Part shown: in pieces, positions 1 through 64,000 of the stretch | Position numbering within the stretch: position 1 is the first letter of the stretch | Layout: every line of letters starts with the position of its first letter | Assembly (NCBI RefSeq): GCF_024713945.1 | Contig: NC_134681.1 | Location: forward strand, 3,026,001 to 3,090,000 | DNA length: 64,000 nucleotides | Source of the DNA: Dermatophagoides farinae | Taxonomy: Eukaryota; Arthropoda; Arachnida; Sarcoptiformes; Pyroglyphidae | Direction: 5' to 3' | Position numbers and translations under genes: made by a program | Notes under the pieces: generated by a model | The model's input: only the letters and a program-made list of their open reading frames with translations | Databases searched by the model: none | Told to the model about the DNA's origin: nothing

Positions 1-101
1 ATTCGTAACTCATTTGTCATTTCAGTACAAAGTGATTGCTGTGAATCAATCAATCAGTCAATCAGTCAAATTTTAATTATCATATAAATTTAGCCACTTA
101 C

Positions 102-3100
102 TCGAAGATTTTGAGCATTCTTTTTTGAATGAACACAAAATTCAATCAACGCGGTGACAATAGCAACGGCTAAACCACCCAATAATACGACAAATACGCC
201 ACCTATATTCTCGATACCCAATGCATTGGCTTTACCTTCTTTACTTTTATCATCACGTGAACATTTGATACCGGGACGTTTCCACCAACGATCATATAAC
301 ATACGAATGATACCTTTCTCTTGTAGATGCAGAATAGCCAAAGATATTTTATCACGCCATGGTGAACCTTGAATTCAGAATTGTCAGGATTTAAATCATT
401 AAAAAAAAAAAATAATAAATAAATAAGAGCCACTTACCTATTGGTGTTGCAATACCATAACCTTTTGAATCAAGCAGACCACCAATTTGCGTTAGATTAC
501 AATTGCGTTGTACCATATAATCCAACATTGTTGATTCCATCAAGAAGGCATAATTGCCTTCCAATACACGTTGTACACCTTCATCATATGTTTTAACAAA
601 AACCATTGGACGATTTTCCATAAAACGCCACATTTTTTGATAAGTTTCAATTTGTGAATCACGAAAAAATGTCATTGTTGATCCAGATTCCAGTGTACCA
701 TATTGGATACGTGATTGAGCAGCTAAATCTTCAACACTTTGTATCGGTGTGATCATACGTTCGACCGTTAAGAATGCAGCAAGATTGGCAGTATAAGAAC
801 TAACCAGAATTAATGTAAAAAACCACCATATGGCACCAATAATACGAGTACTAGCAGCTTTTGGATTCAAATCACATCCTTGGTGCATCAATGTTACAAT
901 GGTGAACCAAAATGAATTGGCCATTGAAAATTGATTCTCAAGTTTATTATTATCATTATCCTCATCATTGCCATTGGCGCCATAATATTGTGGATCCATT
1001 GCAGCAACACATGGATGTGATAATCGCCATTCATTTGGACTAAAACGTGCAACAACAAACATTGTCAATGAAACCAAAATATATGCCGCCAATACATAAA
1101 GCCATATATCAATATCTAATGGCGACATGAATGAAAATAATCTTGTTGGCATTGTTGATGGTAATTTGAACAGGATTCCAATGCCTAGATTCATATAGGG
1201 TTTTGTAAAATGTATAACACTTTCACGTGCATAATTTATTGTCATTGATGCAACGGCTAGGTCAGCATTCTAACAAATCAAAAATAAATAAACCAAATGA
1301 TCGGTTATTGTACAGTTGAAAAAACCATTGAAATTCAATTACCTTATCAATGATTTCACGAACCAAGCCATTCCATTCACCGGTAGTTGTATTCTCGGCA
1401 CCATATTTACCATCCGGTACTAGATATAATTCATATTGAAAATTCAACATTTCAGCAATCGCTTTGAGAAGATCAATACAGAAGCCTTCAAAATGATCAT
1501 TTGAATTATTCGTGGCAATTTGATTGTTTAGATTTTTCTTATAAAAAACATATGGTGTTGATTCAATGGTCGTCACTCGCAACGTAATGTTGGTTGTACC
1601 GAAATCCTGGAAAGCAGCATGATCGGTAATGTTGAGGCCAGCTACTGTAGACCATTCACCAACCTGTTTCATGCAAACAAACAAAAAACCCAACATATTA
1701 CATTTATAAATTATAAATCCAAAATCACTTTCTCTCATTTTTCGAATCAATGATCACAAATCACAAATTAAAAGATGCAAAAGTTAATCAACTACCATTA
1801 TTATTTAATCCAAATAGTGTATCTATGTGTGTGTGTTTAAGAAACAAATGTCTCAGGAATTCGATCGAAATTGTTCATCGATTTTTTCTTGCATCTCTAA
1901 TTAATTAATTCATTCTCTTATAAACAAAGGAGAAAAAACTTACTTTAGTTAAATTGCTTTGTCTTAATTTGAGCAGATCTAATTTCAATGAACTTCTGCG
2001 ACCTTCTTTGAATGTAATCGGTCCGGAAAGGCCACGAATGTCAACCTAAACAGCAAAAGCAAAAATTGTGTTGAAATGTAATCAATTTGATTTGATTTGG
2101 TCATGAAAACCAATAGTAATAGTAATGTAATGTATTTTCAATCATCAATCGTTTAATTACCGAATTAATATAATTGAATAAAGTACTACCATCTGGCCAT
2201 GGAGATTCTTCATCACATGATAGATTCGCTTGTCGTAGGATGGCGCCACGTTCCAGTGAATGTAAACCACGAGCAAACGTATAAACAGAATCAAATATTA
2301 ATGCCGGTTCGTACTATTTATTGGTTTGTCGGTTGATAATGGATAGATAATAGATAGTTGTAGATAAAATGTAATAATTCATATGGAGGATAGAGATAAA
2401 TATTTCATACCTGTATCACATTTGTACGATTCAATATTGGATGTCTTTTTGGTTGAAATTTCTCCATATCACGTAACACGGTTTTGACGGAAAAATTTTC
2501 CGAATCAACCATACGGAATGCGGTCAAATTGACGAAATTGTAACGGAAATTTTCCAGATCATAAATTTCAATGTCAAACGTTACAAAATGATAATGATAT
2601 TTATAGTTATTCATTTGTGTTTGTAAAATCTATTTGCAAATCAAAAATTGAATCAATCATCACTTGTTTTGTTCATTATTTTTCTAATGAAACCATTAAA
2701 ACTTACAGCATGTAAAATTTTTGGCAGACTTTCTGGACGCGTATCAATGATCAATGAGTAAACGCCACGTGTTCGTACATCGAGTAATACATCACGAAAT
2801 GACAGGGCATTTCCTTTGCGAAATATAAACTGTATCTGTTTACTTAATGGTGGCTTCACTAATTGCTGTAATTTAATCAATGCTACAGATTCCATAGATT
2901 TAAATAAAGTAAAACAAAAATTTATTCATCAAAACAACCACTACATACATACACATACACTTACATATATCATCTTCATAGATTACAGCAATTTTCGTCC
3001 AATTTAGATAGACAATCAAATCTCTTAATGCTTTGCCAATAATCATTGGTGATGGATATAGATTGATACTGAATTCTTTCAATTCGGTCTCCAAATCTAA

Positions 3101-6100
3101 ACGTGCTTCTATATGTGGCATGTCTAATGCATCACACAATGATTGTATATGTGCACCAAGTATTGGATCTTGTGGTCCAAATATTGCACTAACACCGCGA
3201 TTCATTTGTAAACATGCTATTTGTGTTTTTTTTTCAAAGACAAAAATATCAAAATTTATCATTTGAAAAAATTCAAAAAGCCAAACCAAACCTTTTTTCG
3301 ATGCATGAAATGAATCTTCTCGTGGTACATATTGAATATCATATGTCAATGTTGTATTCTCCAATAATGTTCGATCTTTATTTATACGAAATATGGCATA
3401 TTTAAAGGCTAATTCACTTGGCCCGTCACGTTCTTCTTCGGTAAATAAGGCCGCTAATTTTTTTTTTGTTTAATGTTGGAAAAAACAAAAACAAGAAAAA
3501 ATGAGAAAATTTTTTCAATTTTTCTGGCAAATTTGGCAAATAAAAAAAAATTATTAAAGGTCAATTTTTTGTCATGTCGTCATCGGCATCATCATCATCA
3601 TCAAAACACAAAATTTTTCTCGAGAAAAATGAATCATGTACAGAGAACAAAATAAAATGAGAGATAGAGATAGAGATTAATTCGATTTTTTTCTGTCATC
3701 ATTGTTTGTGACAAAAAAATGAACCAAGAAAACGGCACAAAAAACCTTCATGGCCCATCGTACAGACACACAAGAATTTTGTTCTTTGATTTCAAATTTG
3801 ATTAGCTTTTGTGATATATCATAATTGTGCCACAGTGTCTTAAATCCATAAATCACAGTTTTTTCTGCTTGCCCCCATTGTGAATTACTTAGCGACAATG
3901 ATTATAACAGTGTGTCATCACCATTGTTGGAAACAAAGCAAAAAAAAACACCAACGATTGAATTTCTTGAATTTAGAAACAAAAGAGAGACTCTTATTAT
4001 ATGCGTTAATGCTAAAGTTCAATTCATCTCCAGAATAAAACAAATTATATCTGATTATCTGCCATCCAAATCAACATCCATACTACATTTCTTGTTTTGA
4101 ATTACAAGTCTAGCTTGTGTTTTTTTTCTGGATCGATCATCAACATTTTAGCAGAACCAACCATTTTATTTGGATTTTTATCGAAAAAAACAATAATAAA
4201 ATATGGACCAGAAATCAATGCACAAGACGTATTTTTCAACATTCATCCATGATAGGTGACATTTATTTTTTTAATTTTTTTTTGAAAAACAAATTCTGTA
4301 ATGATAATTTTTTCACAATTTTAGTCTCAATGATGATGTTCTCTTTAAGTTTTTTTTTCTTTTTTTCTTTTTTTTTGACTTTCGTCTTAACTATATTCCA
4401 TTGTCATCATCATCATTGAATTTATTTTCTTTTGAAAATTTTTCTCTTAACAAATGTCATGCTAGAATTACGATTACGACAATAATACATACACTATGTG
4501 CTATGATAGAAAACAACAACAAGACAAAAAAGACAAAAGGCAAACGACGACTATATCTCTTAACGAGAACAAACGATCATCATCATACATTGTATAATAT
4601 AAAAGAGAATTAAGATCAAACACACACACACACACACTCACACACAAACATTGATGGCCAGAATTAGAACCGAACAAAAAAGAATTGAAAGAATGAGTGA
4701 ATGAAAACGAAGAAAAACTGAAATAAATTAAATTAAATTAGGCGCTTCTGTTGTTGTTGTTGTTGTTTTTGTCGTACTGGTTTTTGAGCTGAATGTTTTT
4801 ATTTTATTTTATTTTTTTGTATCATATTCGTGTTTTGAAAATGGTTCATTCTCATCATCATCATTGCCAATCGCAGTTCTCTTTTCACATTTCATTTGTT
4901 CATCATCATCGTCGTCATTGTTATTTCCTTTTCCGTTTTTGTCATAACAAACTTGTCTGTTTAATTCAAGATTCTTGCTTGACAATGATGATGACGATGA
5001 TGTCGATGCTGATGATGATGATGATGATGACAACATTTTGGTACAACAACAACAAAATAATTCTGATGATGATTGTTGTTGTTGATGTCTATCAGTTTGC
5101 TCAATAAAATCATTGTGTTCCAAAATTAAACCTGGCTCCCATCCTACCCTCAATGACTTAATGATCTACTCAATACTATTACTCTTTTGGATAAAGTTTT
5201 TTCATCGGATAGTGTATCGTTTTTATTTAGTTTTGCAACCTTTTTTCTGTTGTTGCCGTTTTTGTTGTTGTTCATTTTTTTCCATTTCATTTTATTGTTG
5301 TTTGCCATTGAAGATTCGTAGAAGATTCTAGTGTGTATTCATTCACACTTTCTTCACAATGTTCAAACGATCATAGTGGATCATCGTCTTTGTTATTTTT
5401 TTATGTTTAAAAATTTTCTTTTTTGCTACTTTAGATGATGTTTGTATGTGTGTGTGTGTGTAATGGTCTGAAAAAAATGAATTTTTTTAGTAGAAAAAAA
5501 ATTCTGAGTGTTAAAAAGATTCAGCGAAAAGAATGAATTAATCTCTTTCAGTATTCATCAGTAGTAGTAGGTAGTTATTGGTATTTTGAAACACACTTGA
5601 ACACATGCACAAACACACATAAATCTACTACTTGAATCAAGTGGTTCTACTTATTAGTAACAACAAGTGTATTTCTCTCTTTGTATGTATACTGTAATTG
5701 ATTCTGTTTTTCATTCATTTATTTATTCAAATGAGAATCCGGTATCCAAGAGAGAGAGAAAAAAAAGTCAAATATTGCAATAAGAACATCATCATCAACA
5801 ACAACTAAAGTGAAAATAGCCGGATTAATTTCAAGATTTTTTTTTGTTCTGTTTCTATCGAAACGAAATGAGACGAAATTCAAACCAATCAATTTATCAT
5901 CATCATCATCCAAATCAGAATCGGCAAACAAACAAACAGAAAATAATGATACAATTTCTAATTTAAATATTCATGCACACACACACAAATGCAACAAACA
6001 CACTTATTATTTTTCTCATTTCTCATTTGCAGGGCATCCAATATCGCTATTCATTCATTTATTCATTTTGATTTGATTCGATATGATTCAATGATAATGA

Positions 6101-9100
6101 TCAATAATAACGATAATAATCAGAATCAGAAAACAAAATAAATGAATTCACAACGATGATGATGACAATGAATAATCGAGAGAAAATAAAATGAAAAAAA
6201 ACGAAATATATTGAACATTGAACATTCATTATATTTTGATATCCACAAAATATAGAAACGAATGAAAATGAATCATGCCAAATGAACCATGTAATAATGA
6301 TGATGATGATGATGATGATAATACTAATAAATCACACATACCAATGAAAATGAAAATGAATCTGATTCACGAATACGGATTATATGTTTTTTCTCTGTTT
6401 TTTTTGGTTGGTTGGTTGGTTGGTTGGTATATTAGATGGTACCTATTCATTTATTTATTCATTTTTTCGCTTCAAATTTCATTCATTTCATACTGGATCA
6501 ATCGCGATGTTGATGATCATGTTTTTTTCCGAAAAAAACCAATGATAATGAGAATGTATTGCATACGCAATGTCCGGAAAAAACGAAGAAGCATCCCTAA
6601 ATGATTAAAATTTTCCTTGGTGATTCTTTGGGCGTCATCATCATTATTATTTGTTTGTTCATTTCATCATTTCTGTTTTTTTTGCATTGAAGTCTTGTGA
6701 TTTGTTTTGGCAAATATGACAATTATTTATCTAGTTGTAATTGTTTTTTCTTTTCACAAATTCGTATTTGATAGTATTGTGAAGATTTAATTGTCTAAAT
6801 TATAATTCCCAAGATGGTAATTGCCAATATAGCTTTGAAACAATAAGCTTCACGATGTCTAAAATCATAAAATAGCTTTTGAAAATAAGATCGCTGTCAT
6901 AAATGAAAATAATTGCAATTTTTCCTCATCAATTTATGATTTCAATGTTCGAGCAATGTCCGGTATTCGTATCATTGGTTTGAAACCATTTCTTTTTTGT
7001 TTCTGTGTACAAATCTCATAATAGATTATTAGACTTTTACTTGATGACCATCAATATTTATCTATTTATCTATTTGATTTCATCTCAAATATCATGAATA
7101 TTTCATTACTTCACATTTATTTATCATTATCACTGTACATTTATGATGATGATGGTAATGATCATTTTTGTGTAACTCTAAACTTAAACTTGAAATCATA
7201 ATCATAATCACCATCATCAACAAAACGAAATCATTTTTTCTTTGCGTTACCGTTGCAAAAATCCAAGTCTAAGTGTAATTTAGGTTGGTAGACATTGTTG
7301 GTGATTTTTTTTCATTCTTGGGTTCTTTATTTTTACTTATTGCAGTATTTGATATCGGTATCAATTTAGATTTGATTTTTTTCTCATCCATAGTTACACA
7401 CATATGGTGAGTATGTTACAAATATGTTAATTATTATCACATGATGATTACATGTTGATGGAAGATTAATAGCATTAAATTTTCTAAAACAAAAAAAAAA
7501 CACGAATTCTCCAAGAAAAGATATGTGTATGGGTTAATGGAAATTATTTGTTTTTGCTTTTTTCCGACGAAAAAAAGTTTCACTTTTGATCCATTATCAA
7601 CATTAGATTGATAGTTGTTTAATTAATGCAACCGTTTTGTTTTGCTACTGATATTTTCATTGGCAACAATAATGATGATGATGAAAAATGAGTCGTTTTT
7701 TTGCATCGCATAACCTTTTAATCAATCGTTTTTGGATTTTTTTTGTGATTTGATTTTGAAAATGAAATTCGGGGTTATTGTTGATCGGATGCTTATCCTC
7801 TGTTGTCATCAGATTCTTGTATTCTTTGTTTTTATCTTATGACGTTTTTTTGGTCTTTTGACTTTTTTTTACCATAAAAATCAGTTTGTCACATTTTCCT
7901 TTGTTTTTCTGGTTTTGTTTTCGATCATTCATTCGTAAACGACGTTTTGGCGAAAATGATGACGACAACGTTTAAACCTCAATGAATTTCGATAGTGAAA
8001 AACATTGTAAACAGATTAGATGACCAATAATCTTAATGGTATGGTATTAATAATAATTGATCTAAATAACATTGTTCAATGTTGTCTTGAAAGACTTGCT
8101 TGTCTACAAAGAACAACAACAACAACAACAAGAAGTTTGAAAAATCATGTTCCATAATATAAAGTTCAATAATAAAGTAAAATAAACATATAAAAGACAT
8201 TAATGAATGAATGAATGAGTGAATGGATAAATAAAATAAAATGAAAAAATATTGATCAAGTTTTCATTTTATTTGACCCATTATTTTTTGTTTACAATCG
8301 CGTTTAGTTGTTTTGTTGTTGCCCAAAATGTTGTGGTAATTTGATTCATGTAAATATGAAAAAAAAACAGAATTCACACACTCTCTGTATTCGGAATGGA
8401 TGTTCCGTTCGAGTTGGTTGATTGACTTGTCATTGAGAAATTCTGGCGAAACACAAGTCAAATGTCAATGAAGAAGAAAAAACCTACTGAAATGGTCAAA
8501 TAGTGATAACGGAAAAAGGGCTAAATTCAATTTAAGCAATGTCAAGTGTATTTTGCCTGCGGAAATTTTTTTTCAGATTTTGAATTTTATTTTTACTCAA
8601 CATCTACTGATAATGATGATGGCGATGAAATATTTATACACGCACACGCCTCACATTATTTATTGACTTTTTATATTGTGTTGTCATATGGGCATTGTCA
8701 TATTTACCATCGTCTATTTTCGCCAGTAACAACAATGATTCAGTCTTTGTGGAAAATTTCAAATCAATTTTTTTCCTCTGTTCCGGTTATTCCTGTTTTC
8801 CTTTCGCCACATATATTGATCAAATCATCAATAGAAATCGGTATATTCTATTGTTTCTGGTTATTTTTCTCGAAGATTCTCTCTCTCTCTCTCTTTTTTA
8901 ATGTTGGAAAAATTTTTTGGTCGTTTCCATATTGATATTTATGGACTAGAATTATAAAAACAGAAAACTTTTTTGTTAAATGTTGAATATAACAATGTTT
9001 TCGATGAAATCGCAAAACAAAGAACAAGATATTCTTCGATTTGAACACACCACTCAAGAATGGAACAAAAGAGCAAAAAAAAAATCAAGAAAACAGCAAC

Positions 9101-12100
9101 AAATTTAACCCAAAAAAGACCCATCAGATCTTTAAGAAAAAAAGACAAGTGAAAAATCGATATTTTCTACATTTTGAAACAAGAAAAAAAACAGTGAAAC
9201 AACATTGATTTAAGAAACAATAACTTCTTGAACCAAATAACAAAGACAACACACACGAATCTTTCGTAAATCACAAGATGTAAATGTAAAAAAAATCACA
9301 TCGAATGCATCTTTTTCCATTGTGATTTTTCCTGCAACGTTGAAAGACTCAACATTCGAACAAAAACATTCATCTATAATAAAATCAACTACAACAAGGA
9401 AAAAATAGTTCATAAAAATTTTATTGTCATTTGCAGTTATTCATTCATTCATTCATGATAATGACATAGAATTGACACCGATTTTTCTTTTTTTTTCTCA
9501 CTCAAATTTTTTATTTGTACAATTTTGTTCAGTTTGTTTGAATACAATTTTGATTTTATTTATTCATTGAACAAAACAACAACAACCACAGAAAAATTGA
9601 TCTTGTTGTTGTGATATGATTTTTACACAAACAAAACACATCTTAACGATAAAATCATAGAAACAAATGAATTTTTTCATTCTTAACTGAACAAAGCAAG
9701 ACAGGGAGAGAGAGAAACTAAAAACGTAACGGCAACTTGAAATTCCGCTCTCACCTCTACCATATCATATAATTAATTAATTCTCGAAAACATTTTTCAT
9801 TCTTGTTATTGGTCAAATTATACACACACACACAGAGAGAGAGAGAGAGAATTATTTCCATTTCAGTTTATTAACCCATTCACGACCAAGCGTCACATAT
9901 GTGTGCCACTCAAATTTTCCACAATAGACCAGCGGCTCATATATGAGCCACAAGCATATCCTTTTTTTGTTTGGCTATAACTTTTTCAGTTTTATTCCGA
10001 GATGTTTCATACTTTGTGCATTTGAAGAAGAATGCTTGATTAATATCTGGGCCAACTGGTCTCTGGATCAGAAAAGTGTTTTTGAGACAAGGTCATGTCA
10101 AATACAGACATATCATAAGTCAGTTGTTGACTATCATGGAATGGTCTTTAAAATGAATTTATAGAATATTAATTTGCCAAACGATAAAGTATGCGATAAT
10201 CTAAATGTAAAAGATAAATTGTTCTGGTGATTTGTGTTGATCTTCGACGATTATGTACAGATAAACACTAGTTATCAATTTATCGACGACATGGATGGAG
10301 AACTCAGATCACCTTATATTTGGAAATTAGAGATTTATTTCTCAAAGAATGTTTACTGAAAATATGATTGGTTTTAAAATCAAAAATTTGACCAATATCG
10401 CAAAAATTCATCTTTTTTCTTTTATTATAATGCCATTAATAATTACATGTAAAATAAAGTTTTTTTTATATTCATGTCAATTGTATTTTTTTTGTTTTGT
10501 TTTTTTATTTTGATTATTATTGTCTGATTATACTCTTGATTTGCAAAATTCAAAATTTTTTCATCTTAATCAGACAGTTATTCAGGCTTTTGGATTCATT
10601 CATTCAAATTATATATATGAATTATGCGCATTCTCAAATAGAAGGATAATAAAAAAATTCGAATTTGAATGATTCGAATCTTTGGATGTTTGAATTACCT
10701 TTGTAACAAGTGTCATTTTATGAAACAACTTTCAATTCAAATATTACAATTTACATCACTAATATTGATCAAATTTAAACGTGAAAATGTATTTAAGAAG
10801 TGGTAAAAGTAAAAGAACAGCGCCAGAATCAAAAAAATCTTTCCAAATATTTGAAATTGAACAAAATATCGATGAAATATCTAGTGATGAATCAACTGGT
10901 ATCAACTCTGAAAATGAATCCTGTGAATCATCTATGTCTTCAGATTTGGAAGAAAGTAATATGACAGAAAGTGATGGAGAATCTACCGAAATAGATGAAT
11001 CAACAAATGAAGATGAAGATGCAAATGACGATTGGTTGGACGTTGAAAAAATACCCGAAATATTTGATTTCAATGGATGTGAAGGTGTAAAACAAAATTG
11101 GCCATCAAATATTGCACCATTCGAAGCATTTTCATTAATTTTTGATAATGTTTTGGTAGAAAAAATTGTCAAATGGACGAATCACAAAGCTAAAATTCTT
11201 CGTTCAAGTCGTACAAGCCGACAATCAACTATGCGTATGTGGAAAGACACTGACGCTCAAGAGATGAAGAAATTCTTAGGAGTGTGTATCGTCATGGGAA
11301 ATGTCAAAATGCCATCTTTGAGACATTATTGGGCCACTAACTTTATATATAATCATCCGTTTTTCGGCAGATTTATCAGCCGCAATCGATTTGAAGCAAT
11401 ACTACGTTGTTTATCATTTTATGATAATACCGATGATACATCCAACAGATTACATAAAATCAAAAATGTTGTTGAACATATTGTGACTAACATCCAAGAA
11501 ATATATTCTCCAGGCCGGAATTTATCATTGGATGAAGCATTGCTTCTTTGGCGTGGACGATTATTTTTCCGCCAATATATTCCAAACAAAGCTGCAAAGT
11601 ACGGAATCAAATTGTATGAATTATCAACACCAAACGGTTTCATTTTGAACATATTAATCTACGAAGGAAAAGGAACAGTATACAATCAAAGTTCGAGTCA
11701 TGCACATGGTGTGGTTCAAAAATTAATGGATCCATATTTAAATAAAGGTCATGTCGTTTATATTGATAATTTTTATACAAGTGTAAATTTGGCTGAATCA
11801 CTACTGCAACAAAAGACTCATATTGTAGGCACTTTGCGGAAGAACAGAAAATTCAACCCAAAGGAAGTGATCAATAAAAAACTTGCAAAAGGTGAATCAG
11901 TCTGGAAACGCAAAGGAAATGTTGTTGTCGGCAAATGGAAGGACAAACGGGAAGTTTGTATGATTTCCACATATCATGAATTCAAAATGGTGAATTGGAA
12001 AAATAGCCGTGGCATTGAATCCATGAAACCAAACATCATTATTGATTATAATCAATTCATGGCCGGTGTTGATAGAGCAGATCAAATGATGTCTTATTAT

Positions 12101-15100
12101 TCAACACCACGAAAAACAGTTAGATGGTACATCAAATTGTTTTTCCATTTATTTGACATGTGTATTTGGAATAGCATGATCATATTTAAAAAAGTCACTG
12201 GTAAAAAAATCTCATATCTTAATTTTAGAGATGAACTGACTAAATCTTTACTCGAATCCAATCAAAATACAAGCAATGATAACATGTTTGCTTCACATTA
12301 TTTAAAAAAAATCAGTAAACGTGTACGCTGTCGCAACTGTTCAAAAAATAGAAAGCGTAAATTAACATCTTATATTTGTAATGGTTGTAGCAGTTCAAAC
12401 AAAACTATCGGACTCTGTCCAACTTGTTTCCATCAATATCTTCATAACCAAATATAATCTAATTTTTTTAATAATAACATAATTTATCCCACAAAAATAA
12501 AATTCTCGTTCATTTTTCAGTTTTTTACGTGTTTTTGTAAAAAAAAGATTCCGGCTCATATGTGAGCCATCTGGTCTATTTTGTCAAAGAGCTATCCATA
12601 GACCAGTGGCTCACATATGAGCCGGGAGGAAAATAACAAGAAGTAAATCAGTTTGGATGAAAAAAAATGTAACAATGAAATAGGTGAAGCCAATAACAAA
12701 AAATTATGCAATAAAAAAAGTTGGTCTATTTTGAGACCTTTTTTCTGTCTATGGTGGTCGTGAATGGGTTAATGTTGTCTATTTTGCCATTACAATTGTG
12801 TATGAAACATTTTCTAATTTCTAAAAGGAAATAAAAAAATTTGTTCAATTGAAATTTTGTGGTTTTGATGTTTGAAACACACACACACACGAATTTCTTT
12901 CTCTATGTCCAACACTCTCAATAATTTTTAATAATTTTATATATTTGTTTGGTTGCTCAAATCAAAACGTTATTAGTTAAAATGTTGGTCGAATGTTCAA
13001 ATGTTGTTGTTGTTATTATTTTCATTATTTTTATTACGTATTATTATTATTTCGATCAAACAAATGTTTGCTTGAATGAATCGTGAAACAAAATGCAATG
13101 GGGTCGATGTGATGTGGAATGGAATGGAATGGAATGAAATGTTAAAATGATAAAATCATAGTAAAGAAAATGGTGAAAAAAACTTTTCGATTTTCGATTA
13201 TTATTATTATGTGCAATGATGATGATGATGATGATTTTCTTTTGGCTTGAATTTTATGGATCCCTGCTGCTGCTATTACTTTATTTTTATTTTAGCAAAT
13301 TTTTTCCTTTTGGTTCTTTCTTTTTCTGTCAATTGTCTTTATATTTGTATTTGTGTGTGTGTGTGTGTGTGTGTGTGTGATTTACTTGTGGACAAATAAC
13401 TGTAAAAAGTAATCATTACAAATTACAATTTGTTGTAGCTTGTTGTATCGACACTTATATCTGTAGCAAAAAAAAAGTTGAATCATCCAAACCAGGAAAA
13501 AAAGACTAACCAGGGTTTTTATTTTCACATCACTTTTATTTGAATGTATGAGAAAAACAGAACAACAGACAGAATAGAATATTCGATATTCAAGTTTCAA
13601 TGGAATCTAAAAAAATTCATAAACTTTGAAAAGAGTTTTTTCTTTCATTTTCATTTCTTCTTCTTCTTTTGGTGTCCAAAACATGAACAAAAATTTTCAT
13701 GTAAAAATGTTGTAATTCTGTGTTAACTATCGTCAGTGTACACCACTGTCAAGATAGCTTTAACTAAAGCTACGATAGAATTACGACTTTTTCCACGGTA
13801 TTTGTTAATTAATTTTCGCATTTTCTCGATGTAACTAGGTAACATTTGTGTGTGTGTGTGTTTGAATCTAATAAGTTGTACTTTATCACACTGGAATAAA
13901 GAATGAAAAAAACTCGACTATCAAAGGAATTTCAATCACATTTGAATCTAGCCAGAACGCTCATCAAATAGCATACCACTAGAAAGTAAATATCAAATAT
14001 AAAATAAAATAAATAAATTCTGGACGTACTGGGTAAGTAACAGAATCATTGTAGAATTATTATTCTTCCATTCTGTTGTGACATGAGTTGTTATTTATTT
14101 TTTGCGGCTTCTGTATCCAAATGTTTTTGATTTTAATTTTACCAGTTTTGCCTTTCTCTTTCTCTTGGTTCTTGCCATTTTATACACACACACTCACACT
14201 GAGAAAAACCTTAAAATACACTGTATTTTATGGTTTTTTTTAATCGAATAACTAGCTGAATTTTTCTTTCAAAAAAAAAAAAAAACCAAAACACCAAACC
14301 ACAAAAAATCACTCACAAAAATCTTTAATTTTTTTCTCTCTACTGGTGGATTGTTTTTTCATATTTTGGTTGTTAGAATTTCAACAAAAAAAATTCTTGG
14401 TTTCCCGTGTGTGTGTGTGTGTTCGGTTGAATGTCATCATCATTGAATGAAACCCAAATGAAATGGTTATGATACAAAAAAAAACAAGAATTTTGCAGAC
14501 CAAAAAAATCCTTTTACCCCCTTCCCTCACTTACACACAATGTTAGATAAATTGAAACGAAGTAAAAAATGAAAAAAAAATAAAATTGTTACGGCTGCTG
14601 AACACATTTGTGAACATGAAGAATTCCTATTTTTTCAGTTTAGTTTAGTTTGTTCGTTCGTTATATGTGGATGATGATTTCAAATGATTTATGATCTCAA
14701 ATGCACACAAACACACACACACACACACTGTGAACATCAATGTTTCGGATACAATTGCCGAGTGAAGAAAAAAAATTTTTTTGTTGCAAATCATCATCAA
14801 AGCGAAAAAACATCATTTTGTGGCATTCGCTTGCTTGCAGCATGAGAATCTGTACTGACAAACAAGCGTGGAAGAAAAAATGGAAAGATTTTCGATTTTG
14901 ATTTCGATTTTTTTCTTCTTTTTTTGCCATCGCATCATCGTTCTTTCATTTCTGGTTTTTCAATTCATTTTCGTTATCTCTTTGAGCACATCTTTTTTTT
15001 TCTTTTTTCTACTTCCACTACCATCATCGTCATCATCACAACATTCAAAATATTTTGTTCCATTCATCTTTCACATTCATTCTCTATATTCCTATCGATC

Positions 15101-17905
15101 CATTATTATTTGAACGGAAACGGAATCAGACATGATTATTCACAAAAAGAAAAGACTAAAATTTTTCCTTTGATTACTTTTTCCGGTAACAATATCGAAT
15201 CAAATTGTATTATTATCGCAGAAGGTAAGATTTGAAAATGGATTCATTCATTCATTCAGTATTTTTTTTGCAATGGTCATCAGAAAAACACAGAAACGAT
15301 GCGGAATCAAATAGATTGAAAACAGAAAAGATTTTCCATTATTTTCCCTCATTCCCTCATCATTATTAGGGTAGTATATATATGATCCTTTAAAAAAAAC
15401 CATGAAGAAAAACCAAAACAATCTGGTAATTATCTAAATCGTATGGTATATTTTAGATTGGAAAATTAGTAACCCGAAAACGAAAATCAACCACAAAAGA
15501 AGTTGCACTTGGAGAAATCAAAATAATAATGAGGACAGTTATTTAAGCTAGAAATTTCATTGGATCCAGGATATTAGGTTTTGGGTATTTTTTTTCTTGC
15601 AAAAAAGGCTGAAAAAATATTATCATTATCGGTTAAAGAGTTTTCTCAAAGTCATTTTTCAAATGATAAACACAAATGAGCATAATAATCATAATCAATT
15701 CCATCATCATCATATCTCATATGCATCAATGCTACTGCTGCTGACCATTATATTGTGTGTCAGCCAAAATTCATTTCACATTATTTATTATTATTATTGT
15801 TTGAAAAGGACAAAAAAAAGTTTGTTGTCTGATCCATATATTTTTCTCGATAGCAATCAAAAATGGAAGAAAAAGTTGATTTCATTCTGGTTTACATTAC
15901 ATTACAATTTTTTTTTTTTTTGAAATTCGATTGTTCAATGATGATGATGATGAATTGAAGAATCTTTTGTTATTCTATAATAATGATTCAGTTCGTTTTT
16001 GTTATATTCGTTGACATTTGTGTGTGTGTGTGTGTGAATGAAAAATGGGTGTGTGCATATACAGTATGTGATATATTAATATTATTATTATAATTCCATT
16101 TGATGACAAAGTTTTTTTTCCGCTTTCATTTTCATGAATCGTTGAAAATCATGATGATGGAAAGAAAACAACAGCCATGAAAATTGAAATATTAATATCA
16201 AAAAACGAATAGAATAAAATAGAATAGAATAGAAGGATCAATAGTTTTTGATCTGTGTCCACTATGTGTTTAATGAATGAAAATGGATGTGTTTTATTTA
16301 AGGTTTTAGGATATAAAAAAATTACAAGGGAGAAAAGAACGAAAAGACTTGATCTTTTTTTTTGCTACATTGTTGTTGCCATGATTAATTTTGATATAGC
16401 CAATACTTTTTTCTTTTTCATATAGTCATCATTAGTTCGTTGTCGTAAAAAACAAACAAAACAAAGTTCATATATACTGTGTTGTTTCTCTTTTAAGCCA
16501 TTAGTAAAAATGTGCCCGTAATTTTTTGTTTCTTTGGAACGCTATCAGTAATATCAGTCATCATTACTTCAAGAAGACATTCTTCTAAGAAAATCTTTAA
16601 CATTTATTTATCGTCAGTTTTTTATTATTGTTGTTATCATGAACATGGCCCATTTAAATGATTTTCAGTACATAATATGTAAATCTATACACTCTACTTT
16701 TTTTCTTTCTTTGCATGAAATCTTGTAATTTCTCATTCAAAGTAGAAAAAAAAGTGAATTACAGATAAATAACCAAACCAAACAGGATATAATACACATG
16801 ATACTTATTAATATCGTGGATGGACATTCAATAATAATGATGATGATGATGATAATGAATATGAAATGGCAAACATGAATAAACAAACAAACGGAAATGT
16901 GTCATTACTATATATATTTCATCGATGGTGATGATGAAAACAATCTTTTGTTTCATAATCATCACAACCGAATAAGATGTTTACTTACTTTCTTACTTAT
17001 TATCATTTTTTTTTTTTTTTGTTATTCAACACAACAAATATTTACTGTTTCCAATATTTGTTTTTTGGCTCTATTGTTGTTATTTCGTCGTGGAAAATTT
17101 TTTTTTGTTATTCTTTCACATCTTTGACTCTTTTAAGCATATTAATAATTTTCAATACAAATTCCTATGAATATGGAGAACGGAAATGGAAATAGATTTT
17201 ATGATGATGATGATTAAGGTTGTAAAAAAAGAGTTGTTTGTTGAGTGTTGAAAAACAAATTTTTCTGTTTTTCAGAATTGTTATTGTCGTTTTGTTTAGA
17301 TGTCCAAAATTTGACATGGATAAAAATGATACACACATAGAGACACATAGAAAATTACATTGGTTTCACTTTAATCCTTTTGTTTTGTACGATTTGCACG
17401 TTTTACTTTACTTTGTTTTTTTTTCGTCTTTACATTTGAATACAATTGTATGAAATAAATAACAAAGAGAATATCAACAACAAAATATAGAGAATCCAGA
17501 CCATATAGATCTGAGCTGAATATTTTTGAATTTCCGCTTTTTCATATCATTTTCTTTTTATTGACAGGTTATTATTATTATTATTATTATTATTGTTGTT
17601 GTTGTTGTTGTTGTTGTTAATAAAGATTCATTCGTTTGCTCCTTTTTTGGAAGCTCATAGACTGTGACTAGATTCATTTTATTTCAAGTGTCCAGCAGTG
17701 TCTTTGGGACATTACCATTATTATTTTTACGTTGAAATGCTTAACTCTTATTATGATGAAGCAAAGGAAAAGCATCCATTTTTTCTCTCTCCTTTCTTCA
17801 TCATCATCATCTTTTTGGATCTTTATTTTGCTCATTTTCTCTCTCTCTCTCTCTCTCTCTCCCATTTGGTCAAACCGAAATAATTTTCTTTTCATAACTT
17901 GCTAT

Positions 17906-17940
<35 letters not shown>

Positions 17941-19143
17941 ATATTTGGCTGTCGTCGTCGTCGGTATTTGTTGTTATAAAAATCGTCATAAATCATATTG
18001 TAACCCGAAAACAAGCAAAAAAAAAAAATTATTAGAAATAAACTATACTAGTAGACTAGTAGATAACCGTATATAGTACTACTATTTTACTACTAATAGA
18101 TAGGCAAGCGAGAAAAATGAAAAAAAGTTAAGAATTAAATGAGGATAATGATAATGATGATGAGTCGCCATTTGGCGAAAAAAAGAAAAAGGCAAAAAAC
18201 AAACAGGAAAAGATATACGTCGTGAATGAGATTTATTTGATTTTCTATAAAATAAGTTATTCGAGTTGAAACATAGAAAAAATGAATACTTGCACAGTAA
18301 AAAAAAAACACCGTAACTTTTTTCGTTTCGCATCTCTTATCTTATTCAACCTAACAAATTATGACGATGATAATGATGATGAGCACGGTTATTATTATTT
18401 AACCATAAATATACCCGATTCCATATTCTGTGTCTTATCGTTTTTTTACTCTTTAGTTCATTGTTCATTTGTCTGCCAGAAATTTGAAATGTTTTAATTT
18501 TTTTTTTGTTGTTTTTGTTGTTGCTATAATCTTTTCCAATATTAATGGGCCCTTTGAATTTTGAGGTTTCCATTAACAATCCTTGTATGAGAATGAATCG
18601 CTAGTAATCATAAATATGTGTGTGTGTTTGTGTGAAAATAAAAGAACCTGAATTCAGTCATATTTATATGGTATTTGTCATCGTGACAGTAGTCATTGGA
18701 TGGGAATGTTTAGTTAGGAAATATTTCGCCACATTAAAACACTTGTTACCAAACTAACTTGTTTTCTTTTTGGTCATTTCCGTCAATTGGTACTCGGGAC
18801 AATAGTCATTAGTTTTTTTATTTTATTTCTAACAAATAATTCACTTACCAATGCGAACTTGTCTGGTGGATGATGATGATGATGATGAGGAGGAGGATGA
18901 AGAGGATGGATTCAAAAATGGATTCAATATATTTAATGATGATGATGATGATGATTGTGATGATGCGGCTGATACAATCGATGATTGCGTTAATGATTGT
19001 GATGCGGATGACACGGCCATAGTTTGAGACATTTGAAATTGTTTTTCAACAATAATGATCCATATGATTATATATACAATTGTTATTGCAATTCGTATTA
19101 TTATTGAAAAATTTAGCCGATTACTCATCATCATCATTATCAT
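102..19143 (-). CDS. Kainate-type ionotropic glutamate receptor subunit (KAR-A), 3' end outside the window
   Basis: This encodes a subunit of a tetrameric glutamate-gated cation channel of the kainate class in the plasma membrane. I assembled ten coding exons on the minus strand with GT-AG junctions: 19143-18849, 3453-3292, 3216-2965, 2882-2707, 2629-2411, 2313-2161, 2045-1944, 1663-1343, 1269-438 and 367-102. All join in frame, giving 926 residues before the window ends; a donor at 101-100 shows that the tail continues below position 1. The order is signal peptide, serine-rich linker, amino-terminal domain (from about residue 99), ligand-binding S1, M1, pore loop, M3 with [10 protein letters not shown]2, and M4 with [10 protein letters not shown]. 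The S1 arginine (YARES) and the S2 glutamate (LMEST) are present. Oddities: His at the pore Q/R position, and Ser where many kainate receptors have the S1 proline. The start at 19143 is chosen because it is immediately before the hydrophobic signal segment; an in-frame ATG at 19656 would add 171 residues of low-complexity sequence. Confidence 0.9.
438..1269 (-). CDS. KAR-A exon 9: S1 end, M1, pore loop, M3 and S2
   Basis: This 832-nt exon holds the channel core. It opens with the S1 segment containing the glutamate-contacting arginine (in TINYARES). M1 follows (around [14 protein letters not shown]), then an acidic Asn/Asp-rich insert in the M1-pore linker, the pore helix ([13 protein letters not shown]), and M3 with the gating motif [10 protein letters not shown]2 follows with SGSTMTFF and LMEST, and the exon ends at GYGIATPIG. 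The exon boundaries (NAD and PIG/S) coincide with those of the paralogous exon 59018-59804, so this intron pair predates the duplication. Confidence 0.92.
3454..9870 (-). other. KAR-A intron 1, 3' part (no gene seen)
   Basis: This is the intron part between the transposon and KAR-A exon 2. It is AT-rich, with poly-T runs, GAT/ATC tracts (for example near 4980-5110 and 6300-6320), a TTGG tract at 6404-6427 and short CA runs near 4620. The open frames here are low-complexity translations (poly-Asp, poly-His, poly-Phe). I see no coding exon and no structured RNA. Confidence 0.6.
9875..9888 (+). repeat. piggyBac left terminal inverted repeat
   Basis: CCCATTCACGACCA directly follows TTAA and is the exact reverse complement of 12755-12768. 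The CCC start is typical for piggyBac-like ends. Confidence 0.93.
9925..9949 (+). repeat. piggyBac subterminal box, left copy
   Basis: TAGACCAG is followed by a 16-bp perfect palindrome, GGCTCATATATGAGCC (9934-9949). Two close copies lie near the right end. The family often has subterminal repeats that bind transposase; binding here is inference. Confidence 0.7.
10787..12457 (+). CDS. piggyBac transposase, full length
   Basis: This is a 556-aa DDD/DDE-type transposase that would cut the element out and reinsert it at TTAA in the nucleus. The start is the ATG at 10787; the GTG six bases upstream is in frame but is not a eukaryotic start. Residues 1-90 are Ser/Glu/Asp-rich and probably disordered. 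The RNase-H-like core follows, with catalytic aspartates recognisable in [10 protein letters not shown] (D249), [10 protein letters not shown] (D327) and [10 protein letters not shown] (D429, with D432 matching the fourth conserved Asp). The C-terminus has a Cys-rich zinc-binding domain with Cys at about 515, 518, 531, 534, 544 and 547, as in other piggyBac proteins. The length is near the family norm of about 590 aa. There are no stops, frameshifts or introns. No cellular role is implied. Confidence 0.95.
   Translation: MYLRSGKSKRTAPESKKSFQIFEIEQNIDEISSDESTGINSENESCESSMSSDLEESNMTESDGESTEIDESTNEDEDANDDWLDVEKIPEIFDFNGCEGVKQNWPSNIAPFEAFSLIFDNVLVEKIVKWTNHKAKILRSSRTSRQSTMRMWKDTDAQEMKKFLGVCIVMGNVKMPSLRHYWATNFIYNHPFFGRFISRNRFEAILRCLSFYDNTDDTSNRLHKIKNVVEHIVTNIQEIYSPGRNLSLDEALLLWRGRLFFRQYIPNKAAKYGIKLYELSTPNGFILNILIYEGKGTVYNQSSSHAHGVVQKLMDPYLNKGHVVYIDNFYTSVNLAESLLQQKTHIVGTLRKNRKFNPKEVINKKLAKGESVWKRKGNVVVGKWKDKREVCMISTYHEFKMVNWKNSRGIESMKPNIIIDYNQFMAGVDRADQMMSYYSTPRKTVRWYIKLFFHLFDMCIWNSMIIFKKVTGKKISYLNFRDELTKSLLESNQNTSNDNMFASHYLKKISKRVRCRNCSKNRKRKLTSYICNGCSSSNKTIGLCPTCFHQYLHNQI
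12496..12501 (+). terminator. Transposase poly(A) signal
   Basis: AATAAA lies 39 nt after the transposase stop codon and inside the element, so it is the natural 3' processing signal candidate. Confidence 0.6.
12553..12578 (-). repeat. piggyBac subterminal box, inverted right copy
   Basis: GGCTCATATGTGAGCC is followed by ATCTGGTCTA. On the minus strand this reads TAGACCAG, a two-base spacer, then the same palindromic box as the left copy. Confidence 0.7.
12599..12623 (+). repeat. piggyBac subterminal box, direct right copy
   Basis: TAGACCAGT is followed by GGCTCACATATGAGCC (12608-12623), matching the left copy in orientation and in the spacing of TAGACCAG to palindrome. Confidence 0.7.
12755..12768 (-). 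repeat. piggyBac right terminal inverted repeat
   Basis: TGGTCGTGAATGGG directly precedes TTAA and is the exact complement of the left end. Identity is lost immediately inside the 14 bp. Confidence 0.93.
13352..13379. repeat. (TG)14 microsatellite
   Basis: An uninterrupted TG dinucleotide run within KAR-A intron 1. Confidence 0.9.
13712..13784. other. Nested inverted repeats forming a three-way-junction fold
   Basis: The outer arms CTATCGT (13727-13733) and ACGATAG (13772-13778) pair, with a further GTAATT/AATTAC pair outside. Inside are two hairpins: CAGTG-TACAC-CACTG (13734-13748) and TAGCTTT-AACT-AAAGCTA (13755-13772). This ordered pairing is unusual against the low-complexity surroundings. 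It could be a MITE remnant, a structured RNA or chance. Confidence 0.4.
17569..17620. repeat. Compound (TTA)n(TTG)n microsatellite
   Basis: A run of TTA units passes directly into a run of TTG units, about 50 bp in all. Confidence 0.85.
17910..17939. repeat. (AC)15 microsatellite
   Basis: An uninterrupted AC run about 1 kb from the KAR-A signal exon, inside intron 1. Confidence 0.9.
18849..19143 (-). CDS. KAR-A first coding exon: signal peptide and Ser-rich linker
   Basis: This exon encodes about 98 residues. It begins with a run of methionines (ATG at 19143), then a strongly hydrophobic stretch rich in Ile (residues about 11-30), then a polar region with long Ser runs, and ends in RQVRI plus one base. 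The donor at 18848-18847 reads GTAAGT. The leftover G joins the acceptor at 3455-3454 to give Ala followed by ALFTEE, the expected beginning of the amino-terminal domain. The frame stays open upstream to about 19782, with two adjacent ATGs at 19656-19651, but that part is basic and Ser/Asp low-complexity sequence. Its translation is uncertain. Confidence 0.75.
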
Positions 19144-21370
19144 TGACTTTGTTGATGATCGATAACCCTGATGATATTTTTTTTCTTTATGTTTATTTCG
19201 AATATTGAATGGTAATTTGAATAATAATATCAATAATATCAATAATAACGTCCTAAAGGCATGATTAAAGAATTTTTTAAAAAAAAAATTTCCATAATAA
19301 AATATTCCAATTGAACAATAATCATCATCATCATCATTAATGTTATTATAAGGCAGCATTAAGATATTATTAAATCCTAGTTGTTCATGATGATCATAAT
19401 GATTATTTGATGATGGCGCTAATGATGAGGATGATAATCTTGATCTTGTTATTGTCGCTGTCGTTGTCGATTTCAATTTCTTTCGTTTTTTTCTTACTGA
19501 TGGTTTTTTTTTCTTTCCAACACTTTCCATTGTCGATGATGATGATGATGATGATGATAAATCAATCGTTTTAAAAGATAAATTTGTATCATTCTTTTGT
19601 CGTGGTGATTGTTGTTGCTGTGGCTCATTCGATGATGATGTTGATAATAACATCATTGAATTTTTTTTTGTTTCACTATAAATGACATACAATTGGCAGC
19701 TATATGTTGATGATGATGATGTTAATTTTGAATGATGGTTGATAATAATGTTTTTTCTCGTTTCTCCCACACACACACACACACACGTTCAAAAGGCACG
19801 AAAGATTTTTTCTCGGTCTTCAAAATTAAAATCCTGAAAATAGAAAATAAAAATTTGAAAAATAAAATAGTAAAAACGAATAAACAATCCTCTAAAGACA
19901 TGGACATTTCCAAACAAACAAACAAATAGATAAAACATCTATGTGCAGTTTTAAGCAAAAAAAAACGAAATGAAATCTGAAATGAAAATGAAATCATGTG
20001 ATACTAAGAAGAATTTTGAATTCCCCCTTCAGACTTATGATAAGACAGTCACAGCCGCGATAACTACCATTCTCTGTCTTTTTCTTTTTCTTTTCTTTTT
20101 TTTTGTTTTGTTTTGATTCAATTCTATTGTTGTTGTCAATGTGTGTGTGTGTGTCTTGTTTTCTTTTTTTCATGATACGATTTGATACACCGTATATACA
20201 AAACCGAAACAAACAAACAAAAAATTCATCCGTTTGAAATGACAAAATAGTTATTTTCTTTTCATGTTCCCAAGTGTATTTGAATTCGTGATAGGAAAAA
20301 AGAACGAGCCTAATAGAATAATATTGGAGTCACACATACACGCAGCAGTGAGATGATAAGATTTACAACAAAAAGTTCAAATTCGAAGATATGGTGAAAA
20401 AATATAGAATTTTGATCCTGAATCGGGTGTAGAATTGACACTATTTGTTGTTGTCGAAAATAAGATGATTTCCGGCGCCGACAATATTCCTTCGATTCAC
20501 GCCAGAGAGATATATATTTTTTCACCATTACAATCAACCAACCGTTGACAAAGGCAACAAACAACAATGACCGAAAAAAATGAACAATGAATGAAATCCA
20601 AAAGATTTCAAACATTTTTGAAATATTCGATAAATCGATTTACTGTGAATTTTTTCTTTTCTTTTTCCACAAAAGTTCTTTTGTACTTTCTTTTTGGTAT
20701 TGTTTTGTTTGGTTGAAGAAAAAATATTCATATTTTTCGTTTCGCTTTTCTTGTTGTTGTTGAAACTTTTTGTGGTATTTGAATAACAAGAAAAAATAAA
20801 AATAAAAAATAAAAATCTTGTGTTATCTAAATGTGCTTTCCTTTTTAACGGAAAACGAAATCGTGTTAGCAAATAGTGTAAGAACAATGAATGACATGGC
20901 CTATTCAAAGAATGGTCTTTGACTCTGAATACAAATGAAACCGGATGGATATGCATGATCGGCGCGATAGGTGATGTTTTTTTCTTTTCTTTTCCGTATA
21001 AAGTTGAATTTAATCGTCGTAAACAAACAAATAACAACAACAACACCGAAGAGAGACATGAAAATGAAATTTAATGTCCAAAGAATTTTTTATTTCTTTA
21101 CTTTTTTCTACCCTGATTTTTCAAAAGTAATATTTTACTTTTGTTTTTTTTGCAATAAAATAAATATATATTTAGATTGACATTGACCATATACATGTAT
21201 AACGGTGATATAACAGTGATATCTTCTGTGTATACACGACCATAATTCACATTCCAAGATTCATACGCAGAGACAAACAATGATTTAAAATAAAATAATT
21301 TTCTTTTGTAATTCAACGAATAAAATGAAAAAAACTGGGCTGTCATTTCAAGCGTAAAAAAAATGTTGCA

Positions 21371-21402
<32 letters not shown>

Positions 21403-21925
21403 GGATAACAAACAAATATAAGGCATCGACCGTAACGGCTGAATATTGAATCCGTTAGTTGTTTTTTAGGCTTTCAAAGTCAAAACAAAAAGCTTGAAGA
21501 ACAAAGTACTTGGCCTCATGATTCCGGAATTGTTATGAATATTGAATTCAAATCTGTTTGGCTAGCTTAGACATCATCAACATTGTCTTGACCGTTTTTT
21601 CTTGGCCAAATTCAAATTTTTCATTTTTTCCAATTTTTTTTCGTTTTCAAATTCCATGTCCGAATATTGCATTAACAAATATTTTCTTTTTGGGAAGCAG
21701 ACAGTACAAAAAATGGCCAATAATTGCACATTCTTCAAATCATCAATCGATGATGATGTGATTGTTCTGAAACTTTTTGTTCTTTGTTCCAGCATTTTAA
21801 GAAATTCTTGTCAAGATTTTTTTCTTTTTTTTCAAGAAAAAAAATGGAACAAAGAAACCGATAATGTTGTCAATGATGTATTGGCCGCCACCATCAAGAA
21901 ATGGTAGTGAAAACAAATGCCTTGA

Positions 21926-21949
21926 AATGCCCAAAAGCATTTGGGCATT
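21926..21949. other. Perfect 10-bp hairpin
   Basis: AATGCCCAAA and TTTGGGCATT are separated by the tetraloop AGCA. Its arms contain three consecutive G-C pairs in an AT-rich region. Confidence 0.5.
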
Positions 21950-24900
21950 AGAAGATTGCAGCCACACACACACACACACACACATACGAAGAAAAACCGG
22001 CACTGAAATTTTCAACGAACCGGAAAAAATGGAAAGAAAAGTTTCGAATAACACAAAAAACCGAAAACATTCAAATTGTTGAAAAACGACGACAACGACG
22101 AACAAAAAAAAACAAAGATATGTGCAAAATGCCCACCACCACCAGTGAATAAAAATAATTGTAACAGAATTCATGTCAATTCATTCATTTGGACTTTTTT
22201 TATTTTATATTTCGAGATCCATTTTTAGTGAAACTTTTATTCTCTCGCCATTTTTCGAAATACAAAATACTGGAATGAATCAAAAGTTTTATTTCATTTC
22301 ATTTTTTTTTAAATCATAAAATTTTTTTTCAATTGAATTGTGTGTGTACTGTTTTCCACGTTGTTGTTGTTTTTGTTGTTGTTGTTGGTTTTTTTTTTGG
22401 TTTTTCATAAAAAGTTTGCAAACAAAAAAAATTGATGCAAGCAACTAAACCAAAAACCAGAATCGAGGGACAAGAATGAGAAAACTGAAAGAAGAAAATT
22501 GTCACACAATCAATGCATTATGCCACGGAATGTGTGTGTGTGTGTTTGTCATTATCATCATCATCATCGTCGACAAACATTAACATTAATAGCAGCATGA
22601 GAATCAAGAAAAATTAAATGGAAAGAACAGCAAATTTTTATTTTTCGGTCATAATGAATTCCGCACTTTATTCGTTTCTTTGGTCGAAAAAAATTTTTTA
22701 AAAATTTTAAAATGTAAATGTTGTAACTGTATTTGAAAGGCAAATTTTTTTTCCACACCTGAAAAGTGGAAAACAAAAATTGTCAACCACCAAATGTGTG
22801 ACAAATCAAATATTATGGTTATTTTCATTTCGGCGGAAATTTGTAAAAAACAAAACAAAAATGAATTTTTGAATGTTAAATTTGATTGATGATAAACAAT
22901 CAATCCAATCAATGGATTTGTGTGTGCCATTCATATCGATATGGAAATTATTCACTATCATTCGCGATGATGGTGAAAATGAATGAACAAAAATCTAGCG
23001 TTACAAATGTAAAAGTTTTCTATTTTCGACACGTTCACGTTTTTGTTCACTTTCACTTTAATTTCATTCTTTGTTGTTGCTAGAATTTGTATTGCTATTT
23101 TGCATATTTGCTTATTCGATGCTAAAATGAAAAACCCATACTGTTGTTTAATGTTTTCTGGTGAGAGAAAGAGAGAAAGAGAGAATGATAGAGAGTGAGT
23201 GAGAATTCTCATTTACATGGGCGTTATATTCGATTCGATTCGTAACTGTAATTCACTTAATTGATATTCATTAGTCAATTATTATTATTATTATTCGACG
23301 AGAATGGAATGAGAAAAGTTTTTCAGCACATGGTTTGAAACCCAGAAATACTTACGAAAAAAATTGACCGCCCACTTTTATTGTAAATCTAAATGGATGG
23401 TCCATGTGGTTGTGGTGGTGATAAAAAAAAATTAAATAGAAATGAATATAAATACTGAATAGTGGGTTGTTTTTTTCTCTTTCTCTTTTTTGCTCAAAAA
23501 TCGAAATTCGAAAAAAAGAGAGTTAAAACAATGCAAATTGTGAATGTTACAAACATACAAAAATGAATCAATGATTTTCATTTAGATTTCTGCTCTGATG
23601 ATGATGATGATGATCGACCAGTTTTTTTTTGTTGAGATGAAATCTGTTTTTTGTTGTTCAACCATGTTCCATGTGGATCACAAAAGGTCTGTTACAAAGA
23701 ATTTTGTTATCTTTTTGGAAACTTTCTTTTCCTTTGATTTCACCTTATACCTAATCATCCATCACGGTCATATATGTTTTGATGATAAAAAACAACTCAA
23801 TGTTATTGTTTTGCCTATCGATACAATCGTTATTATATTGTTATGCTCTATGAATGACTATGAATAAAAAAATTTCTTATTGAGAGAAACTCATCATGTT
23901 CATTATTATATTTTATATATATGATATATATGATTTCTATTCATATCATGTATACATCAAAACATGATAAATACACTCTTTTCCAATAGTATTTGGCCAT
24001 CATCATTAATGATTCGAGATTTTTTTTAACTATTTACATGTTTATGTATGTATGTGGGTGGGTGTGAGAAAAATTTTCAACAAAAAAATTCTTCTTATTT
24101 TCCCTACAACACATCCCTTAAATATCGTGTATGTCTATCACCTTAAGGTCTTTTAATCTACAACTATGAACACACTTATAATAAAACAACCAAAATAGAG
24201 CCTTGTATGTATAATCTGTCTGTTTTGTTTTTTTTTTTTAGTTATTTCCAATAGGTTCCATAATCAATCAATGTGTCAAACGCGAAGACTTGTATTGGAG
24301 TTTGTGTATGTGTGTGTGTGTGTGTGTTTTTTTTCAGAATATATAAGTACAAGAACAAACAACAAACAACAACAACCAACAACCAGTAAAATAAAAAAAA
24401 TAGGAAGTAAGACACGCACATGGCGCCCAGCAAAGAGAGAAAAATGCAAAGATTTTTCTGTTTTTTTTATATCGTTTTATTTCTATTTATTTTTGTTTTC
24501 TTTAAGGGAAAAAAGTTTTAGGATTTTTTCCCATGTTTCTGTTCTGTTGTTCAAGCATTGATGAACGTAAAAAACAAAAAGCAACAAAAATCAAATCAAC
24601 AAATGTAGTGTGTGTGTGTGTGTGTGTAAAACATTGGCCAAGGATAAAATATCGACGACGAATATAAAAAAAACCGCCCGGAAGATTGTAAATCTCATTT
24701 CGAAACGATTTATTTATTTCGATCGTCGTGGTCGATGTTTTGTTGTTGAGCAGTTTTTTTTTTGGTTGTTTGTTTTTTATTGGAAAAAGAAAATAAATAA
24801 ATTCGACCGTTTCAAGTACTGAATAAAATATTGCAAGATATTTAGGTTTTTTTTTGTTGGTTTTTGATTTCGTTTCATTCTTCACATTTGTACACAGTGA

Positions 24901-27466
24901 CAATTTGTAATATGAAAAAGGAAAAAAGAATTATTGAACGAAAATTATCCAACAAATTAACTTGGGTCGATTTTCTTCTGATAAAATTGATGAAAATTTT
25001 GTCAAATGATGACAAAAAAGGGTTCAAATTTTTTTCAATGATGCTAGATGAAGTTTTTTTTTCGTTGTTTTGATTTTCAACCAAAATGACAAAATGCAAA
25101 TATAATTTGTCTTAATTTAGATCAAGCACATTTTCTTTCAAGTATCACATGCATCATTATTCGTCATTGTCAGTGACGACGACGACGACGACAACAACAA
25201 CAACATCAAAATAAGCCTAATCTTTTTAAGTGAACATCTATCTATTGTTGTTGTTGATGTGATGATTCGATTATTGTCATTCGTTCCTCTCTCGCTTTAT
25301 GTGTGTGTTTCATTCAAATTTTTTCTATTGAATTAAACGTAATAGATTGGTAGAAAAAAAGATGTACATACTCTTTTCTGTTTGTTTTTTGAAAAATTCC
25401 TTTGAAACAACAAACATGAACGATGGTGTCGGCTCTTTTCTGTCCTGTCCGAAAGGATGTTCCAAACTGAAACGTTTTTTTCTTTGAATGTTGATCAATT
25501 CATGATTGATTTTTGTTTGTTTGTTCAAAATATTTTTCCAAAATTTATTACATCAAGTTGTTCGATGACAACGAAAAAATGATCAATTTTAATTGTTTCA
25601 AATTCTTATCACAAAAGAAGATCAATTTTTTTGTCTTTGAATTACAAAACATGATAATGATACACAGGAGAGAAAAATTAATTAATTAATTAATTGAATT
25701 GATTACGATGCAAGAAAACAGAAACATAGAAAAAACGAGATAACTATGACAATTGGTAAAAGTGAATTGGTGTATTTTTTCATTTATCAAATCACGGTAA
25801 ATCGTTGTTGTCGTTTTGTGACAATGTAAATGTATTAATGAATGCTGAATTCGGTTCGAATTGGTGCGATGAATGAATTGGTGATAAAACAAACAAAAAC
25901 CAAAACCAAAAAAACAAAAAAAAACCGAAAAATCGATCAATCTTGAAACAGAATGAAAAAAAGTTTATTGTCGATTCTTTCTTTGTGTGTGTGTGTGCGA
26001 GTGAGTGTGTTTGTGGACAATGGAAACAGACCAAAAAACATTTGTTCAATTCTAAATGTTTACTATTTATGTGATAATTATGTGTGTGATTGAATTTAAT
26101 GCAAAAATTTCATGTTTAACGCATCAAAATGATTGACGAATTGTTCAGATTGCAAACACACACAAAGATTGAATGAAATTTTTTGTTCAATAACAAAAAT
26201 AATGGTGAAATGCAAATGACCATGTCACATACACATGAATAAAATTTGTCATTTATTTTTATTCAAAACCAAAAGATAATTCATAATCGATTTAGAATTG
26301 ATTGATGAATCAAAAGAAGAAAAAGAATTAATAGAACCACCACCATTACCACCAATTGTGTAATCATCTAATGATTGATCGATCGATTGAAGAATAATGG
26401 CCAAAAAATGAATGAAAGACGAATATAAAATAAATGAATAAATAGCCCAATTGATAAGTGTTGATGATACGAATTGATGACAGACAAACAAACAAACAAA
26501 CAAAAACAAAACAAATTCTAATTGGAACAAAGCATGTGCGTTTTTGATGATGATGATGATGATGGTGCTACATCCTCATCGATGGATGCCAACCAGATAA
26601 CTGGCTGCCGGTTTAGTGGTTTACTATTTGCGAAAAGAGAGAATATTCTTGATTCTCAATTTTTTCTAATGGAACCATATACACACACACACACAGACAC
26701 ATATAACATATCCTACTACTCTTTCTCTTTCTCTCTCTCTCACACACACACACATTTGTCTAAGGTCTGTCTGTTCCAACAACATTTATGTTATTATCAT
26801 CATCATCATCATCATCGTTGTGTAGTTAGTGTATGAGCAAAACATCCATATAACAATAACAACAAAAAACGCTGCAACTCAAACTGCAGTAGCCAACATT
26901 TATTTTCTGATGGTATTTTGGCGTCGTCTCCATAGAGAAATTTCTATTCATTCAATCATTGAAATTCTGTTTGGTCTTTTTTTCTTAAAAAAAAGTTTTT
27001 CTGCATCATTAAATGGGCATCTGATCAACAGAAAAAATTACCTGATTTGAAAAATTTTTTTCACTACTGAATTCATAGCTACAAATTTTGTTTTTCTAAA
27101 ACTGTAAGAAACCGTGTGTATGTGTGGAAAAGAAAAAACTTTTTTCCCTTCAAAAAAAAATTATCATGTGTGTAAATAATACAAAAAAAAAAACAAAAAT
27201 CTATTACAAATCTGCTAGATAGATAGATTCTAAATGGAATGATAAAGACCTTAAAACACAAACACATGCGGAATAAAATTGAATAAAAATCATTTCGATG
27301 ACCACAACAAACAAACAAACGAAATAACCAAATTCCAAGCCCATAAATATTACATCATCATCTAGCAATGAAGATTTTGCTGTTACTAGTTGGTTATTAT
27401 TATTGGTCATCATTATTGTAATATTATGGTGATCAAGAAAAGAAAAAAAAATTTTCTTTCAATTCT

Positions 27467-27493
27467 CATGATCATGATCATGATCATGATCAT
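27467..27493. repeat. (CATGAT)n self-complementary tandem repeat
   Basis: Four and a half copies of CATGAT. The unit is its own complement in register, so 27468-27493 is a perfect 26-bp palindrome that could extrude as a cruciform. Confidence 0.85.
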
Positions 27494-30400
27494 CATCATA
27501 AAAACAGTGTTGATAGTGGTAGAATCATATAAATTCCAATAATAATCATAATAATATATGCTATATGGTATATATCCACATTTTTCTATATATTTTGATT
27601 ATTGTCAATATTTATAAATCGAAATATTATAATGACAGTTTTTCTCTTTTTGGACTGTCTATTTCTTTCTTTTTTTTTGTTTCGCTCTTTCTTTTTTGTC
27701 TCGTTTGGTTATTATCTAGAATGGTCTTTTGCTATCATTTTTACAATGTGACCACAACAAACAAACAAACGAAAACAAGATGGACATATAAAAAATAATA
27801 CATGTGTGCATGTGTCCGTGTGGGTGTGTTGAATAGTAATAGGAGAAGAACGAAAAAATTCAAATATGTCTATATATTTATTGCCAAAAAAAAACTTAGA
27901 TCATCATATAACCTAATAAATGGTTGCGAATACGAATTTTTTCGGATAAAAATGCTATTTAGAAAGAAAAAGAGATGAATAGAAGCAAAATATATGTGGA
28001 AATAAAAAGAGAAAGAAAGTGAGAGAGAATAACAAAAGAAAAGAAGTGAAAAAAACTTTAGGCAAATTGATGATCGAACATACATACATAACTCTGAAAC
28101 ATACACACACACAAAACAACAACAATTGAATCGATGTCCACGATGCTGATGATGATGGAGCCCAAAAGAATTGCTTGAAGCTTCTCCTCGTCATCATCAT
28201 ACGCATCAATGGCTTCCAGGCTTTGACTTTACATTATACGTGTATGTGTGTGTTTAGTTCCGTCAGTATTCTAAAACGAAAATCGTTTGATCATTACCCC
28301 AATCAACCCCCGCGCGAATAAAAAAAAACGGTATTCCATTGCATTATTGTGTATGTGAATATGGATGTTCCATTATCCTTTGAAAAAAGTATATGTGTAT
28401 GGATGTGTTTTTTCCCAAGCATTCCCATTCACCAACAACAACAACAAAAAACCGATAAAAGTCAGTTAGTTATTCAAATGTAGGGCGGTGATGATAGTGA
28501 TGATGGTTGGTGGTTGGTAGAGTAAAAAGCAGCAAATTATGGAAACAACATTTTTTATATTTTATTCCATTTTCTCTCTCTCTCTCTCTTTTTATTTATC
28601 TCTCTGTATCCACATCCAAATTGACTAACCGATGAATTGATTTTATCTTTTTCGTTTTGCTGGTGCCAGCGTTTGAGTGTGTGAATCAACAAACAAACAA
28701 ACATTTTAGAGAGGAAAAAACGGAAAAAAATTCCTGTTCTATTGGCCTACATATATGATGTTCTCAAAATTCTTTGACATTTTATTTCCTGTTTGATCAC
28801 AACAATGTTTTCATATGCAATAGCTAGCGATGGCCATAGAGCCCGAATATCTGACCGAATGTGAGAAAAAATTGATGAAGAAATGAAAAACTGTGAAGAT
28901 AACAATTAGATTATTAATAATATTTCTACTTCTTTTTATTTTTGTTATTGGTTGGTTCAAATCATTTGTTTCTTCTTGTGTATTATTTGCTTGATACTCC
29001 AATTCATTGTATTGATTCTTGCTGTGTTCGGTATTTGGTTATCTCATTTTACTTTATTCTATTTATTATTCGATTTCATTTCTCTCTTGTTAGTTGAGAA
29101 ATTTGAGTCATGAAAAATTGCTCAGTTTTCTCATTTTTTTCAGTGTTCAGACTTTTAGCAATTTTTTTCTCCTATCGTATCCGTTATATTTAAGCCAACA
29201 ACAACAACGTTTTCAACGGTTTTTGATTCATTTCTGAAAGTAAAAAATGAAAAAAAAAATAAAGAACGTATCCAATTTTTATCAGAGACAGAACAATTAC
29301 TACCAAAACGAACACATTTTTTATTTTAGCCATCCAAGTGTTAAGTGTTTTACTATTAATGGTTTTTCATTCGAATTCTATAAATTCATTCGCATTTTTT
29401 TGTTGTTGTTGTTGTTGTTGCTTTTAATATTTTTCGTTTACTCTCATGCTTTTTTTGCCCATTGGATAAAGACAAATCAGAGAATAAAAAGTGAGAAAAG
29501 AAAAGAAAAATTAATGTCTTTACACAGTGCACGCACGCAAAAATTCTTGATCTGGATTCTGCGGTTTCAACAATCTCGAATTCTATTTTTCATCAAAAAG
29601 TATTGTTGTCATGGAAAGCATCCGCAGTTTGTTCCACTAGATGGAAGTAGAAAAAAAACAATTTTCAAAATCCTACGATATACGAAATGCATGGAAATGC
29701 ATTTTCTTCGCCACACATCATTGATGACCGATCGAAAAAAAACGATCGATTTATAACGGTGTGTTTGTGAGCCATTACAAAAAAACATTTTATTTTTTGG
29801 CTGCATCACCTCGCATTAAAGTTGACGCAAGTTTTTTTTTTGTTATTGTTGAATGATCAGATTGGCAATAAAAAGCCATTTCGATTTGAATGCATTTTCA
29901 TTTGGTGCACAAGCAAAAGAATTTACTGTGTGTGTGTCTATACATTCAATCAATCAAATCTGTTGTTATTTGTCGATATGGAAAAAAACAACAGCAACGA
30001 CAACGACATTGAAATGATTCAAATCAATCATTTTTCAAATTTCAATTTGATCGATTTGCTAGTATTTTTCAATATATCATCTCTAATATTCATTGATGTA
30101 AATTTTTCATCATCATCAAGAGAAAAATTCAAAATGGATTTTGTTTTTGAAAAATTGATGCCAGACAATTTTTTCATCATCATCATCGTTGTTGTTGGCC
30201 ATGCAAACATTATTTGATGATTGATTTTTTTTTGCTTTTTTAGCGATGGTTGTTGCTTGATGTAGTTGTGATGAAAAATACATTTTTCTAAAATCAGACT
30301 GAAATAGCTAATTTATTTATTTATTTTGTTCCATATTTAAAAGACCAAAGACAAAAGTAAATCTTTTTTTCAAATTTTCAATGAGAAAAACAATATATTC

Positions 30401-31337
30401 TGTGTGCATGTGAATGAATTGAACTTAACAAATAGAAAAAACTTTTCGGATTCTTTTTAGATTTGATTTTTTTTTGTTGTTTCTCGTATTCGTACAGTAG
30501 TTTTCCGCACAAATGACACAATCGAGAGAGCGATCCACACATACGATGATCATGATGATGACAACAAGCTGGCGAAAAGGGCAGCTTAATCAATCATTTT
30601 TCTTTCCTATTCGTCGACTGTTACAGGATCGGTACAATATTTATGTAGTTTTATTTTTCATAATTTCTGGTTGTTTTGTTTGTTCATTTATCGACGACAA
30701 CCACGAAGACGATGAGGAGAAATTTATGTTTGTTTCCGCTTTTATAAATTCACATCGGACACACACACACACACATGGGTTACTGATTTTCATCAGAATT
30801 TTGTTATGCATATATGATATATAGGGTTAATATTTACCGTACATGACCGTTTGATTTATTTATTCATCCATCCCAACCAATTATTGTTATTCATCTTAAA
30901 ATCTATTCTAATTAATCTTTGGTTTTTTCATTTTTTTCCTGTTTGACCAGATTTCAAATTTGTGTTTTTTACTCTGAAAAAAATATCATTATTGGCCGAA
31001 AGTTTAGCGCGTGCAAGAATGTTTGTATGTGTGTGTGTTGGTTTTTGTGTCTATTGTCTTGGAAATGTGTTGAAAAAAACATGCGAAAAAGATAATAGAT
31101 TATTTCAAACATACAGATATTCATGCATCGTGTTTAATTTTCGTTTTGCCGTAAAACCATCGTTTTTATCAATTTATTGATCCTCATTTATATTTAATAT
31201 TTACTATAAAGCCTTTTTTCTTCCACAGCAATTTCCATTTTCAGATAATCGTCATTTATTTTCCGGTTCGACTCCAATTTGAAACAACACTTTTGATGGC
31301 ATTATTTTATTGCACGGTCATCAGCCATGTGTCATTC

Positions 31338-31362
31338 TCATGATCATGATCATGATCATGAT
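31338..31362. repeat. (CATGAT)n self-complementary tandem repeat, second site
   Basis: Four copies of the same hexamer as at 27467, running into a GAT tract. 31338-31361 is a perfect palindrome. Confidence 0.85.
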
Positions 31363-34300
31363 GATGATGAACGAAAAAATGGACAAATGAATTACCATCA
31401 TAAATCGTTAATCGACCAACAACAACAATATGATGATGATGATGATGATGATTAAATCGATTTGATTCTTTTTCATTTCATTCATTGAATCCGTCAAAAT
31501 CAGACAATAAAAATAAAACTTTTCTTCCAGACAGACGTATAGAATTTATTTTATTGATTCTAAATCAGAAAGTATATTGGTTCCTTGGTTCCAAAAAGAC
31601 ACTGATGATGATGTAGAAAATATGTTTTTTCGTCTTTGGACCATAATTCTGGTTTTAGCTATTTATGGATATCCGGATTTTTTTTTCATTGTCGATTCAA
31701 ACTTCTTGATCTATATCGCTCTTTTATTATTTTGATTGATGTTCATCTCATTATCATCGATACATTCAATTGAGCCAATTGTTATTTTTTCGGTAATATT
31801 TCTCTTTCTCTCGTTTTTTTCAGATCGTAATTGGCCTGGCTATTTGAGTTTGTTAGTTGTATATCACTATATTCCATTGTTGTTGTTGTTGTTGTTTTTC
31901 TCGCTGAATAATAAAGGTTTTTTTTCATGCATGTGAATGTGATAATGTTGTTGATAATATCTGTATTTTGGATGATTGAATGATTGATTTATGTTTCTAT
32001 TATTCATTTCTCGTCTATTTTTCGCTGATTTACTCGAAAAATTTCTAGTTGTTGGCTCTCGAAACAATACCGATTTCGGTTTCTCAAACATAATTTACAT
32101 ATGTATCATATTGTTATTGTTAAGACTAATGCAAGATTATGTCGTACCCACACACACACACACACACAATCAGAAAAAACAAAAGTTTTTGTTTTTTGTC
32201 TTTACAAAATTCGTTCATTGTGAACCCGAAATGCCAAGATAGCATTTATTTATTTATTGTTAATAGTCATAATTAATTATATGATATGATTATGGCAAAG
32301 ATAGAAAGAGAATTTATTATGAAATTGGAATCATTTTTCATCATCATCATCATTTCAAAATATAACCCAAAGATTTCTAACACAGGCCTAATGTACTGAA
32401 ATTGATGATTATGATGATGAGACATTTGGTTTTTTTTCGCCTGAAACACACACACACACACACACACACACAAATGGCTTCAGGGTTATAGTCATCGTAA
32501 TCATTGAAGAAATAAATGAAAATCATCCATTTCTAGAGAATCAGAATTCTGTCCATCTTTTCGTTTCCTTTTCTTTAGATTTAAATCAACCCGGATGATG
32601 ATGATGATGGGAAACAATAAATGGATTTGTAGAATGAATTCTCAATTCTGGTTATTTTTGCTGACCAAAGAAAAAACTGAGGGAGAGAGAAAAAATTGAA
32701 TTTGTCTTCTACTAACCATATAGAATATAAGGGTAGAAAAATAACGATTTTTCTTTTCTTGTTTTTTTTCAATTTGTCGTCGTTCGTGGTCATTATATAA
32801 CGATGATGATGAGGATTTTGAAATGATCGTTTCCTCATCATTAGCAGTAGTAGTGTGGTCCATTCAAATTCAAAGTGTATGAGTGAGTGAATGAATGAAG
32901 ATCCCGATGCGGACAAGATTTCAGCAAAATTCTTGGATCGATAATTTCGGACAACAGCAACTGACTATATATCAATTTCATTTTTCAAATTAAATGCATA
33001 AAAATTTCAAAAAAAGGATTTCGGTGGTTAACTTTTTCGTTTTTTTGCAAAAAGATTTGCTCAGTGGTCAGTGATAATGATAGAAAAAAGATGTTTGCTT
33101 GACACACACACTCGCACACTGATGACATACAATTAAATGATTTATGTTTTTTTTTCTTTTGCGAAAATTTTTTTTGTTTGTTACATTCAATAACAAAAAC
33201 GAAAGAATCATGTCAATTGCCCCAAAAAAACACAAGATCAAAAGATTTACAAAAAAAAAAAAAAAAACAATGATGATAAACGATGGCGAACTGCACACTA
33301 GTTGATGTTGTTTTTCAGTAGAAAACTTTATTTCTGACCACCAAACAAAAGATTGGTTTGAACTTTTTTCTTTTTTGATCTCTAAACCCAGAAGATCATG
33401 AAATCAGAATCATCTATCTACGAATGGATCCTACATACATTACGTAAGTAAAACTTTGTCGTTTCAAATGGTTAGATTTTCCAAAAAAAAACAAAAAAAG
33501 TTTCGACATTTTTCGACGCAATCGTTTTTTTGTGGTTATTGCAAATGCATAACATCATTATTATACAATGAAAAATTGTTTTTTTTTGTTGTTTCGATTT
33601 TTGTTTTATGATTCACAGTGTGGTCATCATCATCAATTCTAGTTTCGAAAAAAAAACTGAAAAATGTTTTTTTTTTGTTTTCAATTTCCAAATCTTCACG
33701 CTTGGCGGTCGATCGTGTTTTATTCGTTTTTTGCATTTCATCACAACCACCAGCACCACCGTTTCGAAAAACAGTCAGACTAGATCATCAGATACAAAAA
33801 AAAAATGAAATAAAATAAAATTTGTTTCCGGTTTTTTTCGCCATCATTTTTCTCATTACCGGTTTGAACTAGAACTAGAAAAAAAAAGATAACCCGACCA
33901 CTAGAAAAGAAAAGAAAAACGAAAAAAATCAAGCTAAAACAACAAACAAAAAACCACCACCAGCAGACATACTATGATTGCAATTAATATTGATAACATC
34001 TTCATTCATTAATGAATTGAAACAAAACTAAGAGAAAAAACCATGATGCTGGTACAGAATCAAGAAGAAGAAGAAGAAGAAGAATAAAAATTTCCACTCA
34101 CACAACCAACGACCAAAATCAATCCGGTTATCTCATTCAATTTGTTTTGTTTTGTGCACAAAATGAAAACAAAACAAAAAATTCAATTAACATCCAAGAC
34201 AGCATCATTATTATTAATTCTTCTTGGAAGCAAAAATTTTTGTTTTTTACCAACAATTTTTTTTGAATTCGTTGCTTCTGCTGCTTTGATTTAATTTCAA

Positions 34301-36149
34301 ACCATACCCTCTGCCACAACACAATTTTTTCCCAGAAAAAAATGATGATATCGCCATTTCTTTTTCATCTTATAATTTTTTCAGCAAAAAAAATCTGATA
34401 ATCGACATGAATGAATAACACAGATAAGCAGAACCACTTAACAAGAATAAATGAATGTGGAAAAAAAATATTATAAACATCACCAATAACACGGACTAAC
34501 TAACTTTGGTTTTTCGCTCGAATAAATTGAATCATGAAAAAGATTTTTACAGGAAAACTAATCATCATCACCAATGGAAAAATCTGAAGAAAATCTTTAC
34601 GAAAGTTACAGAACACAACTTGAATCGGTTCCATAAGAAATTGTGTCATTTTCAAACTTGAAAGAAAAAGAAAACTAATCATCATCATCATCATTATGAT
34701 GATGACGATGAGAATCTTCATAATCAGAACATCAAATATACACAGTCGGTCTTGAAAATGAAAATTTGTTTTTTCTTTTCGTTTTCAATTACATCCGCGT
34801 TTTTGTTTCATTCAAATCTACATTATTTTATTCATTTTTTTTCTGTTTGCCAAAGTTTTTTCTCTATTTTCTCTGTTTGTTTGTCAATTTTCGCTTTGTC
34901 ATGAAGAATTCAAAAACAAACAAATGAAAAAGACAAAAGAAGAAAAAAAAAGAAAAATTTATACTTAAAAATTTGCCTCTGTATCCAGAACAAAAAAAAA
35001 ACTTTTTCATCCAAATTTCACCTTATTTGCAGCATCAGAATCAAAATCGGAATTGTGAAGAGAAAAAAAATATTTTAATACCAACAACAATACGTGCAAG
35101 TCAAGCGTCAACAACAAAATAAATGTTCTGCACGAATACGGAATAGGGAATAAAAAATAATCAAACCCGGAATGAAGTGAAAAAAACTACTAATTCGATT
35201 CAAATTGTACGAATTTTTTTTTGTAAATTTAAATTTAAATCATTCTATGTGTGTGAGTGTGTGTGTGATTTTCATTTTGATGAACAACAACAACAACAAC
35301 AACAGTAGCGGCAGAAAAAAAAACCGAAGAGTTGAAATGAAACGCCATGCATAAATAATTTCCATTTTCATTTTCTTTTTCACTTTTTGAACAATATTTA
35401 TTTATTTTACTCTGTCTGGCCATTTCAATCAAAGATAAAATTAGTTTTTTTTTGTTTTCTCCAAGTGTTTTGATTGAAATGAATTTTTTTTCCTGAATTG
35501 ACAAATTTTCGAGCTGAAAAAAAATAACTAACCATTCAAACAGACGGAATATTCACGTTTCCTATTTATTCGTCTAGGTAAACTGGCGTTCAAGAATAAT
35601 TATCCATTACATTATAAATATTACCAACAACAAGCAGATACAAAATGTTTTCAAAGTATCTTTTTGTTGTTGTTGTTGTTGTTGTTGTTATAAAATATCC
35701 ATTTCTATTTCTAGATTCTGTCTGTTTCCAGTTTGTTTGTCAAAAATAGAAAAGAATTTACAATTACTTTCACACACACACACATATATTCAAATACTAC
35801 ATTCACTAGATATATAAATTTGAATATCAATGACAATAACACACACACACACACATTTTCAAACATCAACATCGATTTTGACAATGTGGAAATTATTATT
35901 ATATATAACGAAAATATTATAGCTAGTGAAAAAACCAAATTAATGTAACTAGAGTATTGGATGAATGAATGAATGAATGAATGGTTGAAAAATAAATTTC
36001 CATTTCATTTTATCGATTGAAACATCATGATGATCATCTCAATGAGTTTTTTTTTCTTCCGGATGTTTCATGTGATCAAGATAATGGCGGCAATGATGGA
36101 AATATAAATGCATTATTATTATTATGTCTAATTATCATTTGAATAGTTT

Positions 36150-36153
<4 letters not shown>

Positions 36154-36185
<32 letters not shown>
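36154..36185. repeat. (AC)16 microsatellite
   Basis: An uninterrupted AC run in the intergenic spacer. Confidence 0.9.
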
Positions 36186-36187
<2 letters not shown>

Positions 36188-36878
36188 AAACACTTTCCTA
36201 TAACAAAATTCGTGAAAACTAAATAAGATTGAGAGAGAAAAACGTTCTTTTTCTGTCACATTCACATATTCAGCATGTTTGTTTGTAAATTACTTGAGAG
36301 AGAAAAAAAAAGTGTTGAGCTAGCTAATTCTTTTTTAGGGTAAATCTGCTAATTAATAAATATCAGTTAAGCTAATCTAGCTTATTGCTGTCTCTTGTTT
36401 TTTCCGATAAAATGAATATAATATCGTCGTTCATTCATTTCCTTTTCCTCATTTTTGTCACGGATTCATAAATGGCGTAATCGCGTAAGACTCGATTTTT
36501 GTGATTCGGCTCTGTTTGGCATGATTATCAGTCATGATTACCAACGAACCAACCAACCAACGAACCAACCACCATTACTATACAATATTTTTTGTTCATG
36601 TCAATGTTGTATGATTTGATGCTCAATGAACATCACACATAGACATTCAATGTTCATTGAATAACCCAAAAAACGACGACGACGTCGTTGTTCATAGCTT
36701 TTTCTTTCTTTTTTGACCAAATTTTTCTCTGATTTCTTGAACAGCAGCCATACATGACTAAAGTTCCATGTGACACTCAAATCAATGTGTGTGTCAGGCG
36801 CTAGAAATTTGCCGTTCAATTTTTACTTGTATTTGTCAGAGCCGATGCTCAGTTTAGATCGCGTTGATTGTTATTTTT

Positions 36879-36941
36879 GCTCGCTCTTGCTTCTTATTCT
36901 ACTACTATTACTCAGATAAGAATACAACAGGAAGAGCGAGC
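36879..36941. other. 63-nt imperfect hairpin
   Basis: The outer arms GCTCGCTCTT (36879-36888) and AAGAGCGAGC (36932-36941) pair perfectly. An inner stem, TTCTTAT with ATAAGAA, closes a loop after an asymmetric bulge. Size and shape resemble a small-RNA precursor, but the bulge and the lack of expression data leave it undecided. Confidence 0.35.
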
Positions 36942-39900
36942 GAATGAGACACAAAATTGTAGTTGAAATGAAACTCGATTTTTTCGGATGTATTACGGCG
37001 CCTTTTGCATTCATCTGAACAACAACAACCAAACAAAGTCAGTCTGTGTTTAGACATCTTTTCGACAAGAATCGCACACACGCACACACACACTATTGCA
37101 TTCACAACATAAATCGTGGTACATTTTATTTCAATTGCATTTTTGGTAATTCTGGCGGTTTTCTGTTATCGTTTATTATTATTATTTGTTGTTGTTATAG
37201 ATGTTAAACAATTGTTTGTGCGTGGATACTTATTTATTATATTTATTTGTTTTATGTGGCATATAATAAGGCATTGTTTATGAAACAAAGCAAAAAACAA
37301 ATTTGTGAAAATGAAATTTAATTCACCAAAACATTTTTTTTTCTTGATTTTTCATCCATCCATCTGTGTGTGTGTGTTTGTGTGTCTATTGTGAATAAAC
37401 ATTGAACAGAATATTTGTTGATTGGCACCAACCTAAACATTGTATGGCCAAATATTCAAAGCCATTCATTCCTCTCATGTCATCGCGATCAACAAATCAA
37501 TCTCAGATTTGATTCGTGAAAGAAAGAAAAGTTGCAAAAAGAAAAACCGAAAATAAATTGACATTACGACAATTGTTGTGTTTTGTTAACTATACGAAAC
37601 TATTTTCTCATTGAATTCAACTCATCATCACAACAAAACAAGATCCAAACCTCAGGCCAGAATGATGGAAACAATTTTCTAAACAAGAAAAAAAATTCTC
37701 ATCAAACAACAACAACAACAAAACGATAACAAATTGTGAATCCATAAAGTGACAATTTTTTCCATAAAGAAAAAAAACAGAAAAAGCGAGAAAAGCACAA
37801 AATAAAACCGTTGACAACTTTGCTGTTATCATACCAAAGAAGAAAAAAAACTGTTATTTGGAATCCTGAAAATAAAAAGATTTCTGGACCATCAAACAAA
37901 AAGCTCATCATAGTCCCTAGAGGTAAAGTTGACATTTTTTTCCTTTATTTTTAGTTTCTTGATTTAGAATCACTTTTTTTTCTCAACATTTTTTCCAATA
38001 GTTTGATTAAGTTTCATTGATTTATTCATTTTCGCTTGATTTAAATTTTGTTTGTTTTATTTGCACTTTCTAATCATTATCAAGATTATCGTAGTGAAAA
38101 TTGCTCAAGAATTATCGATTCTTCTAATGTTTGAAAATTTAAACAAATTATTACTTTTTTGAAAAAACAAATGCTCCAAATAAAAAACGATGTTTAATGG
38201 TCCATGATGATGATCTGTCGTAATTTTTTGTCAACGATCCAATTCCCTTTTTACCCATTTTTAATGTGATAACTGTTAAAAATATTGTTGACATGAAAAT
38301 GTTGAGCAACAATGGCACTAATTGATTGATATAACATAAAAATGGTTTCATATTCTATATATATCGATTGTGAACCAACCACCAAAATTGTTTCATATAT
38401 GTAATAAAATAATCTTGACACTAACCAAGGTTTAAAGTGAAACGAAAATTCTGTGAAAAAAATATAGCTTTTTACGATTTAAATAATATAATATATTCAT
38501 TTCAAATGTCAAATTTCATAATGAATAAAGTAGAATTGAATCGTTTATATCAAATACCATCAAGATTAATAATGATGATGATAATTTTCCTTTTTGTTGA
38601 AGCGATTTTCAATCCATTTAAATTTTTTAGATGTATTTCCATTTTCCAGAAAAAAGCCTAGTGGGTGGATAAAAAAAAATTGTCATCATCATCATAATCA
38701 TAATAAATAAATATATTTATATTTATATAAAAAATCAATTTATTTTAATAGTTTATAGCTTATTATCACCTTAACTTAATATTGTCAAATTATCCTCGAT
38801 CAAGAAAAATTCAATAATCATCAATTCTGATTGTCAATGAAAATATTTCAATATTTGGAGCAACTAAGTGTTTCCTACAAATAGACATTGATGTGATGCG
38901 ATATTGATATCGATGACAATATGTTTGTTGAAAAGTATGTGTAAACATCATCATCACACTTTGTTGACATCCCTAAAGCGTTTTCTCTCCTCATTCTCTC
39001 TTCTCAGTAGTTTGCATCTACTTCAATTTTATTTTATTTTATAATCTATTTAAAACGTTTTTTCAATTTTATTTTTATCAAATAAAATGATATGATGATT
39101 ATGATGACAAGCCCCATCCACATACAATACAATCACATGGTATAAAAAAAAAAAATAAAATTGTCATCAATCACACACACACACAAGCAAACCAAATAAC
39201 GTTCATCATATAATCATCAGCCAAATGTTATAGTAATCGAAAAAAAATGTTTGATGATATATGGGCCACAACACATCGGAGATCGTATTTTTCATTTTTT
39301 TTACCTCGAGCATCAAACTATCGTATTTTCAAGATTGATTCACAAAAATTATTATTGTCCTACTACCATATTCTATCAAATCATCAATAATAATGATGAT
39401 GATGATGATTTGATTGCCATAATAAAAGTTTCGACGTCTTTTTTGCCTGTCGTTGTTGTTGTTGTCAACAGCAAATAATAAAATTGGGTAATCTTCATCA
39501 TCATTATTGAATCAAGAAAAAAAATGATATGTCTCTGTTTCAGTTTAATATGATTAGATGGAATATATATGCCAAAATATGACACACACAAACAATATAA
39601 ATACCTGCTGATTCCGGCGGAAAAAGTTTTTTTTTCTTTTTTTCTGGCTGATCATTATTTTTGTTTACCATTATTTGTGTGTGTGTGTGTGTGTGGGAAG
39701 AATTATTAGTGACTCAATCAACCATTAAACAGAGTGCCAGTGGAAGGTGTGAACGAAAAAAACTTTTGATTAGCTAACAAAGCAAAAAAAAAAGTTTCAA
39801 TCAAAATACAATCACCGTTTTCCTATTTTTTTTTCTTTTTGGTATTTACAGTTTCAGTTACAATTTGCTCATTTAATCGGTAATAATTATTAATGAATGA

Positions 39901-40966
39901 AATCCTGTCATTTTTCTATTTTTGTTCACCGTCTAAATTCAAATGGACAAAAAACAGACACAAAAAATTGTAATTTAATGGTAATGTTATGTCATGATGT
40001 GAATGTGATTACGATGGCGGTAACAGCAGGCGATTAATGTTTTTTTTTTTATTTCCAAACCAAAAAATATTTGATCGTTGTTTTTGCATCGAACAAACGA
40101 ACAAAAAAAAAAAAATGGAAATTATACAAATCAAAATCTCGGGCATTAAACAAGCATTAAGAAAGTTTTCATAATAGGTTTTTCACCTAAAAAACATATA
40201 TTCATTTTTTTGGGCAATGATATTCATTGGAAAAAGGGAAAAAATTCCACTTTTTGTTTGTTTGATTCATTTAAATAAATAACAACAATATATAGTTTTA
40301 TAGCCCATAAATGGTATTGATGTTGTTGTTTATGACTCTTTTTTTTCCACTGTTTCCAGAAAATCGCTCAATTTAAAATTCCACGATTCGATGATCGATC
40401 AAGAAAATTTATTCTTTTTAAAATAAAAAACAATCCAATGACTTTAGTTTTTGGTTTTTTGAATTTTTTCTTTTCAAGAGTTTCATGTTTCTTGTGTGTG
40501 TGAGTGTGTTTTGTTCGATGAAACCAATGAGAAACAAAACGAAAAAAGTTATAAATCTAGCACTTGAAGAAAAAGTTAATGGAAGAATTTTATTACTCGA
40601 TTTGTATTGGCCATGATGTCGTTGTTGTCTTCCATTTTCCCAAAACACCACCACCCCCAACTTTTTGCTTACGTCTCACATCTTGTCCAAATAAGGGATA
40701 CGGTATCCTATTACACTCATCCAATGAAAAGAAAAAAAACGGTGAAAAAAATTTCGCAATAAATTGGAAATACACGAGAAAAAAAAATTTGAGAATCACA
40801 GCATGAATGCTGATTCGTTTTTCACTCTGTTTATGCTATTGTTTTTCACGATATCATCTAACGACAAAATCATTCGAGATGATTCCAATCATTGTTACTT
40901 CTAGTGATGCCGTTGATGATAATGATGACAATTGATGATTATTGCAACAACTTTACAGCCGACAGC

Positions 40967-40986
40967 AAAAAAAAAAAAAAAAAAAA
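40967..40986. repeat. 20-nt poly(A) run
   Basis: An uninterrupted run of A followed by TAAAAATAAAAA. It could be a retroposon tail, but no upstream insert or flanking duplication was recognised. Confidence 0.6.
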
Positions 40987-43900
40987 TAAAAATAAAAATT
41001 GTCAAATCTAATCACGTTTTGTGATTCTTCGTTACAGAATCTGTTTAATTTTCTTTATTTTTTTCATTCTTTCTTTGAAAACAAAATCAAAGAATATATT
41101 TTGTCTGTCTCTGTGTGTATACGATCGTAAACAACGTTCGATTGGACACGATAACAAAAAATCTTCATTCTGATTATTGTTGATTTTGTTGATGTTGAAT
41201 TGAAGATGAAAGAAATGAAAAAGAAACTTTTCGTTTTTTTTCTGGATCGAATTCTTGTTAATGATTTTTTTCTGTTGTGCAAAAACAGAAAAATAGTATC
41301 TTTTTCCGAAAAGAGTGGTAGAGATATATATCATTAGATGAAAAAAAAATTCGTAAGTGTTCATTCATTTGGTTTTTTCTCCTCTTTTTTCTTTTTTCTT
41401 TTTTTTGTTTTGTTTTTGTTCGACATTATTTTATATATCGTTTCAAAAACAAAAAGAAAATAATAAATTACATGCAAAAACACATGCTATGTGTGTGTGT
41501 GTGTATTTACAGAAAATGAAAAAAATTGAGAAAAAAGAATAATGTGCACCATCATCTTTATACTTTCTCATATCACATTTATATTTAGATATTAGATATT
41601 AGAATCTAGTATTATTTAATACCAGAAAATGAAAAAAGGATTCTTTATTCTTATCCAAATCAACAGAAATGCGAACCCTTCTTTAGAGAGAATTTACAAA
41701 TAAATACTCTGGGTAGAAAAGAAAAAAATAGTTTTAAAAGTTTTACTAAGAATATAATGATGAAGATGATGACGACGACGAAAAAAACTTTAAAGCTGGA
41801 AGAAATTTCAATCCTAATAAATTTTCTTTTCTTTCTCATTTTTTTTCGGTGAAACTTTTTTTCTTTGCACCAGAAAATGAAAACTTTTGTTTTTACAACT
41901 TTGTATTTTTTCCTGTCTTTCAAAAAAAAAAACACACACACACACACAAACACAGACATACATAATTAATGCACAGTGATTTTTTTCCAGAGATAAAAAG
42001 TTTTTTTTTAATTCATTCTATTTGATAGTTTAATCAATGAAATGGCCATTCTCAATGACTATCCTATGAATTACCAATGAGTTTGTCTAAAACCAAGTCT
42101 ACCAAAAACAGATTTATATTGTCGTTCATTTAAATCGATTCCGATAGATAATAAAAAATAAGTAAAAACAAAAAAAAACACATTCACCCACCAAAACAAC
42201 CACTGTAACACGTTACAACAAATAAATATTCAAAATAACTAAACAGGTTTCACAATCCAATAAAATTGCCTTTTTTTATAGAATTAATTATGACGTTACA
42301 CGAGCGAAAAAAAACTTGGTCAACGCCACCTTGATTCCGGTTATAGGATTATCCTTGATTACCTTGAACCAAAACAAAAGAAAAGCACTTGCGAATAAAT
42401 TCAAAATACTAATCATCATCATCATCATCATCATCATTATGAACTTAATGATATGAATAAAATAAATGATCAACTATTAAATCACACACACACACACAGT
42501 TACACACAACACAAAAGTTTGAAACGAAAAAAAAAACAAAATATTTTAAATCATGAACAACCGACCCTTGGGACCAAGTGTGAAATTGAAGTTGGTTTTA
42601 AATATTATCCTATCTAGTTATTCTATCATCAATTAAATTCCTCGGGTGTATAGAGGAAAAAAATTTCTATTTTGTATTTTTTTTTGTGTTCGAGTTATAT
42701 AAAAACGAAACTATCACACACCCACACAAATATAATAAATGTTTCTCCAAGGACCTTTTTTCCTGGTGGAAAAGGTTGTTGTTTTTGCCTGTTTTTTTTT
42801 TGTTTTGTTTTCACATTACTTTCTCAACTTAAACTTTTTTTGCATCAGTATTTTTCTTTACCGATTCTTCTGTCATCGCATATTCATTATTATCATCAAG
42901 CTTGAAAATGATATATTAGTCAGTAGTTTTTTTCATTCATTCATTCATTCATTGAATGAATTCTTTTTTTCCAATTTCTTTAAAAGTCTTGATAGTCTTC
43001 ATTATTTGACAATTTTTTTCGCAGTCTTTTTGAAATGTTTTGAAATTTTTTTCTTTCAAAGCCTCAAAGTATCATTGTGTCAAATATACATTGATTATCA
43101 TTATGTCATCTGTGTGTGTGTGTGTCAGTGAATTTGTCACAATTATTTTTACCTTATTTTGACATTAACAAAGAAAAATGGAGAATTTTTCCAAATGAAT
43201 GTATGTGTATATAAAAAAAACGACAAACAAAAAAAGAATATTATGTTTGCGGTATATTTTTATTATATAAAAATGGTCTGATGAATTGAGTTCGAATCGA
43301 ATTCAAAAAACGAAACGAAACAAAACCAGTAATGACAAAGCAGAAAAATTGTTCAATTTTTCCATTTCATACACTTGATCACATCTTTAGTCAGATCATC
43401 ATCAGTCATATTTATTTGTTAATTTTGTGATTCGTTGTTTGTGTCAATGGGTGTGTGTATTCATTAAAGAAGAGAAAATTTTTCTTTCTTTCTTTTATTC
43501 TTCATCATCATTTTTCATTTGTTTCGTTATTATTATCATTATGATGATGATGATGATGATGATGATTTCAAGTGAAATTCTCGCCATTATTCAGAAAAAG
43601 AAACACAACAAAAATTCATCGATGCATTCATGCATTCCAGAAAGAGAACAATGAGAAATGATACAAAACAAGAATATTTAGAATATCTCTATTTTCTTCT
43701 TCTTCGTTTTATTGGAATATACCACAATGGTGATTATGTATTGTATAATAATGATTTCATTTTCAAACACAGGCAAATAAAATCACCAAAATGATATTGA
43801 TATAGCTCGAGATGAATGTGAAATTTATCGTATAAAATTATCTGAATGATTCTCGAATCAAAATTGACAAGACAAATAATTTGAATAAATGAATGAAACA

Positions 43901-46900
43901 CAATGATGATGATGATGATGATATTTTTGGGTTCGTTAACGAATACAACGGCAATGACGAAAAAAAAAAAAATAAATCATCTCATTTATAGATTCCAATT
44001 GCTGGTGGTTTTGCATCATTGATTTCGAATCACAACTTTTGTTTCTCTCTCTCTTTCTTAAATCATTATTATTCATTGAAATTTGTATTCTATTGTTTTG
44101 GTTATATTCTGACAATTTGTTGTTGTATTTCGATCATTTTGTTATTCCACATTAAAGACATGTTGTTGTCATTAGTATTGGTTTATTATGGAAAAAGTTT
44201 TAAAATTTGCAAAAAAAAAAATTTTTCTTTTAAAAAACGACAACAATTGTTCGCATCTCAATCAAATTGACCATTATATTTTCTGATTAGGATATCCATT
44301 TTAACATCTTCAGAAAAAACGAAAATTTCATCATGTAATGTTTTCATTGAAATTTTCATCATCATCATTTCAGTTTACGAGTGTTTCTGATTGTGTTTTA
44401 TTTTTTTCTTTCTTATTGGATGTTGTTGTTGATGTTGTCCAAGTCAATTTGATACTAGAACAAAAAAAAACTGCTGCAGCAGAAAAGAAAAGAAAAAATT
44501 TTTCGCTTTATTGCTATTGAAACTATCTCATCACATCAGAAAACAAAGTGAACATGTCTCGTCTTGTTGTTGTTTCAATTTTCGTCCTCGTTGTTTTTTG
44601 TGCTTGTCTTCTTGTTCGTTTTGGTTCAAATTGTTCCAAAAAAAACTTCAAAATCATCGACTGAAAATGATAATGATAATGATGATGAAAGTCATGTAAA
44701 ATCTACTTCAAATCATCATTGTTGATGATGATGATGATGATGATGGTGAGGATTGCCGGCTTGTTTTGATTTTGATGTTTTTGATTTTGGTCATGATGCC
44801 CAAGTTATTTGATTTTTTGAGCCCATTCCAATTCGTTTTCTTTCCGAAATAGAAATAAGAAAAAAATAACCGGAATCTGATCAAGTTGTGAGAGAAAAAG
44901 AAAGAGAACTGAATATCCGGTTTTATTCAAATGCAAATTTTCAAATGAAAATAAAATCATGTTTTGATTAAAAGAATTCCAAAGAAATGATTGCCAATTT
45001 TTTTTTGTTGAATTTTCATTTTCGTTCATTCATTCAAATTTAAATATTCATGCAAAACATTCACACACACACACACACGGCACAAACATGATGATGATGA
45101 CAAAAACATGAATTTTATTTCTCTTCTATGCATTCAAGAATAAAAAGAAAAAAATTTACTTGATTTCGTTATCAATTTTTACGGAAAAAAACGGATCATC
45201 ACACATCATATTTTTATTGGCAGATGAATGTTTTAACTTTTCATTTCTCCAATTTTCCATTACCATCAAAATCAAATTGCAATTGAATTTTAATTCTGGT
45301 GAATCTGAATTCTGATTATATTTTATAAGAAATTTTATATGTTGATAATATTTGCACCAATCGGGAATCCAATCAAACCAAATCAGAAAAAAAATCGAAT
45401 GAATTACCAAATGAACCAAAAACAGAGAGAAGAAAATGTTTGATAAATGAACAAATGGACCACCGCGACCATCACCACACACACACTAGTTTGGTTGTTG
45501 TTGATGATAATAATAATAACTTATTTATTACTGCTAAATGTAGTTTTTTTTCATTTCATTTCTTGGAACCGAGAAAGAATCTCCAAAAGAAACCATCAGA
45601 AAAAAAGAGAAATCAGTTTTGGCCAACAACAACAACAACAACAACAATCAAACCCGAACTCGAGAAAAAAAATTGGGAAGAATGATTAATGAGATGTTCA
45701 TGGAAAAAAGTAGATTTTTTCTGTTTTTTCTTACTCCATTTGATTCGTATGTCTATTAACCATGTCAATTGGAATTCTGGTCGTTTCACAGAAATAGATG
45801 AAATTGGTTTTTCATTTATTCATCTGCCTTCTTCCTAAAGAGAAAAAAAAATTCAATTGCTTTCAAATTTGTGTTTTGGAATTTGTTTTCCATTTCTTCT
45901 TCAATTCTTGTTGGGAAAAAAAGTGCAATGTATTTCGATTTTACAACTCAATTCTATCAATGATAATAATAACATCATCAGCAGCATTGATTTGTTCAAT
46001 TTCAATCACTTTTTTTTCTGTTGCTTTCAAACAAAATCATCATAATCATAATAATAATTTCGTTAAAAAAAAACTTCAAACAAAAAAGCCCATTTTTCTT
46101 TTCACTATTATTCCCAGAAATAATAATGATGGAGAACAAATTTTTATTCAAATTTCATGCAACTTGCTTTTGATAAAAGTTTTTTTTTTTGAATTCATTT
46201 TTTCTTGTGGGTTGGTCTGGTTCGGTTGATTGTTTGGTTATATTATTATTATTATTATGATGATGTTGATGATAGGAAAAACAAAAGGAAAAAATTCAGG
46301 AATCAGTTTCAATAGAATCATATTCAACCAAATTGTGGTGAACTTTTTTTTTTTTATTTAAAAAATTTTGTTTAATTAATACATCTATTTATTCATTCTT
46401 TGTTGAATAAATGAGAAAATAACGAGAAAGAGAAAAGTGAAAAAACAATATTCCTTTGTTTCTACGTGTGTGTCGAGTCGATTTTACATTCTTAAAACCA
46501 AACAAAAGAAAAATGAACCTTAGAATTTCGAACATAAAGGTGAAGGTAAAAGCAATTTCAATTCTTTTTTTCTCTCTCTCTCTCGTTCTTTCTATTCATT
46601 CTCTGAAGTTATTTTTGATTATTCTCCATTATTTTTCATTCGATGTGATTACGATGATGATGATTACAATCCATTATTTCTTAAATGAGAAAAGAGAGCT
46701 ATAGTGGAAAAAAATTTTCATTTCATTCATTCATACATCACGTAATTGTGTACTCATCCGAACGATGAATCCTGGAGATGATAATGATTGCAATGAAACT
46801 TTTTAACAACAAAAAAAAATTTAAAAACCTTGATATCACTATTATTTCCGCCATTGTTTTCAAATTTTGAATTTTTCCACCGAAAAAAAATGTAAAGTTG

Positions 46901-46914
46901 TCAGTAATCTATTG

Positions 46915-46934
46915 TAGTGTAGTGTAGTGTAGTG
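46915..46934. repeat. (TAGTG)4 tandem pentamer
   Basis: Four exact copies of TAGTG. Confidence 0.85.
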
Positions 46935-49900
46935 CCATCCTTTGGTATCAAAATCAACGGCTGATACATTTTTACAGTGTAAACTAACTGCGTATATTGA
47001 CAATTTTGTTTGACATTTGACAAGTTTCAAATGATACTAATTTTGTGTGCGTGTGTGTGTGTGTGTCATGTCATTGAAACACTTCAAAAAATGAATTTCA
47101 TCATCATCTTATTGCACAAGCAGATATACAAACACTACATCTACTAAATGTCCATTCATATTATTCACACACGAACACATTTCATTCATTCATTCATTGT
47201 TTCATAATGTGTTTATTCCCACTACCCAAAAAAAGCAAATAAAAAACAAACATTCATTCAGATTATTCTTGTGAATTGTCATTATTATATAACCAACAAA
47301 AAAAACGAATAAAATACACAAACAGGAGATAAAAAAAAAACATTTCCAAAATTGAAACCTAAACTCATCCACTCACTCTATGTGGGTGTGTGATTTGTTT
47401 CATTTTGTTTTGTTTGATTTGTAAGTGTCTTTATGTCAATAGCAGCAGCAGCCAAACACACACACACACACACAAATCAAACAAACAATTTGTTCGTTCA
47501 TTTATTCATTCATTTTGTTTCTATTTTCCGAATTCAATTCAATAGCTACTTGAATCCACAATTCAAACAAAAATCTTTGTATTTACAAGAAAATTGGTTA
47601 AATTGAGTACCAAACAGTGACGAAAAACAGCATCCGATTTGATAATATTTGTTAGTGGTGATGATAGTTGGATAAATAAAGAGAGAAAAAAAATTGATTT
47701 GTGATTATGAAATAGAATTGATTGTTGATTCATTCATATTGATAGATGAAAAAAAGACAAACATTTGAAGAGAGAGAGAGAGAGAGATTGAAAGAAATTG
47801 GTCAGTCAAGTCTGGTGTAACAATGGAAAATGAAAATAGTTTCGGTTTTGTCGTTGTTGTTGTCATTGTCGGGTTTGTAATTCGTTTTATGGTTTTAGTA
47901 AAACCAAAAACATTGACAAAAATGGCTAAATTGATTTCAAATCATTTGAGCTTCAAATGAATGAATTGATCATAGTAGTGGTATTTCTTCTGTTTTCGTT
48001 GTTAAAAACAGAAATTTTTCAAGTCAATTTTTTTTTGTTTTTTGTTCAAAATTATCAATTGATTAATTTATTAATTATTTTTTTGAAAGGTCAAAATTCG
48101 TTGCTGTTATTATGTGACAACAACAGCAGCACAATGTTAATGATCTTGGACTAATTGAATTGAAATTTGATTTTTTTCCTGCTCATTCATTCCGTTAATA
48201 ATTTTTTTTTTGTTTTTTTTTAATTTTTTTTCACTAATTTAAACTTTTTACTCTTGCCCCCATTGTTAATGATTGAAATTTTTTTTTCGCTTTATGAAAA
48301 ATGGCCATAGACACAAGCAGCGAAAAAAATGAGAAAAAAATTAGACGTCAAAAACATTTGGCCAATTGAATTCAGATTTAAAAGCAGAAAAAAAAATCTG
48401 AAATATGAAAATGAAAAAAAAATTGTTTGACCCTAATGAGTTTCTTTGTCGTTCGGTAACTAAATAGTACAACGATAAATTAAGCAAAATGTAAAAAGTT
48501 TTCTCTCTCTCTCTCTCTCTCTCTCTGTTTCTTGATGTAACTAAGAATTCCTTCATTTAATGGAATTTCGATTTTTTTTTCTATGTCAATTCTTGCTTCA
48601 TCATCAACATCATCACTTGGGAAATTGAAGGAGAACAAAAAAAAGTTTAAATCAAAATCAAAATAGAAATAGAAAAAACAAATCGGAAAAAAATTAATTC
48701 ATCATAATAAAGAGCGTATAAAATTATTATTATTGTGTGAAGAGAGAGAAAGATAGAGAGAGCAAAAGAGGGTTGCTTTTGTGTTAATAGCAACTTTTGA
48801 ATTCAAGCAGCGAAAATAATTTGATGTGAATAAAAAATTAACGACTGCTGCTTCTGCTGCTGCTACTAATATTTTTTTTTTGGCGACAAATTATTTTCCA
48901 TTTTATCATTTTTCTCTATCTTTCACTGTCTGCGTTTGTTATCATAGTAGTTTAGCAGCAATAACAAATTCACTATTTCGGAAATATTCTCTTTAGCACT
49001 TTGTTTTTTTCGTATTTTTGGTTTTTTCTTTGGTTTTCAATTTAGACAAAAAAAAAATTGAAAAAAAATTCGTGACTAGAATTATTGATTTTTTTTTCTT
49101 CATCCACATTCAATTCAATTCAAATGATAGACAAGTGTGTTAGTCATTCTTACTTAATCACATCGGGTCTTGTATTTTTTTTTCTATCAGGGCAGCTCTT
49201 GCAAACGAGATTCAATGGCAATTGTAGGTATTGTGATTACACAGAATTGCAATTGTTTTTGTTTTCATTCGATGAATTGCATCTTTGCAAATTTATTATT
49301 ATTGTTTTTGTTTTTGTTTTCATCAAAAAAAAAAACATTCACAAAAAGAACAGATGTGAAAAAGTCAGCAAAAATGAAATCGGTTTACGTGTTCAATACA
49401 TTATCAAATCATGGAACCAACAAACAAACAAACAAACCGCACGCACGCACACACACACATTTTCTTTCCCGGTACATCACCTATATCAATGATTGAAGAA
49501 TTGAAAGAAAATTATTTTTTGAGCAAACAAAAAATAAATTGAAAAATCCATTTCAATTTATTTTTTTTTTTTGCCAAAAAAATTATTTGTTTATCAATAG
49601 AATGAAATGTTTTTTTTTTGTTTGTCTGTTGAATGTTTCGCTTTTGACAATCATCATCGTCATCATCATCATCAATATGGCCATTTTAAATATTGTGTTT
49701 GTGTGTGTGTGTGTGTGTCAAAATAAATAAATCGATTTTGATTTTCATTTTTATTATTGTGGTTACATTTGTATTGTCCGGATGTTATATCTGTCGAATT
49801 TTAGAATTTGAGGCCATGAGAAAAATGAAGAAAGAAAAAAAAACGATGAAAACTTGATGGTGGTTTTTCATGACTAAAATCGATTGATCATTTTTTTCAT

Positions 49901-51915
49901 TCATTTGTTGGCTGTTTTTTTTCATTGATTTCAAAATATTTTTGAAATTGAAAGAAACAAACATTTTTCTCTACTCTCCTCGTTTGTTCGGATTTTATTG
50001 GCAACAACAACATATGTGAAACACAGACATATTTTGACAACGATCAAACGATTACGTTAGAAATAGATAGATGAAGAAAAAAAATCTGTAAACCACAACA
50101 ACACAGAAATATGGCCATAAAAATATACAATTTTATATGTGCCGATCCTGGAACACCAACAACATCAACAGAATTGAACCAGAAATGCTGTATTGACAAC
50201 TATTATTAGCTATAATATGTGTTGTAGATCGGTACTTGGATTTTTTTCTGACAAAATTGTTTTGCGTGTCTGTTTTTTCGTTTCTGGGTTGGTTCCGAAT
50301 TTGTGCCAAACAAAAGAAACAAATAATAATGATCATGATAAATTCGTAGAAATGTGTCATCGTCCAATTCTCTCTCTCTCTCTCTCTTTGTATGTGTGAT
50401 TGAATGATTTGACACATTGTCATTTGAATCTGTAAAAAATGGAGAATTTTTTCCATCCAAATAGTAATGAAAATTGATGTTTTCACAACTGCGTTAATTT
50501 AATTTTCATTCCTTTTGAATGTCCATGACCAATTACAACATTTTTTAGCAGTTTTGATATTTTTCCATGCAAATATCTTTTTTTCCACACATACATTTTT
50601 GAGTATTTTGTTGTCGTCGTCGTTTTTTTTTTTGATATTTTCATTGAGAATTGAGAATCATCGACATAATCGAAGACGAAAAATAGACGTGAGAAATATT
50701 TTGTCACGTAATTTTTTTTCTGTGGTTGTTGTTGGATGATGGGCAGTTTAGATCGAAGAAAAACGAAAAAAAGTTACAGTTTCAATAACAGAATCAATCC
50801 TCTTTCGTATGTGTGGCTATACAATTCAGATAATTTGATCATAACGTGATATCTGTATTTGATCCAAATCGTGATCCATTCATTTCCACTTTCACTCACA
50901 CTCATTTTATTCTCTATGGACCATATTTTCTAATTCTTTAAGATTCTCAAATTCCCAGAATTCATATTATCTAAGCTTTTCGGGTTTCAAGAGGCAGATT
51001 TTATTTTATTTTATTTTCTCTAAAAAAATTTTTTTCTATTAATTTCTGTTTTAAAGCTAAATTTTCTATTTTTCGCCCGAATACACGCACAACACTATCA
51101 TTAAATTAAATGATGATTTTTGTTTATTCTTTTCCTTTCTTTTCTTGTTATTTAATTCGACAAAATACTAAAAACGTTTATTTATTTATAAATTTCAAAA
51201 AACAAGAAAAATCTAATGATCTATTCATATAGCAAGAAAAAAAATTACCAGATTTTTCAAGTGTTATTTCGATTATCATCATTACACAAACATGAAAAAT
51301 CTTTTAATTTTTGATATGTGTGCGTGTGTGTGCGTGGTAAATTTGGAATTATATTTGTATTTGTATATCCACAAACCGAATATAATGCAAATATTTTTCT
51401 CACAATTGAAAGAGTTTTTGTTTTTGGTTTAGTGATCCAAAAAAAAATGAAAAAAAATTTGATCCATTGAGAATTATATATTAAAAGATAATTTCAAACT
51501 AACAAACTAGACCAACCTTTATTAATGGATCCAAAACTACACACACACGATGATGGTTATTACTATTATTAGTTCATATGATTAAAGAAAGAGAAGAATA
51601 ATAAAAGTCTTAAAGAATTCTGAAATTACGATTCATTAGACAAAGAATAAAATACTCAAGGATCAAGGAACCTTTAGCGAAAATGATGATATTCCAATCC
51701 GATATAAATTGCATTATGGATAGTAAATATAAATACTAATAATTCGTTTTTGTGTGTGTGTGTGTAGCAATGCATTAGTATTATTATGGTTTTTGATATA
51801 CGGCAGAACAAAAATCGAGTAGCATCTGGATCTTTTCTGTTGTTTTTTTCTCTCTTTATTATTTTTTTCTTGAATCAATGAGAGTCAGCAACAATAATAA
51901 CAATTTCTCAATAAC

Positions 51916-51935
51916 GTAATCCGTAAGCGGATTAC
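51916..51935. other. Perfect 8-bp hairpin upstream of KAR-B
   Basis: GTAATCCG, TAAG, CGGATTAC, followed by CCGGTTTCGG and a T run. It lies about 200 bp before the first KAR-B coding exon, in what is probably 5' leader intron or promoter sequence. Confidence 0.45.
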
Positions 51936-52130
51936 CGGTTTCGGTTTTTTATTATCATTATTTTCATCGTTCATTCGAAAAAAAGAAGAAGCAAACATTA
52001 AACATTTCCATTTCGCAGAGAAAACTTGTGTTTTAATCTTAATAACCAAATAAAATGATGATTTTTTTGATTTCTATTAATTCTCGAATATTGAACTAAT
52101 TGATTTTTTTTCCTTTTTCTATCTTTTGAA

Positions 52131-52139
52131 TATTTGCAG
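52131..52139 (+). other. Probable 3' splice site before the first KAR-B coding exon
   Basis: TATTTGCAG follows a pyrimidine-rich stretch (TTTTTTTTCCTTTTTCTATC) and lies 44 bp before the first in-frame ATG. This implies at least one untranslated exon further upstream that I cannot locate. Confidence 0.5.
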
Positions 52140-52183
52140 ATTGGAGAAAAAATTAGCAAAAAATAATATCTCGAAATGTTTAG

Positions 52184-52548
52184 ATGATGATTGCAATAGT
52201 TGAATTTTTCATAGCAAATATTCAGATTTTATTTGAAAAAATCTATAAAATAACATTGTTGGATAATATTGAAAAATGTTCAAAATCAATCCATCATCAT
52301 CCTCATCATCATCATTACCAAAAATGGATGATGACCAATCATTTTCATCATCATCACCATCATTTAGATCAATCGATCCTAATAATCAATTATCACAAAC
52401 GAAGACGAAGACGACAACAACAATCGATAATTCAGCAGAAAATATGGCAATTTTTTTTATTATTGACAATCACAATGATCAATTATGTAAATTGTCAACA
52501 AACAATTCAACAACAGCAAGCATATCATATTCCATTTGTCAACAATAT

Positions 52549-52593
<45 letters not shown>

Positions 52594-52688
52594 GCTCCAA
52601 TCATTCAATATTCATCAACATCATTATCCTATTTCATCATCATCGTCATCATCATCATCGTATATGGCACCATCAGTCGCTAAAATTG
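52184..52688 (+). CDS. KAR-B first coding exon: N-terminal extension and signal peptide
   Basis: This 505-nt exon encodes about 168 residues. Poly-His runs and RRRRR precede a hydrophobic core (IWQFFLLLTITMINYV) that ends at Cys, a plausible signal-cleavage region. Gln-rich and Ser-rich linkers follow, then SVAKI plus one base at a GTATGT donor. Joined to 56821 it reads KIGAIFHHPEN, the start of the amino-terminal domain. A four-codon upstream frame (ATG at 52176, stop at 52185-52187) overlaps the first in-frame ATG. Confidence 0.8.
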
Positions 52689-54040
52689 GTATGTATTACA
52701 ATTATCAATTCTCAATTTTCGATTTTCGATTCGATTGACATATGTAATATAAATTAAATTATTATTATTATCAACATTTCAATGTTGATAATAATTACAT
52801 AAATCAACATTGATTAAATCTTTCTCTTTTGTGTTTCCAATAGCAAATTTTCTCTTTTTTTTTGCTTCTGTCAATATTGATCTTGTTCATTTGTTCATTA
52901 CTAATGGGATCTATGACTAACACATGAAATGAACATCATTTGATCTTTGATCTGGAAATGTTGAGTTTTTTTTTTGGTTTTGTTTTTAGTTACTGTGAAT
53001 TGTACACTTCTTTCTTATAATTATTGATACATTATATCGATTGGAATGAAATTCTTATAATAATTAATCAATCAGATTACCAACGAGGCAAAAATATCGA
53101 AGAATGTGATTCATAAGAAAAAAAAGGAATGAATAAACTTGATGTGAAAATGTTCAATAGTGGATAAACTGACCCCGAACTCAAAATAATCATGATGATG
53201 ATGATGATGATGATGTCCATTATAATTATCGATCGTATAAGATATTAACATCAACAACAAAGAGAGAACGAGAGACTATAGACATCAAATTTGTGATAAA
53301 GAGAAAATAAAATCCAGAATATAAAAAGATGCCGGATATAGTCAGGATATCCGGCTTCGTATTTTTTTCTTAGCTCTAGATTCATTCACTACTTGATTGT
53401 CAATTTTCATTCTTTTACTCATTATTGCAATGTCTATCACTTTTTCTTTTTTTTTCTTATAGATGAGAGTCATATCATATCATATCATATCATATCTTCT
53501 TCTTCTTTAGTCATTTCATTTCCAATCTTATTATTTCTTTTTTTTTGCACATTCACATCATCGTTACTCAATGAATTTTCTTTTCAGAAAATAATACCAC
53601 AATGTTCTCATTGTTGTTGTTGTTGTTGTTGTAAATGTTATTATTTGCATCATCATTATTATCATTTGCGAATAAAAAAAAAGTCGATTCCTTTCTCATT
53701 GTCATCATGCCGTCATTTTCGTCGTCTTTTTTTTTGTTTGTTTGCATTAATTCGATTTGATGATCTCTTGATTTGATGAGATTTTCTACAATTCGTATAT
53801 TCTTCTTTTATTCTTCTGTCTCTTGAGTGTATCTATTTTGTTTGTTGTTTGTGCCTTTTTGTGCTTGCTTGTTTCAAGATTCTGTTCATGATTTTCTCTT
53901 GAAATGGAAATGGAATTTTTTTTTCTCATCATTCCATTATTTTTCGCTAAAAAAATTAAAAATGTTTCACTAAATCTGACCTCTATCTTGTTCGATCAAT
54001 TTTCTGTTTGTGATTGATAAAACACAAACAGAAAATTTTG

Positions 54041-54110
<70 letters not shown>

Positions 54111-57100
54111 TGGATTGAGAATTGTGGAAAAAATCGAAAATCGAAAATTCAGAAATTCAGATAATTTTGTTGCTATTGCTGAAGCGAATGATGGCCATTT
54201 TCATCATAATCATCATCATCATGGATCAATTTTTTTTTCTCTCTCTTTCTCTCTCATCGCCATTGCAATAACAACATTATTTTCATCATCATCATAATAT
54301 TATTAGCATCGATTGGTCCAGCCTGTGCATGGTGAAAGTAATACCATAGAAAAAAATTACGAAAAAAAAATCAAAATCGATTTCATCCATCATTTATTGA
54401 TGGATGTAGGGTGAACAACAACAATAACAAAAACAATGGATGAAAAATTTGAACGAAAAAAAACTCTTTGAATAAAAAAAAAGAAAAAAACGCGAATCGT
54501 TTATCGGTCGTTTTTTCGTCATTGTTGTTATTGTTTGAATGATGATGATGATGATGATGATTGACTATATTTTCCACCCACATCCCCATCCATATAATCA
54601 TTTTCAGAGGAATATAATATTTGATTTTTTTTTCGATTTTATTTTGTTGTCGTTGATGTCATTGTTGGATGCAAAACATCCAATCATACACTTAGGCCTA
54701 TGTTTTACATCAATATCGATGAATGATAATCGAAATGGTCACAATTCTTGACAATTTTTCCAAATGATTCATAGTGTTTGTTGTAATTTTTTTTTGCAAA
54801 TTTTTATTCTTTTTTAAATTTTCAAATGAAAATGAAGAGAAAATTATTGAAACAATAATCTTTATAAGTCGGGTGATGTGCGTGTTTGTATAATGGTCGC
54901 CGCTTTTGGATCAATAAATCAATAAAACAAAACAAAAAATACATCTTCGTTTTGATGTTTGGCTTTGTTTTTGTTTTCATTTTATTCTCTGGTTATGGGT
55001 CTGTATTCTGATTTCCTTTTCCAGCCAGAAAAAAAACGATTTTTGCTTTTCATTGATTTTTGGGCAAGAAACACACACACACACACACACACACACTTTA
55101 ATGTCTATCTGTATGTCTGTTGGTTGTATTTCTGGTTTCCTTTCTCTCTAGATTCTAAACTGGAATTTTGTTGTTTTGTTATTGCACATTCATCAAATCA
55201 TCATTTCAAAATACAGTGAAATAGAAAAAAAAAACAAGATCGAAATAGATTCTACAATCTAGTTATTTTTCAAATTCTGTCCACCACATTCAAGAATTCC
55301 AAAACAAAAAATCCTTTTGTCTCTATTTTTTCCACAGCGTGTATGTAACTTGGGTTGTCATCATTTGTATCCATTTTTTTCTTTTGTTTTTTTTTACAAA
55401 GAACGTTTTATTCCCATTCACAATCATCATCATACAATCCGGTCGGGAATACAACGACAATAACAACAACAACAACATAGGAAATGGTTGGTTATTATTA
55501 TTTTTTTTTTTTTTTTGCTGGTGAATCAAACCAATCATCATCACAACTCTTTTTGACTATTATCACCCTATATATTATTATTATTATTTTCATTCATTCA
55601 TTCAATAAATAAATATAAATATCCGATTCTGTCAATGTCGATTCAATGATAATGACACACAGACAGCACACAGAATTGATAATGATTTACAATGAATGCT
55701 CATTTGATTCCAGTGATGATGATGATGAGGAAATGAATAATTGCTTTTGTCATTATCATTAAATCATCACTTTTTTTAGCTGTCACCATTTTTTTGTTGT
55801 TGTTGTTATTCTGCTGCTTCACTCGTCATATGGTTAAAATAATAATATCGGGAAACTGAATTGTTAAAGAAAAAAAAAATGACGAGAATTCAGAAATAAA
55901 ACAGAAAACAAAAACAAAAAAAACATACCACCATCTGAGCCACTTTTTACGCTGTTTTTTTTGTTGTCACATGAAAATGTGTCATTAATATGACATATCA
56001 TCGTCATTGTCATTGTCAACAAACAATGACAATTAGTATGATTGTTGTCGTTGTTTGTTGTTTGTTGTTTGTGTCAAAACATTGAAATCACACGATGAAA
56101 CAAACGAAAATTAAAATGATATAAAAATCAATTTTTTTAATTTGTTTAAAAAAAAATCCTTGAGTTTTTTCCCATTCATCCAATTTAATTTATTCATTTT
56201 CGATTGTTTTTTTTTCGTCGTTGTTGCGTGAAGAAAACAGAAAAACATATTATCCACTAATCGATGTCTAATTTTTTTTTTGGTTCTGTTGTTGTTGACG
56301 TTGATGATTATTTTCAATTAATTTCATTTCATTTTTGTCTCTTAAAACAAAAAAAATGAAACATTTTTTCTTGGTTCGAAAAGATTTTTTTTCTGCTTCA
56401 TGAAATGATGAAAAATGCATTTGAAGAAAAAAGAAATCTCTGCTCACACAACAATCACAAAGCAAAGTGAATGAATGGATGAATCTTCAATCCATTTTTC
56501 TTCATCTTCATCACTTGATTCCATTATCAATCGTTTTTCTTTCTTTCTTTCCATCGTCGTCGTCGTTGTTGTTGGCGTTATTTTTCTTTTGAGTAATGGA
56601 TTAAATCGATCGTTTTATTTTTGGTCTTTGCCATTTTAGCAATGATGAGGATGATGATGAGTGTAGACAAATATTATCATGATCATTTTGTTAGTTTTGG
56701 TCGTTTTAAATATTTGTGTGTATTTGAAATGATTAAAAATGTTTTTTTTGATACATGTGTGGCCATCTAGCGATAGTTTAAATAACTAATCAGCAACTTT
56801 TTTATTGATCTCTTGCATAGGCGCTATCTTTCATCATCCAGAAAATTATGACCATGTATCATCATCAAACATCATAGGAAGCAAAACACCAAGCTCCAGC
56901 ATACAATCATCATCATCATCATTATCATCATCATCCTCAAGTGCCGCAGCAAATGCAATATTTCAATCGCAATCATCATCAGTGACAGCAGCAATAACGA
57001 ATCCAAATCGACAAAGTTTATCATCATTATTGGGCCATATTAATGAAAATGATGAATATGAAGCTGAAATTGCATTTCGTTATGCTGTTAAAAGAATTAA

Positions 57101-60100
57101 TAAGGATCGCAATATTTTACCAAATACAACATTGATCTATGATATTGAGGTTTGTGTAAAAATGTAATTAGAACAGTGAATTGATTTTTGTTTCTTCATT
57201 TTCTCTCATATCATCATCATTCAGTATATATCACGTGATGATAGTTTCCATGCTGCGAAAAAAGCCTGTAAATTGATTCATGATGGCGCTGTTGCTATAT
57301 TTGGACCATCCGATGATCGTATCGGTGTACATGTACAATCAGTTTGTGATACATTAGATATACCGCATCTGGAAACACGTAAACATAATCTAAATATTGG
57401 CAAAGAATTTTCCATTAATCTGCATCCAGGAGCGTTTTCTGTTGCTCAATCAATTCGTGTATTGATCACATTTTTAAATTGGACAAGAATCGCTGTCATT
57501 TACGAGGATGATATTAGTAATTGAAATTAATGCGTGTGATTCGTTTTAATTTTCAAATTTTTTCCCACTAGATTTAATTGGCCTCCAAGAGCTAACAACA
57601 TTACCATTGGCAAAAAATGTACAATTCTTTTTTCGTAAAACACAACAGGATTCATTCCGGGAAACATTGATGGATCTTCGTGATCGAGAAATCTATACAA
57701 TGGTTGTCGATATACCACATGAACATTTACCGAGCTTTTTTACTGCGATCTTACAAATACAGATGAATGAGAATCGTTATCATTATCATTTTACAACATT
57801 TGTTAGTATTTTTATTTAGTTGATTTAGTTATTCATTAATTTTTTCTGTTTGATTGATTGAATCAAAATTAGGATCTCGAAATATTTGATCTTGAAGATT
57901 TCATGTATAATGAAGTGAATATTACTGCTTATCGAATTGTTGATTATTCCAATCCAATGATACGATCAATGTTGAAAGAGATGAGCAAATATCATCCAGA
58001 CATTGCTCGACAATTATTACATCAAAATCATTTGATTAAGGTAAGAGATTTTTGTTTTGCCAATTTTATTCAATCAATTGCAATCATCTTCAACAGGCTT
58101 CCTCTGCAATGATGTTTGATTCGGTTTATGCATTTGCACGTGGTTTAAATCAATTCTTTAAATCTGTCCATAATTTAGCCGAATTACATTCAGCAGCAAC
58201 ATTGACAGCAACAATGAATCAATCGAATCGTCAATCAGCATCATCATCATCATCGATAACAATGCTCAATAGTTTTGCATCATGCTCAAACGAGACTGCC
58301 TGGAATAATGGTCTTACATTATATAATTATATTGATTCGGTATTATTGATATTTTTCTTGTCTATTCGGAAATTGATTTTCGATTTTTCCTTTTTTACTT
58401 TGGACAAGCTATCATTCCATGGAATGACCGGTCCAGTCATGTTTAAAGAAGGCATTCGTCATAATATGAGAATGGAATTATTAAAATTGCGTAATTTTCG
58501 CCTGGAAAAAGTTGGTGAATTTTTCTACAGTAATTCATTATTGAATATAACAAATATGGATGCATTTTTGACATCCAAACAACGTAATGTTACATTACGT
58601 GTTACAACGGTTAAGGTTTGTACTTTTTTCAAATTTTTTGTTGTCGTAAAAAAAGTTTCCATTTAATAATTGATGAAATTGGATAATCAATCAATCAAAA
58701 ATAGATGGAGCCCTATATACGTCGAATGCGTTCAAGTAATAAATCATTTGAATTGAAACCACTGCAAATGGAAACAATAAGATATGAAGGTTATTGTATT
58801 GATCTACTGAGTGCAATTGCTAAAAATCTTGGTTTCACATATGAATTATATGAAGTTGAAGATGGTAGATTCGGTGCACTCGACGAACAGACCGGTGAAT
58901 GGCATGGTCTTGTACGTGAATTAATTGATAAAGTATGTTGTCAAAATATTTTTTGTACAAATGTATGATTAAACATCAATCATAAATCTTTTCTTTTTTT
59001 TCTTATTGCAACTTCAGCGAGCTGACCTAGCAATCGGACCGTTGACAATAAGTTATGCGCGTGAAAATGTAATCGATTTCACTAAACCATACATGAATTT
59101 AGGTATCGGTATCCTGTTCAAAATGCCTACACATGCACCGACACGTTTATTTTCATTCATGTCACCACTCGCTGTTGATATTTGGCTTTATGTTGTTGCT
59201 GCTTACGTTTTGGTTAGTTCGACATTATTCATTGTGGCAAGATTTAGTCCATATGAATGGATTAATCCACATCCATGTATACCGGATTCAGAATCAATCA
59301 AAATTAATCAATTTAATCTGGCTGATTCATTTTGGTTCACAGTGGTTACGCTAATGAAACAAGGATGTGATATGAATCCAAAATCAATGTCTACACGAAT
59401 TATTGGTGCAATTTGGTGGTTTTTTACATTAATCCTAATTAGTTCATATACAGCTAATCTTGCTGCATTCTTAACTGTTGAACGTATTACAACACCAATT
59501 GAAAGTGTAGAAGATTTAGCTCATCAATCAAAAATTCGTTATGGTACATTACGTAATAGTAGTACGATGAGCTTTTTTCGTGATTCTAAATTTCCGATCT
59601 ATCAGAAAATGTGGCAATTTATGGAAAAACATCCAGAGAATTTCGCCGCAAGTTATGAAGAAGGCCGTAAACGTGTATTGATGGGTGATTATGCATTCTT
59701 AATGGAATCAACAATGATCGATTATATGGTACAACGTGATTGCAATCTTGTACAAATTGGTGGCCTACTCGATTCAAAAGGGTATGGTATCGCAACACAA
59801 ATGGGTACGTATTAATATTTCGGCCTTTACGTATTATTTGTCACATAATTGATAATGTTTTCGTGTGTGTGTGCCTGTATGAATAGGATCCGAATGGAAA
59901 GATAAAATTTCGTTATCAATACTTGGCCTACAGGAAAATGGTGAATTACAAATGATCTATGATAAATGGTGGAAAAGTCCTGGTCTTACTTGTACGGATG
60001 AATTGAAGAATAAAGATGGTAAAGCTAATCCATTAGGTTTAGGCAATATTGGTGGTGTATTCGTTGTGCTATTACTTGGATTGGTAGCAGCAATGATATC

Positions 60101-60302
60101 TGCATTTCTTGAATTTATGACACAAAGATCTCGACAACGTACGCCATTCACATCGATTATTTTGGATCAACATTATCATCAACATCAACATCAACAGCAG
60201 CAACAGCAACAACAACGAAAACAAAGTCGAAATGATCCAAACCAGGGTGATGATGCCAATATTTTGAATAATAGTGATTCATCACAAACACATATTTATT
60301 GA
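52184..60302 (+). CDS. Kainate-type ionotropic glutamate receptor subunit (KAR-B), complete
   Basis: This is a subunit of a glutamate-gated cation channel and a paralogue of KAR-A. The coding exons are 52184-52688, 56821-57149, 57225-57516, 57572-57801, 57873-58040, 58097-58339, 58409-58615, 58705-58932, 59018-59804 and 59887-60302. All have GT-AG introns and join in frame to 1134 aa. The protein has a His/Gln-rich N-terminal extension, signal segment (about 87-104), amino-terminal domain (about 166-580), S1 from about 650, M1 (about 785-810), pore loop (about 836-853) and M3 with SYTANLAAF (about 877-885). S2 follows, then M4 (about 1051-1073) and a Gln/His-rich cytoplasmic tail. Glutamate-site residues are visible: GPLTISYARE in S1, NSSTMSFF and LMEST in S2. 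The pore Q/R position is Lys848. The start may instead be 52328, which gives a 38-residue lead before the signal core. Confidence 0.93.
53331..53355. other. GC-rich 9-bp hairpin followed by a T run
   Basis: GCCGGATAT (53331-53339) pairs with ATATCCGGC (53347-53355) across a 7-nt loop, and TTCGTATTTTTTT follows. It stands out in an AT-rich intron. Confidence 0.45.
53470..53496. repeat. (TCATA)5 tandem pentamer
   Basis: Five exact copies of TCATA plus two bases, in KAR-B intron 1. Confidence 0.85.
54044..54109. repeat. (TG)33 microsatellite
   Basis: 66 bp of uninterrupted TG, the longest simple repeat in the window, in KAR-B intron 1. The length suggests it is polymorphic and capable of Z-DNA. 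Confidence 0.95.
59018..59804 (+). CDS. KAR-B exon 9: S1 end, M1, pore loop, M3 and S2
   Basis: This 787-nt exon carries the channel core, with RADLAIGPLTISYARE in S1, M1, the pore helix SFWFTVVTLMKQG, M3 with SYTANLAAF, then S2. It corresponds to KAR-A exon 9 with identical boundaries (IDK/RAD and QMG/S). It lacks the acidic M1-pore linker insert of KAR-A. The AAA codon at 59357-59359 is the Q/R position. Confidence 0.94.
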
Positions 60303-60759
60303 TTGTAATTGTAATTACAGACAAAAAAAATGAGATGAAAATAAAATAAAGTGACAAATTTTTTTTTCAATCCCTCAAGTTTTGAATCAATCTCATGGCG
60401 CCATCACCTGGTAAAATTTGAAAGGAATCATTATTTTTTCCAGATGATTTTTGTTAATCGAAAAATCATCATTTGACAATAATTTTTTGGGCAAATCAAG
60501 TTGATGATTGTCTTGTATCCATGAAATTTTTGTTTGATTTAAAAAAAACGTGCAGCTGTTATATATCAACGTTGAAAAGAAAAATGAACAATGAACTATT
60601 CGATCATTGTTGTCATTGGATCCTGGATGTCAACCACCTCTCCAGAAAAAAAATTTGGATAAATTCGATGAATTTTTTCGTTCATCACTTTGATTCACAA
60701 TTTGACTTTTCTAGTGTTCACATGATTGTTTGATTGATTGATCAAAAAAAAAAAAAAAC
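60303..60759 (+). other. Short intergenic region between KAR-B and the Cys-loop gene
   Basis: 457 bp. It contains the KAR-B poly(A) signals and a poly-A run just before the next ATG. It must hold the promoter of the next gene if the two are transcribed separately. No TATA box or other motif is obvious. Confidence 0.6.
60340..60350 (+). terminator. KAR-B poly(A) signals
   Basis: Two overlapping AATAAA hexamers start at 60340 and 60345, about 40 nt after the stop codon. They imply a very short 3' untranslated region. Confidence 0.7.
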
Positions 60760-62211
60760 ATGAATTTTTCGCTCTTTCTATCATTATGGTGGATTTTTCC
60801 AATATTTACAAGTGCCATCACCAATTCCTCCGATTATTCAAGTTTGTATTTCTTTTTTTTCAATTTCACCATAAAAAATTTAAAATATTTTACACACACA
60901 CACACACACAAATAGTGATTTCAGCAATTCGTAATAAAATATTTAATGGTTATGATCCAATGGCTCATCCAGTAATCAATCATACACATCCAATAAGTGT
61001 ACGAATGAAAATGCGTTTATTACATTTTGGTCTAGATTCTCGCCAGAGTTTACTCAATTTTCATAGCTATTTTCGTATCGAATGGTAAGATTTTTTTCCA
61101 AATGAAATGTTATTATTAATAAAATGGTCACACAGGTCAGATCCATATCTTAAATGGAATAAAAGTGAATTTCGTGGTATAAAACGAATCAATGTTCATA
61201 TGGATGATGTATTCACACCGGATTTAATTCTATACAATTCAATACAACCAACGAATATGATGAAAAAATTTAATCACACTGAATTGATTATTACATATGA
61301 TGGCACAATATTTTGGTCACCATTACTACGGATGCAATCATTTTGTAAGCTAGATCTTTATAATTGGCCATATGACCAACAAAGTTGTTCACTTATATTT
61401 ATATCATGGTCATATCCAGCCGATGCATTGGCTCTTTACATTTCTAGTAAGTGAAAAAACTTAATTGAGCGTTATTGATTGGTTTTTTGTTCTCTCTCTC
61501 TCTTTCCCTCTGTGTCTCTCCTTTTAAAAAGCTAAATCAATAAATCTACGGGATTTATGGCCAAATAATGAATGGAAAATAATTAATTCAACATGTGATA
61601 CAATAATTGTTAGTGATATTCCTGGCCGTCCAAATATGTTTTTTCCCGGTGTACAATATAAGATATTTATGCAGCGTCGTCAAACACCGTATTCCTATCT
61701 AATCAATATTCCAATCATATGCACGGTTATTTTGAATGTTATATCGTTGAGTTTGGTAAATCCAAAACGAAAAATTCGATTTCACTTGAATCAGCTAAGT
61801 TTTTTCATCATTCTATTCATATCATTTTATCCATCATACATATTGGGTCCAGCAATGTTTGGTACAACTCAACTTGTAAAATTTCTTGGTTCAATGTTAA
61901 TCACAAACGCTTCATTAATGTTTTGGTCTACAATAGCCAGCAATGTAATCGAATCAAAATCAAATCGAATTGCCGAAAAAATATGGAATTATATTACTGA
62001 ACCAGCATTACATTGGCGATTAATTCAATCATTCAATCATTATGATATTTATGATAATGATGCTAATGATGATGATAATGATCGACAATCAATTATCAAT
62101 CAACAACAACAACAACAACAACGAAAACAAAATTTTCTATTTGTATTACTCGTTGATCGTATATTATTGATCATATTCCTGATTATATTCTTTATATTTC
62201 ATAGATTTTGA
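60760..62211 (+). CDS. Divergent nicotinic acetylcholine receptor-like Cys-loop subunit
   Basis: This would be a subunit of a pentameric ligand-gated channel. The exons are 60760-60841, 60916-61084, 61136-61446 and 61532-62211, giving 413 aa in frame. The start gives a clear signal peptide (MNFSLFLSLWWIFPIFTSA). Residues 84-118 match the nAChR pattern (WSDPYLKWN, then VFTPDLILYN). The Cys-loop is C154-C168 with 13 residues between and WPYDQQ inside; loop B Trp is W175. There is no vicinal Cys pair in loop C, so it is non-alpha. M1 is about 240-262 (Pro248 kept), M2 about 269-292, M3 about 303-326 and M4 about 390-413 (LLVDRILLIIF). The M3-M4 loop is short, with Asp and Gln runs. M2 is unusual: the flank reads NPKRKIRF, with no acidic residue. 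Family assignment is firm; ligand and ion selectivity are unknown. Confidence 0.88.
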
Positions 62212-62260
62212 ACGCCCACATACACATTGAACAAAAAATTAGACTATGAAATCACGTACG

Positions 62261-62266
62261 AATAAA
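62261..62266 (+). terminator. Cys-loop gene poly(A) signal
   Basis: AATAAA lies 49 nt after the stop codon at 62209-62211. Confidence 0.65.
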
Positions 62267-62316
62267 AAGAATTGTGTACGCCATTCAATAATTGCATAAA
62301 AATTATTCTTTTCAAG

Positions 62317-62471
62317 ATGCTATTGTGAAAAAGGCTACTGTTTCTCACACCAATGGAAAATATCGTATACGGCCAATTCACAATGGCAAAACGGGTAGAC
62401 GCAGATCAATATTTCAAAATAGCGCCTGGTGGTATACATATATGAATTACGGCTATATTAAACCGAAATAA
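62317..62471 (+). CDS. Orphan terminal-exon-like reading frame
   Basis: After a pyrimidine-rich stretch ending TTCAAG, a non-repetitive frame runs 51 codons to TAA (62469-62471), with AATAAA 28 nt later. It reads AIVKKATVSHTNGKYRIRP, then a basic stretch NGKTGRRRS, then SAWWYTYMNYGYIKPK. There is no initiator ATG, so it would need splicing from an upstream exon (acceptor phase 1). It could be an alternative 3' exon of the Cys-loop gene or KAR-B, or a relic. I do not recognise the sequence. Base composition is visibly less AT-rich than its surroundings. Confidence 0.35.
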
Positions 62472-63953
62472 CCACTATATATGTACTGGTATAATTTTAA
62501 TAAAATACCGGATCGGACCGTACGGATAATTTATTTTCAATCATCATCATCATCATCATCACACACACACACACACACAAATCGTATATTCAGAATGTTC
62601 TCTGTTCGATCCATGATGGAACGCAAGCGTTGAAAATGATGAAAATTTTATTTTTTTTATTTTTTCGGTTCACAATTCAAACGAACGTCATTGAATCATT
62701 TTTTTCGTTTGGAGTCGACTCGTTGTGATTTTCTATTTCTTTGGTTTGTTTTTATTTATTTTGAAGATATTCACTGATGATCACCCCTATGGGTTTTCTC
62801 CTTTTTTCGAATCAAATTATCCTTCATCTATTTTTCTATACAAAAGTTTTCTTTTCTCTTTTTTTCTCCTTGGAAATTTCACTGGATACACTTGAATCGT
62901 AATCAAATTACCACTACCATCTCACCACCAACTCGTACTATATAACGATTACAATGGTTGGGTACCCGCTCCATGATTTCCCTGGAACGATGTAGAAGAA
63001 AAAGAAGAGAAGAAATCACCAAAAAGGAGAATGCGCTTATTTGAGCAAACTATTTCTTCTTTTTCATATTCACTTTTTGCTTTTTGGTTTTTTTCCAGTT
63101 CCAAACAAAACCAAAAACGAGTCAAGTGCAAGTGTTATATATTCTTTTTTTTTGCGTTTGTTTTGTTCGATTACCGTTCCTCCGTCCGCGAAAACGTTTT
63201 CATAGCTCACCATCATCATCAATTGATGTTTTTTCGGATTTTTTTCCGATTTTCACACTATTTAAATATATTTACTCTACATATCGATCAGCATTTTGTT
63301 TTGCATGTTTTCTCCTGTTTTGATTTTTGATTCGATTCAATTTTTACAACTAAAAATAAAAACACCCAATAAATAAATGTAGTTGTTTTTTTTTGCTCTT
63401 CAAAAACTGTGTGTGCATGCCTATCGAATTGCAAGCAACAAACAAATTCATCTCCTGGTTTACTCATTCAAACAAAACTAATAATTTAAACTTTAAATTT
63501 AATTCAAAAATAAAAAAAATCAGCCACTGAAACCATTGAACATTATTCATTAATCGTTTCATCATCATTTTGTTTGTGCGTGTCTATGTATGCGAGTGTT
63601 GGATTAATCGATCAATTAACAATCAATGATCATCATCATTGATTTGATTTGAAAATTTTTTTTTTCTTGTTCTCTCTGTGTGTGCGTATGATTTTATTTC
63701 AACAACAATCTCTGCGTGTGTTTTATGTTTTCGCGTATTTTTTGCTGCCAATTTTTGTGTATGGATGTAATTCGATCAATCGATCAATAATCGTCATCAT
63801 CATCCTCATCTTCTGAATATTATTCAAATTTGTTTTTTCATTTGGTAAATACCAATCAATTTTTTCGGGCGTTTTCATTCAAATGAAATAATCTCTTCAT
63901 TTTCACTGTTGTGATTAGCTTATATTATTAACAAATCAATTAATTTAAAAATC
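62472..63953. other. Intergenic region before the last gene
   Basis: AT-rich with ATC and CA runs near 62540-62580. TATATAA at 62939-62945 is a possible core promoter for the gene starting at 63954, but this is weak. No other gene is seen. Confidence 0.5.
62499..62504 (+). terminator. Poly(A) signal after the orphan exon
   Basis: AATAAA 28 nt after the TAA at 62469-62471. Confidence 0.4.
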
Positions 63954-64000
63954 ATGGATCCCCAACTGCAACAACCAACAGGAACGGCAGGTATGATGAA
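63954..64000 (+). CDS. Probable first coding exon of another gene, truncated by the window
   Basis: ATG in a good context (AAAATCATGG) opens MDPQLQQPTGTA. A consensus-like donor (GCAG then GTATGA) follows at 63991, so the exon is probably 63954-63990. Too short to name; the frame also stays open to the window end. Confidence 0.4.
   Translation, partial: MDPQLQQPTGTAGMM

Follow-up and report, generated by a model that had tools for sequence, protein, structure and literature searches.

The window analysed here is a stretch of 64,000 nucleotides from the genome of Dermatophagoides farinae (C5:3026001-3090000 of a 62.4 Mb, 22-contig genome); coordinates given without a contig are window positions. 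Elsewhere in this genome, a group 2 allergen homologue (L025) has Der p 2 and Der f 2 as its best matches among PDB structures, which points to an astigmatan mite. On its plus strand, at 57225-60302, the window contains most of a kainate-type receptor gene, KAR-B, with the amino-terminal domain, the ligand-binding segments S1 and S2, the membrane segments M1, M3 and M4, and the pore loop. A paralogue, KAR-A, is encoded on the minus strand near the opposite end. The features of both genes are as follows.

57225..57516, +, KAR-B amino-terminal-domain exon; borders by GT-AG and comparison with KAR-A; ANF_receptor match at 57234-57515
57572..57801, +, KAR-B amino-terminal-domain exon; without a Pfam match of its own
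57873..58040, +, KAR-B amino-terminal-domain exon; borders read from sequence
58097..58339, +, KAR-B amino-terminal-domain exon; borders read from sequence
58409..58615, +, KAR-B exon at the transition to the ligand-binding domain
58705..58932, +, KAR-B exon encoding ligand-binding segment S1; Pfam Lig_chan-Glu_bd
59018..59804, +, KAR-B exon encoding the end of S1, M1, pore loop M2, M3 (SYTANLAAF) and S2; Pfam and GluK2 alignment
59357..59359, +, Q/R-site codon AAA (Lys) of KAR-B; read and aligned
59369..59371, +, +4-site codon GAT (Asp) of KAR-B; acidic residue retained
59887..60302, +, last KAR-B exon, encoding the end of S2, M4, tail and stop codon; M4 read from sequence, without a Pfam match above the cut-off
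436..1269, -, KAR-A exon homologous to KAR-B 59018-59804
883..885, -, Q/R-site codon CAC (His) of KAR-A; read and aligned

The exons of KAR-B have GT-AG borders and end with a stop codon at 60300-60302. They were joined from genomic DNA alone, with the outer exon borders and M4 assigned by reading the sequence; the first exon or exons and the signal peptide were not located. Consecutive exons match the Pfam families ANF_receptor, Lig_chan-Glu_bd and Lig_chan, which represent the kainate-type domain set in one gene. In translation, the frame is uninterrupted from the ligand-binding domain to the stop after M4, and the open reading frame around the pore exon extends from 58973 to 59815. According to the aligned rows, KAR-B retains the SYTANLAAF gate and the ligand residues PLT...R, SST and E, which we take to be glutamate-contact residues. 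Ser, Thr and Tyr are found at positions 653, 655 and 732, mapped here onto the numbering of PMC12226733, where these positions are tied to glutamate specificity. The publications cited here were available as partial text, and what is drawn from them refers to that text.

Directly downstream of KAR-B, a nicotinic-receptor-like ligand-binding domain (Neur_chan_LBD) is encoded at 61089-61451. It is followed by an open reading frame (61528-62208) that has no Pfam match and resembles divergent transmembrane segments.

Class assignment and kinship of KAR-B and KAR-A

Among the best 60 of 334 matches of KAR-B to PDB sequences, the top scores of 353-363 bits belong to 7ysv (unnamed), followed by GluK2, GluK1 and GluK3, and the best GluA sequence reaches 306 bits. 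The pore exon (59018-59804) is 60% identical to GluK2 and 54% identical to L022, an AMPA-like paralogue whose best match is GluA. At the level of sequence, KAR-B is closer to GluK than to GluA, GluN or IR sequences.

Over the pore exon, KAR-A and KAR-B share 73% identity; they are less similar to a pair of GluK rows (60-62%) and to the remaining paralogues (51-59%). FastTree places the two as sisters with a support of 0.986, whereas IQ-TREE, run with a masked Q/R column, gives this grouping a support of just 74. The tree included only two outside sequences and left out the NMDA-type L018 and L019. For the pore/S2 exon of the pair, the NG86 method yields a dN of 0.205, a dS of 0.889 and a dN/dS of about 0.23. 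As judged from these substitution rates, the pair is constrained on average over this one exon, which makes decay unlikely. With the frame and motifs of KAR-B intact as well, its classification as a pseudogene was judged unlikely. Protein scans of two further collections, which cover viruses and prokaryotes and are thus uninformative on mites, yielded no orthologue: the viral contigs gave one pattern match and no relative, and the genome contigs gave one 31-residue match in a bacterial contig (L032), which was rejected as an orthologue.

The pore Q/R site in KAR-B and across the genome

The Q/R site is the classic calcium-entry switch of AMPA and kainate receptors, and mammals reach its charged state by RNA editing. 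An earlier note on this DNA had claimed that KAR-B carries a genomically encoded positive charge at this pore position, and the present analysis confirms it. The pore DNA reads GTG GTT ACG CTA ATG AAA CAA GGA TGT GAT, with AAA exactly at 59357-59359. In a phmmer search against PDB sequences (265 query residues, E ~1e-107), the encoded Lys aligns to the leading Gln of the LMQQG motif of GluK2 (5kuf), which we take to be the Q/R site; the same alignment is obtained for the top PDB chain 7ysv, which bears no more specific name than 'Glutamate receptor'. In the alignment with GluK2, the closest gap is located 18 residues upstream of the Lys, and from there the alignment is ungapped through M3. Since the pore exon is 60% identical to the solved GluK2, the place of the residue in the structure is already fixed. 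The four-residue spacing to the retained acidic residue is the same as that between Q586 and D/E590 of GluA2 (PMC6307864).

At this site KAR-B has Lys and not Gln, the residue that is usual but not class-defining; natural variation of the site and the role of the +4 site are both described in PMC6307864 and PMC12226733. In the former, 84 of 122 iGluRs from newly described groups retain an acidic +4 residue, and Gln occupies the Q/R site in no more than a third 'of these proteins', among them the majority of AKDF and non-ctenophore epsilon members. In the latter, epsilon receptors variously carry Ser, Leu, Ala, Gly or Phe at the site, and AKDF receptors are perhaps the least variable there. An expansion of kainate receptors in arthropods has been described (PMC6307864).

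To place the residue among its relatives, the genome was surveyed for Lig_chan (PF00060). At least 35 matches are present, several of them exons of one gene, and all 35 were inspected: 21 in L001-L008 and L013-L019, and 14 in L033-L046. Of the latter, ten could be aligned with KAR-B using tblastn, and every one of the 14 was read in translation. The 35 matches include ten AMPA/kainate-type genes. Eight of them have Gln at the Q/R site, encoded by CAA in seven cases and by CAG in one, while His (KAR-A) and Lys (KAR-B) occur once each. The motifs as read suggest that the remaining Lig_chan genes are NMDA-type or IR-type. The further claim that both paralogues of the window deviate from Gln in different ways therefore holds, with TLMHQGCD in KAR-A versus TLMKQGCD in KAR-B. 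Their codons, CAC and AAA, are each one base away from CAA.

A column count was performed on the alignment, with the NMDA- and IR-type rows left out and the pore stretches of L013, L014, L016 and L017 filled in from raw translations. Of 263 aligned columns, 67 show one and the same residue in GluK2 and all eight paralogues with Gln. KAR-B departs at three of these and KAR-A at five, and two are common to both: a shared F>Y exchange and the Q/R site (K versus H). The latter is the only one of the 67 columns at which both genes depart and also differ from each other. A like count for the other eight paralogues gave 0 to 8 departures at 61 to 69 columns, so the totals for KAR-A and KAR-B are unremarkable and it is the location that stands out. 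This per-paralogue count had KAR-A and KAR-B among its references, which kept the Q/R column out of it; the Gln of the eight paralogues rests on the separate codon reading. The eight are not fully independent, since L020 and L021 are 95% identical.

Several other peculiarities were observed in the aligned genes. In KAR-A, Met and His are encoded at 1266-1207 (-), at positions that are Leu and Asp in GluK2 and in all eight paralogues with Gln, resulting in SMT versus PLT or DLT elsewhere and in VIH versus VID or AVD elsewhere. In GluK2 the replaced Asp presumably belongs to the sodium-binding site, and because it is His in KAR-A, the ion dependence of this subunit may differ too. A kainate-type pair on different contigs (C2:283839-284666 and C5:687368-688195) is 95% identical over the pore/S2 region, which suggests a recent duplication or gene conversion. 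The kainate-type L016 (C2:3288000-3296000, minus strand, near local 3333) has Ala in place of the acidic +4 residue (MMQQGSAVAPK), from which a loss of polyamine block is predicted. In L014 (C5:3205000-3214000, plus strand, near local 4449), Ala replaces Gly at pore position +2 (LMQQASD). Unusual pore-loop tips, LFGAAVP and LFSHLVA, are found in the NMDA-type L018 (C7:3618000-3626000, plus strand, near local 4319) and L039 (C10:1573000-1574000), which by their motifs are presumably GluN2-like; the GluN2 pore-loop tip is Asn-rich.

Alternative explanations for the AAA codon

The earlier note had also raised the possibility that AAA is a substrate of A-to-I editing to AGA, which would give the mature channel an Arg. 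The genome does encode an ADAR-type deaminase (C8:3655154-3656375), one exon of which (51 residues) has ADAR2 as its best solved-structure match (E 1e-7). The surroundings of the codon do not favour editing: within 3 kb of the codon, no ungapped stretch pairs with more than 28 of the 41 bases surrounding it, compared with a median best of 29 and a 95th percentile of 32 for 200 random window positions, in a search that a bulged duplex could escape. The site adenosine is unpaired in four of five local folds of different sizes, and an exchange of Lys for Arg would barely alter the charge. Edited receptors combine an Arg derived from an edited Gln codon with a complementary element; KAR-B has AAA, and the ungapped search found no such element. 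Editing of this codon is thus regarded as exceedingly improbable. An error of sequencing or assembly, or a private allele in a species whose norm is CAA (Gln), is also very unlikely. CAA is only one base away from AAA, but the frame and the neighbouring pore residues are intact, and a faulty codon in KAR-B would leave the loss of Gln at the same position of KAR-A unexplained.

The departure of both sister genes from Gln towards two different residues is what relaxed constraint predicts, and the filter also varies elsewhere in two paralogues (MQQASD in L014, MQQGSA in L016). KAR-B could on these grounds be a modulatory or poorly conducting subunit that has lost the constraint on the Q/R site and acts chiefly on the assembly, the trafficking or the agonist affinity of heteromers. 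Apart from this site, however, pore and gate have hardly changed, with KAR-B departing at only three of the 67 invariant columns and retaining TLM-QGCD, M3 and the +4 Asp. The low dN/dS of the pair points in the same direction, though it is averaged over one exon. A loss of constraint is therefore considered unlikely, if less so than an error or editing.

Predicted role of a fixed pore charge

The preferred reading, to which we assign a probability of about 0.6, is that KAR-B is a working kainate-type subunit whose fixed pore charge would limit calcium entry in heteromers. Its expression, assembly partners and permeation properties are inferred. The Lys would place a fixed positive charge at the narrowest part of the pore. 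One or more such residues per tetramer would repel divalent cations, resulting in low calcium permeability and a smaller single-channel conductance, and polyamine block of the channels might be weaker. A homomer with four Lys would conduct poorly, so KAR-B is most likely heteromeric, with a Gln-bearing subunit or KAR-A (His) as the candidate partner. This would be comparable to the edited GluA2(R), which sets the calcium permeability of AMPA heteromers. The Q/R-edited forms of GluK2 and GluK1 (and of GluA2) share with KAR-B the domain order, the pore site and the positive charge in the mature protein; their charge is an Arg obtained by editing of Gln, whereas that of KAR-B is a genome-encoded Lys.

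The role as a calcium-limiting subunit of heteromers is proposed because of published precedents with Arg or Lys at this site. Q/R editing renders GluK1- and GluK2-containing receptors calcium-impermeable (PMC12580572). A further parallel is Drosophila GluRIIA, an arthropod kainate-type subunit, in which Q615R places a positive charge at the orthologous site and reduces calcium influx with unchanged receptor abundance (PMC9741633); this Arg is engineered, the natural fly subunit having Gln, whereas the Lys of KAR-B is natural. According to PMC12226733, an exchange of Asn for Lys at the homologous site of GluN2A severely reduces calcium permeation, and receptors with four Arg at the site conduct poorly. 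Human NR3B (GluN3B) resembles KAR-B in that the genome itself specifies a positive charge at the homologous position, with natural Arg at the N and N+1 sites, and differs in belonging to the glycine-binding NMDA family and in having Arg; replacing its N+1 Arg did not raise calcium permeability (PMC2974739). The placozoan GluE1alphaA likewise has a natural non-Gln residue at the Q/R/N site, in this case a neutral Ser in an epsilon-family receptor, and this residue was shown to reduce both the permeation of calcium and the block by polyamines (PMC12226733).

Low calcium permeability, as anticipated in the earlier note, remains the leading prediction for KAR-B and is backed by analogy with GluRIIA Q615R and the GluN2A Asn-to-Lys exchange. 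The accompanying prediction of weak polyamine block is less certain and may fail, because the +4 Asp is kept and the placozoan receptor rectified more strongly with Arg at this site than with its native Ser (PMC12226733). The charged pore could also act mainly through lowered surface expression, a caution that arises from GluRIIA M614R, whose overexpression in flies caused a general receptor knockdown (PMC9741633).

A wider reading of both genes together is put forward tentatively and is itself rather doubtful. The lineage may have swapped an editable Gln for a hardwired Lys in KAR-B and a His in KAR-A; if the two co-assemble, calcium permeability would be set by the choice of gene instead of by RNA editing, and conductance would perhaps depend on pH via the pore His.

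Some fish GluA2 genes encode Arg directly. Given these genes and the Arg of NR3B, the principle of a hardwired charge in this position is already known; what is new within the literature searched is a Lys with a His sister in the kainate clade. In that literature, whose scope excluded most subscription journals, we found no AMPA or kainate subunit described as naturally carrying Lys or His at the Q/R site, and the available parts of PMC5225553 and PMC8667807 contain nothing bearing on this site. By analogy with the charged forms described above, channels with KAR-B would probably pass little calcium without RNA editing. A natural Lys in an arthropod kainate receptor would thus be a hardwired version of the edited state of mammals, and the Lys/His sister pair offers a test of how permeation at invertebrate synapses is adjusted by the charge of a single residue.
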